A DNA stretch of 64,000 bases from Candidatus Peribacteria bacterium (GTDB lineage Bacteria > Patescibacteriota > Gracilibacteria > UBA1369 > 2-02-FULL-48-14), in NCBI GenBank assembly GCA_943357175.1, contig CALRGE010000001.1, forward strand, positions 1-64,000, in the 5' to 3' direction. The notes beneath the pieces were generated by a model. The model did not search any database and was not told the DNA's origin. It worked only from the letters and a program-made list of their open reading frames with translations. Made by a program: the position numbers and the translations under genes. This document shows positions 1-64,000 of the stretch, piece by piece (positions within the stretch are counted from its first letter, which is position 1; each line of letters starts with the position of its first letter).

Positions 1-24
1 TCCTTCTGCCATGTTTTTTCACTT

Positions 25-828
25 TTACTGAACCGCAGACACAAGCCTTTTTTTAGACATAGATTCGTACATAAAAAGATAAACTCTATTTAACAGCTTA
101 CATAAGCCAAAACTAAACATAAATAGCAACCAGTTTTTCCCTATATCCCGGATTTTTATATATTTGTCGCCTTTTTTTAGGCTCCAAGAAATTCCGACCC
201 AACTGCCTGCGCTGACTCCTAGAATTAATGGGGCTGCGAAATTTAAATTGATTAGGCCGTCTTTGAAAAATACTAGCGATGTCACGAGGCAACTTAGGAA
301 AATTGCACTTTGATTTATGCCGATTGCTTCTCGAAATGTGTAGCCTAGCATGATTGGAGCAAAGATTAAAATTGCTCCCGCTCCCATGCCAAATGCACCT
401 GTGTAAAGACCAACGATAGAAATAAATAAAATCACAATCGTGAGGTTTTTCTTGCCGGCCACATGTAATTTTTCTGAAAAAATATTTAAAAATATGGCGG
501 TAATCATCGCGCCAACTGCCAAATATTTCATCTCTTCATTTGTGAGATATTTTAAAGCAAAAGTCCCAAAATATGAGCAAATGGTAAATAAAATTGCGAC
601 GGGAATTGCTGTCTTAAAATGGATTTTTTCTTTCTGTGAATATCTTAAAAGCGCTACGCCGCTCATAGCGGCTGCAACTATTCTTCCTGTACCAATCGCT
701 TCTTTTATTGGAAGACCGAAAAGTAGTAGAAGTGGAAGTACAATAAATGCTAATCCACCAACGCTTGATGCGTAAAGTGCTGCCACAAAACCGCCGGTGA
801 AAAATACAAATGTTCTGAGAATTTCCAT
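25..828 (-). CDS. TauE/SafE-family membrane permease
   Basis: Multi-pass inner-membrane protein of 267 aa, the normal size for the TauE/SafE (DUF81) family of anion or sulfite-type exporters. It shows the family's two-fold layout. The first half opens with a Gly-rich helix followed by Pro (residues 12-33, ending in GGLAFIVLP). The second half repeats this as GAFGMGAGAILIFAP near residues 144-158. Hydrophobic helices fill the rest. The substrate cannot be read from sequence. The start is supported by a promoter (TTGTAC, 17 bp, TATACC) whose -10 ends 6 nt before the ATG, suggesting a leaderless mRNA. It stands alone, downstream of a minus-strand tRNA-like gene with its own terminator. Confidence 0.85.
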   Translation of the reverse strand: MEILRTFVFFTGGFVAALYASSVGGLAFIVLPLLLLFGLPIKEAIGTGRIVAAAMSGVALLRYSQKEKIHFKTAIPVAILFTICSYFGTFALKYLTNEEMKYLAVGAMITAIFLNIFSEKLHVAGKKNLTIVILFISIVGLYTGAFGMGAGAILIFAPIMLGYTFREAIGINQSAIFLSCLVTSLVFFKDGLINLNFAAPLILGVSAGSWVGISWSLKKGDKYIKIRDIGKNWLLFMFSFGLCKLLNRVYLFMYESMSKKRLVSAVQ

Positions 829-834
829 GCTGAT

Positions 835-863
835 GGTATAAATGGTTTTATCTCAATGTACAA
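835..863 (-). promoter_or_regulatory. Promoter of the TauE/SafE gene
   Basis: Minus strand: -35 TTGTAC (858-863), 17-bp spacer, -10 TATACC (835-840), then 6 nt to the ATG at 828. The spacing puts the start point at or next to the ATG. Confidence 0.55.
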
Positions 864-922
864 ATTTTTATTTATATAATATAGTGACTTAGACAAGTCT
901 GGTTGTGGCACACTGCTACACT

Positions 923-947
923 AAAAGGACCTCATAAGGGTCCTTTT
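923..947 (-). terminator. Rho-independent terminator after the tRNA-like gene
   Basis: Perfect 9-bp stem AAAAGGACC / GGTCCTTTT with a 7-nt loop, ending in T residues on the minus strand. It lies 19 nt beyond the CCA end of the minus-strand tRNA-like gene. The rest of the 829-1190 gap holds the tRNA-like gene, one copy of the 11-bp-phased CAG element and the upstream region of pyrD; nothing else is apparent. Confidence 0.75.
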
Positions 948-965
948 AAATGTGTCGTGTTCGGG

Positions 966-1038
966 TGGTGGAGACAAGGGGATTTGAACCCCTGAGACCA
1001 GAATGACAAGTCCGGTTTGTGAACCAACCACTGTCCCC
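966..1038 (-). tRNA. Deviant tRNA-Asp-like gene (GTC, 8-nt anticodon loop)
   Basis: Read on the minus strand it has a 7-bp acceptor stem (GGGGACA / TGTCTCC with one G-U), a perfect T-arm (AGGGG-TTCAAAT-CCCCT), discriminator A and an encoded CCA. The anticodon stem CCGGA / TCTGG encloses CTTGTCAT, an 8-nt loop with GTC preceded by T, so it looks like a tRNA-Asp with one inserted base. The D-arm is not canonical (GTG/CAC or GGTT/AACC alternatives, no T8 or A14) and the variable loop is only 4 nt. It may be a decaying tRNA, a +1-frameshift-suppressor-like tRNA or a tRNA-like RNA. It has its own terminator. Confidence 0.5.
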
Positions 1039-1061
1039 ACGCTGCCGAACAATCTAAAATT

Positions 1062-1100
1062 AGGCTTGAAAGCTGAATAAGTCCTGAATTATTCCTGCAA
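1062..1100 (-). repeat. 11-bp-phased CAG element, copy 1
   Basis: On the minus strand CAG-starting 11-mers follow one another (CAGGAATAATT, CAGGACTTATT, CAGCTTT). The same array occurs at 41354-41389 (plus) and 60665-60700 (minus), each time upstream of a gene in the same orientation; here the gene is the tRNA-like RNA. The function is unknown; a phased operator or activator site is an inference. Confidence 0.5.
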
Positions 1101-1190
1101 TCGGCATCAGGTTGTTGATCTGTTGTTTTCTTGAATTTCTCTTCCCAAAAAATCGTATCAATGTTTTAATAGGCTAGCTAAACAACACAA

Positions 1191-2111
1191 ATGGCTGACC
1201 TATCGGTAGAATTCTGCGGCGTAAAATTCAAGAACCCAATCGTTCTCGCCTCAGGTATTTTGGGTGTAACCGGAGATTCAATGGCGCAAGTTGTGAGAAA
1301 TGGGGCTGGTGGGGTGACGACAAAATCACTCTGGCCACATGAACATTTGGGGCATGCGAATCCAACAATAATTTCGACCCAAAACTGGATGTTGAATGCG
1401 GTGGGAATTCCTGATGGTGGACCGGAAAAAGCAGCTGAAGAAATTGCGCGATATAGAAAAGCGGTTTCAGCACCACTAATTGCAAATATTGTTGGAGGAG
1501 TCATGGATGATTATGAGGCTATTGCAAGAGCGGTTGTTTTGATGAATCCGGATATTATTGAAATAAATATTTCTTGCCCAAATGTTGAAGATGAACTTGG
1601 AAAACCGATGGCTTGCTCGATTTCGAAATCTGCAGAAGTTACGCGGCGAGTGCGATCGATTGTCGGGCAAATTCCGCTGATTGTGAAACTTTCACCGAAT
1701 GTTGAAAATATTGTTTCGATAGCGAAGTCGGTGATGGATGCAGGAGCTGATGGAGTGACGGCAATCAATACTGTTGGGCCTGGAATGGCCATTGATATTG
1801 ATTCCGCTCAGCCGATTTTGGCGAACAAATCTGGCGGGCTTAGTGGCCCTGCAATCAAGCCGCTCGCGGTTAAATATGTGTACGATATTTACAAGAATTT
1901 GAAATGTCCGATTGTTGGAACTGGTGGAGTTTTAACAGGTCGTGATGCGATTGAAATGATGATGGCAGGTGCGACTTTAGTTGGTGTTGGATCTGCAGTT
2001 TGGTATCGAGGCCAAGATGTTTTTGGAAAAATTGTGGCTGAGATGGACGAATGGTGCGACGCGAACGGAGTCAAAAAAATTCAAGATTTAATCGGAAAAG
2101 TTCATGCTTGA
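1191..2111 (+). CDS. pyrD: Dihydroorotate dehydrogenase B, catalytic subunit
   Basis: Oxidises dihydroorotate to orotate in de novo UMP synthesis with FMN; in class 1B the electrons pass through PyrK to NAD. The 306 aa are full length for the class. Visible are the FMN-site Lys in GGVTTKSLW (about 40-48), NAVGIP near 69, and NISCPN with the class-1 catalytic-base Cys at residue 129. VKLSPNV and the phosphate-binding GTGGV near 245 follow. The start is the ATG at 1191; no Shine-Dalgarno is visible. The 3' end overlaps pyrK by 8 nt, which fits a PyrD2-PyrK2 heterotetramer made from one message. First gene of the pyr cluster. Confidence 0.95.
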   Translation: MADLSVEFCGVKFKNPIVLASGILGVTGDSMAQVVRNGAGGVTTKSLWPHEHLGHANPTIISTQNWMLNAVGIPDGGPEKAAEEIARYRKAVSAPLIANIVGGVMDDYEAIARAVVLMNPDIIEINISCPNVEDELGKPMACSISKSAEVTRRVRSIVGQIPLIVKLSPNVENIVSIAKSVMDAGADGVTAINTVGPGMAIDIDSAQPILANKSGGLSGPAIKPLAVKYVYDIYKNLKCPIVGTGGVLTGRDAIEMMMAGATLVGVGSAVWYRGQDVFGKIVAEMDEWCDANGVKKIQDLIGKVHA

Positions 2112-2892
2112 TACAATTCCAAGAATGGCGCGAGTGAAGGCGATTTTGCAAGAAAATGAAATCGTAAAAACTTTTGTTTTGGATATCACGGTTGGCGCTG
2201 AGCCAGGGCAATTTGTGAATGTTTGGATTCCTCGTGTTGATGAAAAACCATTTTCTGTGGCTTATGATGATGGTCATGAATTGCATTTGGCGATCGCGGC
2301 GGTTGGGGATTTTTCACGAAAAATGCACGATTTAAAAGTGGGTGATAAAGTTGGAATTCGAGGTCCGTTCGGATCGAAATTTAAAGTTGCGAAAAGAATG
2401 GCATTTTTGGGCGGTGGGTATGGGGCAGCTCCTTTGTACTTTTTTGCCAAGTCTGCAAAAGACAGTCAGATTGATTTTATTGTGGGAGCGAGAAGTAAAA
2501 ATTATTTACTTTATACAGATAGAATTTCGAAGCTTGAGAACGTGACTTTGCACATTGCGACTGATGACGGAAGTGTTGGATCGAAAGGCTATAATACCGA
2601 AGTTTTAAAGACGGTTTTGGCCAGTGGAGGCATTGACTGTGTCTACACAGTTGGTCCTGAAATTATGATGTACAAGGCGGCGATGATGGCGAAGGAGGCC
2701 GGAATTGATGCGCAGATTTCTATGGAGCGTTACATGAAATGTGGCTTTGGAGTTTGTGGAAATTGCTGTGTGGATGGAAGCGGAGTGCCGACTTGTGTTG
2801 CAGGACCAGTGATGGATTTGGCTGAGGTTTTGAAGATAGAAGATTTTGGTAAATATCACAGAAATAATTTAGGTAAAAAAATTAATTTTTAA
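2104..2892 (+). CDS. pyrK: Dihydroorotate dehydrogenase B, electron-transfer subunit
   Basis: FAD and [2Fe-2S] protein of the ferredoxin-reductase type that passes electrons from PyrD to NAD. It is 262 aa. An N-terminal FAD barrel contains KPFSVAY, the NAD domain has the Gly-rich FLGGGYGAAPL near residue 100, and the C-terminal cluster motif reads C213-x4-C218-x2-C221-x9-C231, with an extra Cys222. This is the PyrK spacing. It starts inside the end of pyrD (8-nt overlap), so the two are probably translationally coupled; pyrE begins 4 nt after its stop. Confidence 0.94.
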   Translation: MLDTIPRMARVKAILQENEIVKTFVLDITVGAEPGQFVNVWIPRVDEKPFSVAYDDGHELHLAIAAVGDFSRKMHDLKVGDKVGIRGPFGSKFKVAKRMAFLGGGYGAAPLYFFAKSAKDSQIDFIVGARSKNYLLYTDRISKLENVTLHIATDDGSVGSKGYNTEVLKTVLASGGIDCVYTVGPEIMMYKAAMMAKEAGIDAQISMERYMKCGFGVCGNCCVDGSGVPTCVAGPVMDLAEVLKIEDFGKYHRNNLGKKINF

Positions 2893-2895
2893 AAT

Positions 2896-3519
2896 ATGGA
2901 TTACTCAAAAAAAGTCGCAGGATATTTGCTAAAAGCAGGTGCATTCAAAGTCTCTTTGGATCCACTTTTCACTTGGACAAGTGGGATTAAATCTCCTGTT
3001 TATTGTGATTTACGAGCACTCATTTCAGATGTGGCTGCGCGTGATGAAATTGTCGCGGCTTTTGTGGAAATGATTCCGTTAGATGTGGAAGTTATCGCCG
3101 GAACAGCGACTGCCGGAATTCCTTGGGCGGCTTGGATTGCGGAAAAAATGAAGAAGCCGATGATTTATATTCGCAGTGAGGCGAAGGAACACGGTACTAA
3201 AAAACGAATCGAGGGAATGCTTTTGCCAGGTCAAAAAGTTGCTTTGATTGAAGATCATATCTCGACCGGGAAAAGTAGTATTTCTGCTATTGCGGCTTTA
3301 CGAGATGAAGGCGGGGCAATTGTTGATAGTGTTTTTGCTATAAATACTTACGAGCTTAGCTCAGCGGCTGAGGTTTACAAGGCGGCAGGTGTGAAAGTTT
3401 CGACAATTACGAACTATTCGGTGATTTTGCAGGAGTCCGGTTTAGATTCCGCAAAAGTAGAGTTGTTGATGGATTTTAGAAATGATCCTGCGGCTTGGGC
3501 GGGCAAGCATGGGTTGTAG
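2896..3519 (+). CDS. pyrE: Orotate phosphoribosyltransferase
   Basis: Joins orotate to PRPP to give OMP. The 207-aa protein has the type-I PRTase fold: an N-terminal hood with TSGIKSPVYCDLRAL (about 28-42), the flexible-loop lysines and the PRPP-binding motif VALIEDHISTGKSS near residue 115-128. It lies 4 nt after pyrK in the same orientation and so closes a pyrD-K-E transcript. The next gene converges on it only 4 nt downstream, and no terminator is visible in between. Confidence 0.94.
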   Translation: MDYSKKVAGYLLKAGAFKVSLDPLFTWTSGIKSPVYCDLRALISDVAARDEIVAAFVEMIPLDVEVIAGTATAGIPWAAWIAEKMKKPMIYIRSEAKEHGTKKRIEGMLLPGQKVALIEDHISTGKSSISAIAALRDEGGAIVDSVFAINTYELSSAAEVYKAAGVKVSTITNYSVILQESGLDSAKVELLMDFRNDPAAWAGKHGL

Positions 3520-3523
3520 TTTG

Positions 3524-3784
3524 TTACATGCCCATTTCTTCCATAGTTTTTTGAACTGCCATTTCATGCGCGGATAATTCAGGTTCTGGACTAAGCTTTC
3601 TTGCAATTTTTTCTAAGGCGATTGTGGCTTTCTCTAATTTTCTCATATCAGGTGCATTTTGGTATTTGTAGAATTTAATCAAGAATCGGAAAAATGCCGA
3701 TTTGTTGCTGAATCCTTCAAGAGCCATTAATTCGTAAATTTCTTTTTCCTGCTCGGCATTTATTCTTAGTAAAACTGATGGCAT
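3524..3784 (-). CDS. Ribbon-helix-helix-like DNA-binding protein
   Basis: An 86-aa protein from ATG 3784; an in-frame ATG at 3802 would add six residues. The N-terminus (PSVLLRINAEQEKEIYELM, then GFSNKSAFFRFLI) has a short beta strand followed by two helices, as in MetJ/Arc or CopG-type repressors and antitoxins. The C-terminal half is helical and charged. It has no obvious toxin partner and sits tail-to-tail with pyrE. Its own upstream region holds three phased direct repeats (3785-3832), so autoregulation is likely. Whether it also controls the pyr or glycosyltransferase genes is unknown. Confidence 0.6.
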   Translation of the reverse strand: MPSVLLRINAEQEKEIYELMALEGFSNKSAFFRFLIKFYKYQNAPDMRKLEKATIALEKIARKLSPEPELSAHEMAVQKTMEEMGM

Positions 3785-3832
3785 ATGACAAATTGTTATC
3801 AAATATATGACAATTGTATGACTATTTGTTAT
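3785..3832. promoter_or_regulatory. Three phased direct repeats, candidate operator
   Basis: Related repeats begin at 3785 (ATGACAAATTGTTAT), 3807 (ATGACAATTGTATGA) and 3818 (ATGACTATTTGTTAT), spaced 22 and 11 bp apart, on one DNA face. They abut the start of the ribbon-helix-helix gene, as expected for an autorepressor. Confidence 0.5.
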
Positions 3833-3911
3833 ATGGTCGAATTTTACAAAGTCTAATTATTTGCCGCCGATCAATTTTCAGGTTTGATTTAGGAAAAACT
3901 AACAAATTTTT

Positions 3912-3936
3912 CCTGTTGTCGGAGGCCTGACAACAG
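3912..3936. other. Perfect 8-bp inverted repeat
   Basis: CTGTTGTC, 8-nt spacer, GACAACAG, lying between the divergent promoter regions of the ribbon-helix-helix gene and the glycosyltransferase gene. There is no U-run after it on either strand, so it looks more like an operator than a terminator. Confidence 0.4.
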
Positions 3937-3942
3937 TCATGC

Positions 3943-3971
3943 TTGCATATATGTGGTAAATCTGTTAAAAT
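3943..3971 (+). promoter_or_regulatory. Promoter of the glycosyltransferase gene
   Basis: -35 TTGCAT (3943-3948), 17-bp spacer, -10 TAAAAT (3966-3971); the ATG follows at 3993. No Shine-Dalgarno is present in the short leader. Confidence 0.6.
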
Positions 3972-3992
3972 CCGCACTTATTTTACAGTTTT

Positions 3993-5447
3993 ATGAAGAA
4001 TTTAGATGCTGCTGTTGTGATTCCGGCCCACAAGGAAGGTAAAAGTATTTTGCACACACTTGCTTCAATTGGAAGATCGACAGGAGTAGAGCAAAGTAAA
4101 ATCGGTATTTTTGTGGTGATTAATCAAACGCGAAATGCTGTTGAGGAAGTAACTCATTCGAATAGAGAAACTGCAGAGGTAATTAGAAGTTTGCAGGAAA
4201 GGAAAATGCCTGGTGATCTTTCAAAACAGCCTAGGAAAGTGATAAGTAAAATGGATCCTGCTATTTTCAAAGCTGAATTTGGAGATGTAGAAATTTCTGA
4301 GCAAAGAGCAGCAGAGGAGTTTTTGGATTCAGGTATGAAAATTAGAGAGATTAATAGGTGGGAAGGTTCTGCCATACCGAAATATTCTAATGTTGGTAAT
4401 GCCAGGCATGTAGGAGTTTGGCATGCAATTCCATGTCTTTCTGATAAAGGTTGTCCTGTTTTAAATACTGATGCTGATTCGTATTTCAATTCAGCGAAAA
4501 TTTCATCAATTATTAATATATTGCGAGATCAACCTAAGGTTCATGGTATTACAGTTCAGCATATGGAATTTTCTGCAATTGATTTTGGAGATGATTTGCA
4601 ATCTGTAAAAGAAAATAAGTGGGCTTTAAAGCTATCCGATATATACGCAGATTATACTCATATACTTGAACAAATTGGTTCATATTTGCGTGGGAAACGA
4701 TTAGTGGAAAAACATCCTATTTTCAAAAAACAACTTTACAGAGCTCGAAGACTTTCGTTTTGGGGCTGTGATACGAATTTTAGAGCTTCAGTTTACAAAA
4801 AAGTGCAATTCTCTTGGGTAGGTTTTGGTGAAGATACAGAATTTGCAACTGAGATGACTTTGAAAAATCTTAAAATTATTGAAGATGAAAAATCTATTAC
4901 CGCTTTTAGTGGTAGATTTTCAGACAGATGCGACCATGGCTATGGGAATTCTATTGCTGGGTTTAAAGATGAACTTGGTTCCTTGGAGAAAATAAAAGTT
5001 TTTTCTACTGATAAAATTAGATTCGATTATGCAATCAGAACACTTTGCTTCAAACTTATAGAGTATCCGGATTTTAAAATTGATGAATTATATTTAGAAC
5101 TGGAGAAACTCAATTTAATTTTAACTGATGAGGAAAAATTAATAATATCTAATCATATTGAAGCTTCAGGTTTTAAAGGTGGTCATGAGTATGCTTCTGA
5201 GATGGAGAGAATTATTAGTAATATTTCTCAATGGCATTTTCATGCATCTATGCCTCAAGCTTTTTTGTCTGCAGAGAAAGATATACTGGGTATCATCGCA
5301 CAAAAATGTGAAAAACAACTCAAAATGCGGCGTAAGGAATCTGAGAAATTACTTCGAGCGGATTTGGATATCATTCATAGAAATCTTAAATCCTTGAGGG
5401 AACTCAGTGAAGAAGCTTTGGTTGTAAATGCTAGGCAAATTCGCTAA
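3993..5447 (+). CDS. Family-2-like glycosyltransferase
   Basis: A 484-aa protein whose first half looks like a GT-A fold nucleotide-sugar transferase. It starts with AAVVIPAHKEGKSI (about 6-19) and has a metal-binding DxD-type motif TDADSYF with Asp160 and Asp162. A later acidic GFGEDTEFA resembles the GEDxxF region of GT2 enzymes. The C-terminal about 170 residues are helical and charged with no family I recognise. No membrane segment is visible. The donor and acceptor are unknown. The gene has its own promoter and sits between pyrE and pyrF; the pyrF reading frame begins in its last codons. Confidence 0.6.
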   Translation: MKNLDAAVVIPAHKEGKSILHTLASIGRSTGVEQSKIGIFVVINQTRNAVEEVTHSNRETAEVIRSLQERKMPGDLSKQPRKVISKMDPAIFKAEFGDVEISEQRAAEEFLDSGMKIREINRWEGSAIPKYSNVGNARHVGVWHAIPCLSDKGCPVLNTDADSYFNSAKISSIINILRDQPKVHGITVQHMEFSAIDFGDDLQSVKENKWALKLSDIYADYTHILEQIGSYLRGKRLVEKHPIFKKQLYRARRLSFWGCDTNFRASVYKKVQFSWVGFGEDTEFATEMTLKNLKIIEDEKSITAFSGRFSDRCDHGYGNSIAGFKDELGSLEKIKVFSTDKIRFDYAIRTLCFKLIEYPDFKIDELYLELEKLNLILTDEEKLIISNHIEASGFKGGHEYASEMERIISNISQWHFHASMPQAFLSAEKDILGIIAQKCEKQLKMRRKESEKLLRADLDIIHRNLKSLRELSEEALVVNARQIR

Positions 5448-5448
5448 T

Positions 5449-6369
5449 ATGCCGATAATTATGCACTTCGCAGATCATCTCATTGCCGAAATGAAAAAGA
5501 AAAATAGCGCGGTTTGTGTTGGGCTTGATCCTCGGCTGGCGCAACTTCCTGCTTTTATCGTAAATGAACAAAGGGAAATTCATGGTGATACTTTTACTGC
5601 GGTTGCAAATGCATTTTTGGTTTTTAATAAGGGAATAATTGATGCGGTGAAAGATTTAGTTCCTTGTGTGAAAGTGCAAATCGCATTTTATGAAGAATAT
5701 GGATTTCAGGGAATTTGGGCTTTTGAAGAAACTTGTAAATATGCAAAAGAGGCGGGTTTGATTGTAATCGCAGATGCGAAAAGAAATGATATTGGCTCAA
5801 CGGCTGAGGCTTATGCAAAGGCTTTTATCGGAAAAACAGAATTATTTGGCGAGAAAATAGCAGTTTATGATGCTGATGCTGTAACAGTGACTCCTTATCT
5901 TGGCTACGACGGTATTAAGCCATTTATTGAAGCTTCGAATCACGGAGAGAAGGGAATTTTTGTACTTGTGAAGACATCGAATCCTTCAGCGGGAGATTTG
6001 CAGGAGCGAGTTACAGTTGATGAAAAAATGAGTGTTGCGGCCTTGATGGCGCACTTTGTGGAATCTTGGGGATCTGAAGATTTGGGCGAATTCGGCTATA
6101 GTAATGTGGGTGCCGTGGTTGCAGGAAATTCAAAAAAAGAAGCTGAAACTTTGAGAAAAATTATGCCAAGTACTTTCTTGCTTGTGCCAGGTTATGGAGC
6201 ACAGGGTGGAGGTGCTGAAGATGTTGCACCTTGTTTTGATGAAGATGGATTTGGAGCGATTGTGAATAATTCTCGAGGAATAATTTTTGCTTCAAATGGC
6301 GTTGATTATGCAGAGGCGGCGAGAGATGCCGTGATTAAAATGAATGAGGATTTGAATGTAGTTCGTTAA
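5449..6369 (+). CDS. pyrF: Orotidine 5'-phosphate decarboxylase (type 2)
   Basis: Decarboxylates OMP to UMP. The protein is about 300 aa, the long form (type 2, mycobacterial-like) rather than the 230-aa form. N-terminal SAVCVGLDPRLAQLP, catalytic DAKRNDIGSTAEAYA with the active Lys, and phosphate-binding VLVPGYGAQGGG near 260 are all present. Three in-frame ATGs (5428, 5449, 5461) are possible. The one at 5449 follows the glycosyltransferase stop by 1 nt and is preferred, but the 5461 start gives the most family-like N-terminus. Its last 35 nt overlap the convergent rsmA gene. Confidence 0.92.
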   Translation: MPIIMHFADHLIAEMKKKNSAVCVGLDPRLAQLPAFIVNEQREIHGDTFTAVANAFLVFNKGIIDAVKDLVPCVKVQIAFYEEYGFQGIWAFEETCKYAKEAGLIVIADAKRNDIGSTAEAYAKAFIGKTELFGEKIAVYDADAVTVTPYLGYDGIKPFIEASNHGEKGIFVLVKTSNPSAGDLQERVTVDEKMSVAALMAHFVESWGSEDLGEFGYSNVGAVVAGNSKKEAETLRKIMPSTFLLVPGYGAQGGGAEDVAPCFDEDGFGAIVNNSRGIIFASNGVDYAEAARDAVIKMNEDLNVVR

Positions 6370-7135
6370 ACAACTTCTGCCATTCCTCAAGTGTTAAATC
6401 TTCTGCTCGAACATCCGTATTGATTTCGCAGCTCGTGAGAATTTTGCGGATTTCATCTTTGTTGATTTTGAGGGGGCCTTCGAGATTGTTGACTAGTTTT
6501 TTACGTTTTTGTGAGAAGGAGATATGCATCAGCCAGATTAGTTTTTTCAGGTCACCAGTGAATTTTGGCTTATCGTAAACGCGAATTTTTATTACAGCGG
6601 AGTCAACTTTTGGGCGAGGTTCGAAGGCTTCTTTAGGAACGTAAGTTACTATTTCCGGTTCGCCGAAAATTTTAACTTCCATTGATAGTACTGAATCTTT
6701 TTCTCTCTTCGCGATTATTTTATCGGCGACTTCTTTTTGCACCATGAAGACAATCATTTCAGGCGGATTTCCTGATTGGAATTGCTCTAACAGGAAATGG
6801 TTTAAGAGGGGAGAAGTTATGTAATATGGGATGTTTGCCACGATTTTGTATGGTGTACTTGGAGGAGTGAATTTGAGTGCGTCGCCGTGAACCAATTTGA
6901 AGTTTCTGTGATGGCAAAATTCGACTCGCAAAAGAGGAATAAGTCTTTGGTCGAGTTCTACAGCGATAACTTCACCGGCGACTTTTAAAAGTTCCGTTGT
7001 GAGTGCTGCTTTTCCAGGGCCAATTTCTAAAATTGTATCGGTAGGTGAAATTTCAGCAGCATCGATAATTTTCTTTAAAATCGAAGCGTCTTTGAGGAAG
7101 TTTTGGCCGAGAGATTTTTTTGCAGCTACTACCAT
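6335..7135 (-). CDS. rsmA: 16S rRNA adenine dimethyltransferase
   Basis: KsgA/RsmA dimethylates the two adjacent adenines in the helix-45 loop of 16S rRNA with S-adenosylmethionine. It is 266 aa. Visible are KKSLGQNFLKD at the N-terminus, SAM motif I ILEIGPGKAALT, acidic AVELD, and motif IV NIPYYITSPLL. The C-terminal domain is shorter than in E. coli but complete. It overlaps pyrF by 35 nt tail to tail and its start overlaps the YggU-family gene by 7 nt, so it is the last gene of a packed minus-strand run. Confidence 0.95.
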   Translation of the reverse strand: MVVAAKKSLGQNFLKDASILKKIIDAAEISPTDTILEIGPGKAALTTELLKVAGEVIAVELDQRLIPLLRVEFCHHRNFKLVHGDALKFTPPSTPYKIVANIPYYITSPLLNHFLLEQFQSGNPPEMIVFMVQKEVADKIIAKREKDSVLSMEVKIFGEPEIVTYVPKEAFEPRPKVDSAVIKIRVYDKPKFTGDLKKLIWLMHISFSQKRKKLVNNLEGPLKINKDEIRKILTSCEINTDVRAEDLTLEEWQKLFNELHSNPHSF

Positions 7136-7371
7136 GGAATTTCTGTATTATCAGGGATTTTAAGAAGTTTTCTTGGATCTGTGTGTCCGGAAATTATTTT
7201 GATTGAGTCTTTTGAGATTTTGAGTTCGACTGAGAGAAATTCTATTAATTCATTATTTGCGCGGCCTTTTTCTGGTGCTGATTTGATGCGAACTTTATAA
7301 GTTTCATCGTCCATTTTTTCCATGAATGCAGTTTCACGACTTTTCGGTATTACTTTGATTTGGATGTACAT
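7129..7371 (-). CDS. YggU/DUF167 family protein
   Basis: An 80-aa protein of the UPF0235 (DUF167, YggU) family, a small alpha/beta fold of unknown biochemical function. The signature runs through IKVIPKSRE near the start, VRIKSAPEKGRANNELIEFL in the middle (residues 27-46) and IISGHTDPRKLLKI near the end. It overlaps the ATPase gene upstream by 22 nt and rsmA downstream by 7 nt, so it is probably co-translated with both. Confidence 0.85.
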   Translation of the reverse strand: MYIQIKVIPKSRETAFMEKMDDETYKVRIKSAPEKGRANNELIEFLSVELKISKDSIKIISGHTDPRKLLKIPDNTEIPW

Positions 7372-9854
7372 AATTTCCAGATTTCAATAATAACTATACC
7401 GCTACTTGTTGCTAATATTATGTTTCGCCAATCTTCAAGATTTAATGGAACCGTTTTGAAGATTTCCTGAAAGACAGGAAGGTATATTGCCATAATTTGA
7501 AGTAATAAACTAAAGAAAATGCTGAATAGTAATAATTTATTAGAAAAGAAATTTGTGAAGTAGTGCTGTTTTTCATAACGCACTGAGAAAACTAATAGCA
7601 GTTCGAAAATTACAATACCTGTGAAGACGATGGTTCTTGCATATTCAATTCCATACTTTTCATAGTAATAAAGGAACAATAAGAAACAAATTATAGCGGC
7701 TAGTAAGCCTGTAAAAATGCTAAAGCTTAATAGCTCACGGAAAATATTTTCATTCGGTGAGCGAGGTTTACGCTTCATTATTTCTTTGTCGGGACTGTCG
7801 ACTCCGAGTGCTATGGCCGGTAAAGCGTCGGTTAGAAGATTTATCCAAAGTATTTGAAGCGGGATAATTGGAATAGGATAGCCAATTAGAAAAACCCCAC
7901 TAATTAATAAAAGCTCGCCAAAGTTAGCGCTGAGTAAAAATCGTACGAACTTTTTTATATTTTCATAAATAACTCTTCCTGTTTCAACGCTCGCAACAAT
8001 TGTCGCAAAATTATCATCAATTAAAATTATATCACTGGCTTCTTTTGCAACATCAGTGCCCGTAATTCCCATAGCCACACCAATGTTAGCTTGTTGAAGG
8101 GCAGGAGCATCATTAACTCCATCGCCGGTCATAGAAACAATTTTTCCTGTTTTTTGTAAGGCCTCTAGAATTTTAACTTTATGAGAAGGATTAACTCGCG
8201 CGAAAATTTTAATTTTATGAATGATTTTGGCTAACGCTGCACTAGTCATTTTATCTAATTGTGCACCTGTTAAAAACTCATCACCCTTTTGAAAAATTCC
8301 TATTTCTTTCCCAATCGCGATTGCTGTATTTGCGTGATCTCCAGTAATCATAACAACGTCTATCCCAGCACTTTTACATTTCATAACTGCATCTTTTACT
8401 TCAGGTCGTGGAGGATCGATCATTCCCATTAAACCCAAAAAAACCATTTCTGATTCGGTACCGTTTTCCTTTTCTTTCAATCTTTTGTAGGCAAATCCCA
8501 AAACGCGTAAGGCGGAATCTGCGTATTTTTCATTTATTTTCAGTATTTTTTTTCTTCCAGCTGAATCAAGTTTTATTTCTTTTCCATTGATAGAAATTTT
8601 GTCACAAATATCTAGAATTGAATCTGGGGCACCTTTTGTTATTAAGAAAAATTCATTTCCTATTTTATTTTTTGTAGACATCCTTTTTCGTTCTGAATCG
8701 AAAACCATTTCATCAAGTCTCGGGAATTTTTTGCGAGTTTCTTCAAATTTTACTCCCCATTTTTCAGCAATTGTTAGTAGACAAGATTCTGTTGGGTCGC
8801 CGTTAATTAATCCAGAATTATTACAAAGAATTCCACTTGTTAGAAGGTAAGTAAGCTCGCTCGGCATATTTTTTACAATTCCGTCTTCAAGTAAAAATTC
8901 AGTTTCATTTGTATAAATTTTAGTCACTGTCATTGAATTTTGTGTAAGTGTTCCGGTTTTATCCGTGCAAATTACACTTACACTTCCAAGTGTTTCAGCA
9001 GCCGGAAGTTTTCGTACTAAGGCTTTTTGTTTAGATAATCTTTGAACACCAATTGCTAGTGTTAGAGTCACAACTGCTGGAAGCCCCTCAGGAATTACAC
9101 CAACCGCAAGGCTTATATTTAAAAGCAGCATTTCCATAAGATCTTTTTTCATCAAAATTCCAAAGCCAAAGTTAAAAGCACAAAGTATAATTACTAAAAT
9201 TGCGAGAATCTTACTTAGATTATTTAGTTTTGTTTGAAGTGGAGTTGGCCCATTTGTTTGATTTTCAATCAGTCCTGCAATTTTTCCAAACTCAGTATCC
9301 ATTCCGGTGGCAGTAACAATCGCAACGCCGTGTCCTTTAACAGTTCTTGTTCCAAGAAAAATCATATTCTCTTTTTCACAATTCTTTCCTACTGGAGTAC
9401 TTTCACCTGTTAAACTTGCTTCCATTGAATAGAATTCTTTACTTTCAATGAGTTTTGCATCAGCAGGAATATTTGAGCCTTCTTCAATAATAATAATATC
9501 TCCTGGCACTAATTCTTTTGCATTTATTTTAACTAATTTACCGTCGCGCATTACAAGAGCTGATGCTGCCGTCATTTTTTTCATTGCCTCAATGGTTTTT
9601 TCAGCTTTAAATTCTTGGAAAAATCCAATTATCGCGTTGAGAATTACTATTCCCAAAATTAAAGCAGCATCTACATATTCTTTGGCAAATAAGCTAATTC
9701 CACCTGCAATAATTAAAATCAGTACCATAATATTTATGAATTGCCTCAAAAATATTTCGTACCATGTGACTTTTTTTCCTTCTTTAATTTCATTCGGCCC
9801 GTATTTTACGAGCCTGAGTTTTGCCTCTTTAGAACTTAATCCTTTGTGATTCAT
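7350..9854 (-). CDS. P2A-type (calcium-type) cation-transporting ATPase
   Basis: An 834-aa P-type ATPase that pumps cations across the membrane through an aspartyl-phosphate intermediate. In order it has an N-terminal cation-ATPase domain, TM1-2, actuator loop with LTGESTPV, TM4 with IPEGLP, the phosphorylation site DKTGTLT (Asp298), KGAPD, TGD and TGDGVNDAPAL hinge motifs, and TM5-10. TM6 carries NLLTDALPAIALG. The TM4 and TM6 ligand motifs match SERCA/PMR-type Ca pumps; Na or Mn transport cannot be excluded. An intact A8 run (plus-strand T run at 8545-8552) lies inside the gene. The stop-start junction with trmD is TAATG. Confidence 0.9.
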   Translation of the reverse strand: MNHKGLSSKEAKLRLVKYGPNEIKEGKKVTWYEIFLRQFINIMVLILIIAGGISLFAKEYVDAALILGIVILNAIIGFFQEFKAEKTIEAMKKMTAASALVMRDGKLVKINAKELVPGDIIIIEEGSNIPADAKLIESKEFYSMEASLTGESTPVGKNCEKENMIFLGTRTVKGHGVAIVTATGMDTEFGKIAGLIENQTNGPTPLQTKLNNLSKILAILVIILCAFNFGFGILMKKDLMEMLLLNISLAVGVIPEGLPAVVTLTLAIGVQRLSKQKALVRKLPAAETLGSVSVICTDKTGTLTQNSMTVTKIYTNETEFLLEDGIVKNMPSELTYLLTSGILCNNSGLINGDPTESCLLTIAEKWGVKFEETRKKFPRLDEMVFDSERKRMSTKNKIGNEFFLITKGAPDSILDICDKISINGKEIKLDSAGRKKILKINEKYADSALRVLGFAYKRLKEKENGTESEMVFLGLMGMIDPPRPEVKDAVMKCKSAGIDVVMITGDHANTAIAIGKEIGIFQKGDEFLTGAQLDKMTSAALAKIIHKIKIFARVNPSHKVKILEALQKTGKIVSMTGDGVNDAPALQQANIGVAMGITGTDVAKEASDIILIDDNFATIVASVETGRVIYENIKKFVRFLLSANFGELLLISGVFLIGYPIPIIPLQILWINLLTDALPAIALGVDSPDKEIMKRKPRSPNENIFRELLSFSIFTGLLAAIICFLLFLYYYEKYGIEYARTIVFTGIVIFELLLVFSVRYEKQHYFTNFFSNKLLLFSIFFSLLLQIMAIYLPVFQEIFKTVPLNLEDWRNIILATSSGIVIIEIWKLCTSKSK

Positions 9855-10498
9855 TATCTTAAGTTATTAAATCGCCATTTTTTTATCTTTGCATGATCAC
9901 CCGAAAGTAAGATTTCCGGTACTTTTAAACCTTCGAATTCTGCTGGTTTTGTATAATGTGGATATTCTTTTTTGCGCCCAAGGGCGCTGCCAAAAGATTC
10001 TTCTTCACTACTCTCATTGTCGCCTAAAACTCCGGGAATTAACCTGGAAACTGCATCTACCACAGCACAAGCCGCAATTTCGCCGCCAGTTAGTACAAAA
10101 TCACCAAGAGAAATTTCTTCATCAACAAGTTCATCAATAACTCGCTGGTCAATTCCTTCGTATCGGCCGCAAAGTAAAATTAATCCCTCCGATTTCGCTA
10201 ATTTTTCAGCTTTCTGCTGTTTGAATCTCTTTCCTGCCGGGCTCATGAAGATGACAGGCCCGGAATTCAGCATTTTGACAGCTTTTATACAGTCGAAAAG
10301 TGGCTGACAGGTCATAAGCATTCCTGCACCACCTCCGTAAGGTGTATCGTCAACTTTCTTATGTTTATCTTTGGAATAATCTCGAATGTTATGAACTTGA
10401 ATTCCAATAGCGCCGGATTTTATCGCGCGTTGAAGAATTGAATCTTCAAAATAGGGAAGGATAAGATTTGGGAATAATGTGATGATGTCGAAGCGCAT
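9854..10498 (-). CDS. trmD: tRNA (guanine37-N1)-methyltransferase, short form
   Basis: Makes m1G37 in tRNAs and so prevents +1 slippage. It is a SPOUT methyltransferase. The 214 aa include FDIITLFPNLI at the start, DDTPYGGGAGMLM, ILLCGRYEGIDQRV and the trefoil-knot SLGDFVLTGGE. It ends right after LSGDHAKIKKWR, about 35-40 residues earlier than E. coli TrmD, so the C-terminal helical extension is missing. The stop overlaps the ATPase start (TAATG). A TAGAAT -10 hexamer lies 6 nt before the ATG, predicting a leaderless transcript. Confidence 0.92.
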   Translation of the reverse strand: MRFDIITLFPNLILPYFEDSILQRAIKSGAIGIQVHNIRDYSKDKHKKVDDTPYGGGAGMLMTCQPLFDCIKAVKMLNSGPVIFMSPAGKRFKQQKAEKLAKSEGLILLCGRYEGIDQRVIDELVDEEISLGDFVLTGGEIAACAVVDAVSRLIPGVLGDNESSEEESFGSALGRKKEYPHYTKPAEFEGLKVPEILLSGDHAKIKKWRFNNLR

Positions 10499-10504
10499 GG
10501 CTAC

Positions 10505-10510
10505 ATTCTA
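10505..10510 (-). promoter_or_regulatory. -10 box of trmD
   Basis: TAGAAT on the minus strand, 6 nt from the trmD ATG. No good -35 at 16-18 bp; the GGG before the hexamer is not an extended -10 TGN. Confidence 0.4.
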
Positions 10511-10562
10511 CCCGTTTTTACGCAGTTTTTAAGTCCAATTCTTTTTCTTCAGCTTCAATTTT

Positions 10563-11957
10563 TTAAAAAACTTTTACAGAATTTTTTGCAGAAAGTACTT
10601 CGGCTTGAGATTTATCATCAGTAAAAATAGGTATTTTTTTGTCATATATGAAAATTTTCCTCATAATACTAAATATTTTTCCTTCATAATCCAGTTCTTC
10701 AGGTACATAAGAAAATGCAAAATTTTCAGAATTACTTCCTAATAAAATGGTATTACCGCTCGAAAAAATTGGTAGATATGATATTTCTGTAAATACTCTT
10801 GATAAAGTATTAGCCAATCCTAGTAATAATTCTTGATTGAATGTAAGAACATTCATTCCGATGAGACCATCTTCAGTCAGATGACTTTTTACAAGCTCAA
10901 AAAATTCTACACTTGTTAGATGAATCGGAATGTCTAAAGAATTATATGTATCAATCAATATAAGATCATATTTATCTTCGTTGTTTAGTAAAAAGGCTCT
11001 TGCATCTGCATGAACGATTTTAGTTTCAGAATTTGTTAGCCCCATGTATTTTTTTGAAATTTCCGTGATTGCCGGATCAATTTCTACACCAGTGACTTCA
11101 ATTTGAGGATAGTAAGTATTAATAATTCTACTTAATGAGCCTGAAGCATTACCTAAAATTAAAATTTGTTTAGCATCTTCCCTCAAAGAGGGCAGTACTC
11201 CCATATATGAGATGTAGTCATGTAATACTATTTTCTCCGGATTATATTTAGAATGTACGCCAAATGGATTGTCTAGCATCAGATAATTTATTCCATTTCC
11301 TGCATCTTTTATAAAAATATAATGATATGGAGAATCCTGCTCATAAACTATGCCATCCGCACTGAATACTGATGGCACGAAGGCAAATAGAGCGAATGTA
11401 AGTATTCCTAGTGAACGCACTAGCCAGCTTGATAGTCCAATACCAGCGGTTAGGACTAAAATTATGCCAACCAATAAAAATGTTTTGGTTGTTCCCAAAT
11501 AAGGAATTAAAAGAAATGCAGGTAGAAATGTTCCGATGATACTTCCAACTGTCGAAATAGCCGATACTCTTCCTAAAACTGTTCCTATATTTTTTATATC
11601 TTTTGTAATCAACTTCATAGTAAATGGTACAATCATTCCTAAAAGACTCATTGGCACCACCAATAAAATTAAAATTGCTAAAAATGAACCGTTAGTTGAG
11701 AAAGAACCCGGCACCATTTTTATTATTGCTTTGAAAATAATTTCTGAAACAAAAGGAATTAAAATAATCCAGATTCCGGTAAAAAAAACTATGGAAAAAT
11801 ATATATTTTTACTGGCATTTCTATCAGCAAGTTTTCCACCGAAAAATGCTCCTATCGCCAAGGCTGTCATTACTAATCCTACAATGTTTGTCCAGGTATA
11901 AAGTGAATTCCCAAAATAAGGAGCAATTAAACGTGATGCACTCATTTCTGCAGTCAT
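10563..11957 (-). CDS. MFS-like/spermidine-synthase-like fused protein (5' end frameshifted)
   Basis: A 464-aa protein with about seven hydrophobic helices (residues 15-200) followed by a Rossmann methyltransferase domain of the spermidine synthase family. That domain has ILILGNASGSLSRI, GVEIDPAITEI and YDLILIDTYNS. The polyamine-type acidic gate residues are only partly conserved, so the substrate is uncertain. The first TM helix is incomplete from this ATG. The same frame stays open upstream to 12026 and would encode ...NGIYYLTIFICGAAVM directly before it, but contains no ATG, GTG or TTG. An ATG at 12010 is out of frame by one base across an A7 run. The real start is therefore unresolved. 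Confidence 0.75.
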   Translation of the reverse strand: MTAEMSASRLIAPYFGNSLYTWTNIVGLVMTALAIGAFFGGKLADRNASKNIYFSIVFFTGIWIILIPFVSEIIFKAIIKMVPGSFSTNGSFLAILILLVVPMSLLGMIVPFTMKLITKDIKNIGTVLGRVSAISTVGSIIGTFLPAFLLIPYLGTTKTFLLVGIILVLTAGIGLSSWLVRSLGILTFALFAFVPSVFSADGIVYEQDSPYHYIFIKDAGNGINYLMLDNPFGVHSKYNPEKIVLHDYISYMGVLPSLREDAKQILILGNASGSLSRIINTYYPQIEVTGVEIDPAITEISKKYMGLTNSETKIVHADARAFLLNNEDKYDLILIDTYNSLDIPIHLTSVEFFELVKSHLTEDGLIGMNVLTFNQELLLGLANTLSRVFTEISYLPIFSSGNTILLGSNSENFAFSYVPEELDYEGKIFSIMRKIFIYDKKIPIFTDDKSQAEVLSAKNSVKVF

Positions 11958-12000
11958 GACTGCAGCTCCGCAAATAAAAATGGTTAAATAATATATTCCA

Positions 12001-12010
12001 TTTTTTTCAT
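12001..12010 (-). other. ATG-A7 homopolymer at the probable true start of the spermidine-synthase-like gene
   Basis: Minus strand reads ATG then seven A then TGG. With eight A the frame would be M-K-K-N-G-I-Y-Y-L and continue into the gene at 11957, completing the first transmembrane helix. With seven the reading ends after eight codons. Confidence 0.5.
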
Positions 12011-12171
12011 AAGTTCGTGCAGTTAATTATTTAATGAAAGATTAACATCTTTAATTGATCCTAAGCAAGAAATTCAAAAGGACCCGTTTCCGGGCACCTC
12101 TTCTTTTTCCCCTTCGGTGTACTTGAAATTCGTGAAACTATTCAGCAGTACTTTTGCTCTCGTAAATATAC

Positions 12172-12200
12172 TTTATAAAAGTGTGTTTTTCTGTTATAAT
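12172..12200 (+). promoter_or_regulatory. Probable promoter of the calpain-like operon
   Basis: Consensus -10 TATAAT (12195-12200) with a weak -35 TTTATA 17 bp upstream; ATG at 12220. The remaining gap (12030-12170) has a GC-richer stretch with a CCCG-TTTC-CGGG hairpin that I cannot assign. Confidence 0.45.
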
Positions 12201-12219
12201 GTTATGATTAATTTCACAT

Positions 12220-12537
12220 ATGGCAAACTTAGCAAATTTAAAAAGTTTATTGAATAGGAATCCACTTTTGACTTCTCAGGTAAAAAAAGAGATTTTGAAG
12301 AAGTGGGAGTCATCTGATCCTGTTGGAAAAAAGGGTATAGAAAATATTTTATCTAAAACTGAAGAAAAGCTGAAATTATCGCTAGTGAATAGCTTTAAAT
12401 TAAAACCGGCTAAGGAATTCATGAAAGCTTGGAAGGAGTTTGAAACAAAACTGAGGAAAGAAATATCAGGTGATGAAGAGACAAAATCAGCTTTAACTGC
12501 CGAGGAAGATTTAATAAAACAATTAAATTTACAATGA
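12220..12537 (+). CDS. Small helical charged protein, operon leader
   Basis: A 105-aa protein that I do not recognise. It is predicted to be almost wholly alpha-helical, rich in Lys and Glu, without signal peptide, Cys or membrane segment. Its stop overlaps the start of the giant protein gene as ATGA, a classic coupling junction. That suggests it is made in fixed ratio with the giant protein, perhaps as a chaperone, adaptor or scaffold. It is preceded by a consensus -10 box. The role is inferred from context only. Confidence 0.7.
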   Translation: MANLANLKSLLNRNPLLTSQVKKEILKKWESSDPVGKKGIENILSKTEEKLKLSLVNSFKLKPAKEFMKAWKEFETKLRKEISGDEETKSALTAEEDLIKQLNLQ

Positions 12538-15500
12538 GTGAATTTCAGAAAAATATTGACTCTGAACAGGATAGAATTAATAAAAGTATTAAAGAAGATA
12601 CTACTGTCATTGATGAACCGGGTGAGAAGCTTAAAGCATCTGAAACCTATCTCAAAAAAGTTGATGCTTTCCAGGCTACTTTGAATGCAAGTGTACAAGA
12701 TCCGGTTATGAAGGATGCATTGAATGGAAAGGTATTAAATTTTTTAAAAAAAGCGATTTCTCCGGAAATAATTGAAAGTTTGCAGGGTGAACTTGAATCA
12801 GCTTTGAAAAATTATGAGAAAGCAATAAAAGCATATGAAAAGTGGAGAGAGAATAAATATGAGGTAAAAAATGGTGATGATTTGTCAAAAATTGTTGAGG
12901 AAAAGCTTGGTGTATCGTGGAAGATTGATCCAAAAACTCATTTCGCGATTGTTGATGAACTACAAATGCAAAGGATGGAGGGTAGTTTTCCAGAAATTGA
13001 TGAAAACGGTAATTTCCTTCCACAAAAAATAGACAAAGGTGCAGAGTTTTTAGATATTGGAGAATATTTGAATTTGGAAGATGCCAGAAGTAAAGCGATA
13101 CCAAGTATTGAGGCAATTCGTAAATATGCAGGTGGATATAAGCAATTACTAAAAATTGCGGATGAATTGTCAGCGAAAGAAGAATTGGGAAAAACTAGTG
13201 ATGTATCTGCTCAAGAAATTAAAGATGAGGAGATTGTTGCTGAAACAATCCGACCATCATTTATCATGGAAGTAAAAACAAGCGGAGATGATTATAGTCA
13301 AAAAGCTGGAGAATCAGCGGAACTAAGTTTCGAAGAAGATTTTGAAGAAAACTTTCAGGTTGATCCAAAAATTCATGGTTATATCCCGGCCTTTGAGAAG
13401 GCGATTTTGGCAACGCAAGATGTGAATAATCCATTTGGTGATAGTGATGAAAATGAACATCGCGCGCTTGAAGATATTCGAATTTGTTGCCAATCGAATC
13501 TTTCCGCATTCTCACAGAAATTGGATGGTGCAAATGATAAAGAAAAACAAAATAATGATTATAAAACAGCAGAATCAAAATATGTAGAAAGTGCGAAACG
13601 TTTTGTTGAACTATGTGCTTCAGTTGATGAAAAATACGAGAGTACAGATGCAAGAAGAGTGAATTCGGCAATCGAGACTGCGAATCAGTTAATGCCGCGC
13701 ATGAGTCTTGAGGAGTCAATTACTTGGTCAACTGAGATGTTAGCAAAAATTGACTCGAATGATTTTCAAAGTTCTGCGATTAGCACTGATTATCAAAAGT
13801 TATTTGAGGTGTTGAAAGACAATTTAAAACAGAAATTGGAGAATGAAAAAAATGGCGGCGACTATGCAAGTTATTCGAAGTCTTGCATTACATTGGCCAA
13901 AACTTTCAGTGGTAGAAGTGGTGCAATTGACTCGGCATTATGTGATTCAAAATGGGCGGGAGAGTTGGCTCTTGAGGCTTCAAATACTAGTAAAATTTAT
14001 ATAGAAATATTGAATAAAAAAGTAAATGTCTTACCCGGAATGGAAAAATTTCAGGATGCGTATGAGGAACGAAAGGGAGAGACATTAACTTACTTGAAAA
14101 GACAAAATCCTGTTATAGAATCTGCAATTCAGGTTTTAGAAGGGCCGGTAAATTCTCAGGAAGATCTTATGCGTCAATGGTCGGTAATTGTACCGGTCAA
14201 ATTTTTAATAGATGGGAAGGAAATGCCTTCTCAAGAAGTGTTAGAAGGATATATACAAAATAAAGTTGCGCCTGTAATGATTGAAGCACATGGAGCATTT
14301 ATTGATCATATAAAACAAGGTGAGGGAACAGATCCTGCTATCCTTTCAAAAGAACTTGGTGTGAACTTGGATCCATATCAAATTGAAGGAATTAATTTGC
14401 TAAATGATATTGAAGGAAATGGATGGTTTGATTTAAGCGATCAGAGTTGGGACTATGCTGAAGCCGGAGCAAAAATTTGCGCTTCAATTGCAGTGGGTGT
14501 AGCTGCAGCAGTGCTTACTGCTCCATGTAGTTTAATAGTTGGAGCCGCTGCGGCTGGATTAGCGATGACTGCAAGTAATGCCGTAATAAATCAGACGGGT
14601 TTTGAAGATGGCGCACAAGGTTTTGTAGATGCATATGGTGCGGATATGATTATAAATACCGCAACAATGGGATCCGCAAGATATTTGGCTGCAGGACGAG
14701 CAGTGCTTCAAATGAAGAGCGCTGGAGCAATTCAAGGCGGATACGGCAAGGTATTCCTTTCTCCACAAGGAAGAGAAATCATGAAGTTAGCCAGTCAAAG
14801 AGGAGGGATGAGAGTAATTTCTTCGCTTGATGAAGGAATGGGCTTAGGAAATCGACTTGTTGGTGCAAGTTTGGAAGGTGCGGCAGATGTTACTATTGGA
14901 GCAACTTTGGACACGGTTTTTACCGGCGGAACTTTTGAGGAAAATTTACAAAATAATGCAATGTTTTTCGGAGTTGGATTTGGAATGGAATTTGGAGGAC
15001 CGGCCATGGGTAGATTTATTAAAGGTGCTGAATTTGCAGATGATGCAAGTTTAGGATCAATAAAAGCATTGAATGAAGAAGCCGTTATTCTTCAAACTGA
15101 CATGTCAAAATTCTGCAAGGAAAATGGTGTGAAGCGGAGTGACTTTGAAAAGATGTTGAAAGAAGGAAAGCTCAGTGATGCTTTAAGAGATAATGAGGGT
15201 GCTGTCCCACTTTTCCGCCGTTATCAGGAAGGTAAAGAAAAATATAAAAAAGCATTAGATAAAGTCTTAAAGCTTGCAGATGAGGTAAAAAATGAAGTGC
15301 CTGGTGCAATCGATGAAGAACTATCTGCTGATGGAGTGGAAAAGAATGCCTCACTATTACCTAAGCCACGCTTGAGAAAAGCCGAAGAATTATTGAGGAA
15401 AGAATTAAGTCCCGCTCAAAAAGAGGCGATACTTAAGGCACATGAAGTTGGTGCCGGAGGTGAGGGGAAATTTACCAAAGCCGAATTACTGGAAAAAGCC

Positions 15501-17264
15501 AGAATTCTTGAGGAGGCCGGTTTCACGAAAGATGAAAGGCGTGTATTGATGGAGAATGGGATTACGGGTGAGGAGGGAAGAGTTGCAGCATTTTATTCTG
15601 AGAGGGGTAGATCTGCACCATATAGTGTCGATGAATATGTTATTGTTCTAAGAAGTGACGGTTCTTCATCAGTCGGTAAGATAATTAGAATTTCACATGA
15701 TGGACGTGAACCTATTTATGAAATTAGAGTTCAGATGGGAGATGGGAGAACGGGTCTTAAAACTTTGACTCAATCTGAGCTTAATTCACACAATCGTAAG
15801 TATTCCGAGGGGATGAAAGTAAATACTGAAAATGGAGAGGCAACAATTGTTAGGCGGAATTCGGATGGACAGTATGAAGTTAAAATGAAAGATGGTAGTT
15901 CCAGTTTGTTTGGTGAAATGTATCTGGATAAGATGCGTATGAGTACGGGACCTAGTGGTAGAATAGAATCCACTAAAAAGTTAGTTCTGGCTCTGGCATT
16001 CGAGACAAATAGTATTCCATTGAAAGTAGGTATTGGTGCAGATTTGGTCGCTTTGGGTAAGAGGCGACTTCTAGTTTTTAAAGCTTTAGAAGAAATTGAT
16101 AAAATCCCAAAGTCTGAGCGTGATGTAAGTCTAAATTCATTGGAAAGGCACTTTCAACTTGAAAAGACAGATTTGCTTATTCTGGAAGTGAAAATAAAAA
16201 CAGAAACTGCACTTTTTAATAAATTGTATCCACAGGGTCAAAGCCTTGAAATTATGCAAGGGCAACGAGGTAACTGTTATTTATTGGCATCAATTAATGC
16301 AATTCGTAAGACTTCACCTGATCTGTTTTTTGAAATGATACTTAAGAATATTAAAGAAGTATCGCCAGGTTTGTGGGAAGTTACTGTCCCTGGGTCAGAG
16401 TTCCCTGGACCATACAAAATTAAGCAATTCGGAAAAGATGAAATTGTTAACGGTGTGCAAATAAGAAGCATTGAGTCATGGCAAAAAGAACACTCTGGTA
16501 CAAAAGCACCTTTGGGGGATCTAATTCTTGAGCTAGCTTCTGCCTCAGATAGAAGCATGAACCGTTCAAAGGTACGTGGGCATACAATCATCCCATTTGG
16601 TTTGGCTGCAGATGACGGAGGATTTGGGCATCGTGCTATGTATGATATGTTAGGTAGTGAGTATGTTGAGTCGAAAATCGCTACCTCTAAATGGCAGGGT
16701 AATGCAACTCTCAGACAGCAGGGAGTAACAATGGCTAATAAAGCGGGAGGGTTTTTGCAGTTGATGGCTGAAAACGCCAATCACTATATTATGACGGCAA
16801 ATACGAAAAACTTTGGTAATGGTGTTAGAATTAAGGTAAATGGAAGAGAATTGGTGGGACCTCACGCCTATACAATACTTAAATATGATAAAACTAAAAA
16901 AGTGGTACAATTAGGAGATCCACATGATACCTCTCGTCCATTTGAGATTTCGCTCGATGATTTTTTGGATAATTTTTCTCAATTATCTTTTGTCAGTTTG
17001 ACTGAGCAAGCTACACCGCTTGGACAGTTCATATCAGGTTTCCGTGATTTACACAGTCCTGTGTTGATGCAACAAGCATTAAAAGAGAAATTATTAGGAG
17101 CTGACATTTATTCTTTGACTGGAGTTAAGGCAGGGGACACAGTTAATCTAAAGCGGGTTTTGGAGAAATTAGTAGATTCCGAAAAAAATCCCATTCTAGC
17201 CTCAGTTTTAAAGTGGGAATTTCAAGATATTGCTGGAAAAATAGGCTTTAGCTTAGCTGCTTAA
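12534..17264 (+). CDS. Giant multidomain protein with C-terminal calpain-like (C2) protease domain
   Basis: 1576 aa. In order: helical acidic region (1-105); LysM-like segment starting YEVKNGDDLSKIVEEKLGV (about 107-165); long helical, Glu/Asp-rich region (to about 640); Ala/Gly-rich hydrophobic block (about 645-690), then a Gly-rich region; a helical segment with KARILEEAGF (near 1000); two SH3-like modules (about 1029-1140); and a C2 cysteine-protease domain. The protease shows QGQRGNCYLLASINAI with Cys1248, GPHAYTILKYD with His1444, and LGDPHD with Asp1462 where calpains usually have Asn in RNPWG. No signal peptide is visible. The architecture recalls polymorphic toxins: peptidoglycan binding, hydrophobic pre-toxin region, C-terminal enzyme. 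Target and export route are unknown. Confidence 0.75.
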   Translation: MSEFQKNIDSEQDRINKSIKEDTTVIDEPGEKLKASETYLKKVDAFQATLNASVQDPVMKDALNGKVLNFLKKAISPEIIESLQGELESALKNYEKAIKAYEKWRENKYEVKNGDDLSKIVEEKLGVSWKIDPKTHFAIVDELQMQRMEGSFPEIDENGNFLPQKIDKGAEFLDIGEYLNLEDARSKAIPSIEAIRKYAGGYKQLLKIADELSAKEELGKTSDVSAQEIKDEEIVAETIRPSFIMEVKTSGDDYSQKAGESAELSFEEDFEENFQVDPKIHGYIPAFEKAILATQDVNNPFGDSDENEHRALEDIRICCQSNLSAFSQKLDGANDKEKQNNDYKTAESKYVESAKRFVELCASVDEKYESTDARRVNSAIETANQLMPRMSLEESITWSTEMLAKIDSNDFQSSAISTDYQKLFEVLKDNLKQKLENEKNGGDYASYSKSCITLAKTFSGRSGAIDSALCDSKWAGELALEASNTSKIYIEILNKKVNVLPGMEKFQDAYEERKGETLTYLKRQNPVIESAIQVLEGPVNSQEDLMRQWSVIVPVKFLIDGKEMPSQEVLEGYIQNKVAPVMIEAHGAFIDHIKQGEGTDPAILSKELGVNLDPYQIEGINLLNDIEGNGWFDLSDQSWDYAEAGAKICASIAVGVAAAVLTAPCSLIVGAAAAGLAMTASNAVINQTGFEDGAQGFVDAYGADMIINTATMGSARYLAAGRAVLQMKSAGAIQGGYGKVFLSPQGREIMKLASQRGGMRVISSLDEGMGLGNRLVGASLEGAADVTIGATLDTVFTGGTFEENLQNNAMFFGVGFGMEFGGPAMGRFIKGAEFADDASLGSIKALNEEAVILQTDMSKFCKENGVKRSDFEKMLKEGKLSDALRDNEGAVPLFRRYQEGKEKYKKALDKVLKLADEVKNEVPGAIDEELSADGVEKNASLLPKPRLRKAEELLRKELSPAQKEAILKAHEVGAGGEGKFTKAELLEKARILEEAGFTKDERRVLMENGITGEEGRVAAFYSERGRSAPYSVDEYVIVLRSDGSSSVGKIIRISHDGREPIYEIRVQMGDGRTGLKTLTQSELNSHNRKYSEGMKVNTENGEATIVRRNSDGQYEVKMKDGSSSLFGEMYLDKMRMSTGPSGRIESTKKLVLALAFETNSIPLKVGIGADLVALGKRRLLVFKALEEIDKIPKSERDVSLNSLERHFQLEKTDLLILEVKIKTETALFNKLYPQGQSLEIMQGQRGNCYLLASINAIRKTSPDLFFEMILKNIKEVSPGLWEVTVPGSEFPGPYKIKQFGKDEIVNGVQIRSIESWQKEHSGTKAPLGDLILELASASDRSMNRSKVRGHTIIPFGLAADDGGFGHRAMYDMLGSEYVESKIATSKWQGNATLRQQGVTMANKAGGFLQLMAENANHYIMTANTKNFGNGVRIKVNGRELVGPHAYTILKYDKTKKVVQLGDPHDTSRPFEISLDDFLDNFSQLSFVSLTEQATPLGQFISGFRDLHSPVLMQQALKEKLLGADIYSLTGVKAGDTVNLKRVLEKLVDSEKNPILASVLKWEFQDIAGKIGFSLAA

Positions 17265-17272
17265 AAAATATT

Positions 17273-17776
17273 ATGAATATTCCATCTACGGAAATATTGC
17301 ATGAACATACTTTGGAAGAGCTACGAGCTATGTGTGCCGGATTCATTGAGCCAGAAACCACGCCGGATATTATTTTGAGCAAGTCTGCTGAATTAGTATC
17401 GGAATTAAGAGATGATGATGCTTGGAATCTACTTAATTATTTGCATGCAATTGAAATTCCAATTCCAGATGACTTACAACATGCTTTACTTGTTCTAAAG
17501 GACTCACAGGTTTTAAGAGTTCGCAGATCTTTTTATAGATTGATAGGAAAGGGAAAACTGTCTATTGATCCGCTAGTCTTAGCACTCATGTTAAATACTG
17601 AGTCTGATCCTGTAGCACAAAGTCTGATAGTCGATGGGTTTGATTCTCTTGAAACTCGAGAAGTACTGCCACTTTTGAAAGCTCGTTTGTCAGAGATTGA
17701 TAATGCTCAAAATGATGAGTTATTTCTGGTCAAAAAAAGCTTGGAAAAAACAATTGCTTCACTTTTAACAAAATAA
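17273..17776 (+). CDS. HEAT-repeat-like helical protein following the calpain-like gene
   Basis: A 167-aa all-helical protein, starting 8 nt after the giant protein's stop. Paired helices with Leu, Val and acidic turns (for example LVLKDSQVLRVRRSFYRLIG and LNTESDPVAQSLIVDGF) suggest HEAT or Armadillo-like repeats. No catalytic motif, Cys or signal is visible. By position it could be an immunity protein, inhibitor or assembly partner for the calpain-like protein, but that is inference from gene order only. No clear terminator follows; the rpsI gene converges on it. Confidence 0.6.
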   Translation: MNIPSTEILHEHTLEELRAMCAGFIEPETTPDIILSKSAELVSELRDDDAWNLLNYLHAIEIPIPDDLQHALLVLKDSQVLRVRRSFYRLIGKGKLSIDPLVLALMLNTESDPVAQSLIVDGFDSLETREVLPLLKARLSEIDNAQNDELFLVKKSLEKTIASLLTK

Positions 17777-17818
17777 GCTTGGGTTTTTTCAGCGCCTAGC
17801 ACGCCTTCTGCGGGCTGA

Positions 17819-18229
17819 TTAACGCTTACTGAACTGTGGAGCACGTCTAGCTCTTCGTAGACCGTACTTCTTTCTTTCTTTGATACGGCTGTCTCGAGTT
17901 AGGAAGCCGATTGGTTTCAATGTTTGTCTGTTTCCTGCTTCAGCGATAACCAAAGCCTTTGAAATACCGTGACGAAGTGCTTCAGCGTGAGCTTGCATTC
18001 CACCACCAATAATTTCAGCGCAAATATCCCAGTTCTTCTGATTGTTTGTTGCAACTAGAGGAGCCATGAATACATCAATCATGTCTGCAGTTCCAAAGTA
18101 TTCTTTTGGATCTTTCTTGTTAACAATAACTCTACCTGTTCCTTTGTATAATCTAACACGCGCAACGGCAGTTTTTCGCTTTCCGTTTGCGTAGAAGTAA
18201 GTGCCTTTAAATTTGATTTCTTCTGTCAT
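17819..18229 (-). CDS. rpsI: Ribosomal protein uS9
   Basis: 30S head protein whose C-terminal tail reaches the P-site tRNA anticodon loop. It is 136 aa with N-terminal YFYANGKRKTAVARVRLYKG and the conserved basic tail ending in APQFSKR. It overlaps rplM by one base (TAATG-type junction at 18229), the usual rplM-rpsI pair, and is the last gene of the superoperon. No hairpin with a U-run is seen before the convergent gene. Confidence 0.97.
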   Translation of the reverse strand: MTEEIKFKGTYFYANGKRKTAVARVRLYKGTGRVIVNKKDPKEYFGTADMIDVFMAPLVATNNQKNWDICAEIIGGGMQAHAEALRHGISKALVIAEAGNRQTLKPIGFLTRDSRIKERKKYGLRRARRAPQFSKR

Positions 18230-18666
18230 TATTTAAGAGTGATAGTTTTTAATTTCTGTTGTTCATGAGGGTGTTTTGCGCCGGCATAAACTTTAAGTCT
18301 TTCAAGCATGTGTTTTCTAAGTCTGTTTCTTGGAATCATTCCATGAACTGCGCTTTCAATAATTCTTTCTGGGTGTTCAAGACGCATTTTCCCAGCTGTT
18401 TTCTCTTTAATACCTCCAGGGAAACCTGTGTGGTGGATGTAAACTTTTATTTCATCTTTATTACCTGTTAGAACCACTTTTTCAGCATTGATTACAACAA
18501 CGTAATCTCCACAATCTGTTGAAGGAAGCCAAATAACTTTGTCTTTTCCTCGTAAGATTGATGCAACTTTTGTTGCAAGCTGACCTAGAACGATGCCTTC
18601 AGCATCTATCACAAGCCATTCTCGCTTTTTATCTACGTCCTGTAATGTTGGGTGATAAGTTGTCAT
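18229..18666 (-). CDS. rplM: Ribosomal protein uL13
   Basis: Early-assembly 50S protein, 145 aa, normal length. Family features are [21 protein letters not shown] at the start (the WxxxDA..LGRxAT pattern), [12 protein letters not shown] and [13 protein letters not shown]. It is coupled on both sides: 4-nt overlap with rplQ upstream (18663-18666) and one base with rpsI downstream. Confidence 0.97.
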
Positions 18667-19016
18667 ACTAGTTGAATTGATACGGTTGGAGCGGCATCAC
18701 CACTTCTGAAGCCGGTTTTAATAATTCTTGTGTAACCTCCATCTCTTTCCTTATATCTTTCTTTTAGAACTTCCATAAGTTTCTTTCCTGCATTTTTGTC
18801 GAATACTGTTTCATTGATTTGTCTGATTGCATTCATAATATCTTTTGTCTTCGCAGCAGTAATCAAGTTTTCAACGATTGGCTGAACTCTTTTAGCTCGG
18901 CTAGCTGTAGTTGTAACTTTTTCGTATAGGATGATTGATGTAGCAAGGTTCCTAAGCAGCGCAGCTGCATGGTCCTTCTGCATATTCATCTTCAAGCTTT
19001 TTTTATTGTGTCTCAT
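18663..19016 (-). CDS. rplQ: Ribosomal protein bL17
   Basis: 50S protein near the exit tunnel, 117 aa. [20 protein letters not shown] matches the family's N-terminus (MRH...L.R...HR.A), and the C-terminal domain carries [10 protein letters not shown]. It is separated from rpoA by 62 nt that hold a strong promoter, so rplQ-rplM-rpsI can be transcribed independently of rpoA. Confidence 0.96.
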
Positions 19017-19049
19017 GGTTTTTTAGTGAGTGCCCTGTTCGGGGCAGTA

Positions 19050-19078
19050 GTTATAGCGTCTAAGACGCCGGATGTCAA
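19050..19078 (-). promoter_or_regulatory. Promoter for rplQ-rplM-rpsI
   Basis: Minus strand: TTGACA (19073-19078), 17-bp spacer, TATAAC (19050-19055), immediately after the rpoA stop. The short leader contains a hairpin GCCCCGAACAGGGC (19031-19044). Confidence 0.7.
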
Positions 19079-20059
19079 TTATTCGTCCTTAGTAAGTGTT
19101 AGACCTCTTTTTTCTAGAGCATCTTCAACTTCTGTTAATGCCTTCTTTCCAAATCCTCTCAAGTTTGAAAGTTTTGAATGTGTGCATTTTGTAAGTTGTT
19201 CGATAGATCCAATGTCTCCGTTGATTAGAGAATTCAATGTTCGAGGTGAAAGACCAAGGATTTCGATAGGAGTGTAAGACTCTTGTCTTGGTTTTGAACT
19301 TTCTTCCTCCTGAGCTTTTGCAGCAATCTTTTCGAAATCGCTCATAAATTCAGGTTCAACAGCTTTTTGATCTCTATTGAAGATATTGAAGTAAGATTCA
19401 AGTACATTCGCCGCAAAACGCATAGCATCTTTTGGAAGAATTGAACCATTTGTCTTAACTTCAAGAGTCATTTTATCTAAATCTGTTCTTTGACCAACAC
19501 GAACCGCTTCAACGCTATAGTGAATCTTCTGAACTGGAGTAAATACTGCATCGATTTCGATCATTTCTGCATCATTGTCAGTTTTTTGACCGATTTGAGC
19601 TGGTCTGTAACCGATTCCTTTCTCGATTCTGATTTCCATATCTAGACCTGCATTCTTCTCTTCTAGAGTTGTAATGTATAAATCTGGATTGTGAATTGTA
19701 ATATCACTTGGAACTTCGATGTCTGCAGCAGTCACAACTCCACCTTTCTTTACTTTCAAGTGCACGATAGAAGTTTCTTTTGTCTCTTTGCTAACAGCCA
19801 ACTGCTTAAGGTTAAGCATGATATCCAAAATACTGTCTTTTGCTCCTTTAACAACTGTGTACTCATGAGTAACACCTTTAACTTTAATTCCTGTAACGGC
19901 TGCTCCTGGTAGGGAAGAAAGAAGAACTCTTCTTAAACCATTACCTAAAGTAGTACCGTAACCTGCCGGAAGCGGGCTGACCATGAAGGTCGAGTGAAAA
20001 TCTCCCATTTTAGATTCTGCAATCTTTGGGAGCCCGATTTCTTCTTGTATGATATGCAT
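19079..20059 (-). CDS. rpoA: RNA polymerase alpha subunit
   Basis: 326 aa, normal length. The N-terminal dimerisation domain has GYGTTLGNGLRRVLLSSLPG and the insert domain follows. A linker of about 20 residues precedes the C-terminal domain, which keeps helix-hairpin-helix IEILGLSPRTLNSLINGDI and LSNLRGFGKKALTEVEDAL, the part that touches UP elements and activators. It lies 22 nt after rpsD. Confidence 0.97.
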   Translation of the reverse strand: MHIIQEEIGLPKIAESKMGDFHSTFMVSPLPAGYGTTLGNGLRRVLLSSLPGAAVTGIKVKGVTHEYTVVKGAKDSILDIMLNLKQLAVSKETKETSIVHLKVKKGGVVTAADIEVPSDITIHNPDLYITTLEEKNAGLDMEIRIEKGIGYRPAQIGQKTDNDAEMIEIDAVFTPVQKIHYSVEAVRVGQRTDLDKMTLEVKTNGSILPKDAMRFAANVLESYFNIFNRDQKAVEPEFMSDFEKIAAKAQEEESSKPRQESYTPIEILGLSPRTLNSLINGDIGSIEQLTKCTHSKLSNLRGFGKKALTEVEDALEKRGLTLTKDE

Positions 20060-20081
20060 ATGAAGAGGGCGTTATTATGAA

Positions 20082-20696
20082 TTATTTAGAATAGAATTCT
20101 ACGATAAGGTAAGCTGCAATCAATTTATCAATGTCTTCATCAGTTGGAAGAGCTTTTACAACAGCCTTTAATGCTTTTTGTTCAGACTCTATCCATCTTG
20201 CTGATTCAAAATCTTTTTCTTCTTTGACTTCATTGAATAGCGGGCTTGATTTTGACTTTTCTCTAACCTCTAGAACATCACCTTCTCTTACTTGAATTGA
20301 TGCGATAGAAACTCTTCTTCCATTCAAGTTGAACATTCCGTGACCAACCATTTGTCTTGCTTGAGCTCGAGTTTTTGCAAATCCAGCCCTGTAAACAACG
20401 TTGTCCAATCTTCTTTCAACGCTTTTCATCAATGCAACGTCTGTTGCTTCACTTCCTGATGCCGCCTTCAAGTAATAATTTCTTAATTGTTTTTCTGTAA
20501 TTCCGAACATGAAACGCATCTTCTGTTTCTCAAGAAGCTGCTTCTTATATTCAGAAGCTTTTCCGGCTCGGTTATTTCCATGCATACCCGGACCGTGAGG
20601 TCTTCGTTCAAGGATTTTGTCGAGCTTAGGAGTATTAAATATATTTACTCCGAATCTTCTTACTAGCCTGGCTTTTGGTCCTGTATATCTAGACAT
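20082..20696 (-). CDS. rpsD: Ribosomal protein uS4
   Basis: Primary 16S-binding protein, 204 aa. N-terminal MSRYTGPKARLVRRFGVN is of the Cys-free (no zinc) type; the S4 RNA-binding domain has RLDNVVYRAGFAKTRAQARQ followed by the GHGMFNLNGRRVSI segment. It sits 12 nt after rpsK in the alpha-operon order S13-S11-S4-alpha. Confidence 0.97.
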   Translation of the reverse strand: MSRYTGPKARLVRRFGVNIFNTPKLDKILERRPHGPGMHGNNRAGKASEYKKQLLEKQKMRFMFGITEKQLRNYYLKAASGSEATDVALMKSVERRLDNVVYRAGFAKTRAQARQMVGHGMFNLNGRRVSIASIQVREGDVLEVREKSKSSPLFNEVKEEKDFESARWIESEQKALKAVVKALPTDEDIDKLIAAYLIVEFYSK

Positions 20697-20708
20697 ATTA
20701 AATTAAAA

Positions 20709-21191
20709 TTATACTCTTCGTGGTCTTGGCTTTTTACAGCCATTGTGAGGAACCGGAGTTAAATCCGCAATTCTTAAAATTTCGATTCCCTGAGCGATCA
20801 ACCCTCTCAAAGCCTGTTCTCTTCCACTTCCTACACCTTTTACAAATACATCTGCTTTTTCGAATCCAAATGCTTTAGCTTTTTCAGCAGCATTTTCAGC
20901 AGCCATTTGGGCAGCGTAAGGAGTCGATTTCTTTGTTCCTTTGAACCCGCAAGCACCTGAACTTGACCAAGCGATTGCATTTCCGTCTGGATCTGTAACT
21001 GTAATCAGAGTGTTGTTGAAACCTGCATTCACATAAACTTTTCCGTGAGTTACGGTTTTTTTCTTGCTCTTTTTCACTTTCTTAACAGCACCCTCAGCCA
21101 TAACGTCTGCTGCAGATACTGCAGTAGCGCCAGTTGCTTCCGGATTTGCGACTGCTGCCGCTCCCTTCTTGTTTTTAACTTCCTCTGTCAT
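20709..21191 (-). CDS. rpsK: Ribosomal protein uS11 with N-terminal extension
   Basis: Platform protein of the 30S, 160 aa rather than about 130. The first 45 or so residues are Ala/Val/Lys-rich and low-complexity (for example [13 protein letters not shown]). The conserved core begins [20 protein letters not shown] and ends with [15 protein letters not shown] start inside the core would remove the extension, but no ATG suits it. A 29-nt gap with a small GCCCTCGGGC hairpin separates it from rpsM. Confidence 0.96.
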
Positions 21192-21220
21192 ATTATGTGT
21201 CGCCCGAGGGCTGTGTTAGA

Positions 21221-21598
21221 TTATTTTTCTTCTTTCTTTCTACCGCTACCTACTGTTACTTTTTTACCTCTCTTAGTTCTTGCGTTAGTCTTTGTTCTCT
21301 GACCACGTACCGGTAATCTTCTCTTGTGTCGGAATCCTTTGTAGGAACCGATGTCTTGAAGTCTCTTTATATCTAGTTGGATTTTTCTTCTTAGCTCACC
21401 TTCACTCATCACTTTAGTTAGTGCATCACGTAATTTTGCTAGGTCACCTTCTGTAAGTTCTTTAACCTTAGTATTCAAGTTGATATTCAACTCGTTAAGG
21501 ATTGACTTAGAGAGAGGTCGTCCGACTCCAAATATATATGTGAGTCCGATTTCTACTCTTTTGTTATCCGGTAATTGTACTCCACAGAGTCTTGCCAT
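21221..21598 (-). CDS. rpsM: Ribosomal protein uS13
   Basis: 30S head protein contacting the 50S and P-site tRNA, 125 aa. MARLCGVQLPDNKRVEIGLT, the H2TH-like middle, and the C-terminal GFRHKRRLPVRGQRTKTNAR (family GxRHxxxLPVRGQRTxTNART) are all present. It follows rpmJ by 23 nt. Confidence 0.97.
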   Translation of the reverse strand: MARLCGVQLPDNKRVEIGLTYIFGVGRPLSKSILNELNINLNTKVKELTEGDLAKLRDALTKVMSEGELRRKIQLDIKRLQDIGSYKGFRHKRRLPVRGQRTKTNARTKRGKKVTVGSGRKKEEK

Positions 21599-21621
21599 AG
21601 TGATTGATTTAATGCCAAGGA

Positions 21622-21738
21622 TTATCCTTGTCTTTGTTTATGCTTAGGTGATTTAGGACAGATAACTCTTACCACGCCTTTTCTTCGTATAACTTTGCAA
21701 CTGCTGCAAATCTTTTTTGTTGATGCTCGTACTTTCAT
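21622..21738 (-). CDS. rpmJ: Ribosomal protein bL36
   Basis: A 38-aa zinc-ribbon 50S protein found by reading the gap between infA and rpsM. Translation begins [20 protein letters not shown] and ends SPKHKQRQG. The zinc ligands Cys11, Cys14, Cys27 and a His near 32 are conserved, so this is the Cys-containing (C+) form. It lies 7 nt after infA, its usual neighbour. Confidence 0.96.
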
Positions 21739-21745
21739 AGTATTA

Positions 21746-22030
21746 TTATTTAGTTTCCTCAGTGGCAATCTCTACGTTATCTTCCGGTATAGGTCCGCCC
21801 TTTTTATGACGGAAAACTATTCGCCCCTTGTTTAAGTCGTAGGGTGTTAACTCGACCGTAACCGCATCTCCTGGGATAATTCGGATGAAATTGATTCTCA
21901 TCTTGCCCGAGAGGTGACAAAGCACTACGTGGTTGGTCGGATATGCCGGGTCGTCCAATCTTACACGGAAGGTTGTATTTGGAAGGCATTCCACCACAAT
22001 TCCGTTTACCTGGATGACTTGCTTCGCCAT
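21746..22030 (-). CDS. infA: Translation initiation factor IF-1
   Basis: OB-fold initiation factor that covers the A site during initiation. It is 94 aa, against about 72 in most bacteria; the extra residues are a C-terminal tail after the conserved KGRIVFRHK. The core [31 protein letters not shown] and [14 protein letters not shown] is clear. Because unrelated genes lie upstream, it has its own promoter and heads the unit infA-rpmJ-rpsM-rpsK-rpsD-rpoA. Confidence 0.97.
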
Positions 22031-22053
22031 TAATTTGAGGTAAAAGCAGATGG

Positions 22054-22082
22054 ATTCTACACAGCGGTCTAGACAATTGCAA
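22054..22082 (-). promoter_or_regulatory. Promoter for infA and the alpha operon
   Basis: Minus strand: TTGCAA (22077-22082), 17-bp spacer, TAGAAT (22054-22059), 23 nt before the infA ATG. Confidence 0.6.
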
Positions 22083-22114
22083 GAGCATTTTTGTCTACTT
22101 TTCAGGTAATCGTT

Positions 22115-22143
22115 TTGACAAATGACGAGTTTTATAGTATAAG
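22115..22143 (+). promoter_or_regulatory. Promoter of the duplicated-domain protein gene
   Basis: TTGACA (22115-22120), 17-bp spacer, TATAAG (22138-22143); the ATG is at 22166. It is divergent from the infA promoter, 32 bp away. Confidence 0.65.
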
Positions 22144-22165
22144 AGTTGTAATTTAATATAATTAC

Positions 22166-22795
22166 ATGTCAAATACACCTGTTGAGAGCCAGTTACCAGA
22201 AGTATTAGGAGAAGATGATTTGAAAAGATATCAAAGAATTTTGAGTGGAATACTTGAAAGACGAAGTATGCTAAATCCTGCTGATCCTAATATGGGTACA
22301 GTGTTTTTTCAGGAAAAAATTGGAGTACTGACTTTGGAAAATGGTATTTATGAGATTAGTGTTGACGGCCACGGTAGAGCAAAAATTTTTCCTGATGGAA
22401 GTGTTATGGGGGCTTTTGAATCTTTGACGCAATGGCTCGTGCTTGCTGATGAAGCAGCATCAGTTATACCAACATTAAGTGTGGAGGAAGTGCTTGAATA
22501 TTCAAATACTCTAATTGATATTCATAATAGGTTATCAAATGATGCGAGTGGGATTATTAGTCTCTCTTATGAAGGTAAATCAGGAACTTTGAAATTTATT
22601 GATGATAGAATTATCATGAGAATTGAAGGAATGGGTGCATCCACAATTTTTCTTGATGGTTATGTTGAAGGTGATGCCACTACTTTTGTTAGCTGGTTCA
22701 GTGCTGCATATGAAAATGTTAAAGCTGAACTTGAAGTATTTTCTGCATTGAAAGCAACTTCAATTGGTGTAGATGAGTCTTTGAAAGATAAGTAA
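22166..22795 (+). CDS. Protein of unknown function with an internal duplication
   Basis: 209 aa, no family recognised. Two similar halves (about 15-97 and 106-185) each have a helix, then beta strands of the form G-x-L-x-x-x-x-x-x-I, then a short Gly turn and a helix with Trp: compare [20 protein letters not shown] and [20 protein letters not shown]. It is cytoplasmic by appearance (no signal or TM). It has a strong own promoter and is followed after 34 nt by the split LCP gene, so they may be co-transcribed. Confidence 0.65.
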
Positions 22796-22829
22796 TTTGC
22801 TATATATTGTGGCGGCTTAAAGTGCGCCA

Positions 22830-23996
22830 ATGAAAAAGATTAGCAAAATAGGAAAGTTTTTTAAGACAAACCTTGTCTATCTTCTTTTATTTTTGTTGAT
22901 TGGCATGCAGGTGTGGCAGGGTTACAAGTTCAAAAATACTCTGGCACTTTTTGATTCCTTGGGTGGTGATAAAAATCAGGTTATTGAGGAGCTTTCAAAA
23001 ACGAGATCTTATGTGAAGGAGTTTGGAGCTGATATGAATCAGATTCGAAAGTTTTTACTTTTACCAACTAAGGATTATGTTTTTGATAAAGAAGAAGATG
23101 AGGTAGTAGCGAGTGATGATATTACAGCTAATTTTTTCGACTTTATTACTGCTCTTCAAAAGTCTGATCAAGATGCGAAAATGTTTAGTGATGCAATGGA
23201 AGCAATTAAATCTTGGGTTTTGACTGATCTTGGTGGTGGATTGAGCGTTGTGAATGATGGGTCGATTTTCAAGTTTATGAATAGCTCCGGTAGTGAAGTT
23301 GCTAAAGTTGTTTTGTCTACTGAAGGTGAAATTGAGGCGACTTCATTTGGTGCTGAGGAAATTTATTCAGGTGGTTCTGTTGAAGATTTGATTGCTGCTT
23401 TTAAAGGTTTTGTTGCTGGAGATCTAATCCAAGTAGAAAAAAATATTGAAGCTGTGCGCGTTGCTAAGTTGAAATTAATAAGTGAAACTTTACCATCGGC
23501 AGAAGTTCAGGCTGTTCTAAATTCCAAGAAAATAATTTTTAGTGCTGAGAAGGAAAATGAAACTTCATATTATTATGATCTGACAAATTCATCAGGTGAT
23601 TTAGTGGGGACTTTAAGTATAAGTAAAAGTTCTGCATGTTTAACTTTGAATGATGCTTGCGTGACTGATTTGCTTGGAGCGTTGACTACTTTAGATGTGA
23701 GAAGTGCTTTGGAGAAAAAAGTGGCTGATCGAAAGAAGCAGATTGATGATCTACTTTTAGATGCCGGCTTTCAGGCCACATTGAAAAAATCGTCTATCAG
23801 TATAAGTTTTTCTGATGAAACAGATAGCCGAGTGAATTATAAAGTTAGTTCCGGTTTGCAGGTTTATACTATATTTATAGACAAGTCGACAGGGCAGGTG
23901 ATGGTGGAAAAATCTGGCGGCGGAACCTCAACTCTACTCAGCGCAACCGATGAGCTTAGGCTCAAAAAAAAAGCCCCGACTTCTCTGTTGAGCTAG
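22830..23996 (+). CDS. Membrane-anchored N-terminal part of an LCP-family protein (0 frame)
   Basis: 388 aa: a basic N-terminus, one TM helix (about 14-29), then a large extracytoplasmic region with two related alpha/beta segments and no family that I recognise. The frame ends at 23994-23996 just after ...LRLKKKAPTS. The LCP domain continues in the -1 frame. The overlap contains an A9 run (23964-23972), an 8-nt spacer and a stem-loop (23981-24018). Terminated normally it would give a membrane protein without LCP domain; after a -1 shift it would give a 665-aa anchored LCP enzyme. Confidence 0.75.
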   Translation: MKKISKIGKFFKTNLVYLLLFLLIGMQVWQGYKFKNTLALFDSLGGDKNQVIEELSKTRSYVKEFGADMNQIRKFLLLPTKDYVFDKEEDEVVASDDITANFFDFITALQKSDQDAKMFSDAMEAIKSWVLTDLGGGLSVVNDGSIFKFMNSSGSEVAKVVLSTEGEIEATSFGAEEIYSGGSVEDLIAAFKGFVAGDLIQVEKNIEAVRVAKLKLISETLPSAEVQAVLNSKKIIFSAEKENETSYYYDLTNSSGDLVGTLSISKSSACLTLNDACVTDLLGALTTLDVRSALEKKVADRKKQIDDLLLDAGFQATLKKSSISISFSDETDSRVNYKVSSGLQVYTIFIDKSTGQVMVEKSGGGTSTLLSATDELRLKKKAPTSLLS

Positions 23997-24018
23997 CAAG
24001 TGAAGATTTAACAGAGAA
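23964..24018 (+). promoter_or_regulatory. Candidate programmed -1 frameshift signal
   Basis: 0-frame codons CTC AAA AAA AAA GCC form an A9 slippery run. After an 8-nt spacer (GCCCCGAC) comes a perfect 9-bp stem TTCTCTGTT (23981-23989) / AACAGAGAA (24010-24018), extendable inward by three more pairs counting G-U. This is the geometry of known -1 sites. The run could equally allow transcriptional slippage, or be a one-base homopolymer deletion. Confidence 0.55.
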
Positions 24019-24037
24019 TCCGACGGATTTTAACCTT

Positions 24038-24826
24038 TTGTTGCTCGGTCAAAACGGTACAAATGTGGACACGATAATGTTTGCGAACGTTAGTATCGAT
24101 AATCGTAAGATCAGTTTGGTCAGCATTCCGCGTGATCTTTATTATCAAGATCAGAAAATTAATGGGGTTTATGCAAAGTATGGAATGTTTGAATTTCAGA
24201 AGGAAATTGAAGATATAGTTGGAATGAAGATTCAAAAATATATAATGGTAGACATGTATGTTTTTGCCGACATCATTGATTTGATGGGTGGGATTGATAT
24301 GACACTAGATGAAGATTTGGTAGATCCAACCTACAAAACTTGTGACAATGGTGTTTGCTCCACTCTTTATTATCCGGCTGGTGATTATCATTTTAGTGGT
24401 GTGCAGGCTTTGCGAGTTGTGCGTTCAAGACACACAAGTTCAGATTATTCTCGAGCAGCTCGACAGCAGTTAGTATTAGAAGCAGTAAAGTCAAAAATTG
24501 CAGGTTTGCAATTAGGTGATGGAGCGAAAGTTTTGGCAATTATCAAAACTGTTTTGGCTTCAACTCAGTCAAATATTACACTCGACGAAGCGCTTTTATA
24601 TTACTTCCGCTTCCAGAGTTTTGATCTAAATGGTGGCAACGTAATTAGTAGCGGAAATGTTTTGGATTCGGTTCAAGTTCCTGTCGATTACACAACTAAT
24701 CGTACTCAAGAAATTTGCTCAGAAGATGGTGCTTGTGAAGAGGGTTTCGTGATAGATACTCTTTCACCACGTGGCGGCGACTGGGAATTGATTAAGAAGT
24801 TTGTGAGATATTCGATTGAGCAGTGA
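24038..24826 (+). CDS. LytR-CpsA-Psr (LCP) catalytic domain, -1 frame continuation
   Basis: LCP enzymes transfer undecaprenyl-linked glycopolymers to the cell wall. The frame is open from 23960 and has no ATG before the domain; 24038 is only a TTG inside the first strand, NLLLLGQNG. Motifs: VSIPRDLYYQDQKINGVYAK (pyrophosphate-binding Arg), MGGIDMTLDEDLVD, and SGVQALRVVRSRHTSSDYSR followed by AARQQ, all LCP hallmarks. It lacks its own TM anchor, which LCP proteins need. The anchor is encoded in the overlapping upstream frame, so the two ORFs are best read as one gene. It meets the next gene tail to tail (24826/24827). Confidence 0.8.
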   Translation: MLLGQNGTNVDTIMFANVSIDNRKISLVSIPRDLYYQDQKINGVYAKYGMFEFQKEIEDIVGMKIQKYIMVDMYVFADIIDLMGGIDMTLDEDLVDPTYKTCDNGVCSTLYYPAGDYHFSGVQALRVVRSRHTSSDYSRAARQQLVLEAVKSKIAGLQLGDGAKVLAIIKTVLASTQSNITLDEALLYYFRFQSFDLNGGNVISSGNVLDSVQVPVDYTTNRTQEICSEDGACEEGFVIDTLSPRGGDWELIKKFVRYSIEQ

Positions 24827-25972
24827 CTATTTGATTTCTGCTTCGGTCCAAGTTAAATCAGGTTTCACTGTGATTTTGTAGCGTAATGTTTTTTCTTCTT
24901 CCGTCCAAGTAGGGCCACCCATCAGACCACCATTTTCATCAAGCACCCTCATACTCTTATAACTTCTTGTATAGTGAATGATAAGATTTCCATCTTTGTT
25001 TTCTAGAATTGCATTGGAAGGGCAGGATATTGCTGGTAGCAGTTCTTTTAATTTGCTTATTACAGGTGAGTATTTATTATATAAGCTATTGGGTCTTCCT
25101 GGTTCGTTGAAATTGATCTTATCAATTTCATATCTGAGTGAACGTAACTCTTTTTTATCTGCTTCTAATTTAATAGTCTTTTCTTCTTCAATTTGCTTTG
25201 CAGTTAATGGAGTAGGTGCAGGAGCGAAGGGACTTATGGATGAATAGGTACCCAAACGACTCAAACCGTTTGATGGTTCTGCTTCCCGTATGATTCGTTT
25301 CTGTTCACTTATTACTTTTAATGCTGCACGATCGTAATCTGTTAGAGATTTTATTTCATAAGTAAAATCAGGTTTTATTATAGTCTTATTGTATGCAGTA
25401 TAAATAACTATATTTCCATTTTGTGCGTCTAAATCAATATCAGCTAAAATTTCCAGTTTTGTTCGATCACGTAATTCTTTTAATATTCCCTCTGTGTAAC
25501 CATATGGATCTGAGCCCTTAACTCTTATGGAAGAAATCTTAGAAAGCATATCACTATGACGCCTTTTTATTTTCTCAATTCCATCATCTTCAACAATTTT
25601 AATTTGCTCCGGAGTAAATGTAGCGTCGGTTTCGATTGTGAAATCCGGTTTTATTACTAGTTTAATAAATTCATTAGAATCATAAGAACCACGAACTTTA
25701 CCAAAAATAACTATGTTATCACCTTCTACAGTAAGTGGAAGCGGAGTTGGAAGGTTATAATGAATTTTTGAGCCGAACATGGCTCTAAGTTCAAGTGAAA
25801 TTTCTTTTTTATTACCAGTATTAGTTGCAATTTGGTCTTTTAGTTCCAGCAGGCGTGTTTTATTTCTTTCTAGCTTCTCTATTTCATCAAGCTTTTTCGA
25901 AACTTCTGCTTGTTCAGGAGTTAACGGCTTTTCTATTGGCTCTCTTTCGCCACCTGATTCTAATCCTGACAT
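24827..25972 (-). CDS. Repeat protein of unknown function (IKPDFT repeats)
   Basis: 381 aa, no family recognised. It has a charged helical start (about 18-50) and then three copies of a beta-rich unit, each with an N-I-V-I strand and ending K-P-D-F/L-T: about 86-115 (LVIKPDFTIETD), 187-208 (TIIKPDFTYEIK) and the C-terminus (TVKPDLTWTEAEIK). A Pro-rich stretch lies between units 2 and 3. No signal peptide. The promoter region is closely similar to that of the 181-aa orphan at 38155-38700, suggesting shared control. Confidence 0.65.
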   Translation of the reverse strand: MSGLESGGEREPIEKPLTPEQAEVSKKLDEIEKLERNKTRLLELKDQIATNTGNKKEISLELRAMFGSKIHYNLPTPLPLTVEGDNIVIFGKVRGSYDSNEFIKLVIKPDFTIETDATFTPEQIKIVEDDGIEKIKRRHSDMLSKISSIRVKGSDPYGYTEGILKELRDRTKLEILADIDLDAQNGNIVIYTAYNKTIIKPDFTYEIKSLTDYDRAALKVISEQKRIIREAEPSNGLSRLGTYSSISPFAPAPTPLTAKQIEEEKTIKLEADKKELRSLRYEIDKINFNEPGRPNSLYNKYSPVISKLKELLPAISCPSNAILENKDGNLIIHYTRSYKSMRVLDENGGLMGGPTWTEEEKTLRYKITVKPDLTWTEAEIK

Positions 25973-25993
25973 ATTTGTTTTTGTTAAATCAGA

Positions 25994-26082
25994 TAATTAT
26001 AACATGAAATACCCCCCCCGCAAGGTTTGGTAAAATTAACAGGGAAGAATCTACCGCTGGCGGTAAAGTTGAACCTGTAAAA
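25994..26082 (-). promoter_or_regulatory. Shared promoter/palindrome module, copy 1
   Basis: Minus strand: TTGCGG (26018-26023), 16-bp spacer with eight G, TATAAT (25996-26001). About 35 bp upstream is the palindrome TACCGC-TG-GCGGTA (26052-26065). Roughly 85% identical by eye over 88 bp to 38722-38810, which also lies directly upstream of an orphan gene. Confidence 0.65.
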
Positions 26083-26207
26083 TTTACTTAGCCTATTCCA
26101 TACAAGAATTTATCCGTATTTATAGCTATGTCTTCTTTCGTTTTACTGTCAGATTTTAAGATATGCTTTTCATCAAGCTCGTGACTGACTGTACATTTCG
26201 AGTTATC

Positions 26208-26235
26208 TTTACAGACAAAAAATTACTGATATCAT
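26208..26235 (+). promoter_or_regulatory. Promoter of the 64-aa ORF
   Basis: TTTACA (26208-26213), 16-bp spacer, TATCAT (26230-26235), then 6 nt to the ATG at 26242: leaderless geometry. Confidence 0.5.
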
Positions 26236-26241
26236 GCGTCC

Positions 26242-26436
26242 ATGAAAAATGCGCCTAGCAATCTTGATACAAATGGACAGCTCATGCTTCTTGGGTCAGA
26301 ACTTGCTGAAAAAATTGATCCAAGAGTAGATTGTGCAATTGAAGATCCAGAAATTCGTGACGCAGTAAAATGGGCAAGGGAGAGTTTGTATGCAGGTACG
26401 ATTGTTGAATTTACCGAAGAAGTTACCGTTGCTTAA
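26242..26436 (+). CDS. Small acidic protein of unknown function
   Basis: 64 aa, acidic, without Cys, signal or TM; no family recognised. Support for it being real is the promoter with a -10 box 6 nt before the ATG and an open frame ending exactly at the convergent map gene: the two stops share the bases TTAA at 26433-26436. It could be a small regulator or simply an orphan. Confidence 0.5.
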   Translation: MKNAPSNLDTNGQLMLLGSELAEKIDPRVDCAIEDPEIRDAVKWARESLYAGTIVEFTEEVTVA

Positions 26437-27194
26437 GCTGAAACTTCGCCTGGTCTGAGTGTTAGAACTTCGACTCCGCTTTCTGTAACAAGAACGGTGT
26501 GTTCATGTTGAATTCCCCAAGAACCGTCTTTTGTGGAAAGTGTCCAACCGTCTTTTTCAGTGTAGATTTTTGGATTACCGTTTACGAGAATTGGTTCGAT
26601 TGCAATTGTTAGGCCTGGTTTCATTGCCGGTCCATTGTGAGGTTTTCCGTAATTGTAAACGTAAGGTTCTTCATGCAGCTTGTAACCAATTCCATGTCCT
26701 GTTAATTCGGGTACAACTCTGTATCCACCTCCACGCACAACTCTTTCTATTGCATGGCCAATATCGCCAATTTTATTGCCTGGTTTAACTTGCCGAATGC
26801 CGGCCCAAGTTGCGCGGATACAAGTATCTACGAATTTTTTAGTTTCCGGACTGCATTTACCAACACATACAGCTACCGCTGAATCTGTATTTAGATTGTC
26901 GAGAATAACTCCGCAGTCTATTGAAAGAATGTCGCCATCGTTCAAAACACGCTTGTTTGGGATTGTGTGTACAACTTCTTCATTTACGCTTGTGCAGAGA
27001 ATAGAAGGGTAGCCATGGTAACCTTTGAATCCTGGTCTTACTTTGTATTGTTCAAATAATTTTTCCGCGGCATGTTCAAGATCGAGAGTCGTAATTCCAG
27101 GTCGTACTAATTTTTCAAGTTCAGCTAAAATTAGGCCGAGAATTTTCCCGCCTCTTCGCATTGAATCGATTTCTTTTTCTGATTTTAAAGACAT
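26433..27194 (-). CDS. map: Methionine aminopeptidase, type I
   Basis: Removes the initiator Met from nascent proteins. It is 253 aa, type Ia without N-terminal zinc finger. The dinuclear metal ligands are seen in ILSIDCGVILDNLNTDSAV (two Asp), ELTGHGIGYKLHE (His), MKPGLTIAIEPIL (Glu) and SWGIQHEHTVLV (Glu). It overlaps adk by 10 nt in the secY-adk-map order of the spc operon. The usual next gene, infA, is displaced by a 4.4-kb insertion. Confidence 0.96.
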   Translation of the reverse strand: MSLKSEKEIDSMRRGGKILGLILAELEKLVRPGITTLDLEHAAEKLFEQYKVRPGFKGYHGYPSILCTSVNEEVVHTIPNKRVLNDGDILSIDCGVILDNLNTDSAVAVCVGKCSPETKKFVDTCIRATWAGIRQVKPGNKIGDIGHAIERVVRGGGYRVVPELTGHGIGYKLHEEPYVYNYGKPHNGPAMKPGLTIAIEPILVNGNPKIYTEKDGWTLSTKDGSWGIQHEHTVLVTESGVEVLTLRPGEVSA

Positions 27195-27829
27195 TTGAAG
27201 TGCGGGCTTAGTACTTCAAATATTTCTTTAGTTACATTCCCGATTGATTCTCTTCCATTCACATCTAACATTAAACCGCGTGATTTATAATCATTAATTA
27301 CAGGCAGAGTTTTTTCAGTGAAAGTTGAAAGGCGAATCTTGATTGCATCAGGAGTATCATCTGAACGAGTGATAAGTTCTCCACCGCATTTCTCGCATAC
27401 CGGCTTATCATAAAATGCAGGATAAATTTCTTTGCACTTTGTACAAATTCTTCTAGTTGTTAATCGTTTCATTGCTTCTTCTTCAGTGAGGTTAATTGTT
27501 AGCCCCATAAAAGAGCGACCCTCTTTTTTCATAAGAGCATCGAATTGTACTTGTTGATCGTCAGAACGTGGAATGCCGTCGAACAGCGCGCAAGCGCCTT
27601 CCGGTAATTGGTGCAAGAAATTCGCAACAATCTCCATCACGACTTCAGTTGGAACTAGTTTTCCTGATTCAATTATACTTTTAACTTTCTTTGCTAGTTC
27701 AGTATCAAGGCTGGAAAGTTTTCTTAGTTCGCCGCCGGTTTCAAAAATTTGTAGATTAAACTTCTCAGCGATTATTTTACTTTGTGTTCCTTTCCCTGAG
27801 CCTTGAATGCCGAAGAGTACTAGATCCAT
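27185..27829 (-). CDS. adk: Adenylate kinase with zinc-type LID
   Basis: Interconverts ATP + AMP and 2 ADP. It is 214 aa. The P-loop GIQGSGKGTQSK is at residues 7-18, an AMP-binding segment follows, and FDGIPRSDDQQ matches the family's FDGFPRT motif. The LID has four Cys (RRICTKCKEIYPAF ... CEKCGGE), the zinc-binding form typical of Gram-positives and many CPR. The gene lies 1 nt after secY and overlaps map by 10 nt. Confidence 0.96.
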   Translation of the reverse strand: MDLVLFGIQGSGKGTQSKIIAEKFNLQIFETGGELRKLSSLDTELAKKVKSIIESGKLVPTEVVMEIVANFLHQLPEGACALFDGIPRSDDQQVQFDALMKKEGRSFMGLTINLTEEEAMKRLTTRRICTKCKEIYPAFYDKPVCEKCGGELITRSDDTPDAIKIRLSTFTEKTLPVINDYKSRGLMLDVNGRESIGNVTKEIFEVLSPHFKCL

Positions 27830-27830
27830 A

Positions 27831-29135
27831 TTAGCCTTTATAGAATCTGTCGTAGTGGTGAGTGAGAAGCTGTGAGTTTATTTGTCTAACTAGATCTAAG
27901 ACAACACCTACTACGATGATTAGTCCGCTACCGCTTATTAAAACTTGAATTGTTCCAAGGTCTAGGGAAGAGAATACAGATTGTAATATTAGAGGTAGAA
28001 CTGCTATGAAGGCAACCATTGATCCTCCGAATAGATTTAATCTGTTTGAAACTTTTCCAATGTATTCTGCAGTTTCTTTTCCAGGTCTTAATCCAGGAAC
28101 GAAACCACCACGTTTTTGAATGTTATCTGCAACCTGTGTTTCATTAAATACGATGCTTACATAGAAGTATGTGAATCCAATGATAAGTAAGAAGAAAGTT
28201 ACTCCATAAAGCCATGAACCTGGGTTGAAAACTGTTGTCATGAATGTACCGATATCTTTCACCCACTGGCTGTCTGCATATATAAGGAACTGACCGATAA
28301 TTGATGGGAAAGTTACTATAGAAACGGCGAAGATAATTGGAATCATTCCGGCCTGGTTAACACGAATTGGCAAGAAAGATTGTTGCCCCTTTGCCTTTCC
28401 TCGCTGCCCCGCATATGTTATTGGAATTCTTCTCTGACCTTCCGTAAACATAACTATGAGTAGACAGAGTATGATAGTTATTAAGATGATTCCTACTAAA
28501 GGAATTAACCTTTCTGATTCTGAACTTGCAAGTGCCAAAGTTGGCCCTACAATTCCCGGTAAACCAGCAACGATACTTGCAAAAATTAATATAGAAGTTC
28601 CATTTCCAATGCCGTGCTCCGTAATAATTTCACCAATCCACATAAGTACCACAGTACCTGTTGAGATTGTTAACATTATTGGAAGAACGATTGTCGGATC
28701 ACCTATATTCTCAATGATTGGCACTTGTGCTTGAGAGTTGATTAATGTGATCATTCCAAATGATTGCAATAGCGCAAGAGGGAAGGTTAACCATCTAGTG
28801 TATCTGTTAATTGTTTTTCTTCCGCTTTCACCTTCTTTGGAAATTTCTTCAAGTCTTGGAACAATTACTGTAAGAAGCTGCATTATTACTGAAGCGTTGA
28901 TGTATGGAGAAAGTCCCATCAAAACGATGGAGAAATTTTCTGCACCTCCACCTGTTAAAACGCTAAAAGCTCCAAGTAATGAATTCTTATTGAAAACATA
29001 TTCTAGAGCTTCTCGATTTACTCCCGGGATAGTGATGTGCGTTAAAACTCTGTACAACACAATCATTGCAAGAGTGAAAAGAATCTTTTTTCTTAAATCT
29101 TTAGAACTCCAGATTTGCTGTAAGTATTTAAGCAT
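27831..29135 (-). CDS. secY: Preprotein translocase subunit SecY
   Basis: Central channel of the Sec translocon, 434 aa with ten TM helices. The family pattern includes ITIPGVNREAL in the first periplasmic loop, GLSPYINASVIMQLLTVI in TM2 with the plug region before it, and the cytoplasmic loop RRIPITYAGQRGKA. It lies 4 nt after rplO, as in other spc operons. Confidence 0.97.
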   Translation of the reverse strand: MLKYLQQIWSSKDLRKKILFTLAMIVLYRVLTHITIPGVNREALEYVFNKNSLLGAFSVLTGGGAENFSIVLMGLSPYINASVIMQLLTVIVPRLEEISKEGESGRKTINRYTRWLTFPLALLQSFGMITLINSQAQVPIIENIGDPTIVLPIMLTISTGTVVLMWIGEIITEHGIGNGTSILIFASIVAGLPGIVGPTLALASSESERLIPLVGIILITIILCLLIVMFTEGQRRIPITYAGQRGKAKGQQSFLPIRVNQAGMIPIIFAVSIVTFPSIIGQFLIYADSQWVKDIGTFMTTVFNPGSWLYGVTFFLLIIGFTYFYVSIVFNETQVADNIQKRGGFVPGLRPGKETAEYIGKVSNRLNLFGGSMVAFIAVLPLILQSVFSSLDLGTIQVLISGSGLIIVVGVVLDLVRQINSQLLTHHYDRFYKG

Positions 29136-29139
29136 TTAA

Positions 29140-29619
29140 TTATTTTTTAGCTACTTCTTTCTCTTTCTTTGGAGCAAGTTTGCTTACAATCACTTTTCCA
29201 CCAGCTTTTTCAACAGCAGCAATTGCTTTCTCTGATGCTGAATCAACGTGGATTGTTAGTTTTTTAGTAAGTTTTCCTGTCGCTAATAGTTTAAGTTTCA
29301 TTGTCTTCTTTGTAAATAGTCCCTTCTCTTTAAGAGTTGTAGCATCTACAGTAGCTCCTTCTTCAAAGAATTTTTCTAGTCTTTCAAGATTGATAGGGTA
29401 GTAATGAACTTTATTAATGTTCTTAAATCCTTTCAACTTTGGCATTCTTCTTGAGATTGGAGTCTGTCCTCCTTCGAAACCTCTTCGGATTTTTCCACCT
29501 GTTCGAGCTGTCTGTCCTTTACCACCACGACCAGAGTAATTACCTCGAGTTCTTCCTCGGCCAATTCTTTTCTTAGCTTTTGCGCTACCCGGATTTTTTT
29601 TAAGTGTATTCTGTTTCAT
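29140..29619 (-). CDS. rplO: Ribosomal protein uL15
   Basis: Late-assembly 50S protein, 159 aa. The Gly-rich N-terminus KKRIGRGRTRGNYSGRGGKG and RRGFEGGQTPISRRMPKLKG are diagnostic; the tail is Lys/Glu-rich. It follows rpsE after only 2 nt: rpmD (uL30), which normally sits between rpsE and rplO, is absent. Confidence 0.97.
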   Translation of the reverse strand: MKQNTLKKNPGSAKAKKRIGRGRTRGNYSGRGGKGQTARTGGKIRRGFEGGQTPISRRMPKLKGFKNINKVHYYPINLERLEKFFEEGATVDATTLKEKGLFTKKTMKLKLLATGKLTKKLTIHVDSASEKAIAAVEKAGGKVIVSKLAPKKEKEVAKK

Positions 29620-29621
29620 AT

Positions 29622-30257
29622 TTAAGCTTTAGGTTTTTTAGGAGTTGTTGCTGGTTTTGCAGCTGGTTTTGAATGAGTCTGACCTGCTTTTGCCATTTCT
29701 TTAGCTTCTGATTTGTTGATTTGTTTAACTTCAGGAGCAGCTCGGTCTTCACCTGTAACTACAGCTTTTTTCTTCTCTAATTCAGGCCTTTCTCTTAGTC
29801 TTGAAAGTGCAACGTAAGCTGCCTTTGTATTGTTTACACGGTTTGAAGAACCAATTGTTTTTGACAAGATGTTTTTGATTCCACAGATTTCCACAACTTT
29901 TCTTACTGCACCTCCGGCAATAATACCTGTACCTTCACTTGCTGGCTTCAAAAGAACAATCGATGCTTTGAATTTGATTTGAATTGTGTGAGGAATTGTT
30001 CCGTTGTAAATCGGAATCTTGATCATGTTCTTTCTAGCTTTTGAAACAGCTTTTGAAATTGCATTTGGCACTTCAACTGATTTACCAATTCCGTATCCGA
30101 TTCGTCCTTTTTTATCTCCAACAACCACTGTTGCTCTAAATCTTAAACGACGTCCACCTTTAACTACACGAGTTACCCTGTCGATTTGGATTACTTCCTC
30201 TTCGAACTCTTTAGGTTCTCTTTTGCCGTTGAATTGTTTTCTTTCAGGTTTAGACAT
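29622..30257 (-). CDS. rpsE: Ribosomal protein uS5 with C-terminal tail
   Basis: 30S fidelity protein at the mRNA entry, 211 aa, longer than the usual 165. The S5 double-stranded RNA-binding domain has VVKGGRRLRFRATVVVGD and the C-terminal domain has PASEGTGIIAGGAVRKVVEI. The last 45 residues are a low-complexity Lys/Ala/Pro tail ending in KPATTPKKPKA. It is the gene immediately before rplO, with no rpmD. Confidence 0.97.
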   Translation of the reverse strand: MSKPERKQFNGKREPKEFEEEVIQIDRVTRVVKGGRRLRFRATVVVGDKKGRIGYGIGKSVEVPNAISKAVSKARKNMIKIPIYNGTIPHTIQIKFKASIVLLKPASEGTGIIAGGAVRKVVEICGIKNILSKTIGSSNRVNNTKAAYVALSRLRERPELEKKKAVVTGEDRAAPEVKQINKSEAKEMAKAGQTHSKPAAKPATTPKKPKA

Positions 30258-30284
30258 ATAAGGTTAAGATTTTTAGGGGGTTAG

Positions 30285-30299
30285 CTCACCTTCGGTGAG
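30285..30299 (-). other. Stop-proximal hairpin after rplR
   Basis: CTCACC-TTC-GGTGAG begins 2 nt downstream of the rplR stop (TAA TA CTCACC...). One of six hairpins of this kind; see findings. Confidence 0.6.
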
Positions 30300-30301
30300 T
30301 A

Positions 30302-30646
30302 TTAAAATTGTAGGCCGCCCTCACGAGCGCCTTCGGCTAGAGCTTTTACTCGGCCATGATATTTGTAACCGTTTCTATCAAATACACAAGTTTCAATTCC
30401 AGCTGCCTTTGCTTTTTCAGCAAGTTCCGCACCAATTTTTTTAGCATTTTCTACTTTTGTTCCTTTCTTCATCTTAAGATCACTTACAGATGCAATTGTT
30501 TTCATTGAAGTGTCGTCAATCAGCTGAGCATATGTTGCAGCTAGACTTCTGAAAACTACAAGTCGTGGACGAGCTGCTACGCCGCTAACTTTAGCTTTAA
30601 TTCGAGCGTGCCTTCTTTTTCGTTGTGTGATTTTAGTGTTTTTCAT
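30302..30646 (-). CDS. rplR: Ribosomal protein uL18
   Basis: 5S rRNA-binding 50S protein, 114 aa. [19 protein letters not shown] followed by [15 protein letters not shown] and the C-terminal [19 protein letters not shown] are standard. It is flanked on both sides by 41-44-nt gaps holding stop-proximal hairpins rather than the tight spacing seen elsewhere in this operon. Confidence 0.97.
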
Positions 30647-30670
30647 AATAGGGTTAGTTTCTTAGTGTAG

Positions 30671-30685
30671 CTCGACTTCGTCGAG
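30671..30685 (-). other. Stop-proximal hairpin after rplF
   Basis: CTCGAC-TTC-GTCGAG 2 nt downstream of the rplF TAA. Same architecture as the rplR hairpin with a compensatory change in the stem. Confidence 0.6.
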
Positions 30686-30687
30686 TA

Positions 30688-31239
30688 TTACGCAGCTTTA
30701 GCCGCTGACTTACCAGCTTTTCGTCTGATATGTTCATCTTGATATTTAATACCTTTTCCTTTGTAAGGTTCTGGAGGTCTGTAAGCTCGGATTTCTGCAC
30801 AAACTTGTCCAACAAGTTGTTTATCTACACCTGAAACTGTTAGTAGGTTTTTCTTTTCTTCATCTAGTTTGAATACAATTCCTGCTGGAGTTGGGTATTC
30901 AACCGGGTGAGAAAAACCAAGGTTCAAAATAAGTTTTGTTGGTTGAACCACAGCTTTGTAACCTACTCCGTTGATCTCCAATTTCTTGAAGAATCCAACT
31001 GTTACACCTGTCATCATGTTACTGATCAAAGTTCTTGTAATTCCGTGTAGGCTCTTCTTGATCGCTGTTTCTGCATCTTTAGTCACTAGAACTTCGCTGT
31101 CTTTGATTTCAACTGTTATTTCAGGGTTGATATTCAATTTAAGTTCACCTTTTGGACCTTTAACTGTGAGAACTTGTTCTTCTCTTGTTACAGTTACTCC
31201 TGCAGGGATCTTTACTGGTAGTCTTCCAATTCTTGACAT
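30688..31239 (-). CDS. rplF: Ribosomal protein uL6
   Basis: 50S protein at the base of the stalk, 183 aa, two duplicated domains. MSRIGRLPVKIPAGVTVT at the start and the family motif PPEPYKGKGIKYQDEHIRRK near the end are clear; the tail is Ala/Lys-rich. The next gene, rplR, is 41 nt away with a hairpin between them. Confidence 0.97.
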   Translation of the reverse strand: MSRIGRLPVKIPAGVTVTREEQVLTVKGPKGELKLNINPEITVEIKDSEVLVTKDAETAIKKSLHGITRTLISNMMTGVTVGFFKKLEINGVGYKAVVQPTKLILNLGFSHPVEYPTPAGIVFKLDEEKKNLLTVSGVDKQLVGQVCAEIRAYRPPEPYKGKGIKYQDEHIRRKAGKSAAKAA

Positions 31240-31257
31240 AAAATTATTTAATTTATA

Positions 31258-31641
31258 TTAGTAGATTTCGCATAAGTATTCTCCGCCCAAATTCTGTTTT
31301 CTTGCTTCTCTTCCGCTCATAACGCCTTTTGGAGTGGACACAATTGCCATTCCTAATCCGTCTAGAACTTTTGGGATTTCGCCGGTGTGAACGTAAATTC
31401 TCTGGCCCGGTTTGCTAACTCTTCTTAAGTGAATATCTTTTCTATCAGGTTTAAGTTCGATTAGTAGTTCTTTTGTAACTCCTTCACCTGTAACGCTAAC
31501 GCTTTCGATGTATTGGTACTTTTTTAGTACTCCGCAGATTGCCTCTTTGATTTTTGAATACGGAACATGAACCATGCTTTTACGAGCACGAGCCGCATTT
31601 CGGATTCTTGTTATCAAGTCTGCTATTGGATCTGTTGTCAT
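31258..31641 (-). CDS. rpsH: Ribosomal protein uS8
   Basis: Primary 16S-binding protein, 127 aa. DPIADLITRIRNAARARKSM at the start and the C-terminal KVLDGLGMAIVSTPKGVMSG (family STSkGvmt) identify it. It sits between rpsN (40-nt gap) and rplF (18-nt gap). Confidence 0.97.
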   Translation of the reverse strand: MTTDPIADLITRIRNAARARKSMVHVPYSKIKEAICGVLKKYQYIESVSVTGEGVTKELLIELKPDRKDIHLRRVSKPGQRIYVHTGEIPKVLDGLGMAIVSTPKGVMSGREARKQNLGGEYLCEIY

Positions 31642-31681
31642 ATTATTATTAATTGTTGAAGTTTATTGAGGGGGAGGGATC

Positions 31682-31912
31682 TTACCAAGAACTCTTAGTG
31701 ATTCCCATTAGTTCTCCTTTCTGGGCAAGTTCTCTGAAGCAAATTCTGCAAATGTCGTATTTTCTCATGTAACCGTGTGAGCGTCCGCACATGCTACAGA
31801 TGTTGTAGACCTTAGTGCTTGTTCCTGGCTTTGGTTTTAAACCTAGAGCCAAACGGTGCATTACCGCTTTTTTCTTATTCCTTTGCTTAACGATCATTGA
31901 TGTTTTAGCCAT
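31682..31912 (-). CDS. rpsN: Ribosomal protein uS14, zinc-binding type
   Basis: 76 aa from ATG 31912, 1 nt after the rplE stop; an upstream in-frame ATG inside rplE (31963) is not credible. The C-terminal half has CSMCGRSHGYMRKYDICRIC, a C-x2-C-x12-C-x2-C zinc knuckle, followed by FRELAQKGELMGITKSSW. The zinc (type Z) protein is normally about 61 aa, so the N-terminus is about 15 residues longer. Confidence 0.96.
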   Translation of the reverse strand: MAKTSMIVKQRNKKKAVMHRLALGLKPKPGTSTKVYNICSMCGRSHGYMRKYDICRICFRELAQKGELMGITKSSW

Positions 31913-31913
31913 G

Positions 31914-32486
31914 TTATTTCTTAGGGTTAGCTGGAGCCTTCGCTGCTGTAAGAGGGAAGCCAAGAGCTTTTAAAAGCTTGTATCCTTCATCAGCATTTTT
32001 TGCAGTAGTACAGATATTGATCTGAACTCCGTGAGGTCTTTGTAGATTTTCCGGATTAATTTCTGGGAAAATTGTACAATCCTTGAGTCCAATACTGTAG
32101 TTACCTTGTCCGTCGAACGCTCTACCGTTGATACCTCGGAAATCTCTTACACGTGGAAGTGCAACATTCACAAGTCTGTCTATAAATTCGTACATTCTTT
32201 TTCCTCTAAGAGTTACTAGTAGACCAACTGGCATTCCAATTTTTAACTTGAAGTTAGAAATTGATGTTGTTGATTTTCTCATTACCGGCTTTTGACCTGT
32301 AATGGCTTCTAGATTTGCAATTACTGCAGAGAAGTCTTTAACAGCTTCATGAGAAGCCATTTTACCAATTCCAATGTTTACGCTAACTTTTGTAACCTTT
32401 GGAACGGCATTAACATTCTTCACACCCAATTCTTTTTGCAAGCTTGGAGCGATTTCATTTACGAATTTTTCTTTAAGTCCTTTCAT
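31914..32486 (-). CDS. rplE: Ribosomal protein uL5
   Basis: 5S rRNA-binding 50S protein contacting P-site tRNA, 190 aa. NVNAVPKVTKVSVNIGIGKM, ITGQKPVMRKSTTSISNFK and LPRVRDFRGINGRAFDGQGN are family signatures. The order is rplX, then 2 nt, rplE, then 1 nt, rpsN. Confidence 0.97.
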   Translation of the reverse strand: MKGLKEKFVNEIAPSLQKELGVKNVNAVPKVTKVSVNIGIGKMASHEAVKDFSAVIANLEAITGQKPVMRKSTTSISNFKLKIGMPVGLLVTLRGKRMYEFIDRLVNVALPRVRDFRGINGRAFDGQGNYSIGLKDCTIFPEINPENLQRPHGVQINICTTAKNADEGYKLLKALGFPLTAAKAPANPKK

Positions 32487-32488
32487 GA

Positions 32489-32851
32489 TTATGCTTTTTT
32501 AGATTTAGTTTTTTTAGGTTCTGCTACTACTGTTGGTAAAGCGCTAACTGTTACTTCTGTGCCGCTCTTCTTAGCTATTCTTAATTTCTTGTCGCCTGTG
32601 ATTTTGTATCCAATTCTTGTACCTTTCTTTGTTTTTGGATCTAAAACCATGACGTTTGAAACGTGAATTGGAGCTTCGAATTCAATCTTTCGGCCTGCGC
32701 CTTGTTTAGATTTTCGAACGTGTCTTGTAACTTTATTCAAGCCCTCAATAACAACTTTATCGTTTTTGATATCAACTTTGATAATTCTTCCGGTTTTATT
32801 TCTATATTTTCCGGCTATTACCACCACATTGTCTCCAGTTTTAATTTTCAT
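32489..32851 (-). CDS. rplX: Ribosomal protein uL24
   Basis: Assembly initiator of the 50S, 120 aa. The KOW motif [20 protein letters not shown] opens the protein and [20 protein letters not shown] follows; the last 15 residues are a Lys-rich tail. Its start overlaps the rplN stop by 4 nt. Confidence 0.97.
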
Positions 32852-33216
32852 AGTACTTCTTGGGCAAGAGATATAATTTTTTGGAATCCTTTATCTTTTA
32901 ATTCTCTAGATACAGGTCCAAATACACGAGTTCCTTTAGGCATAAGATCTTTACCGATGATAACTACTGCGTTCTCATCGAATCTTATTGCTGTTCCATC
33001 TTTTCTCTTAATTTGTTTTGTTGTTCGTACAACCACAGCTGTTTGAACGCTTCTTCTCTTAACTGCTCCCTTTGGAGATGCTTTCTTAATGCTGACGATA
33101 ATTTGATCGCCAACCTTAGCATATCTCTTGTGAGAACTACCTAGAACTTTGATGCACATTACTTCTTTTGCACCGCTGTTGTCGGCTACCTGTAATCTTG
33201 TTTGTTGTTGTATCAT
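32848..33216 (-). CDS. rplN: Ribosomal protein uL14
   Basis: 50S protein at the subunit interface, 122 aa, canonical length. [40 protein letters not shown] and the C-terminal [20 protein letters not shown] match the family throughout. It follows rpsQ by 1 nt. Confidence 0.98.
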
Positions 33217-33217
33217 G

Positions 33218-33463
33218 TTATTTAGTTGTAGTTGTTGCGATAGGAGCTACAGTTGTCCATCTCTTCATTTTAGATAATGGTCTGCATTCGTAGATAGTTA
33301 TTGCATCTCCGACTTTATAAGTATTGTCTTCGTCGTGAGCATGAAATTTCTTTGAAACTCGGAATCGTTTTTTATACTTAGGATGTTCTTTGTAGTAGTG
33401 AGATTCAACTACAATAGATTTGTTTCCTGATTTCGATACTACTGTTCCTGTTTTACTTCTCAT
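33218..33463 (-). CDS. rpsQ: Ribosomal protein uS17
   Basis: Primary 16S-binding OB-fold protein, 81 aa. [20 protein letters not shown] and [20 protein letters not shown], then [18 protein letters not shown], cover the family motif (GD.V.I.E.RPLSK.K). It sits 3 nt after rpmC. Confidence 0.97.
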
Positions 33464-33466
33464 ATA

Positions 33467-33673
33467 TTATTTTTTAGTGTTAGTAATTGGGGTTTTCAGT
33501 CTAGCAATATACTTTTTAATTGCCCCAACCATGTGATTTTGTTTATCTTCTCCCAATCTTACTTTGATTCTTTTCTTAGCAAGCTCTGTTTCTGATTTTA
33601 TTATTTCAGCATTCAGATCCTTTGGGGAAAGTTTTTTAATCTCGTCTGTATTTAACATTTTGTAAGCAGCCAT
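33467..33673 (-). CDS. rpmC: Ribosomal protein uL29
   Basis: Exit-tunnel 50S protein, 68 aa, two long helices. DEIKKLSPKDLNAEIIKSE and VRLGEDKQNHMVGAIKKYIA followed by RLKT match the family; the Arg-rich signature is partly changed (family E.L..LR), as often in CPR. It lies 1 nt after rplP. Confidence 0.94.
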   Translation of the reverse strand: MAAYKMLNTDEIKKLSPKDLNAEIIKSETELAKKRIKVRLGEDKQNHMVGAIKKYIARLKTPITNTKK

Positions 33674-33674
33674 T

Positions 33675-34088
33675 TTAATCTAGTTTTACGAATTTAGTAG
33701 TTACGGGAAGTTTTGTACCTGCGAGTCTCAATGCTTCTCTTGCCTGAACTTCTTCAATACCATCCATCTCAAACATTATTACACCCGGCTTCACGATTGT
33801 TGTGAATCTCTCTACACTACCTTTACCGGAACCCATCGGAACTTCCGCGGCTTTGTTTGTAATAGGCATGTGAGGGAAGATTCTTATCCAGATTTTTCCA
33901 CCTCTCTTTATATAGTGAGACATTGCTCTTCTTGCGGACTCAATTTGTCTTGAAGTTACTTCTTTAGTACTTGTACTCTTCAAACCGAATGTTCCGAAAG
34001 CTAATCTAGTACCGCTTGAAGCATTACCCGAGAAGTTACCTCGGAGGCGATGCCATTTCCTGTATTTCATTTTCTTAGGTAGCAGCAT
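33675..34088 (-). CDS. rplP: Ribosomal protein uL16
   Basis: 50S protein near the A-site and peptidyl-transferase centre, 137 aa. MLLPKKMKYRKWHRLRGNFS at the start, GKIWIRIFPHMPITNKAAEV and GSGKGSVERFTTIVKPGVIM are diagnostic. It follows rpsC by 2 nt. Confidence 0.98.
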   Translation of the reverse strand: MLLPKKMKYRKWHRLRGNFSGNASSGTRLAFGTFGLKSTSTKEVTSRQIESARRAMSHYIKRGGKIWIRIFPHMPITNKAAEVPMGSGKGSVERFTTIVKPGVIMFEMDGIEEVQAREALRLAGTKLPVTTKFVKLD

Positions 34089-34090
34089 GT

Positions 34091-34726
34091 TTATTTCTTA
34101 GTAAATACTTCTCCTCTGTTGATCCAAACCTTCACTCCAATCGCACCATAAGTAGTGTGAGCTGGAACACTTGCATAGTCGATGTCGGCTCTGAAAGTAT
34201 GTAGTGGGATTTTTCCCTCTGCAGTGAATTCTGTTCTTGCGATCTCAACTCCGTTTAATCGTCCGCTTGCCTTTACCTTGATTCCAAGTGCACCAGATTC
34301 CATAGCTTTTTTAACAGCCATCTTTGCAGCACGTCGGTAAGATACACGTCTTTCAATTTGTTTAGCGATACTATCACCAACCAAGAATGCATCTAGATCA
34401 GGTTTTTTAATTTCTTTAACGTTGATTGTAAATTTATTCCCAAATTTTTTCTGTAGGTCAGCCTTTAGAACTTCAACTCCAGCACCTTGTTTACCAATGA
34501 TTACACCAGGTTTAGAAGTGTGAACGTTCAAGATTGTGTCGTTAGCATTTCTTTGAAGTTCAATCATAGATACACCGCAGTCATCTAAAGATTTTCTAAC
34601 CTGAGCTTTGATAGCTAGGTCATCTTTAAGCATCTTTGCGTAGTTCTTTTTATTAGCGTACCAGCTTGATGGCCAGTTCCGGATAATTCCGGTTCGCATT
34701 CCAATTGGATTTACTTTTGTTCCCAT
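34091..34726 (-). CDS. rpsC: Ribosomal protein uS3
   Basis: 30S head protein at the mRNA entry, 211 aa. MGTKVNPIGMRTGIIRNWPS, KH domain VHTSKPGVIIGKQGAGVEVL and the C-terminal domain GALGIKVKASGRLNGVEIAR are typical. The protein ends soon after VKVWINRGEVF, the short form without a long tail. Confidence 0.98.
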   Translation of the reverse strand: MGTKVNPIGMRTGIIRNWPSSWYANKKNYAKMLKDDLAIKAQVRKSLDDCGVSMIELQRNANDTILNVHTSKPGVIIGKQGAGVEVLKADLQKKFGNKFTINVKEIKKPDLDAFLVGDSIAKQIERRVSYRRAAKMAVKKAMESGALGIKVKASGRLNGVEIARTEFTAEGKIPLHTFRADIDYASVPAHTTYGAIGVKVWINRGEVFTKK

Positions 34727-34729
34727 AGT

Positions 34730-35134
34730 TTATTTGGTTTGGGTTTCGCCTTCGGCGTTAGGGTTAGGTTTAACTACTTTAGTCTTTTTAGTTTTAATGC
34801 CGCCTCCGGCGCTGACATCTACAATTACAGTAATATTACTTCTTCTAACCAAGATTGGGTGAGATCTACCTTTAGATACTGGCTGACTTCTCTTATACAT
34901 TGCACCTTTATTCACAACGATTTCTTTAATGTAAAGTTTTGATTTATTCTGTTTGAAATTGTTTGTTGCATTTGCAGCAGCAGAAGCAATTACCTTATAA
35001 AGAATTCCAGCACCTTTCTTTGGAGTGAACTTAAGCTCTGTTAGAGCTGTTTCAACCATTTTTCCTCTAACCATTCCAGCAACTAGGTTTGCTTTCTTTG
35101 GAGAGATACCGATATTTTTTAGGAATGCTTTCAT
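34730..35134 (-). CDS. rplV: Ribosomal protein uL22
   Basis: 50S exit-tunnel protein, 134 aa. MKAFLKNIGISPKKANLVAG, then the hairpin loop MYKRSQPVSKGRSHPILVRR (family K...PRA.GRA..I..R). A C-terminal Lys/Thr-rich tail of about 25 residues is extra. It precedes rpsC by 3 nt. Confidence 0.96.
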   Translation of the reverse strand: MKAFLKNIGISPKKANLVAGMVRGKMVETALTELKFTPKKGAGILYKVIASAAANATNNFKQNKSKLYIKEIVVNKGAMYKRSQPVSKGRSHPILVRRSNITVIVDVSAGGGIKTKKTKVVKPNPNAEGETQTK

Positions 35135-35169
35135 TGTTTTAGTTTATCTCGCAGTTGGCGAGTGATTGA

Positions 35170-35460
35170 TTATGATTTTGATGGGGCAGGTGCCGCACTT
35201 TCCGCTTTCTTGATTGGGTGACCCTTGAACTTCCTCGTTGGAGCAAATTCTCCTAGTCTGTGACCAACCATTTGTTCACTCACGAATACCGGAATATGAT
35301 CTTTTCCGTTGTGCACAGCGAATGTGTGACCAACGAATTCAGGGTGAACCTGACAGTCTCTAGACCATGTTTTGATAATTCTTTTATTAGCACCCATCAT
35401 CTGAACTTTTTTCATCAGCTTAGGATCTATGTACGGACCTTTGAATGAACTTCTTGTCAT
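35170..35460 (-). CDS. rpsS: Ribosomal protein uS19
   Basis: 30S head protein, 96 aa. [40 protein letters not shown] and [20 protein letters not shown] match the family. A 35-nt gap with a small CTCGCAGTTGGCGAG hairpin separates it from rplV; it lies 4 nt after rplB. Confidence 0.98.
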
Positions 35461-35464
35461 AAAT

Positions 35465-36322
35465 TTATGCGTTATCTTTAATTAATGCGCGGCCCTTTCT
35501 TGTCCTTACGATCAAACGATCAGAAGATTTAGATCGACGTCTAGTTTTTACACCAAGAGCGTGCAATCCCCAAGGGGTTTTTGGATACTTCATACCGATC
35601 GGGTTCTTACCTTCACCACCTCCGTGTGGGTGATCAACCGGGTTCATAACTTTACCTCGAACTTCAGGGCGCTGTCTTCTCCATCTGTTTCTTCCGGCTT
35701 TACCGATAGAAACGTTCTGGTAGTCGGCGTTTGAAATTCTTCCGATAGATGCGTAGCAGTACTTGTGTACAAAGCGCACTTCACCAGATGGAAGTTGGAC
35801 CTGTGCCAACTCTCCGTCCAAAGAAACAAGTTTTGCACTGTTACCTGCAGATTTTGCCATTTGGCCTGTCTTACTTGGATTGATCTGAACACAATAGATT
35901 TCAAAACCGATTGGTATATTGATCAATTGCATTCTGTTTCCAAGTTTCGCCTTAGCTCTCTTTGCTGTCAAAATTACATCTCCAACTTTAATTCCTTCTG
36001 GAGCGATTTGATATCTCTTCTCGCCATCTTTATAGCAAACTAACATAATGAATGCATTTCTTCCTGGGTCATACTCAACAGTCTTAACAGTTGCCTCGAT
36101 ATTCAATTTATCAATACTTCCGAAATCAACAATTCTTATTTTAAATGCATTGCCTGAACCTCGGTGACGAGTTGTGATTCTACCGGTATTATTTCTACCT
36201 GCAGCCTCTTTTCTTCTTAGTAGAAGATTTTTTTCAGGTACATCAGTCGTCAACTCTTCGTATGTGAGTTGGCTCATCTGTCTTCTTCCTCCGCCAGTAT
36301 TTTTTAGAATTTTGATTGGCAT
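35465..36322 (-). CDS. rplB: Ribosomal protein uL2
   Basis: 50S core protein needed for subunit joining and peptidyl transfer, 285 aa. Seen are [20 protein letters not shown], the SH3-like domain, and the catalytic-region motif [19 protein letters not shown] with the conserved His. The C-terminus ends in an Arg-rich tail. Spacing to rplW is 1 nt. Confidence 0.98.
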
Positions 36323-36323
36323 G

Positions 36324-36617
36324 TTATTCTGATTTCTTATTAAGGTCTATTTTCTCACCTTTCTTGAGAGTTACGATAGCTTTTCTCATCTCATGTCTTT
36401 TCTGTAGAGGATATCTATTCTTTCCCATCTTGAATTTGCTGTATCCTTTTGTAATGTTCACTTTAGTTGGCTTGATTCCATATAATTCTGATAACGCGAT
36501 TTTTACATCGATTTTAGTAGCATCTTTTGCAACGTAGAATGAATATTTATTCATTGCTTCGCCACGAACGCTTTTCTCTGTAAGTATCGGCCGAATTATA
36601 ATTTGTGCGATTTTCAT
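36324..36617 (-). CDS. rplW: Ribosomal protein uL23
   Basis: 50S exit-site protein that docks trigger factor and SRP, 97 aa from the ATG at 36617 (the frame also opens 17 codons upstream inside rplD). MKIAQIIIRPILTEKSVRGE and YSFYVAKDATKIDVKIALSE are family motifs (RPI.TEKS..... .Y.F.V...A.K..I). The start lies 1 nt after the rplD stop. Confidence 0.96.
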   Translation of the reverse strand: MKIAQIIIRPILTEKSVRGEAMNKYSFYVAKDATKIDVKIALSELYGIKPTKVNITKGYSKFKMGKNRYPLQKRHEMRKAIVTLKKGEKIDLNKKSE

Positions 36618-36618
36618 A

Positions 36619-37275
36619 TTACTTTTTAGCTTTAGCAGCACCTTCTGTGCTGTGATAAGTAGTTTCAAGATCTTTCAGAGCTGCCTCTGTAAACATCAAG
36701 TTGTCGTATTTAAGTAGATCTGCAGGATTTAGGTAACCACTCATAACGATTTTAGCGTTCTCATGGTTCCTTGCTGATTTCTTCAATGTATCCTCAGATT
36801 TGTTCATAACGACTAGAACATTTCTTACGATTTCGATCTTCTTAATTAGATTGTCGAATTCCTGAGTTTTTGGAGCATCTAGTTCGAATTTATCAATTGC
36901 AACAATTTTTCCATCTTTAGCTTTTGTTGTCAGGATTGAGAACAAAGCAGTTCTTCTCATTTTCTTTGGCATCATCATTTCGTAGTTTTCCCATTTCTTT
37001 GGACCGAAAGCTACACCTCCACCTTTCCAGTGTGGGTTTCTGATAGAACCCTGACGAGCTCTACCTGTACCTTTTTGCTTCCAAGGTTTTCGTCCTCCAC
37101 CTCTTACATCAGCCTTTGATAGAGTATGAGCGATTGTCATACGAGCGTTAGCTTGCTGATATAGAAGGTATTCGTGCACAAGGTTTTCTTTAACCTCAAT
37201 CTCGAATATATTCTTAGCAAGGCTTACTTCGCCTTTCTTGTCGCCTTTCTGATTGTAAAGTGTTGCTTTCATCAC
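36619..37275 (-). CDS. rplD: Ribosomal protein uL4
   Basis: 50S protein whose loop lines the exit tunnel; in E. coli it also represses the S10 operon. It is 218 aa. The loop region KADVRGGGRKPWKQKGTGRA followed by RQGSIRNPHWKGGG is conserved. In this genome rpsJ is split from the operon (see the rpsJ leader), so any autogenous control would have to act at the rplC promoter or at rpsJ separately. Confidence 0.97.
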   Translation of the reverse strand: MMKATLYNQKGDKKGEVSLAKNIFEIEVKENLVHEYLLYQQANARMTIAHTLSKADVRGGGRKPWKQKGTGRARQGSIRNPHWKGGGVAFGPKKWENYEMMMPKKMRRTALFSILTTKAKDGKIVAIDKFELDAPKTQEFDNLIKKIEIVRNVLVVMNKSEDTLKKSARNHENAKIVMSGYLNPADLLKYDNLMFTEAALKDLETTYHSTEGAAKAKK

Positions 37276-37294
37276 GCGTTAGCGTTATTTATTA

Positions 37295-37879
37295 TTAACT
37301 TTTTCTGATGATAATTAGTGAATCTTTTCCTCCTGCTACTGGACCTCTTAGTCCGATAAGGTTCTTTTCAGCGTCTCTATATACGATTTGTGTGTCGATT
37401 GTTTTTCTATCGTTACCCATTCTTCCGGCCATCTTCTTTCCTTTATGTACATGTCCAGGACGTGCACGTGCACCGATTGAACCAGGCTCTCTGTGAGCAT
37501 GTGAACCGTGTGAACCAGGGCCTCCTCTGAAGTGCCATCGTCGTACAACTCCCTGGAAACCTTTACCCTTAGAGATTGAAGTGATTTGAACTTCATCTGC
37601 ATCTCCGAATAGGTCAACGTTTACAGCATCTCCGATTTTGAAGTTTATGGCTTCAGCCTCAGGAATTGCGAACTCTCTTAGGTAACGAAACTTTCTGTTC
37701 TTCGTTGGTTTCTTTAACGCATCAAACCCCAGGACGAGCGCCGGATATCCATTTTTTTCAGTAGTCTTTACTTGTACAATCGTGTTAGGAGTGCACTCGA
37801 TTACTGTTAGAGGGATCACGCGGCCATCGTCTTGAATTAGACGTGTCATTCCGATTTTTCTACCAAGTATTCCTGGCAT
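37295..37879 (-). CDS. rplC: Ribosomal protein uL3
   Basis: Early-assembly 50S protein, 194 aa, at the shorter end for the family. MPGILGRKIGMTRLIQDDGR at the start and KGFQGVVRRWHFRGGPGSHG followed by SHAHREPGSIGARARPGHVH give the methyl-acceptor loop region. It heads the S10-spc unit here, with a promoter about 100 bp upstream. Confidence 0.97.
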   Translation of the reverse strand: MPGILGRKIGMTRLIQDDGRVIPLTVIECTPNTIVQVKTTEKNGYPALVLGFDALKKPTKNRKFRYLREFAIPEAEAINFKIGDAVNVDLFGDADEVQITSISKGKGFQGVVRRWHFRGGPGSHGSHAHREPGSIGARARPGHVHKGKKMAGRMGNDRKTIDTQIVYRDAEKNLIGLRGPVAGGKDSLIIIRKS

Positions 37880-37974
37880 ACATTTTATTGATTATGACCC
37901 GAAGGTCTGAAATTCTTGGTCTTTGATTCCCAATGGGAGCCTCGAATTTCGTTTATAATTTGAATTGCCTGAGG

Positions 37975-38003
37975 ATGTTACTCGGTGTCTAGTTTTGTGT
38001 CAA
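37975..38003 (-). promoter_or_regulatory. Promoter for the rplC-to-map ribosomal unit
   Basis: Minus strand: TTGACA (37998-38003), 17-bp spacer, TAACAT (37975-37980). It lies just downstream of the 113-bp palindrome and leaves a leader of about 90 nt before rplC. Confidence 0.6.
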
Positions 38004-38015
38004 CACTATTTTTCA

Positions 38016-38128
38016 GCTAAATACAAATATCATTGTTTTCTCGATACGGAGCGGAATAACTCGGATCATGATCCTCATTATTCCTTCCTATAATTAGTAT
38101 CTCTAAAACAAAGATATTTGTATTTAGC
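38016..38128. repeat. 113-bp near-perfect palindromic element
   Basis: Outer arms of 24 bp (38016-38039 and 38105-38128) match at 23 positions when one is reverse-complemented. Inside, GATAC/GTATC, GGAATAA/TTATTCC and a central GGATCATGATCC continue the symmetry, separated by small internal loops. The whole can fold as one long hairpin on either strand. It may be a MITE-like element, a regulatory RNA or a bidirectional terminator. Confidence 0.65.
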
Positions 38129-38154
38129 GTTTTGGAGTGGACAAAAAAATCCGC

Positions 38155-38700
38155 TTATAGTTTTACAGATTTATCTGTTCTGTCCCATTCGCGGTCAGAT
38201 CCAAGTCTCCCCTTGTTGATAACTATAAACTGACCGTTTATCATTTTTCCTGACGCGGGTCGATTTAATTGTGAACCACATATGTCATCTTTAGCGCCAA
38301 AGTAATCAAAGTATTTACCTAGATCTTGGTATTTTGCTCCAGACCGAGGCATTGCCCATGCTTTGCCATTTTTATCGACTAAAATTGCAATACTTCTGTT
38401 TTGTCCGCTTATCTCGATAGACTTAAATGACGAATCTATTCCCATCGATTCCAGTACTGTTTTTATGTCTTTAGATGTGAAGTCTTTGTGCAAGTCATCG
38501 CGTAACTTCTTTGTAACTTTTTTTATTAAGTCTTCATCGACAGGGTTTTCATTGACTTGAGTGGTTGCAATTGCTTCATCGTGAGTTCCTTCGTTAATTT
38601 TTTTAATGACACCACTAATTTTCTCGATTGATTCCTGGCTCAGATCTAGTTTTGGATTGCTTAGAAGTGCAATTAGATCTTCTTTTGATGTTTTTGGCAT
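38155..38700 (-). CDS. Orphan protein inserted between rplC and rpsJ
   Basis: 181 aa, no family recognised. The first 90 residues are helical and charged. The second half is beta-rich with IAILVDKNGKAWAMPRSGAK and ends near GQFIVINKGRLGSDREWDRT, with one Cys. No signal or TM. It interrupts the normally tight S10-L3 junction and is driven by a promoter/palindrome module shared with the repeat-protein gene at 24827-25972. Confidence 0.65.
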   Translation of the reverse strand: MPKTSKEDLIALLSNPKLDLSQESIEKISGVIKKINEGTHDEAIATTQVNENPVDEDLIKKVTKKLRDDLHKDFTSKDIKTVLESMGIDSSFKSIEISGQNRSIAILVDKNGKAWAMPRSGAKYQDLGKYFDYFGAKDDICGSQLNRPASGKMINGQFIVINKGRLGSDREWDRTDKSVKL

Positions 38701-38721
38701 AATTTATTGTTAGAACTATAT

Positions 38722-38810
38722 AAATTATAACATTAAATACGCCCCCTCGCAAGAGTTGGCAAAACTAACAGAGAAGAATTTACCGCCGGCGGTAAACTTT
38801 AACCTGTAAA
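38722..38810 (-). promoter_or_regulatory. Shared promoter/palindrome module, copy 2
   Basis: Minus strand: TTGCGA (38747-38752), 17-bp spacer, TATAAT (38724-38729). Upstream lies the perfect 18-bp palindrome TTTACCGCCGGCGGTAAA (38779-38796). It matches 25994-26082. Confidence 0.7.
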
Positions 38811-38823
38811 AAAACCAAAAAAA

Positions 38824-38844
38824 AGACCCCGATGAACGGGGTCT
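38824..38844 (-). terminator. Terminator of rpsJ
   Basis: AGACCCCG-ATGAA-CGGGGTCT, 8-bp perfect stem, followed on the minus strand by a long T-run. It lies 27 nt after the rpsJ stop and cuts rpsJ off from rplC. Confidence 0.85.
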
Positions 38845-38870
38845 GAATTGGCCGAATGTGCTGACTTCTA

Positions 38871-39212
38871 CTATTTTCCAGATTTCTCTGCTTTCTCCTC
38901 CATAATCATTTTGATTTCAATGTCTACTCCAGATGGAAGTGACAAACTTGAAAGCACTTCGATTGTCTTTGAGTTTGAATTTGTTATATCGATAAGACGT
39001 CTGTGAGTTCGGGATTCGAACTGTTCACGGGCGTTCTTGTGTACGAAAGTTGATCGGTTAACGGTAATTTTCTCAACGTGCGTTGGTAGGGGAATTGGTC
39101 CCATTATAATCGCACCTGTTTTTTCAGCAGTGTCGATAATAAGTTTTGCAGCTTCATCGATTACTTTGTGATCGAAGGCTCTGATCTTGATTCTGATTTT
39201 CTGTCCTGCCAT
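38871..39212 (-). CDS. rpsJ: Ribosomal protein uS10
   Basis: 30S head protein (NusE), also an antitermination partner of NusB. It is 113 aa. [40 protein letters not shown] and [15 protein letters not shown] are standard. It is transcribed alone, between its own promoter with a roughly 110-nt structured leader and a strong terminator, instead of heading the S10 operon. Confidence 0.98.
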
Positions 39213-39322
39213 TTGGTGTTGGGGTTAAATTACCGAAATGTGCGCCACGCACTTTAGTGCGATTTTTCGTCGGAGGAGCCGACTAGCGGTATGTGTGAAA
39301 AATCTCTCACATACAATTTTGT
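39213..39322 (-). promoter_or_regulatory. Structured 5' leader of rpsJ
   Basis: On the minus strand the leader can form GTATGTG.../CACATAC (39291-39316), GTCGG-CTCCT-CCGAC (39270-39284) and CGCAC-TAAA-GTGCG (39247-39260) hairpins in series. An autoregulatory binding site is an inference. Confidence 0.4.
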
Positions 39323-39328
39323 GTTGTA

Positions 39329-39357
39329 TTTCTACTTGTTGTTGAGAGACTTGTCAA
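39329..39357 (-). promoter_or_regulatory. Promoter of rpsJ
   Basis: Minus strand: TTGACA (39352-39357), 17-bp spacer, TAGAAA (39329-39334). It starts 7 bp beyond the stop of the toxin-like gene. Confidence 0.55.
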
Positions 39358-39363
39358 GAAATT

Positions 39364-39678
39364 TTATCTTAAGATTATTGCGCCGAATGGAACTTTTAAC
39401 TCAGGTAAGACTTGCTTTAGTCCATGTATTCGAACATCAGACTGTTGACTTACATAAGAAAATAAAATCATATCTACATTCTTGTGCTTAACCGAAAAAT
39501 ATCTAAAATCCTTGTCATTACTAACAATTATCCGTTTTTCTTCAGCTGCAAAATTTATTATTTGCAAGTCAGACATTTCAGGATTTATATCGCGTACAAA
39601 TTTCACATGGTATTTAGCCTTTTGCAAAAAAATGCCGACTGATTTGGGCACATTATGATCTATTATAAACTTAAGCAT
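39364..39678 (-). CDS. DUF5615 PIN-like putative toxin nuclease
   Basis: 104 aa of the DUF5615 family, a PIN-like fold related to Mut7-C, usually paired with DUF433 antitoxins (VapBC45-type). Acidic residues expected for metal binding are at FIIDHNVPKSV (Asp7 region), NPEMSDLQII and IIVSNDKDFRYF. The start overlaps the upstream DUF433 gene by 8 nt. RNase activity is the family expectation and was not shown here. The pair sits between tuf and rpsJ. Confidence 0.75.
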   Translation of the reverse strand: MLKFIIDHNVPKSVGIFLQKAKYHVKFVRDINPEMSDLQIINFAAEEKRIIVSNDKDFRYFSVKHKNVDMILFSYVSQQSDVRIHGLKQVLPELKVPFGAIILR

Positions 39679-39907
39679 AAACTTTGCCTGTTGTATTCAA
39701 AAAATGAGTGCCTGAAACAGAGTGATAAGCAAAATCTATACATGCTATGATATCCTCATCGGTTATATCAAATTCTGATTTAATTTTTTTGTTAGTCCAG
39801 CCCTCAGCTAAACATCCCAAAACTTGCTCTACGCTTATTCGCGTACCTTTTATTCTAGGTTTACCAAAGATAACATTTGGAGAAACTAATATGTTCTTAT
39901 TATTCAT
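39671..39907 (-). CDS. DUF433 putative antitoxin
   Basis: 78 aa of the DUF433 family, a winged-helix-like DNA-binding antitoxin. The signature ISPNVIFGKPRIKGTRISVE is seen as VSPNVIFGKPRIKGTRISVE, followed by VLGCLAEGWTNKKI and the helix with ITDEDIIACIDFA. It is the first gene of the pair and overlaps the DUF5615 gene, typical for antitoxin-toxin operons. A possible promoter (TTGTGA, 17 bp, ATAATT) ends 6 nt before the ATG. Confidence 0.8.
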   Translation of the reverse strand: MNNKNILVSPNVIFGKPRIKGTRISVEQVLGCLAEGWTNKKIKSEFDITDEDIIACIDFAYHSVSGTHFLNTTGKVYA

Positions 39908-39966
39908 TTTAGTAATTATTTCTTCCTAACTTTACATCACAATAATAAAAAATTCCACCAACAAAA

Positions 39967-39996
39967 AACCGCCGGTCCGATTAAGGGCAGGCGGTT
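39967..39996 (-). terminator. Terminator of tuf
   Basis: AACCGCC ... GGCGGTT, 7-bp stem with a 16-nt loop, followed on the minus strand by six T. It lies 55-84 nt after the tuf stop, after the double stop-proximal hairpin. Confidence 0.7.
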
Positions 39997-40014
39997 AATA
40001 TTTTCTTAGAGTGC

Positions 40015-40047
40015 GCGCCATTCGGCGCTAATGCTCACCTTCGGTGA
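40015..40047 (-). other. Double stop-proximal hairpin after tuf
   Basis: TCACC-TTC-GGTGA (40035-40047) and GCGCC-ATTC-GGCGC (40015-40028), joined by the box that reads AGCATTAGC on the minus strand, directly after the tuf stop. Confidence 0.6.
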
Positions 40048-40050
40048 CTG

Positions 40051-41238
40051 TTAAGCTATGATCTTAGCAATTACTCCGGCACCAACTGTTCGGCCACCCT
40101 CACGGATAGCGAAACGTGTACCTTCGTCTAGAGCGATTGGGCAACCAAGTGTAACGATCATAGTGATGTCGTCACCCGGCATAACCATCTCTACTCCAGC
40201 TGGTAATTCGATTTCTCCAGTTACGTCAGTTGTTCTGATGTAGAACTGAGGTTTGTAACCTTTGAAGAAAGGAGTGTGTCGTCCACCTTCTTCCTTAGAA
40301 AGAACGTAAACTTGTGATTCGAATTTAGTGTGAGGTTTGATTGTTCCTGGTTTACAGAGAACTTGTCCTCTCTGGATTTCTTCACGTTCGATACCTCTTA
40401 AAAGGATACCAACGTTATCTCCGGCTTGACCACGATCAAGTTCTTTCTTGAACATTTCAACTCCGGTAACAATTACTTTTCTTGAATCAACCACACCTAC
40501 TAGTTCAACTTCATCGTTAACGTTTACAACACCTTGTTCAATACGTCCTGTTGCAACAGTTCCACGTCCTTTGATTGAGAACACATCTTCAACCGGCATA
40601 AGGAATGCTTTGTCCAACTCACGTTTTGGCTGAGGAATGTATTCATCAAGAGCCTTCAACAATTGAATGATTGGTTCAGCATCTGGTCCACTTGGATTTT
40701 CAAGAGCCTTAAGAGCTGATCCTTTAATGATTGGTGTTGTATCTCCTGGGTATCCATATTTGTTCAAAAGTTCTCTTACTTCCATTTCTGAAAGTTCAGC
40801 GATTTCAGGGTCAGCCATGTCCATCTTGTTCATAAATACAACAATGTGTGGAACGTTAACCTGTCTAGCCAAAAGAATATGTTCACGAGTCTGAGGCATT
40901 GGTCCGTCTGCTGCAGAAACAACGAGAATAGCACCGTCCATTTGAGCGGCACCTGTAATCATGTTCTTAACGTAATCCGCGTGACCTGGACAGTCAACGT
41001 GTGCATAGTGACGTGCGTCAGTTGTATACTCCTGGTGAGAAGTTGCGATGGTAATACCTCGCTCTCTTTCTTCTGGAGCATTATCAATTTGTGCATAACC
41101 AACAGCTTTGTTGAACTGAGGCCATTTTGCTGCTGCAACGTTTGTAATTGCTGCAGTAAGTGTTGTTTTACCGTGGTCAACGTGACCGATGGTACCGACG
41201 TTTAAGTGCGGCTTTGATCTATCGAATTTTTCTGCCAT
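40051..41238 (-). CDS. tuf: Elongation factor Tu
   Basis: GTPase that brings aminoacyl-tRNA to the ribosome, 395 aa. G1 GHVDHGKT (18-25), switch region [15 protein letters not shown]3 [13 protein letters not shown]4 NKMD and the C-terminal barrels ending in GVIAKIIA are intact. It has its own promoter and terminator and no longer adjoins fusA: a MazF-like gene and a small ORF intervene. Confidence 0.98.
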
Positions 41239-41268
41239 AGGAATTAAATGATTTTTAAAAGCTCCGTG

Positions 41269-41297
41269 ATTTTAGCGCACGGTTTTTGCTTATGCAA
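41269..41297 (-). promoter_or_regulatory. Promoter of tuf
   Basis: Minus strand: TTGCAT (41292-41297), 17-bp spacer, TAAAAT (41269-41274), 30 nt before the ATG. Confidence 0.65.
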
Positions 41298-41353
41298 GCT
41301 GAAATTGCCGCTCTGCATGGTTAAATATTCTTTTGTGATTAATTCATTTATTT

Positions 41354-41389
41354 ATGCAGATTTTATTCAGGACTAATTCAGCTTTATAC
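41354..41389 (+). repeat. 11-bp-phased CAG element, copy 2
   Basis: CAGATTTTATT, CAGGACTAATT, CAGCTTTATAC in tandem register, ending 3 bp before the TATAAT box (41393-41398) of the MazF-like gene. Matches the elements at 1062-1100 and 60665-60700. Confidence 0.5.
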
Positions 41390-41421
41390 ATTTATAATTA
41401 GGATTACATAAATTTAAATAT

Positions 41422-41814
41422 ATGAATATTAAAAGATTTTTAGAATGGATTGGTTTGAAGGAGAAATTGGATTCAATAATTCACAAAGCACCTTATGTTT
41501 CTGAAGGTGAAATATGGTGGGCAAGTATTGGTGAGAATGTGGGTGCAGAAATTAATGGTAAGAGCCTGGATTTTTCCAGGCCCATTGTCATATTTAGAAA
41601 GTTAGCACATGGCTTCTATTTTGTAGTACCTCTAACTACACAAATTAGAAATGGCAGTTGGTATGTCAATTTTATGGAAAAAGATAAATTGGTTTGTGCT
41701 TGCCTACACCAAGTTCGTACGATTGATTATAGAAGATTAAGGAACAGACTTGGTGAGTTAGATATGGATGATTTTGAAAAAATTAAAATTGGTTTTAGAA
41801 AATTATATATGTAA
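41422..41814 (+). CDS. MazF/PemK-like toxin without visible antitoxin
   Basis: 130 aa. The middle carries GEIWWASIGENVGAEINGKS, a variant of the MazF/PemK start (G.I.WV..G.N.G.E....RP), then FSRPIVIFRKL, FVVPLTTQ and HQVRTIDYRRLRNRLGEL, the family's Q.R.ID..RL...G.L. An N-terminal helix of about 25 residues is extra. MazF proteins cleave mRNA or tRNA; activity here is inferred. No antitoxin-sized ORF precedes it. It has its own TATAAT box with the phased CAG element just upstream. Confidence 0.75.
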   Translation: MNIKRFLEWIGLKEKLDSIIHKAPYVSEGEIWWASIGENVGAEINGKSLDFSRPIVIFRKLAHGFYFVVPLTTQIRNGSWYVNFMEKDKLVCACLHQVRTIDYRRLRNRLGELDMDDFEKIKIGFRKLYM

Positions 41815-41908
41815 AAAATTCTCCCTCCCATTCCTGAGAGGGTCGCGGGAAAACCCGAAAAGTACTTTTCAGTACCAGCTCTGATACTACTATCTCTAAA
41901 AGCTACAG

Positions 41909-42136
41909 TCAAACTCCAAAAGTCCTTATTCTCCAATTTGTTAATCGTTCGCAGAAAGTGGGATCCGGTGGTGTAAGTTGAGGTTTGTTTTCATCACTCT
42001 CATCACTTTTCTCAACATAAGCTCCCGCACGTGCTGCGTCTGAAAGGGAAGGATATCCTGCACCATCGCCATACATACCGTCCGTATCGTATGTGATATG
42101 GAAAGGAAGGTCCGGAGTTTGAGTTCGTTTACCCAT
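41909..42136 (-). CDS. Small ORF directly after fusA
   Basis: 75 aa from ATG 42136, 4 nt after the fusA stop and so possibly co-translated. No family recognised; it starts MGKRTQTPDLPFHITYDTDG, contains a Gly/Tyr-rich stretch and Asp/Glu/Ser-rich middle, and ends in a basic RLTNWRIRTFGV. The frame stays open back into fusA, so a random ORF cannot be excluded, but a sensible ATG at the operon junction favours a gene. Confidence 0.4.
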   Translation of the reverse strand: MGKRTQTPDLPFHITYDTDGMYGDGAGYPSLSDAARAGAYVEKSDESDENKPQLTPPDPTFCERLTNWRIRTFGV

Positions 42137-42140
42137 AATA

Positions 42141-44225
42141 TTAAGCCTTAGCCCCTCTATCAGTCTTGATCTTTTCAGCAACGTTAGTTGGAACTTCGAA
42201 GTAGTGACCGAATTCCATTGAGTAGCTGGCACGACCTTGAGTCATTGAACGAAGATCAGTTGCATAACCGAACATTTCTGAAAGTGGAACTGTTGATTTG
42301 ATGATTTTGGCCATACCTCTATCACCGGTTTCAATAATCTGACCACGTTTTGAAGAAATATTTCCCATTACATCTCCGAAGAATTCTTCAGGAGTAACAA
42401 CTTCAACTTTCATGATTGGCTCAAGAAGAATTGGAGTTGCTTGTGCAGCAGCTTTTTTGAAAGCCATTGAACCTGCAATCTTGAATGCCAACTCAGATGA
42501 ATCGACTTCATGGTAAGAACCGTCGTAAACTTCAATTTTAAGATCAACCATTGGGTAACCTGCAACGATACCTTTTGTCATTGCTTCTTGAATACCTTTG
42601 TCGATAGCCGGAATAAATTCTCGAGGAATTTTACCTCCAACGATCTGGTTGTCGAACTCGTAACCTTTTCCTGGTTCCTGAGGGACAACTCGAAGTAGAA
42701 CGTGACCATACTGACCACGACCTCCTGATTGCTTAGCGTATTTCTCTTCACCAAGCGCCATCTTTTTGATTGTTTCTCGGTAGGCAACTTGAGGTGCACC
42801 GATATTAGCTTCAACTTTAAATTCTCTTCTCATACGATCAACGATGATGTCCAAGTGCAATTCACCCATTCCGGCGATAATTGTTTGACCTGTTTCTTCA
42901 TCTGTATTAACTCGGAAAGTTGGATCTTCCTCAGAAAGTTTCTGAAGAGCCATACCCATTTTTTCTTGATCGGCTTTAGTCTTTGGTTCGATAGCGATTC
43001 GGATAACTGGTTCTGGGAATGTGATTGATTCCAAAATAATTGGTTTATCTTCATCACACAAAGTGTGTCCTGTGAAAGTATTTTTTAGACCGATTGCCGC
43101 AGCGATGTCTCCGGCTTCAACCTCTTTAATTTCTTCACGGCTGTTTGCATGTAGCTGAACAAGTCGTCCAACACGCTCTTTGTTTCCTGTGCTTGAGTTC
43201 AAAACGTATGAACCTGCAGCAAGTTTTCCTGAGTAAACACGGAAGAAGCAAAGTTTTCCAACGAATGGATCAGTTGCTACTTTGAAGGCAAGAGCCGAGA
43301 ATGGCGCACCGTCTGAAAGTTCACGAGTTTCTTCAAGATCTGTATCAGGATTGATACCTTTAACAGCATCGATATCGTTTGGGGAAGGTAGGTAGTCCAA
43401 AACCGCGTCCAACATAAGTTGAACTCCCATGTTCTGAAGAGCTGTTCCACAAAGTACTGGATAAAGAAGATTGTGAATTGTCGCATGTCTAAGTCCTTTT
43501 TTAATTTCTGGAATTGAGATTTCTTCACCATTGATGAATTTTTCTGTTAGGTCATCGTTTGTTTCAGCAACTGCTTCAACCAACTTAGCTCTGTATTCTT
43601 CAACTTTATCTTTCATGTCTTCCGGCATAGGAATTTCTTTCACGATTTCTCCCATCTTTCCTTCAAACATGTAAGCCTTTCTTTCTACTAGATCAATAAT
43701 TCCGCTGAAGCTGCTTTCTTCTCCGATTGGAAGTTGAATTGCTACTGCTGCTTTTGTTAATCTCTCCCAGATAGAACTTAATGACATGTAAAAATCCGCA
43801 CCAATTTTATCCATCTTATTAACGAAGGCAATTCGAGGCACAACGTATTTATCAGCTTGTCTCCAAACTGTTTCAGACTGAGGCTCAACACCTTGTGAAC
43901 CGTCGAAAACTGCAACAGCTCCGTCAAGAACACGCATTGATCTTTCAACTTCAACAGTGAAATCTACGTGACCCGGAGTATCGATAATATTAATTTTGTA
44001 ATCTTTCCAGAAGCAAGTTGTACAAGCTGCTGTAATTGTAATACCTCTTTCCTGTTCCTGCTCCATCCAGTCCATTGTGGCTTCACCCTCATGAACCTCA
44101 CCAATTTTGTGAGTCTTTCCTGTGTAGAAAAGAACACGTTCTGTTGTTGTTGTTTTTCCTGCGTCGATATGTGCGCAAATTCCAATGTTACGAAGATTTG
44201 CGAGGTCGTGATGAATGTTGGCCAT
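42141..44225 (-). CDS. fusA: Elongation factor G
   Basis: Translocase GTPase, 694 aa. Domain I has [37 protein letters not shown] and NKMDKIG; domains II-V follow to [19 protein letters not shown]. All G motifs are intact. It has a separate promoter and is not co-transcribed with rpsG, from which it is separated by an orphan and a lipoprotein gene. Confidence 0.98.
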
Positions 44226-44255
44226 AAAAATTTTACGAAAAATAAATGCGAGGGC

Positions 44256-44283
44256 ATTATAAGGAAGGGCAGGAGGAAGTCAA
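44256..44283 (-). promoter_or_regulatory. Promoter of fusA
   Basis: Minus strand: TTGACT (44278-44283), 16-bp spacer, TATAAT (44256-44261), 30 nt before the ATG. Confidence 0.7.
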
Positions 44284-44292
44284 ATAAATTGG

Positions 44293-45240
44293 CTACTTAG
44301 CTGTGATAAGATCCGGATTATTTCTATATAAGTGCGGAGTCGTAAGGTTTTTTACTGGTAGGTTTTGATGGTGTCTCTCCATGATTTCCATCGGAAGAAT
44401 TTTTAGATCTGAAAGTCCTGCATCAGCAACTAAATCTCTCGTTTCTTCAATTACTGAAAGTGGCACTTCTAAATATGAAAATTGATCTGGTGTTATTGGC
44501 TCATCGCTTCTTATTTCATATCTTCGAACATACCCGTATAGGATTGGTACTGCTTTAACGGCTCCAGGTTTGGTTCCAATAATCATTCCGTGGTTTCCGG
44601 ATATCAGAGATCTCCCATAGCACATTAAGCTCATTGGAAGCCTGTTATATCTGTCATCATTTCTGGTATTTTTTTGCCATGAATCAATACGACTCGAAAC
44701 CTTATTTGAGACTTCAATACGTTTTTTGAAATTTGAATGATTGTTTATAAATGATCCTAGCTGTTTGACCCAAGCTATATACCATTTTGGATCAGTGAAC
44801 ATATCTAAAATTATTCGTGAAAAAAAGCATTTTGCCCAAAATGCTTGAGATCCATATTCATATTCTAATTTACCATTGTCTTCTTCCTCAAATAGACTTG
44901 CGTAGACACGCGCGTACATTCGTTGATGTGTAAGTGAAATAGTTGATTTATCTTCTCCTGTGAAAACCTCGGAGAACAAATCTTCTTGAGGTCGAAGTCC
45001 ATCTTCTAAAACTGTCCCAAGAATATCAACTCCTTCTTCATCACTTACACCATCATATTTTGAATTTCCTTTAGGGAGATATCGATATCTTCCCGTACCG
45101 TGAAAAAACTCTGTGCCGCTTAAAACACTCTCAATCTCAGCGCGTGAATTTTCATACATCTTTTCTAATTCTGGATTTAGAACAAGCCCGCTTTTTACGT
45201 GTTCTCTTCTCAATATAAGCTCTGCCAATGCATCTAACAT
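44293..45240 (-). CDS. Orphan protein with ADP-ribosyltransferase-like N-terminal motif
   Basis: 315 aa from ATG 45240, chosen because a promoter (TTGACA, 15 bp, TATAGT) ends 6 nt before it; the frame opens 23 codons earlier through a terminator. GTEFFHGTGRYRYLPKG (residues about 44-60) resembles the HGT strand of ADP-ribosyltransferases, and later TISLTHQRMYARVYASL resembles their second core strand and helix. The C-terminal Glu of the H-Y-E triad is not certain. No signal or TM. This reading is tentative; otherwise unknown. Confidence 0.6.
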   Translation of the reverse strand: MLDALAELILRREHVKSGLVLNPELEKMYENSRAEIESVLSGTEFFHGTGRYRYLPKGNSKYDGVSDEEGVDILGTVLEDGLRPQEDLFSEVFTGEDKSTISLTHQRMYARVYASLFEEEDNGKLEYEYGSQAFWAKCFFSRIILDMFTDPKWYIAWVKQLGSFINNHSNFKKRIEVSNKVSSRIDSWQKNTRNDDRYNRLPMSLMCYGRSLISGNHGMIIGTKPGAVKAVPILYGYVRRYEIRSDEPITPDQFSYLEVPLSVIEETRDLVADAGLSDLKILPMEIMERHHQNLPVKNLTTPHLYRNNPDLITAK

Positions 45241-45246
45241 ATCGCT

Positions 45247-45273
45247 ACTATACGCGAAAACTATATTTGTCAA
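45247..45273 (-). promoter_or_regulatory. Promoter of the ADP-ribosyltransferase-like gene
   Basis: Minus strand: TTGACA (45268-45273), 15-bp spacer, TATAGT (45247-45252), then 6 nt to the ATG. Confidence 0.55.
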
Positions 45274-45301
45274 ATACTTGTGGTTTATTTTACAGGTTAA
45301 G

Positions 45302-45321
45302 AACTGCACCCTGGTGCAGTT
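45302..45321 (-). terminator. Hairpin after the lipoprotein gene
   Basis: AACTGCACC-CT-GGTGCAGTT, perfect 9-bp stem 2 nt after the lipoprotein stop; only a short T-containing tail follows on the minus strand. Confidence 0.55.
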
Positions 45322-45323
45322 GA

Positions 45324-45836
45324 TTAAGTTTCTGACTCCACGAAGGAATCCAAAATTCCCACTAAAGTATTGTTCTCTTCAATGAAGGCGCTATAAGTAG
45401 TGTGAATATTCTCATCCAAGTCAGTTACTTTTGAAACGTCAGTTTTATATTCTCCGCTGCCGTAATAATCTAACATGATTTGGTAGGCGGCGAGGTAGGC
45501 TTCAGTTTTTGATTTGTAGATTTCCAAGGCTTTTAGGACTGCAGCTTGTTGTTCTTCATTTTTACTTTCTAGTGTTGAAAGTCCATCGATTTTCTTTAAA
45601 AGGTCTTGCGCGTTGCTTAGGTCGGCTTTCATTTCATCGCTTGAAATTTCTGTGCTTTCTGTGACTACGGTCGGAACACTTGTATTATATGTTGTCGCTG
45701 TTTTTTCTACTTGAACGGAAGTGGCATTAACTTGCTCTACAATTTTATTATTATATTCAATGTTATTGAGCTTTGAGAAATAGGCGCATCCTGAAAGAAC
45801 TGCAAACATTGAAAGTACAACAAGGATTTTTTTCAT
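45324..45836 (-). CDS. Putative lipoprotein
   Basis: 170 aa. The N-terminus MKKILVVLSMFAVLSGCAYF is a signal peptide II with lipobox LSGC and lipidated Cys17. The mature part is helical, Glu/Asp/Thr-rich, with a coiled-coil-like stretch around LSNAQDLLKKIDGL. No family recognised. Finding an N-terminal lipobox implies an Lgt/LspA pathway in this organism. Its promoter overlaps the rpsG terminator. Confidence 0.75.
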   Translation of the reverse strand: MKKILVVLSMFAVLSGCAYFSKLNNIEYNNKIVEQVNATSVQVEKTATTYNTSVPTVVTESTEISSDEMKADLSNAQDLLKKIDGLSTLESKNEEQQAAVLKALEIYKSKTEAYLAAYQIMLDYYGSGEYKTDVSKVTDLDENIHTTYSAFIEENNTLVGILDSFVESET

Positions 45837-45865
45837 ATTTTTTTTGGGTGGATTGGTAACAAAAA

Positions 45866-45893
45866 AAGTCTACATTCTCATGCAGACTTTTCC
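45866..45893 (-). terminator. Terminator of rpsG
   Basis: 12-bp stem AAAAGTCTACAT / ATGCAGACTTTT (one mismatch-type wobble) with TCTC loop and a T7 run on the minus strand, 23 nt after the rpsG stop. Confidence 0.8.
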
Positions 45894-45897
45894 AAGT
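45869..45897 (-). promoter_or_regulatory. Promoter of the lipoprotein gene, nested in the rpsG terminator
   Basis: Minus strand: TTGGAA (45892-45897), 17-bp spacer, TAGACT (45869-45874). Both hexamers lie in or at the edges of the terminator stem. Confidence 0.5.
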
Positions 45898-45915
45898 TTA
45901 AATTTAAGTCACGAA

Positions 45916-46374
45916 TCAAGTGAATCGAGCCAAATGTGCGAAGGCTTTGTTGGCCTGTGCCATTTTGTGAACATCATCACGTTTCTTGATTGCGTTTCCA
46001 GTTCCTTCATTTGCTTCAAGAATTTCTTGAGCGAGTTTCTTGTACATTGGAATTCCTTTTCTAGCCTTAGCGCTCTTCAGAACCCATTGGAAAGAAAGCA
46101 TTTGCTGTCTCTTTGGATTAACTTCGAATGGAACCTGGTAAACTGCTCCACCAACACGCTTTGGACGAACTTCCATGCTTGGCTTAATTGATTCCATAGC
46201 ATGCTTGAAAGTTTCTTTTGGATTTGCATGACCTCTTTTTTCCATTTCTTTAAGCATATCTGCGAAGATTTTTCGCGCGATAGTTTTCTTTCCACCATCC
46301 ATTATGTAACAAATGAATTTTTCACTGATTGGATCAGAATTCGGTGGGATGTACTTTGTAAGTTGAATTGTCAT
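45916..46374 (-). CDS. rpsG: Ribosomal protein uS7
   Basis: Head-organising 30S protein, 152 aa. DPISEKFICYIMDGGKKTIA, MESIKPSMEVRPKRVGGAVY and the C-terminal HKMAQANKAFAHLARF are standard. It follows rpsL after 54 nt containing a double stop-proximal hairpin, and ends at a terminator instead of continuing into fusA. Confidence 0.98.
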   Translation of the reverse strand: MTIQLTKYIPPNSDPISEKFICYIMDGGKKTIARKIFADMLKEMEKRGHANPKETFKHAMESIKPSMEVRPKRVGGAVYQVPFEVNPKRQQMLSFQWVLKSAKARKGIPMYKKLAQEILEANEGTGNAIKKRDDVHKMAQANKAFAHLARFT

Positions 46375-46390
46375 AATTGGTAGTTAGTGC

Positions 46391-46425
46391 GCGCCCTTAG
46401 GCGCTAATGCTCACGCTATGCGTGA
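46391..46425 (-). other. Double stop-proximal hairpin after rpsL
   Basis: TCACGC-TAT-GCGTGA (46411-46425) and GCGCC-CTTA-GGCGC (46391-46404), joined by the AGCATTAGC box (minus strand). Same layout as after tuf and rpoB. Confidence 0.6.
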
Positions 46426-46428
46426 CTG

Positions 46429-46842
46429 TTACTTTTTAGGTTTTTTAGCTCCGTATTTTGAACGCGCTTGTTTTCTGTCGCTTACACCTTGAGTATCTAA
46501 GCTACCACGAACGATGTGATAACGCACACCCGGCAAATCCTTAACACGACCTCCACGGATTAACACTACAGAGTGTTCCTGAAGATTGTGACCTTCTCCA
46601 CCAATATATGCATTAACTTCCATTCCGTTAGTTAACTTAACACGTGCGTACTTTCGTAGAGCAGAGTTAGGTTTCTTTGGAGTCATTGTTGTAACCTTTA
46701 AACAAACACCTCTTTTGAAAGGGCAGTTTAATGGTCGGTTCACAGTATTAATTGTGTTCAAAATTGTTTGCAATGCCGGAGCCTTGCTCTTAACAGTTAC
46801 TTTCTTCCTAGCTTTTCTAACGAGTTGGTTGATTGTAGGCAT
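46429..46842 (-). CDS. rpsL: Ribosomal protein uS12
   Basis: 30S decoding-centre protein, 137 aa. [40 protein letters not shown] and the loop [20 protein letters not shown] (PxxR site of streptomycin-resistance changes) are canonical. Lys at the classical K43 and K88 positions appears unchanged ([16 protein letters not shown]). It starts the short rpsL-rpsG unit. Confidence 0.98.
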
Positions 46843-46885
46843 ATTTTCTTTATAGTGTGCCGTTCTTTTCGGCTAATGCTGGAGC

Positions 46886-46914
46886 AGTTTAGTAAATTTG
46901 TGTGATTAATGCAA
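46886..46914 (-). promoter_or_regulatory. Promoter of rpsL-rpsG
   Basis: Minus strand: TTGCAT (46909-46914), 17-bp spacer, TAAACT (46886-46891). The leader contains GCCG...CGGC next to another AGCATTAGC box (46872-46880). Confidence 0.6.
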
Positions 46915-46931
46915 GGGGAATTTTATAGTAT

Positions 46932-46960
46932 TTGACATGATTTATATTTTAGAATAGATT
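46932..46960 (+). promoter_or_regulatory. Promoter of the orphan gene at 46985
   Basis: TTGACA (46932-46937), 17-bp spacer, TAGATT (46955-46960), divergent from the rpsL promoter. Confidence 0.6.
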
Positions 46961-46984
46961 TCTGACTTAAAATTAATTAAAAAT

Positions 46985-47656
46985 ATGCCTGATGTTTTAC
47001 CTGTTTCAGAGTATGAAGCTATCGTGCAGAGCAATACTGCTTTAAGTATAAATAAAGGAGAAATTGAAATAATTGATGGCAAGCCCGTTTGTAATTTACA
47101 AACTGCTTTAAGATTGATTGAAGAATATAATCGTGTATTTGCTAGCGGGTTAAAATTTACAATTCTAAGTCGTGACTGGGTTCCGCTTCCGGGGGAGGAT
47201 GGTGTATTTATGAATGCTTTTACTTATAAAATGGATGAGGCTAAAAAATTACTTGGTCTTTCTCCTCAAGATAAGATTGTGGATCAACCTGAAGAGATAA
47301 AAGATAAATACTCGGCTTTGGCTTTTCCACATTATGATGATTATTCAACACCTAATCTTATACGTCTCTTTGAAGATGGAAAGGTGAAGAGTTTTGAAGA
47401 TATCTTTGCTTTGATTGATGATGAGAAAGATCCACTTGGTCGTGTATATATTGAAGCATGTCTTAGAGATGCGAGAGTAAATGGTCAATCTCTACTTGAA
47501 CGTATGAGTCAAAGAATGGATATAAGAGATCTTTTTCCAGATGTTCATGGTGAAACGGAAGAAATGAGGGAAGAGTTTAGACAGTTAGTTGATAAAATAA
47601 TGGGGCATCTTGGTTTTGGACCGGTTAAATCTTCGATTGCAGTAGTAAGAATGTAA
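46985..47656 (+). CDS. Orphan protein between rpsL and rpoC
   Basis: 223 aa, acidic, no signal or TM, no family recognised. It contains FTILSRDWVPLPGEDGVFMN, a helical middle with SPQDKIVDQPEEIKDKYSAL, and a long C-terminal helix region. A second unrelated orphan on the plus strand inside the minus-strand superoperon; it has a strong own promoter. Its 3' end meets the rpoC terminator. Confidence 0.65.
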   Translation: MPDVLPVSEYEAIVQSNTALSINKGEIEIIDGKPVCNLQTALRLIEEYNRVFASGLKFTILSRDWVPLPGEDGVFMNAFTYKMDEAKKLLGLSPQDKIVDQPEEIKDKYSALAFPHYDDYSTPNLIRLFEDGKVKSFEDIFALIDDEKDPLGRVYIEACLRDARVNGQSLLERMSQRMDIRDLFPDVHGETEEMREEFRQLVDKIMGHLGFGPVKSSIAVVRM

Positions 47657-47659
47657 AAA

Positions 47660-47686
47660 AAAGACCCCGCGATGGGCGAGGTCTTT
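47660..47686 (-). terminator. Terminator of rpoC
   Basis: AAAGACC-CCGC-GATGG-GCGA-GGTCTTT with an eight-T run on the minus strand; on the plus strand only three T follow, so it mainly serves rpoC. Confidence 0.85.
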
Positions 47687-47703
47687 GAAATGTGTCGGGA
47701 TGG

Positions 47704-47718
47704 CTCGACTGCGTCGAG
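47704..47718 (-). other. Stop-proximal hairpin after rpoC
   Basis: CTCGAC-TGC-GTCGAG, 2 nt after the rpoC TAG; same form as those after rplF and rplR. Confidence 0.6.
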
Positions 47719-47720
47719 TA

Positions 47721-50700
47721 CTAATCCTCTCTTGTATCCACAACTTCTCCTCGGAATTTCTTTCTGAACATTGCACCGGCAGGGATAAGTTTACCGATGA
47801 TAACGTTTTCTTTAAGTCCGTCGAGAGTGTCGATTCTGTGAGTTGTTGAGGCTTCAACCAAGACACGGATTGTTTCCTGGAAGGAAGCGGCAGACAACCA
47901 ACTTCGAGTGTGAAGAGCGATTCGAGTAAGTCCGAGTAGTAATCTTTCGTATTCGATTGGAACACCACCTTTCTTTTCGATAGCTTCATTTTCTTCGATT
48001 GCTGTTTGGAAATCGATTGTTTCACCAGGTAAGAAGTTTGTATCTCCTGGTTCAACGATTCTAACTTTAGAGAACATCTGACGAGTGATAATTTCGATAT
48101 GCTTATCGTTAATCGTCTGACCTTGAGAAGCATAAATGCTCTGTACTTCAGTCATGATGTATTTCTGAGTTGTGTAGATATCTGTTAGTTTCATCAACTT
48201 TCGAAGATTGATGTGACCTGAAGTCAAAATTGTTCCTTTTGAAACAAGATCTCCAGTCTTAACTTTTACCTTTCCACCTTCAAGTTTGTAATCGAATTCT
48301 GGAATATCTCCCTGAATAACAATTTCTTTCTTGCCGGCTTTAATCACTTCACCCACAAATTCTGAACGAAGTTTAGATTTACCTTTCTCTGCAAGCACAT
48401 GCTTGATGTCAACCTTGTCTCCCTTTGAAACAAGAACATCGAAACCTTCTGCAACTTCATAAGTGTGAGTTGGAACTTCTGTTGGAGTGATTGTAACTGT
48501 AACTTGGTGACCTTTTGAGGTTACCTTAACAATTCCATCAACTTCAGCAAGAAGAGCAGATTTCTTTGGAGAACGAGCCTCTAAAAGTTCTTCAACACGA
48601 GTTAGACCTTGAGTGATATCTTCTTCCTCGGCAACTCCTCCCATGTGGAAGGTTCTCATTGTTAGCTGAGTACCAGGTTCACCAATGGACTGAGCGGCGA
48701 TAATACCAACTGCAGTTCCAAGATCAACTGATTTATTCGTTCCAAGATCACGACCGTAACACTTCTGGCAAACACCATTTAATGTTAGACATGTCATAAC
48801 TGATCGAACTCGAATCTCTGCAACTTTTTCGCTTACAATGATCTTAAGGATTGATTTGTCGATCTCAATTCCTTTCTTGATTAGAACTTTTCCACCTTTG
48901 TCTTTTAGATCTTCACCAACTGTTCGTCCGAAAATTCTGTTTTCAAATGCTTCTCCAATTTCTTCAGATTCAGCACGAGTAACAAGGTGAGTTTTAACAG
49001 TTCCACAATCAACTTCTTTAATAATAATATCTTGAACGGCATCAACTAGACGACGAGTTAAGTAACCAGCCTCAGCTGTTTTAAGAGCTGTATCTGATTT
49101 ACCTTTACGTCCTCCGTGAGTAGCAATGAAGTACTCAAGAATTGTGAATCCTTCTTTCAAGTTTGATTTAATCGGCAATTCGATTGTTTTACCTGCCGGA
49201 TTCGCAACTAGACCTTTAATTCCACAGAGCTGAGTGATTTGTCCCCAGTTACCTCGGGCTCCAGAATCGATCATGTAGAAAATATCATTTTCCTTTTCGA
49301 AACCTTTAATCATTTCGGCAGTGATAAGGTTCTTTGTCTGAACCCAAATCTTGATTGCTGAGTGGTATCTTTCATCTTCACTTACGAAACCTTTGTTGAA
49401 GTTATCGTAAAGTTTATTAACGATTTTTTCTGCATCTTGCATGATTTTTATCTTTTCTTTTGGAATGATCATGTCTGAAGATGCGATTGAAATTCCTGAA
49501 ACAGTCGCATATTTGAACCCGATTTCTTTCAAATCATCACAGAATTTAGCTGTAGCTGCGATGCTGCAATTTTCGAATGCTGTACCGATTGCCTCAATGA
49601 TGTCGTTTTTCTTGAAAACTTTATTGTTGTAACCAAGTTCTGGTGGAACAATTTGATTGAAAATCGCTCTTCCCAATGTGGTTTCAAGAATTTCTCCAGA
49701 AATTCTAATTCGGATTTTTGCTTGAAGGTGAATTTCTCCGAATTGATGAGCAATTTGAGCCTCTTCAAGACTTCCAAAAACTTTTCCTTCACCCTTCTTT
49801 CCGTCATTCATTCTTGTGAGATAATAAACTCCAAGAACCATATCTTGCGCTGGAGTTGTAATTGGTTCTCCGGCAGAAGGTTTCAAAAGGTTTTGTACTG
49901 ATGACATAAGCTGAGCTGCTTCTTCTTGAGCCATATCTGAAAGTGGCACGTGAACGGCCATCTGATCTCCATCGAAATCGGCATTGAAAGCCGCACAAAC
50001 TAGTGGGTGAACTTGAATAGCTTTACCTTCAATTAATACTGGCTGGAAAGCCTGAATACCAAGACGGTGAAGAGTTGGAGCACGATTTAAAAGTACGTAT
50101 CTGTTTCTAGTTACGTCTTCTAGAATATCCCAAATTACTTTTTCACCAGTTTGCATCATTTTTTCAGCATTCTTGATGTTGTGAGCGTAACCGTCGTTGA
50201 TCAATTTTCCGATAACGAAAGGTTTGAAAAGCTCAAGCGCCATAGATTTTGGAAGACCACACTGATTCAATTTCAATTTTGGACCAACCACGATAACTGA
50301 ACGTCCGGAATAATCCACACGTTTACCAAGAAGGTTCTGACGGAATCGTCCTTGCTTACCTTTAAGCATGTCTGATAGGGAACGAAGCTTTCGCTTGTCA
50401 CCAGAGTTGAACACTGTCTTGCCCTGACGAGCACTGTTGTTCAAAAGTGTATCAACTGCTTCTTGAAGCATACGTTTTTCATTTCTGCAGATTACTTCAG
50501 GAGCTCCGATTGCGATAAGTCTCTTCAAACGATTATTTCTGTTGATAACTCTTCGGTAAAGATCATTCAAATCTGAAGCGGCGAAACGGCCACCATCAAG
50601 TTGAACCATTGGACGAAGATCCGGTGGAATAACTGGAAGTATTGTCATGATCATCCACTCAGGTTTGATTCCTGATTTTTGTAGTGAACCAAGAAGTTTC

Positions 50701-51563
50701 ACACGTTTGATCAATTTTACTCTCTTCTGTCCGCTGGCTTTTTCAAGTTCTACTTCAATGTCTGCAACTTCTTTTTCAAGATCAATTGCAGCGATAATGT
50801 TTCGAAGTGATTCGGCACCTGTACCTGCTTTGAAAACATGACCGAATTTCATTGAAGTATCTCTGTATTCAAGCTCTGTCAAAACCTGACCAGCCTGAAG
50901 GAATTCTAAATCTTTCTTTGCTTGCTCATGCTGTTGAACTAATTCCTCAACTTTCATTGCTTGTTCTTTTTCAACAAGATCTTTAGCTGAAGTTCCTGTT
51001 TTCTTTCTTTCGTCGAATTCATTTATGATGTCGTTTTTATACTGTTTGAATTCTTCTTCCAATTGAACAATCGCTTCTTCTTTTGCCTTATGATCAACTT
51101 CAGTGATTATGTAAGCCGCGAAGTATACAACTTGCTCTAGTGTTTTAACTGGAAGGTTCAAAAGTAGACCGATACGACTTGGAGTTGAACGAAGAAACCA
51201 AATGTGAGTAACCGGAACAGCCAATTTGATGTGGCCCATTCGAGTTCTTCTCACGATTGATCTTGTTACTTCCACTCCACATTTTTCACAAATCACGCCT
51301 TTGTAACGGATTCTTTTGTATTTTCCACAGGCACATTCCCAGTTTTTTGTTGGACCGAAAGTTCTTTCGCAGAACAATCCGTCTCTTTCTGGTTTTTGAG
51401 TTCTGTAGTTAATTGTTTCCGGTTTTTTTACTTCTCCGTGAGACCACGAAAGAATTTGCTCCGGTGAAGCAACGGAGATGGCAATGGCATCAAATAGGGC
51501 AGGTGCCTTATTTTGATTCTGACTCTGGTTGCCACCAGCCGGATTTTTTTCTTGCATATTCAT
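47721..51563 (-). CDS. rpoC: RNA polymerase beta' subunit
   Basis: 1280 aa, compact (E. coli 1407), without large lineage inserts. The N-terminal zinc finger [20 protein letters not shown] (about 75-95), the catalytic [15 protein letters not shown] with three Mg-binding Asp, the trigger-loop region and the second zinc site (CQKCYGRDL) are all intact. It follows rpoB after 92 nt with a double stop-proximal hairpin, in the usual rpoB-rpoC order. Confidence 0.98.
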
Positions 51564-51616
51564 TTGGTTGTATAAGTTAGAAGTTTTGGGAATTGCGCAA
51601 CATTGCGCTTAAGTGC

Positions 51617-51654
51617 GCCCCGCCTTGGCGGGGCTAATGCTCAGCTCTCGCTGA
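51617..51654 (-). other. Double stop-proximal hairpin after rpoB
   Basis: TCAGC-TCTC-GCTGA (51641-51654) and GCCCCGCC-TT-GGCGGGGC (51617-51634), joined by AGCATTAGC on the minus strand. Confidence 0.6.
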
Positions 51655-51655
51655 C

Positions 51656-54600
51656 TCATTCTTCATCGCTTTCAGCTGCTAAAGGCTCACCCTCGAGTTC
51701 TGGAAGTTCGTCCATATCTTCCTCGTCGAGACTGTATTCTTCTTTAAGATTCTCTTCGATCTCAGGTGAAATCGTAGGTACTTCTTCTTCAATAGGCTGA
51801 ATGTATTCTCCTTCTTCAACAACTAATTCGTCATCTTTGATCTGCATTAGATCAACGTTTAGACCAAGTGATTGAAGCTCCTTAACGAGAACGTTGAATG
51901 ACTCCGGAGTTCTTGGTTTTCGAATTGTTTCATTTTTGATGATTGATTCGTAAGCCTTAGCTCTTCCATAAACGTCATCTGACTTGATTGTAAGCATTTC
52001 CTGAAGTGTGTGCGCTGCACCGTAAGCCTCAAGAGCCCAAACCTCCATTTCTCCGAATCTCTGACCTCCGTGTTGTGCCTTTCCTCCAAGAGGCTGTTGC
52101 GTAACAAGAGAGTAAGGTCCGACAGAACGAGCATGAATCTTATCTTCAACAAGGTGAGCCAGCTTCATTATATAAGTGATACCAACTGTGGCCTTGTGAT
52201 CAAAAGCTTCTCCGGTTTTACCATCGAATAGCTGAATCTTTCCATCCAGAGGCAATTTTGCCTCTTTTAATAGTTCAACAGTTTGTTCGCTTGTTACTCC
52301 GTTTAGAGCAGGAGTAGCAACGTGGATTCCCAATTCTTTAGCTGCCCAACCTAAGTGGGTTTCAAGAATCTGACCAATATTCATACGGCTTGATACACCG
52401 AGTGGATTCAAAATGATATCCACCGGTCGGCCGTCCGGCATATATGGCATGTCTTCTTCGGCAACGATAATTGAGATAACACCCTTATTACCGTGTCGTC
52501 CGGCAACTTTATCTCCAACTGAAATTCTTCTTGTTTGTGCTACTGAAACTCGAATTTGTTTGTTTACTCCGTTTGGTAATTCATCTCCAGCTTCACGTGT
52601 GAAAATTTGAACGTCGACGATTTTTCCGCCTTCTCCACCCGGTAGGCGAAGTGATGTATCTTTAACGTCACGAGCTTTATCTCCGAAGATTGCTCGAAGC
52701 AATCTTTCTTCAGGTGAAAGTTCAGTTTCTCCCTTTGGTGTAATTTTACCAACAAGGATATCTCCTTCACGAACTGAAGCACCAACACGTACAATTCCCA
52801 TTTCATCTAGATCTTTCAATCTAACTTCACCAACGTTTGGAATATCTCGAGTTACGATTTCCGGACCTAGTTTTGTATCTCGTACATCGATAGTGAAATC
52901 TTCAATATGGATAGAGCTGAATCTGTCGTTTTGAACTAGTCGAGTAGACAAAATTACCGCATCTTCATAGTTGTAACCTTCCCAAGACATGTATCCAACA
53001 AGCAAGTTCTGACCAAGACCCAAATCACCTTTCTCAGTTGAAGCTCCGTCGGCAAGGATATCGCCTTTTTTGAACTTCTGATTGCTGTCACAGATTGGTC
53101 TCTGGTGGAAACAAGTTGCCTGGTTAGTTCTTGCGAAAACGTTTAATTCGTAAGTCATCTTTCGGCCTGAATCGTAAATTACAGTGATTCTTTCACCATC
53201 AACATAAGAAACTGTACCGTTTTCTTCAGCAACAACAGCCTGACCTGAATTCATTCCGGCTGTCATTTCCATACCTGTTCCAACGATTGGAGCTTGAGGT
53301 TTTAGAAGTGGAACTGCCTGACGCTGCATGTTTGAACCCATTGATGCACGAGTGTTATCGTCGTGCTCCAAGAATGGAATACATGAAGTTGTAACTGAGA
53401 TAATTTGTTTTGGAGAAACGTCGATGTAATCAACATCTTTAATGTTAACTGCAAGAGGCTCATTCCTTTTTCTTGAACTCACTGTATCTTCTGTGAATTC
53501 TCCTAATTTGTTTACTCCACAGTTTGCCTCAGCGAATACTAGATCACCTTCATCTTCAGCATCGAAGTATTTCACTTTTTTACCAGTGAAAGCACGAACT
53601 GAAACCTCTTTTAGATCTTTATCTTTTGCTAAAGCTTTTGCAGCTTTTGCATCAATTTCTTCACCTTCTTTTACAATTCCTGAAACTGTTTCAGCTGATC
53701 TGTGACCGACTGCAGCTTCACCATCGTTCTTAACAGTGTGAAGAACTTCTCTAAATGGAGTTTCAATGAAACCGTATTTATTAACTTTTGCATAAGTTGC
53801 CAAGTGAACAACGAGACCGATATTTGGTCCTTCTGGTGTAGCAATTGGACAAATTCTTCCGTAGTGAGAAGGATGTACGTCACGTACATCGAATGAGGCA
53901 CGTTCTCTTGAAAGACCTCCAGGTCCCATCGCAGACAAACGTCGTTTGTGAGCTAGTTCTGAAAGTGGATTTGTTTGATCCATGAACTGAGAAAGCTGTG
54001 AACTCGCGTAGAATTCACGAAGCGCCGCAGTAATTGGACGAGAGTTGATTAATTGAGTTGGAGTTACGGTTTCTAGATCCATAACTGTCATACGGTCTTT
54101 TGCGATACGATCTGTTCTTAGAAGACCAACACGGAATTTATTCTGAACCAATTCTCCAACCGGACGGATACGTCTGTTAGATAGGTGATCAATATCATCT
54201 GGTAGAGCCTCTTTATTATTAAGTTTGATCAAGTGCTTCAAAATCAAAATGAAATCTTCAACTTGGAAAGTGTGGAATTTCTTTTCGTTTGGAGTCTTTA
54301 ATTCAAATCTTCTATTCATCTTGTATCTTGCAACAGGTCCCATGTCGTACTTTCTGTAATCGAAGAACATTGATTGAATCAATGCCTTTGCGTTTTCAGG
54401 AGTAGCTAAGTCACCTGGTCTGATTTTCTTGTAAATTGCTTTGTAAGCTTCATCTGCTGTTTTTGCTGAATCTTTTTCAAGAGTCATCAAAACATAATCT
54501 CGAGTTGGGTCTAAACTCATGTCTTCGAAGAGATCCAAGATTTTTTTATCTGAATCAAATCCGAATACTCTTAGTAGGGAAGTCACGTAGATTTTTCTCT

Positions 54601-55198
54601 TTCTATCGATTTTCACTGTAATTACACCTTTCTTATCAGTTTCAATTTCTAACCAAGCACCACGTTTTGGAATGATTTTTGCATTGTGCATTCCTGCAGC
54701 GGCAGCATTCTTTGAGAAGAATACACCTGGAGAACGAACAAGCTGTGAAACCACAACTCTTTCAATTCCGTTAACAATGAAACTTCCCTGAGGTGTCATT
54801 AGAGGCACCGGTCCAAGGAAAACATCCTGCTCTTTAATTTCACCTGATTCTTTGTTGATCAACTGAACGTGCACTTTTAATGGCGCTTCATATGATAAGT
54901 TTTTATCCTTACACATTCTTGGTCCATATTTAGATTCACCAATAGAGTGATCTAAAAATTGAAGCTCAAGTTTCTTTCCTGAGAAATCTTGAATTGGAGA
55001 TATTTCATCTAGCAATTCACGAATTCCCTCTTCAAGGAACCATTTATATGAATCAGTCTGAACTTCGATTAAGTTCGGAAACTCGAACTGATTGTCGTTA
55101 TCGACAAAAAATCTCCTCTTTAGTGGCTCCAGATTCGCCGCTTTTCTTGGCGAAGAAGAAGCTTTCTTTTCAGGAGCATTCTTAACTGCTTTAGGCAT
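51656..55198 (-). CDS. rpoB: RNA polymerase beta subunit
   Basis: 1180 aa. The rifampicin-pocket region has SSQLSQFMDQTNPLSELAHK followed by RRLSAMGPGGLSRERA, so the residues at the classical rif-resistance sites look wild type. The C-terminal GGQRFGEMEVWALEAYGAAH clamp-binding motif is intact. A Lys/Ser/Ala-rich N-terminal tail and a Glu/Asp-rich C-terminal tail are extra. The rplKAJL genes, often upstream, are not here; prsW and serS are. Confidence 0.98.
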   Translation of the reverse strand: MPKAVKNAPEKKASSSPRKAANLEPLKRRFFVDNDNQFEFPNLIEVQTDSYKWFLEEGIRELLDEISPIQDFSGKKLELQFLDHSIGESKYGPRMCKDKNLSYEAPLKVHVQLINKESGEIKEQDVFLGPVPLMTPQGSFIVNGIERVVVSQLVRSPGVFFSKNAAAAGMHNAKIIPKRGAWLEIETDKKGVITVKIDRKRKIYVTSLLRVFGFDSDKKILDLFEDMSLDPTRDYVLMTLEKDSAKTADEAYKAIYKKIRPGDLATPENAKALIQSMFFDYRKYDMGPVARYKMNRRFELKTPNEKKFHTFQVEDFILILKHLIKLNNKEALPDDIDHLSNRRIRPVGELVQNKFRVGLLRTDRIAKDRMTVMDLETVTPTQLINSRPITAALREFYASSQLSQFMDQTNPLSELAHKRRLSAMGPGGLSRERASFDVRDVHPSHYGRICPIATPEGPNIGLVVHLATYAKVNKYGFIETPFREVLHTVKNDGEAAVGHRSAETVSGIVKEGEEIDAKAAKALAKDKDLKEVSVRAFTGKKVKYFDAEDEGDLVFAEANCGVNKLGEFTEDTVSSRKRNEPLAVNIKDVDYIDVSPKQIISVTTSCIPFLEHDDNTRASMGSNMQRQAVPLLKPQAPIVGTGMEMTAGMNSGQAVVAEENGTVSYVDGERITVIYDSGRKMTYELNVFARTNQATCFHQRPICDSNQKFKKGDILADGASTEKGDLGLGQNLLVGYMSWEGYNYEDAVILSTRLVQNDRFSSIHIEDFTIDVRDTKLGPEIVTRDIPNVGEVRLKDLDEMGIVRVGASVREGDILVGKITPKGETELSPEERLLRAIFGDKARDVKDTSLRLPGGEGGKIVDVQIFTREAGDELPNGVNKQIRVSVAQTRRISVGDKVAGRHGNKGVISIIVAEEDMPYMPDGRPVDIILNPLGVSSRMNIGQILETHLGWAAKELGIHVATPALNGVTSEQTVELLKEAKLPLDGKIQLFDGKTGEAFDHKATVGITYIMKLAHLVEDKIHARSVGPYSLVTQQPLGGKAQHGGQRFGEMEVWALEAYGAAHTLQEMLTIKSDDVYGRAKAYESIIKNETIRKPRTPESFNVLVKELQSLGLNVDLMQIKDDELVVEEGEYIQPIEEEVPTISPEIEENLKEEYSLDEEDMDELPELEGEPLAAESDEE

Positions 55199-55214
55199 AT
55201 TTAATTGAATGTTG

Positions 55215-55245
55215 GGGAAATAAAAGCGAGCCTTTTTATCGGCTT
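55215..55245 (-). promoter_or_regulatory. Attenuator-like hairpin in the rpoB leader
   Basis: On the minus strand GAGCAAGCC, loop GATAAAAA, GGCTCGC then TTTTATTT: a 6-7-bp GC-rich stem followed by a T-rich run, between promoter and rpoB ATG. Confidence 0.5.
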
Positions 55246-55296
55246 GCTCCCTTTCTCATCACACAATCGAAACCGGAGAGCCGTAATTCGACGGTC

Positions 55297-55324
55297 ATTC
55301 TACTGGTGTCTAGACATATGTCAA
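55297..55324 (-). promoter_or_regulatory. Promoter of rpoBC
   Basis: Minus strand: TTGACA (55319-55324), 16-bp spacer, TAGAAT (55297-55302), leaving a leader of about 90-95 nt. Confidence 0.7.
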
Positions 55325-55332
55325 CATGAATT

Positions 55333-56007
55333 TTATTCCTTCTGAACCATCTTTATCTCTCGGTTCAATTTCCACCACATATATGCAAGTAGTGGGAAGA
55401 CGCTTAAAATCAAAATTGGCACGCCGGACATCAGTAGGAAATCGTAAAAGCCATGAAAGAAAACTCCGTAAAAGAGGCCACGTTGAATTAATTCTTTTTC
55501 ATTTTTCTTATCAAATTTGGCACGACCTATATAGAAACCCATCAAACCTGAGAAAAGTGCGTGGGCTGGAACCGCAGTGAAGAAACGCAAAATTCCTGCG
55601 CTTGGACCATAAAGAAACATATAGGAAATGTTTTCTGCAAATGCAAAGCCCATGCTTGCGATTATGCAGTAAGTAATTCCGTCCATTAGTTCATTGAATT
55701 TTGGGTGATCAAATGCATATTTTTTTACTACGTAGAGTTTTCCTAGTTCTTCAGGAATTGCTACTAAAAAAAATGGAACTAAAAATCCGTATGCAATTGT
55801 ACCGTTTTCAATTCCCAATAATTGTAAGCCAATCAATAAAAAATATTCAAGAATTCCAACCGGAATGACAATTAAAATACCGTGCCAGAAAACTTTTTTC
55901 ATCAATGGCATTGGTTCTTTTTCACCGTGATCTTTTGTCCAATAATAATAAAGAAGAATGGCTATCGGAGCAGCCGACAAAGCAAAATACATCAACAAAT
56001 TTAGCAT
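55333..56007 (-). CDS. PrsW-family intramembrane metalloprotease
   Basis: 224 aa with about eight hydrophobic helices. Motifs of the PrsW (site-1 protease of RsiW; CAAX-protease-related) family: VAIPEELGKLYVVKK with Glu-Glu, GFAFAENISYMF, VPAHALFSGLMGFYIG and FFHGFYDFLL, giving the Glu/His metal ligands in separate helices. Substrate unknown; in Bacillus it cleaves an anti-sigma factor. Its 5' end overlaps serS by 7 nt, so they are one unit. Confidence 0.85.
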   Translation of the reverse strand: MLNLLMYFALSAAPIAILLYYYWTKDHGEKEPMPLMKKVFWHGILIVIPVGILEYFLLIGLQLLGIENGTIAYGFLVPFFLVAIPEELGKLYVVKKYAFDHPKFNELMDGITYCIIASMGFAFAENISYMFLYGPSAGILRFFTAVPAHALFSGLMGFYIGRAKFDKKNEKELIQRGLFYGVFFHGFYDFLLMSGVPILILSVFPLLAYMWWKLNREIKMVQKE

Positions 56008-57302
56008 TTTTCAATTTTAGTTTTTCCACCCATCCATGGTCGAAGAACTTCAGGAACTGTTACGCTTCCATCTTCATTTTGATAAATTTCTAGAATCGGA
56101 ATTAGAATTCGTGGAGAGGCGATGCAAGTATTATTTAATGTGTGTGCGAATTGGATTTTCCCGTCTTTGTCTTTATAACGAATGTTGAGACGTCGTGATT
56201 GAAAGTCGAGAAAAGTTGAGCATGAATGAGTTTCACCGTAAGAATTTCTTGAAGGCATCCATGTTTCAATGTCGTTTTTGTAATATTGACCTTGGCCCAT
56301 GTCGCCGCTGCAAACTGCTACTACTCGGTATGGAAGTTTCAAATCTTGCAGGACTTCTTCAGCATTTTGTAGGAGTAATTTGTGAATTCGTCCGCTCTCT
56401 TCCATGTCATTTTTACAAATTGCAACTTGTTCAACTTTCTGGAATTGGTGAATTCGGTAAAGTCCGTGAGTGTCTTTTCCATATGTTCCGGCCTCTCGAC
56501 GGAAACAGTTTGAGTAACCCGCGTAAAGTTTCGGCAATTCGGATTCTTGAAGAATTTCTCCGCCGTGATATGACGCAACAGAAACTTCGCTAGTTCCAAT
56601 TAAATATTTTTCGTCGCTTTCAATGTGCTCTTCAGATGGGCGCTTTACGCCTACTGCATAAGCTTGTTCTTCTCCGCCCGGAAAATAACTGGTTCCAATC
56701 ATCGCCTCAATGTTTACAAGAAGTGGTGGAAGGAAAGGAGTGAAACCCTTCGCAACCAATTTGTGAATTGTAAATTGCATGATTGCGAGTTCGAGTAATG
56801 CACCGTCGCCTTTTAGAAAGTAATTTCTGCTGCCGGCAACTTTAACACCTCGTTCCATGTCTACAATGTCGAGATCTTTTCCAAGTGCCATGTGATCTTT
56901 CAGAGCGAATTTAAATTCAGGAATTTCGCCAACTTTATACATTTCCACATTCTCTTTATCATCTTTTCCTTCAGGTGATTCAGGTGAAATTAAGCCTGGA
57001 GCAGTTAGCAAAAGATGCTTCCATTCCAATTCGATTCTTTGTAATTTTTCCCCGGCTGCTTTTTCTTCTTCACCCTTTTTTCTCATTTCCGTAATTATCT
57101 GTTCACGTTCTTCACCTTTAATAGTTTTCATTTTCTCATTCACTGCATTTTTTTCAGCACGAATTGAATCTACTTCACCTTGTAGTGCTCGGCGTTTTTC
57201 ATCGAGTGCTATAAAAGCATCAACATCGAATTTGATATGTTTTTTCTTGGCTGCTGCGCGAACTTCATCTGGGTTTGCTGCAATGAATTTTGGGTCTAAC
57301 AT
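56001..57302 (-). CDS. serS: Seryl-tRNA synthetase
   Basis: Class II synthetase, 433 aa. The N-terminal long coiled-coil arm (about 30-110), motif 1, motif 2 NCFRREAGTYGKDTHGLYRI, and motif 3 near the end with NNTCIASPRILIPILEIYQN (family NGSG...R.L.A..E) are present. Motif 3 reads NTCIASPR, with Cys and Ile where Gly-Ser-Gly-Leu-Ala is more usual. It has a good promoter and is followed by prsW with a 7-nt overlap. Confidence 0.96.
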   Translation of the reverse strand: MLDPKFIAANPDEVRAAAKKKHIKFDVDAFIALDEKRRALQGEVDSIRAEKNAVNEKMKTIKGEEREQIITEMRKKGEEEKAAGEKLQRIELEWKHLLLTAPGLISPESPEGKDDKENVEMYKVGEIPEFKFALKDHMALGKDLDIVDMERGVKVAGSRNYFLKGDGALLELAIMQFTIHKLVAKGFTPFLPPLLVNIEAMIGTSYFPGGEEQAYAVGVKRPSEEHIESDEKYLIGTSEVSVASYHGGEILQESELPKLYAGYSNCFRREAGTYGKDTHGLYRIHQFQKVEQVAICKNDMEESGRIHKLLLQNAEEVLQDLKLPYRVVAVCSGDMGQGQYYKNDIETWMPSRNSYGETHSCSTFLDFQSRRLNIRYKDKDGKIQFAHTLNNTCIASPRILIPILEIYQNEDGSVTVPEVLRPWMGGKTKIEKC

Positions 57303-57325
57303 TTTGTTCGTTTAAATCGGCGAAT

Positions 57326-57354
57326 AGGATAGCGGAGAAGGGGATTTACTTCAA
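57326..57354 (-). promoter_or_regulatory. Promoter of serS-prsW
   Basis: Minus strand: TTGAAG (57349-57354), 17-bp spacer, TATCCT (57326-57331), 24 nt before the ATG. Confidence 0.55.
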
Positions 57355-57441
57355 CACCTTAAGTATTTTCCTTTTTAAATATCATATGCAGATTGCCTTT
57401 CTCGGCAACATATGGTTAAATTTCTTCCTTGATTTAAGTAT

Positions 57442-58224
57442 ATGTCTAAGTTAGCTCAATTAGTTTCTTTGTTCCCTGAGGCGGATTATCCACGCAGGCC
57501 TTGTATTGAAACAGTAATGAAAATTTCCGAAATTGATAAAGCTGTTGAAGGTGGAAGGGAAGAGCTTCAATTATTATTGAAGAGCTTGGAAGATAAAAAC
57601 AGGGATTCTTGGAGCTTGGGTAATGAAGAATCTTGGCAGAATTTTGTTGGTAGCCACTATGCGGCGGTTCCACATCATGACGGGGAGAAATTTATTCACT
57701 TGGATGAGCTTATTGCTGAACACAGAAAACGTTTCGCGATGGTTGCTGAAATTTTTTCCGATGATGAAGTTACTTTCCAAGATGGAAAAGTGAAAACTGT
57801 ACATCGTGCACTACATAAATCCCGGAAATTTGATCATAAACATGTCCCTGATTTAACAAGGCTAAGAGTCATTAGTCCAACTCTAGATTGCCTAGAGCGC
57901 TCTAAAAGTAAGCTCACAGAGCAAATGAAACTGGCTCAAATTTCTAGCTCAAATTGTTATTGGCATGGACATAAACTGTCTTACCCAACTCCATTCCGAG
58001 GTGTGGTCACTGCATGGTGTGGTATGGATTCTGAACCGAAAACAAATTATCTTGCAACTGAGGTTCAATTTATAACGGATAGAGTTTCGGCTCCTATGGA
58101 ATTGAATCATCCTTTTGATGTTACTCAAGTGTTGAATTATCCTGATGAGGATGCCAAAGATTACGTCACCTGTTTGCTCTTGAAAGCATCAATTCTCGAT
58201 TTTCAGGAAAAGTTTGGTGGATAG
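57442..58224 (+). CDS. Divergent RelA/SpoT-like nucleotidyltransferase-fold protein
   Basis: 260 aa. The middle and C-terminal parts resemble the (p)ppGpp synthetase domain. HKSRKFDHK could be the ATP-side basic patch, VPDLTRLRVISPTLD matches the D-x-x-x-x-R strand, TPFRGVVTAW stands where YRSxH is usual, and TEVQFITDRVSAPMELNHPFD matches the VEIQVRT...AE..H signature with the catalytic-type Glu. No HD hydrolase, TGS or ACT domain is present, so it would be a small alarmone-synthetase type. The match is weak and needs a profile search. Confidence 0.5.
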   Translation: MSKLAQLVSLFPEADYPRRPCIETVMKISEIDKAVEGGREELQLLLKSLEDKNRDSWSLGNEESWQNFVGSHYAAVPHHDGEKFIHLDELIAEHRKRFAMVAEIFSDDEVTFQDGKVKTVHRALHKSRKFDHKHVPDLTRLRVISPTLDCLERSKSKLTEQMKLAQISSSNCYWHGHKLSYPTPFRGVVTAWCGMDSEPKTNYLATEVQFITDRVSAPMELNHPFDVTQVLNYPDEDAKDYVTCLLLKASILDFQEKFGG

Positions 58225-58225
58225 T

Positions 58226-58921
58226 TTATATTTCGTGTATTTTTTCTTCCAAAACGCGGCCATTTTTTCTGAAAACTTTGTAAGCATTTTCACCGATTAC
58301 GCGCATTTTTTCGCCTTCGTAAACTATGGCGCAGCCGTTGTCGACCGCGAAGCCTGTACCTCCAGATTTTGCTATCATTTTTTTGAAGCTTGCTCGACGT
58401 GCAATTCCCAAGGTGCGGCCGTTGTAATGTGGGCAGTGAATGCCTTTCAAAAATCCTAAGCCGCGAACTTTGATGTAGTCCCATTTTTTAGGGCTGTAAA
58501 ATGACATTGAATCGCTGTGGCCGAATTCGTACCAACAGATAGAACCTGCACTAATTCCGCAAAGAACCTTCTCATTTTTCCAGGCGGTTTTTAGCATTTT
58601 ATCTACTTCAAGTTTTCGCCAAAGTTTCATCATTTTTAGTGTGTTTCCACCGCCAACGTAAATGATGTCAGCTGCGGAAATTTTTAGAGCGATTTCTTCG
58701 TGACTTGGATTTTCGCGAATCAAAAAAAGTACGTCGGTTTTGCAGCCGAGTTTTTTGAAATGTTTATCAACGCGCTCCCAATATTTTAAATCATCCTCAC
58801 TTGCGGTTGGAATAAATAATAGGCGAGGGTGCGCCTTTTTTGAGAGCCTTACGATTTCATTATCAATCGCTAAAGTTTCATCTTTAGACATAGATCCGCC
58901 GCCGATTGTGATTATTGGCAT
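58226..58921 (-). CDS. S51-family peptidase (peptidase E-like)
   Basis: 231 aa from the ATG at 58921 (an in-frame ATG at 58969 adds 16 residues). Peptidase E/cyanophycinase fold: PIITIGGGSMSKDETLAID at the start, DIIYVGGGNTLKMMKLW, and nucleophile elbow VLCGISAGSICWYE with the Ser between Ile and Ala-Gly. HCPHYNGR follows, with catalytic-type His. Peptidase E cuts N-terminal Asp dipeptides; the true substrate is unknown. It converges on the RelA/SpoT-like gene with a 1-nt gap. Confidence 0.85.
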   Translation of the reverse strand: MPIITIGGGSMSKDETLAIDNEIVRLSKKAHPRLLFIPTASEDDLKYWERVDKHFKKLGCKTDVLFLIRENPSHEEIALKISAADIIYVGGGNTLKMMKLWRKLEVDKMLKTAWKNEKVLCGISAGSICWYEFGHSDSMSFYSPKKWDYIKVRGLGFLKGIHCPHYNGRTLGIARRASFKKMIAKSGGTGFAVDNGCAIVYEGEKMRVIGENAYKVFRKNGRVLEEKIHEI

Positions 58922-58969
58922 AAATTTTACTTCAATTTGAAATATAATGCCCGCGTTTGGCTTCGTCAA

Positions 58970-59167
58970 TTATTGTTCCCTTGAATTTCCGATTCCACGT
59001 GACCCGATATTGGTCATCAATGCTCTCTTAATTTCCCCACGAACTGCTTCACGAATTGCCTCACTTTCAAAATGGAAACTGTCCATGTTTTTTTGAGTTT
59101 TTATCATTTCCGCTACTACTTCTGCGATCTCGTCTAAGGTTGGCTGACGTCTGTTTCTAGCTTGCAT
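58970..59167 (-). CDS. Small helical protein of unknown function
   Basis: 65 aa, charged and predicted helical, with RRQPTLDEIAEVVAEMIKT near the start; no family recognised. It stops 48 nt before the likely S51 peptidase start and may share its transcript. Upstream on the minus strand are TTGACC and, 17 bp on, TAAGCT, a weak promoter candidate. Confidence 0.5.
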   Translation of the reverse strand: MQARNRRQPTLDEIAEVVAEMIKTQKNMDSFHFESEAIREAVRGEIKRALMTNIGSRGIGNSREQ

Positions 59168-59225
59168 AATAAGTTGAAATTAGAGGCAAAGCTTATTGGA
59201 ATTTTATGCTAAGGTCAATTTTGTT

Positions 59226-59254
59226 TTGAAATTTTTCTGCACTAGTAGTATCTT
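59226..59254 (+). promoter_or_regulatory. Promoter of the 121-aa ORF
   Basis: TTGAAA (59226-59231), 17-bp spacer, TATCTT (59249-59254); the ATG is at 59276. Confidence 0.5.
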
Positions 59255-59275
59255 CGTTTCTTCTAATATAAAAAT

Positions 59276-59641
59276 ATGTCATTAGATTTTAAAAAAGTAA
59301 TGAGTGTTGAAGAGCTTTTAGAAAGTCATAATTTTAGATTGCTGAGACACCCTGAATCGCGTCTTGATGATGTTAAATTTACAGATGAAAATAGACTTGA
59401 AGTTGCTCAACGTATAATCGATTTTTTAGATTCTACCGGGCAGACACTTGATGAAGATCCTGCAAATCAAAAAGTTTTTTTAATCGTCAATAAATTTACT
59501 CCAAGTGCATCAAAGATTGGGGGAAAGGATTGTGACGATTTGGATGCAGTTATTTTCTTTTATGCGGAAGAAGGTGCCCAAAGAATTCCGTATCAATTTG
59601 TCTTGCCGGTAGAAGATATTTTGGTGATGGAAGATGAGTAG
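59276..59641 (+). CDS. Small acidic protein of unknown function
   Basis: 121 aa, acidic, cytoplasmic by appearance. A helical N-terminal half is followed by a beta-rich half with DLDAVIFFYAEEGAQRIPYQ and a final VEDILVMEDE. A single Cys; no family recognised. It has its own promoter and ends 1 nt before the convergent membrane-protein gene. Confidence 0.55.
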   Translation: MSLDFKKVMSVEELLESHNFRLLRHPESRLDDVKFTDENRLEVAQRIIDFLDSTGQTLDEDPANQKVFLIVNKFTPSASKIGGKDCDDLDAVIFFYAEEGAQRIPYQFVLPVEDILVMEDE

Positions 59642-59642
59642 G

Positions 59643-60083
59643 CTAGTCATTCAAATGCTTCTTTCTCAGTTCGTAACTAATTACAGTTGGAATGTAAAAA
59701 ATTATGTCTGCTGTAATTTTGCCGAAGAGCAATCCGAGCTGTAAATTGTTGAAGAAATTCATTCCAAAAAACATTGTGGCCGGTCTTACAAAAAGTGAAT
59801 CAAGTGTTTCTGCGAGGCCGAATTCCAAAAATATATTTCTTAGGTTTTTCGCGAAAGAGATGTGGGTATATTTTTTGCCTTTGATTTTATATGTCTCCAA
59901 AATTTCGCGCGTTAATATAGTTCCGTAAAATCCAAGATTTTCTCCCCAAGCCCCCACAAAAGCGATTAGAATTTTATTGTCTGAAAACAATGCGAAAATT
60001 GTCGGTAAAAGTATTGCAAAAAGTGTTCCTAGAATTTCTGCTGGGAGGTAGCGATGGAGCCAAATTTTGAGTTTGGTTTTCAT
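59643..60083 (-). CDS. Small multi-pass membrane protein
   Basis: 146 aa with three or four hydrophobic helices (about 14-32, 36-55, 103-118, 122-138) and basic ends. No family recognised; the size and topology recall small DUF-type integral proteins without catalytic motif. A TATAAT box lies exactly 6 nt before the ATG, again leaderless geometry. Confidence 0.6.
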   Translation of the reverse strand: MKTKLKIWLHRYLPAEILGTLFAILLPTIFALFSDNKILIAFVGAWGENLGFYGTILTREILETYKIKGKKYTHISFAKNLRNIFLEFGLAETLDSLFVRPATMFFGMNFFNNLQLGLLFGKITADIIFYIPTVISYELRKKHLND

Positions 60084-60089
60084 GGAGTG

Positions 60090-60119
60090 ATTATAGCATG
60101 TGGCGGTTTTTTATTTGAA
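60090..60119 (-). promoter_or_regulatory. Promoter of the small membrane protein gene
   Basis: Minus strand: TATAAT (60090-60095), 6 nt from the ATG; candidate -35 TTCAAA/TCAAAT at 17-18 bp. Confidence 0.45.
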
Positions 60120-60202
60120 ATCTTAATAATGGGGATGTACAATACTAGCGAAAAGGGCTTTCGGCCGTAGTTTATACACTACAAATTAGCGGAGAGTCTT
60201 TT

Positions 60203-60625
60203 TTATTTATAATCTGATGGGAATATTGATATAAGGAATTTTTCTCCACTCTGTTTGTCCTCCTTTATTTGAACTGAAAAGTGTTCATTTTCTGATGTTA
60301 TTCCTGTGAAACGATGTAGAAGTTCCGATCTTTTATTGTGATTTTCCTTTGATTCTGGATCGAAACTTGTAAATTTTATAAGCTCAATTCCACATGGAAA
60401 GAATTTCATTCTTCTAACTTGCTCCTTGAAATGTTTCTCATGTAAATGTTGCCAGAATAATCCTAAGAAAATTTTATTCTTTTTAAAGTATATTGACCGA
60501 ATATGCGGGCGTCTTTTACTTCTCCCGTTTATTTCTTTATATAGGTTGAAAGCTTTTTTATGGATTTCTTTAAAATCCGTTCCCGCAAGTTTTTTACTTT
60601 TTACTCTGTAAATCTTGGTGTTCAT
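60203..60625 (-). CDS. Basic protein of unknown function
   Basis: 140 aa, Lys/Arg/His-rich. The middle reads IFLGLFWQHLHEKHFKEQVR then RMKFFPCGIELI, a conserved-looking helix-strand unit; one Cys. It could be a nucleic-acid-binding or nuclease-like protein of the kind seen on mobile elements, but no family is recognised. Copy 3 of the phased CAG element lies 40-75 bp upstream in the same orientation. Confidence 0.55.
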   Translation of the reverse strand: MNTKIYRVKSKKLAGTDFKEIHKKAFNLYKEINGRSKRRPHIRSIYFKKNKIFLGLFWQHLHEKHFKEQVRRMKFFPCGIELIKFTSFDPESKENHNKRSELLHRFTGITSENEHFSVQIKEDKQSGEKFLISIFPSDYK

Positions 60626-60664
60626 GTGTATTTTGTTTGAGTCCTAAAACTTCAAACTAACACA

Positions 60665-60700
60665 TCGACCTGTATAAGTCCTGAATTTTTCCTGTAATAA
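60665..60700 (-). repeat. 11-bp-phased CAG element, copy 3
   Basis: Minus strand: CAGGAAAAATT, CAGGACTTATA, CAGGTCG in an exact 11-bp register. The core ATTCAGGACTTAT is identical to copy 1. Confidence 0.5.
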
Positions 60701-60714
60701 ATTTACCTATTAAA

Positions 60715-60748
60715 AAACAGACTACCCTTGGTTTTGGGAAGCCTGTTT
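60715..60748 (-). terminator. Terminator of dnaK
   Basis: AAACAGACTACCC / GGGAAGCCTGTTT, an imperfect 13-bp stem with an 8-nt loop and a T-run on the minus strand, 17 nt after the dnaK stop. Confidence 0.75.
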
Positions 60749-60764
60749 TAAATCATATCTATTC

Positions 60765-62708
60765 TTATTTTGTATCCCCTTCCTCCGCCTTCTTGTCCTT
60801 CTCATAAACCTTCACATCCGGATCATCTGTCGCGCCAGCTTCTGAACCCCCGTCGACGGGACTTTCTTCACCAGCCGCGCCTTCAGCTCCAGGAGTACCA
60901 GCAGCAGGTTGTTGGTACATCGCAGTTCCAATCTTCTGAATTTCGATTGCCAATTCTTCGTGGCATTTTTTGATTGCGTCTAAACTGGATTCTGGTGCTG
61001 CCAATAAGTCTTTCATTTCTTTCAATTTTGTTTCAACACCGGTTTTAACTTCTGCTGGAACTTTGTCTCCGTGTTCACGGAGAGTTCGTTCAGTTTGTGA
61101 AACTACTCCATCAGCGCTGATTCGTACTTCTGTAGATTCTTTCTTTTTCTTGTCTTCTTCTGCGTAAAGTTCTGCATCTTTTTTCATCTTTTCGATTTCA
61201 TCTTTTGAAAGACCAGAAGAGCCTGTGATTGTGATGTGCTGTTCTTTGCCGGTTCCTTTATCTTTAGCGCGAACAGTTAAAATTCCGTTTGCATCGATGT
61301 CCAAAGAGACTTCGATTTGAGGAAGTCCACGAGGTGCTGGAGCAATTCCGTCTAGTACGAAATTACCTAGCAACTTGTTGTCGATTGCCATTGGCCTTTC
61401 ACCCTGGTGGATTTTCACTTCCACGGAAGGTTGGCTGTCTGCGGCAGTTGAGAAAACTTGAGATTTTGTTGTTGGAATTGTTGTATTTTTTTCGATCAAT
61501 GGAGTTAGAACTCCGCCCAAAGTTTCGATACCAAGAGTTAGAGGAGTCACGTCCAAAAGTAGAATATCTTTCACATCTCCCTGAAGAATTCCGGCTTGAA
61601 TTGCGGCACCAAGAGCCACAACTTCATCCGGGTTAATTCCACGGTGAGGTTCTTTTCCAAAAATTTCCTTAACCTTCGCTTGAACGGCAGGCATTCTTGT
61701 CATACCTCCCACCAAAACAACTTCAGCGATGTCGCTCAAGAAAACCTTAGAATCTTCGATGGCTTTTTTTGCAGGAAGCGCAGTTGCTTCAATTAAATCT
61801 GCAACGAGATCTTCAAGTTTTGCTCGAGTGAGTTTCATCACCAAGTGCTTTGGACCGTTTGCATCTGCAGTAATAAATGGCAGATTGATTTCTGTTTCGT
61901 GAGTGCTTGAAAGTTCGATTTTTGCCTTTTCAGCTGCTTCTTTCAAACGCTGAATTGCAACTTTGTCAGAAGCAAGATCGATTCCGCTTTCTTTCTTAAA
62001 TTCGGCAACTAGATAATCCATGATTCTGTTATCGAAATCATCACCACCAAGTTGAGTGTTTCCGTTTGTTGATAAAACTTCGAACACGCCTTCGCCCAAT
62101 TCCAAAATTGAAATATCAAAAGTTCCTCCTCCAAGATCGTAAACGGCAATTTTTTTGTCGTTTGTATGTTTGTCGATTCCGTAGGCAAGTGCAGCGGCAG
62201 TCGGTTCGTTAATAATTCTTTTTACGTCTAGTCCAGCGATTGTTCCTGCATCTTTTGTGGCTTGTCTCTGCGCGTCATTGAAGTAAGCAGGAACTGTAAT
62301 TACAGCTTCTGTCACAGTTGTTCCCAAGTATTTTTCTGCATCAGCTTTTAGTTTTTGAAGAACCATTGCTGAAATTTCAGCAGGCCTTTTTTCTTTTCCT
62401 TCGAGCACAATTTCCACTTCGCCATTTTTACCTTTCACAACTTTATATGGAACACGTTTGATGTCTTCTCCGGATTCGCTAAATTGACGACCGATAAATC
62501 TCTTTGCAGAGAAAATCGTGTTATCTTTATTCATTACTGCCTGACGTTTTGCAGCAGCACCCACAATTCTTTCGCCGTCTTTTACCGCCACGATTGAAGG
62601 GGTTGTTTGTGCGCCTTCCGAGTTAGGAATGACAACGGCTTGGCCGCCTTCCATTACTGCAACGCAGGAGTTTGTTGTTCCAAGATCGATACCAATTATT
62701 TTAGACAT
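60765..62708 (-). CDS. dnaK: Molecular chaperone DnaK (Hsp70)
   Basis: ATP-dependent chaperone, 647 aa. Actin-like ATPase domain with [20 protein letters not shown] at the start, [20 protein letters not shown] near 190-215, then the substrate-binding domain with [18 protein letters not shown] and a Gly/Glu-rich tail; the usual EEVD-like end is [12 protein letters not shown]. No grpE or dnaJ is adjacent. A CIRCE operator overlaps the promoter, so HrcA heat-shock control is likely. Confidence 0.98.
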
Positions 62709-62730
62709 ATAGTTTTTGGTTAATTTGCTA

Positions 62731-62757
62731 TTGGCACTCTAGTGTAGTCAGTGCTAA
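62731..62757. promoter_or_regulatory. CIRCE operator of dnaK
   Basis: TTGGCACTC, 9-bp spacer, CAGTGCTAA: each arm differs by one base from the HrcA consensus TTAGCACTC-N9-GAGTGCTAA. It overlaps the dnaK promoter. Confidence 0.88.
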
Positions 62758-62764
62758 TCGTCAA
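62736..62764 (-). promoter_or_regulatory. Promoter of dnaK
   Basis: Minus strand: TTGACG (62759-62764), 17-bp spacer, TAGAGT (62736-62741), both inside or next to CIRCE. Confidence 0.65.
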
Positions 62765-62778
62765 GAGAATTTGTTTGA

Positions 62779-62807
62779 TTGAAAATTCGACCGTGTATAG
62801 ATATGAT
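62779..62807 (+). promoter_or_regulatory. Promoter of the IPT/TIG-like surface protein gene
   Basis: TTGAAA (62779-62784), 17-bp spacer, TATGAT (62802-62807), then 6 nt to the ATG at 62814. Confidence 0.6.
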
Positions 62808-62813
62808 TGTTTT

Positions 62814-63902
62814 ATGAAGAATTTTATAGTTTTTTCATTGATTGTTTTTGAGGCAATTTTTGCCGTTCAAGGTTATAAAAAATACTGTACGGAAGATCTT
62901 TGCCATCTTTTTAGTGTTAACTCTTTTTTTGAGGATTATCCAAATGTTTCAGGAATAGATTTTACTAGCGTTGCAGACGGTGTTTCTATTAATATTTCTC
63001 TGGATAGGGAAGTGCCCGGCGATTCTCTCGAGCTTTTTATTGATTCTTCCGAGACGCCATACAGTGTTATAGACGGCAAAATTGTTGTTGAAAATTATAA
63101 GCTAGACAATGATAAAGTTGCTTATTTTGTATGGCAGGGTGTGAAGATGCCGGATTTTATTATTGAAAAGCCTTATTTGCTTTTGAAAACTTTAAGTTAT
63201 TTGGGTGATGGAAAATTCGCGATTGCTCAAAACGCCGAGGTTTTTTACTCTTACGGTGAAGATTTTGTGAGTTTGGGATCTGTTGTGGATACATTTCAGG
63301 TTCCGGCCGGTTCCGGCAATTTAAAGCTTCTTTTTACTTCCGGCGGACTGACTTCAAAAAATATTTCGATTTATTTTGACATGAATTCGAGGCCAATTAT
63401 TTCTGAGCTCATTTCAAATGGTGGATTTTTACCGGGTAAGGAAATTAAGGTAAAAGGTGTTAATTTGAATTCAGTGACGATTGATAATAAAAATCTTACA
63501 GTTATTTATTCCGGCGCTAATGAAGTTGGCTTAAAAATGAACAAAAATTTGAATCCCGGAGATGAAATTAGTTTCAGATTATTTTCTGATGCTGGTTATT
63601 CTAATGCTGCATCTTTCAAAGCATTCAGTTTTACCAGTAAGGTGCTTGGCGCTCCTGTTATTACAGGTGTATTTCCGGTAAAAACGGGAGTGAAAATCAG
63701 CGGAACTTTTGTTCAGGATGTTGCTGTGAATTACAATGGCAGTCCGCTCGAAATTTATAAAGTTTCTCCGGGTTGGGTTAGTGTAAGTACTCCGAAAGAT
63801 TCAGGTGGTTCTTTTACTGTTACATCACAAGGATTGATGAGTGATCCTGCCGGTCAAACTTGTAATTTAAGTTTATTTCAAACCTGTTATTTCTCTAACT
63901 AA
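62814..63902 (+). CDS. Secreted or anchored beta-sandwich protein (IPT/TIG-like)
   Basis: 362 aa from ATG 62814, chosen because of the promoter 6 nt upstream; an ATG at 62751 would start inside CIRCE. MKNFIVFSLIVFEAIFAVQG is a signal peptide or N-terminal anchor. The rest is beta-rich: a first Ig-like region, then PIISELISNGGFLPGKEIKV and KGVNLNSVTI, matching the IPT/TIG pattern (P.I..v.P..G..GG..vti.G.nl), and a third module at the end. Four Cys may form disulfides. Probably a cell-surface or adhesion protein. Confidence 0.7.
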   Translation: MKNFIVFSLIVFEAIFAVQGYKKYCTEDLCHLFSVNSFFEDYPNVSGIDFTSVADGVSINISLDREVPGDSLELFIDSSETPYSVIDGKIVVENYKLDNDKVAYFVWQGVKMPDFIIEKPYLLLKTLSYLGDGKFAIAQNAEVFYSYGEDFVSLGSVVDTFQVPAGSGNLKLLFTSGGLTSKNISIYFDMNSRPIISELISNGGFLPGKEIKVKGVNLNSVTIDNKNLTVIYSGANEVGLKMNKNLNPGDEISFRLFSDAGYSNAASFKAFSFTSKVLGAPVITGVFPVKTGVKISGTFVQDVAVNYNGSPLEIYKVSPGWVSVSTPKDSGGSFTVTSQGLMSDPAGQTCNLSLFQTCYFSN

Positions 63903-63909
63903 TTTTTTT

Positions 63910-64000
63910 ATGCCACACAAAAAATCATCCACGCCGGTAGCATCAGTAGCAACGCATTTGGAATATCACTACCGCGGAACTCACCCTTTTTTGGTATTTT
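63910..64000 (+). CDS. Partial CDS running off the window edge
   Basis: Begins at ATG 63910, 7 nt after the preceding stop, and is open to the edge (30 codons). The N-terminus MPHKKSSTPVASVATHLEYH is followed by YRGTHPFLVF, a basic start that may lead into a membrane segment just beyond the window. No family can be named. Same orientation and spacing suggest an operon with the surface protein gene. Confidence 0.55.
   Translation, partial: MPHKKSSTPVASVATHLEYHYRGTHPFLVF

What the first reader, a model, noticed from the sequence alone, without database searches (positions are those of the whole stretch)
22830..24826. LCP protein split over two frames with a canonical -1 frameshift cassette
The 0-frame ORF carries the TM anchor but no catalytic domain; the -1 ORF carries the complete LCP domain but no start codon or anchor. 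Where they overlap, CTC AAA AAA AAA GCC gives an A9 slippery run, then an 8-nt spacer, then a perfect 9-bp stem (23981-23989 with 24010-24018). That is the layout of known -1 programmed sites. A shift at 23972 makes a 665-aa anchored LCP enzyme; without it a 388-aa LCP-free membrane protein results. A regulated ratio of two wall-assembly proteins would be new for this family, as far as I know.
Basis: partly seen in the sequence, partly recalled or inferred. Interest (0 to 1): 0.8.

Follow-up and report, generated by a model that had tools for sequence, protein, structure and literature searches.

The report
Conserved poly-A slippage switch, cell-wall gene
A run of 9-11 A's that makes the gene-copying machinery prone to stutter has been kept in one cell-wall gene across dozens of tiny uncultured bacteria, probably so that the single gene makes two proteins, one with and one without its enzyme part.

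Summary
An A9 run (23964-23972) joins a 388-aa anchored ORF to a complete LCP (LytR-CpsA-Psr) domain in the -1 frame. It is not an assembly slip. In 47 non-redundant orthologous loci (window included; Peregrinibacteria-type genomes from several families and two orders, plus one spirochaete) an unbroken A9-A11 sits at the same junction (19 A9, 27 A10, 1 A11). 23 are split with LCP in -1, one is split +1, and 23 are continuous.

The continuous genes keep the run too, and 22 of 23 keep a stop codon within 12 nt after it in the +1 frame, which a transcript lacking one A would enter. Split genes use that same frame for their natural stop. So both layouts encode the same two products: an LCP-free anchored protein, and the same protein fused to LCP. 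What is conserved is the dual output, not which product is the default.

A -1 ribosomal shift alone does not explain the continuous class, and the 9-bp stem occurs only in the window. The frame state is stably inherited, which argues against rapid phase variation. Best explanation: programmed transcriptional slippage, as in Thermus dnaX, in a new gene family. No transcript or protein data were available.

The parts
22830..23996 (+). 0-frame ORF, 388 aa: N-terminal membrane helix and coiled coil, then a region with helix/beta-meander repeats; no LCP domain; ends 24 nt after the A-run (TAG)
   Evidence: AlphaFold model mean pLDDT 86.6; no Pfam match
23964..23972 (+). A9 slippery run, phase AAA AAA AAA; position conserved as A9-A11 in orthologs
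23966..24826 (+). -1 frame LCP (LytR-CpsA-Psr) coding region, 286 aa from inside the run, no start codon before TTG 24038
   Evidence: Pfam PF03816 E 6.7e-30; start-codon scan; solved relatives TagV/TagU/TagT/Cps2A
23994..23996 (+). 0-frame TAG stop just after the run; in the same frame (LCP +1) as the conserved near stops of orthologs
23981..24018 (+). 9-bp perfect stem with 20-nt loop; particular to this genome, not conserved
   Evidence: (sequence)
23959..23975 (+). GGCTC-A9-GCC: possible 4-bp hairpin (GGCT/AGCC) with the A-run in the loop, shared with part of the split orthologs; significance uncertain

Best explanation
The A9-A11 run is a programmed transcriptional slippage site. RNA polymerase adds or drops an A while copying the run, so one gene gives mRNAs in different frames. 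In this genome the templated A9 mRNA makes the 388-aa membrane-anchored protein, which ends at a stop codon 24 nt after the run. The mRNA with one extra A makes a 665-aa protein in which the same anchor and extracytoplasmic region carry the LCP phosphotransferase domain. In related genomes with A10 in frame, the templated mRNA makes the LCP enzyme and the mRNA lacking one A makes the short form. Shown here: conservation of run, position, alternate-frame stop, linker and LCP domain. Inferred: that the agent is RNA polymerase, that both products exist in the cell, and that their ratio matters for attaching glycopolymers to the wall.
For: Run A9-A11 at the same junction in split and continuous genes alike: 47 loci; exceptions among orthologs with the full N-terminal region are f3 (L126, A7) and G352 (L127, T7). 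Elsewhere in the same ORFs (96 kb) only one A9 and two T9 exist, and 0 of 13 other runs of three or four Lys codons are all AAA. 37 LCP paralogs have no A/T run of 9 or more. In continuous genes 22 of 23 have a +1-frame stop 12 nt or less after the run, against about 7 expected with synonymous codons redrawn; it is made by different means (CTA-G, TTA-G, ATG-A, ATA-A). The frame relation is -1, 0 or +1 among orthologs. The linker LPxxIPxY is conserved in the LCP frame from the run onward, with no possible start codon before the LCP core in 8 of 23 split genes. A9 gives efficient slippage in bacteria and Thermus dnaX uses it (PMC1088944, PMC5009743).
Against: No transcript or protein data. Of the 24 split genes only one needs +1; the rest are -1, which ribosomal shifting also fits. 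AAA runs can also make ribosomes slide. The f3 ortholog (L126) has only A7 and is continuous, and L127 has T7, so an A9 run is not indispensable. Slippage by a Peregrinibacteria RNA polymerase has not been measured as far as I know. Loci are related, so the per-locus tests are not independent.
Confidence: 0.7

Rival explanations
1. Programmed -1 ribosomal frameshifting (or ribosome sliding on AAA AAA AAA) makes the fusion in split genes, with the downstream stem as stimulator in the window.
For: All -1 loci with the run contain A AAA AAA or A AAA AAG in the right phase. The window has a perfect 9-bp stem 8 nt downstream. Orthologous dnaX genes use either mechanism (PMC3711429).
Against: Stem not conserved: mean z -0.35 in split and -0.02 in continuous loci; only the window has a perfect stem of 8 bp or more. 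Runs of 9-11 are kept although 7 suffice for a ribosomal heptamer. The conserved +1-frame stop in continuous genes and the +1 ortholog (L088) are not reached by -1 shifting.
Confidence: 0.17
2. Phase variation: the tract mutates during DNA replication and switches the LCP enzyme on and off in sub-populations.
For: Homopolymer tract in a surface-acting gene; frame state differs between lineages.
Against: Frame state is stable in descent: 6 changes on the tree against a mean of 15.6 (minimum 9 in 300) for shuffled labels. It is uniform within f1, f2 and f34. A fast switch would give both off frames, but 23 of 24 split genes are -1.
Confidence: 0.08
3. Two separate genes, the LCP part being started by re-initiation or coupling.
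For: Short overlap of two ORFs; some loci have TTG/GTG codons near the junction.
Against: No start codon between run and LCP core in 8 of 23 split loci; linker conserved from inside the run; half the orthologs are one continuous ORF; an unanchored LCP domain would stay in the cytoplasm.
Confidence: 0.03
4. Sequencing or assembly error, or a pseudogene.
For: Single metagenome-type genome; homopolymer.
Against: Same run and frame logic in dozens of independently assembled genomes; conserved LCP motif residues.
Confidence: 0.02

Closest known systems
Thermus thermophilus dnaX (tau/gamma, transcriptional slippage at A9)
   Same: A9 in the sense strand; long product in one ORF; near stops in the other frames give a short product (PMC5009743, PMC1088944). 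Same layout as the continuous orthologs.
   Different: Different gene and pathway; here the split layout also occurs, including in the window.
Split dnaX genes with A9-A10 found by GeneTack (PMC3711429)
   Same: Two adjacent ORFs joined by a -1 shift at poly-A.
   Different: Replicase subunit, not a wall enzyme.
Shigella mxiE / spa13 and IS-element slippage genes
   Same: Slippage needed for the longer product, as in the split orthologs (PMC1088944, PMC5009743).
   Different: Unrelated genes; a switch of default frame across a large ortholog set, as here, is not described for mxiE or spa13 in the passages read.
E. coli dnaX -1 ribosomal frameshift (A AAA AAG)
   Same: Slippery lysine codons; the window has a stem downstream.
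   Different: Stem not conserved here, run longer than the heptamer, the conserved near stop in continuous genes is in +1.
LCP (LytR-CpsA-Psr) family: TagT/TagU/TagV, Cps2A
   Same: Anchored protein with an LCP domain; profile hits 3nxh, 6uf3, 6uf6, 2xxp.
   Different: A long N-terminal region without Pfam match and a slippage site between it and the enzyme; no such case found in the literature searches.

Membership tests
LCP (LytR-CpsA-Psr) phosphotransferases | PF03816 domain with conserved Arg/Asp residues | tested here: met
   PF03816 104.7 bits against cutoff 24.6; invariant PRD, R-x-x-R-x-R and R-Q columns in 20 orthologs
LCP (LytR-CpsA-Psr) phosphotransferases | N-terminal membrane anchor on the same polypeptide as the catalytic domain | tested here: met
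   Only for the trans-frame product in split genes, directly in continuous orthologs; hydrophobic N-terminal helix
LCP (LytR-CpsA-Psr) phosphotransferases | Transfer of glycopolymer to peptidoglycan | not testable with these tools
   needs an enzyme assay
Programmed transcriptional slippage genes | Homopolymer of 9 or more A/T conserved at the frame junction | tested here: met
Programmed transcriptional slippage genes | Frame direction not fixed among orthologs, stop in the alternative frame | tested here: met
   criterion from PMC3711429
Programmed transcriptional slippage genes | mRNA length heterogeneity at the run | not testable with these tools
   needs RNA reads
-1 programmed ribosomal frameshift cassettes | Slippery heptamer in 0-frame phase | tested here: met
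   Met in the -1 loci
-1 programmed ribosomal frameshift cassettes | Conserved downstream stimulator structure | tested here: not met
   9-bp stem only in the window; mean z about 0 over 47 loci
Phase-variable contingency loci | Frame state changes rapidly between close relatives | tested here: not met
   6 changes against 15.6 shuffled; variation inside a population not testable

The most novel reading that the evidence does not exclude
Across Peregrinibacteria a wall-assembly enzyme is made in a set ratio with its own enzyme-free anchor by RNA polymerase stuttering. The default product has switched repeatedly in evolution while the dual output was kept, so selection acts on the mixture (for example mixed complexes of LCP-bearing and LCP-free subunits, like tau/gamma), not on the genomic frame.
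Probability: 0.5. Interest if true: 0.75.

Novelty: new member of a known kind. Interest (0 to 1): 0.64.

Why it matters
It would be a case of programmed slippage, conserved across a large lineage, in a chromosomal, non-mobile wall gene of the candidate phyla radiation, where gene expression is little studied. It gives 47 natural variants in which the default frame differs but the two products stay the same. It also warns that gene annotation will tend to call half of these genes broken and miss the short form in the other half, and it suggests that LCP enzymes may work together with enzyme-free partners.

Tried and rejected
Assembly error: rejected by orthologs. Conserved stem: tested over 47 loci, rejected. 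Re-initiation: start-codon scan, rejected. Fast phase variation: tree label test, disfavoured. Viral or plasmid relatives: none found in viral contigs (LCP part) or plasmids (N-terminal part). Fold of the 388-aa part: Foldseek best hit YpeB C-terminal domain (E 2e-4, low TM); VIA-align top rows are Mediator and OspA pieces with Z under 10; taken as generic repeat geometry, no family assigned. Pfam scan of 39 N-terminal regions gave only single-member weak hits. A conserved operon partner was looked for; none common to all groups was seen. In the held library no paper holds Peregrinibacteria with frameshift, or candidate phyla radiation with transcriptional slippage.

Full report
Observation. 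The window has a single A9 run at 23964-23972 that ties together a 388-aa ORF (22830-23996) and an LCP domain in the -1 frame that runs to 24826. Pfam finds LytR_cpsA_psr only in the second part (E 6.7e-30). The run is the only A/T run of 9 or more in 64 kb. The 1.23-Mb genome has about 16 runs of A>=9 on both strands; no other was seen to join overlapping long ORFs on its own strand.

Orthologs. A search of 59 relatives, then the order and class, plus a scan of 84,980 species genomes, gave orthologs in Candidatus Peregrinibacteria/Peribacteria genomes (families f1, f2, f9, f12, f14 and, in another order, f34), with more distant homologs in Spirochaetales genomes. After removing duplicates, 47 loci (the window's own included) have a run of 9 or more As at the junction: 19 A9, 27 A10 and 1 A11. 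Frame relation of the LCP domain to the upstream ORF: 23 split -1, one split +1 (L088), 23 continuous (one of the continuous is the spirochaete L130). In f14 the genes are mostly continuous with A10; in f1, f2 and f34 they are split; f9 has all three states.

The run is under selection, not a by-product of lysines. In the same ORFs (96 kb) only one other A9 and two T9 exist, and none of 13 other stretches of three or four Lys codons is all AAA. 37 LCP paralogs have no A/T run of 9 or more. In the one ortholog that lost the N-terminal region (L093, G016) the run is lost too. In f34's G352 (L127) the A-run is replaced by T7 (GATTTTTTTCAATAA), and the LCP part is again in -1 with a stop directly after. 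The f3 ortholog (L126) is continuous with only A7.

The alternate-frame stop. In continuous genes the frame that a transcript lacking one A would enter has a stop 12 nt or less after the run in 22 of 23. Redrawing synonymous codons from each gene's own usage predicts about 7. The stop is made in different ways: CTA or TTA followed by G, ATG AAT, ATA AAA, or one codon later as in L103. In split -1 genes the natural end of the short ORF lies in the same frame relative to LCP (17 of 23 within 12 nt; 24 nt in the window). Both layouts therefore specify the same pair of proteins. The per-locus tests share ancestry and should not be multiplied naively.

Mechanism. A -1 ribosomal shift fits the split genes but not the +1-frame stop in continuous genes, nor the +1 ortholog, nor the need for run lengths of 9-11. 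The downstream stem is unique to the window: mean folding z is -0.35 for split and -0.02 for continuous loci, and no other locus has a perfect stem of 8 bp or more. Re-initiation is excluded for many loci, since 8 of 23 split genes have no start codon between run and LCP core, and the linker LPxxIPxY is conserved from the run on. Phase variation is disfavoured because the frame state follows the tree (6 changes against 15.6 on shuffled labels; the tree is a quick tree). RNA polymerase slippage on A9 is well established in bacteria: Thermus dnaX makes about half of its product this way, with nearby stops in both other frames (PMC5009743; PMC1088944), and split dnaX genes with 9-10 A are known (PMC3711429). 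GeneTack's authors used differing frame direction among orthologs as the sign of transcriptional realignment. I therefore commit to programmed transcriptional slippage at 0.7. No transcript or protein was examined.

Products. The short form has a hydrophobic N-terminal helix continuing into a coiled coil, then helix/beta-meander repeats (AlphaFold mean pLDDT 86.6); no family could be assigned. The long form adds an LCP domain related to TagT/TagU/TagV and Cps2A, enzymes that, by established knowledge, attach glycopolymers to peptidoglycan outside the membrane. That the short form partners or competes with the long form is inference.

Known and new. The kind (programmed transcriptional slippage yielding two products) is known, and so is the coexistence of split and continuous layouts, from dnaX. 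New here, as far as the held library shows, are the gene family, the lineage and the scale of conservation.

Noticed in passing
window 23959-23975; also L094, L101, L104, L111, L118, L081, L083: GGCTC-A9-GCC flanks can pair (GGCT/AGCC, up to 7 bp in L111 and 6 bp in L101) with the A-run in the loop; 7 of 15 split loci of one phase type have 4 bp or more. Could be a nascent-RNA helper of slippage or a by-product of dual coding.
   Followed up: partly
L127 (G352, f34): Ortholog without A-run has T7 (GATTTTTTTCAATAA) at the junction, LCP still in -1 and a stop right after: a possible replacement slippage site.
   Followed up: partly
L120 (G077) versus L122 (G078): Same genus, same A10, but T8 instead of T9 about 20 nt upstream puts G077 out of frame: second slippery run or an error.
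   Followed up: no
L130-L137: Spirochaetales genomes carry fused homologs (35-41% identity); most lack the run, L130 has A10 with a +1 stop 11 nt after it. Possible gene transfer between the groups.
   Followed up: no
L096 (JAUVQE010000043.1): A record titled Nitrospirota carries a Peregrinibacteria-type ortholog (sister to L099); probably a mis-binned contig.
   Followed up: no
L173, L176, L179 (G000:C6:41550, C7:51058, C11:31022): Other genes of this genome contain A9-A10 runs inside long ORFs, L173 in what looks like threonyl-tRNA synthetase; not checked for conservation.
   Followed up: no
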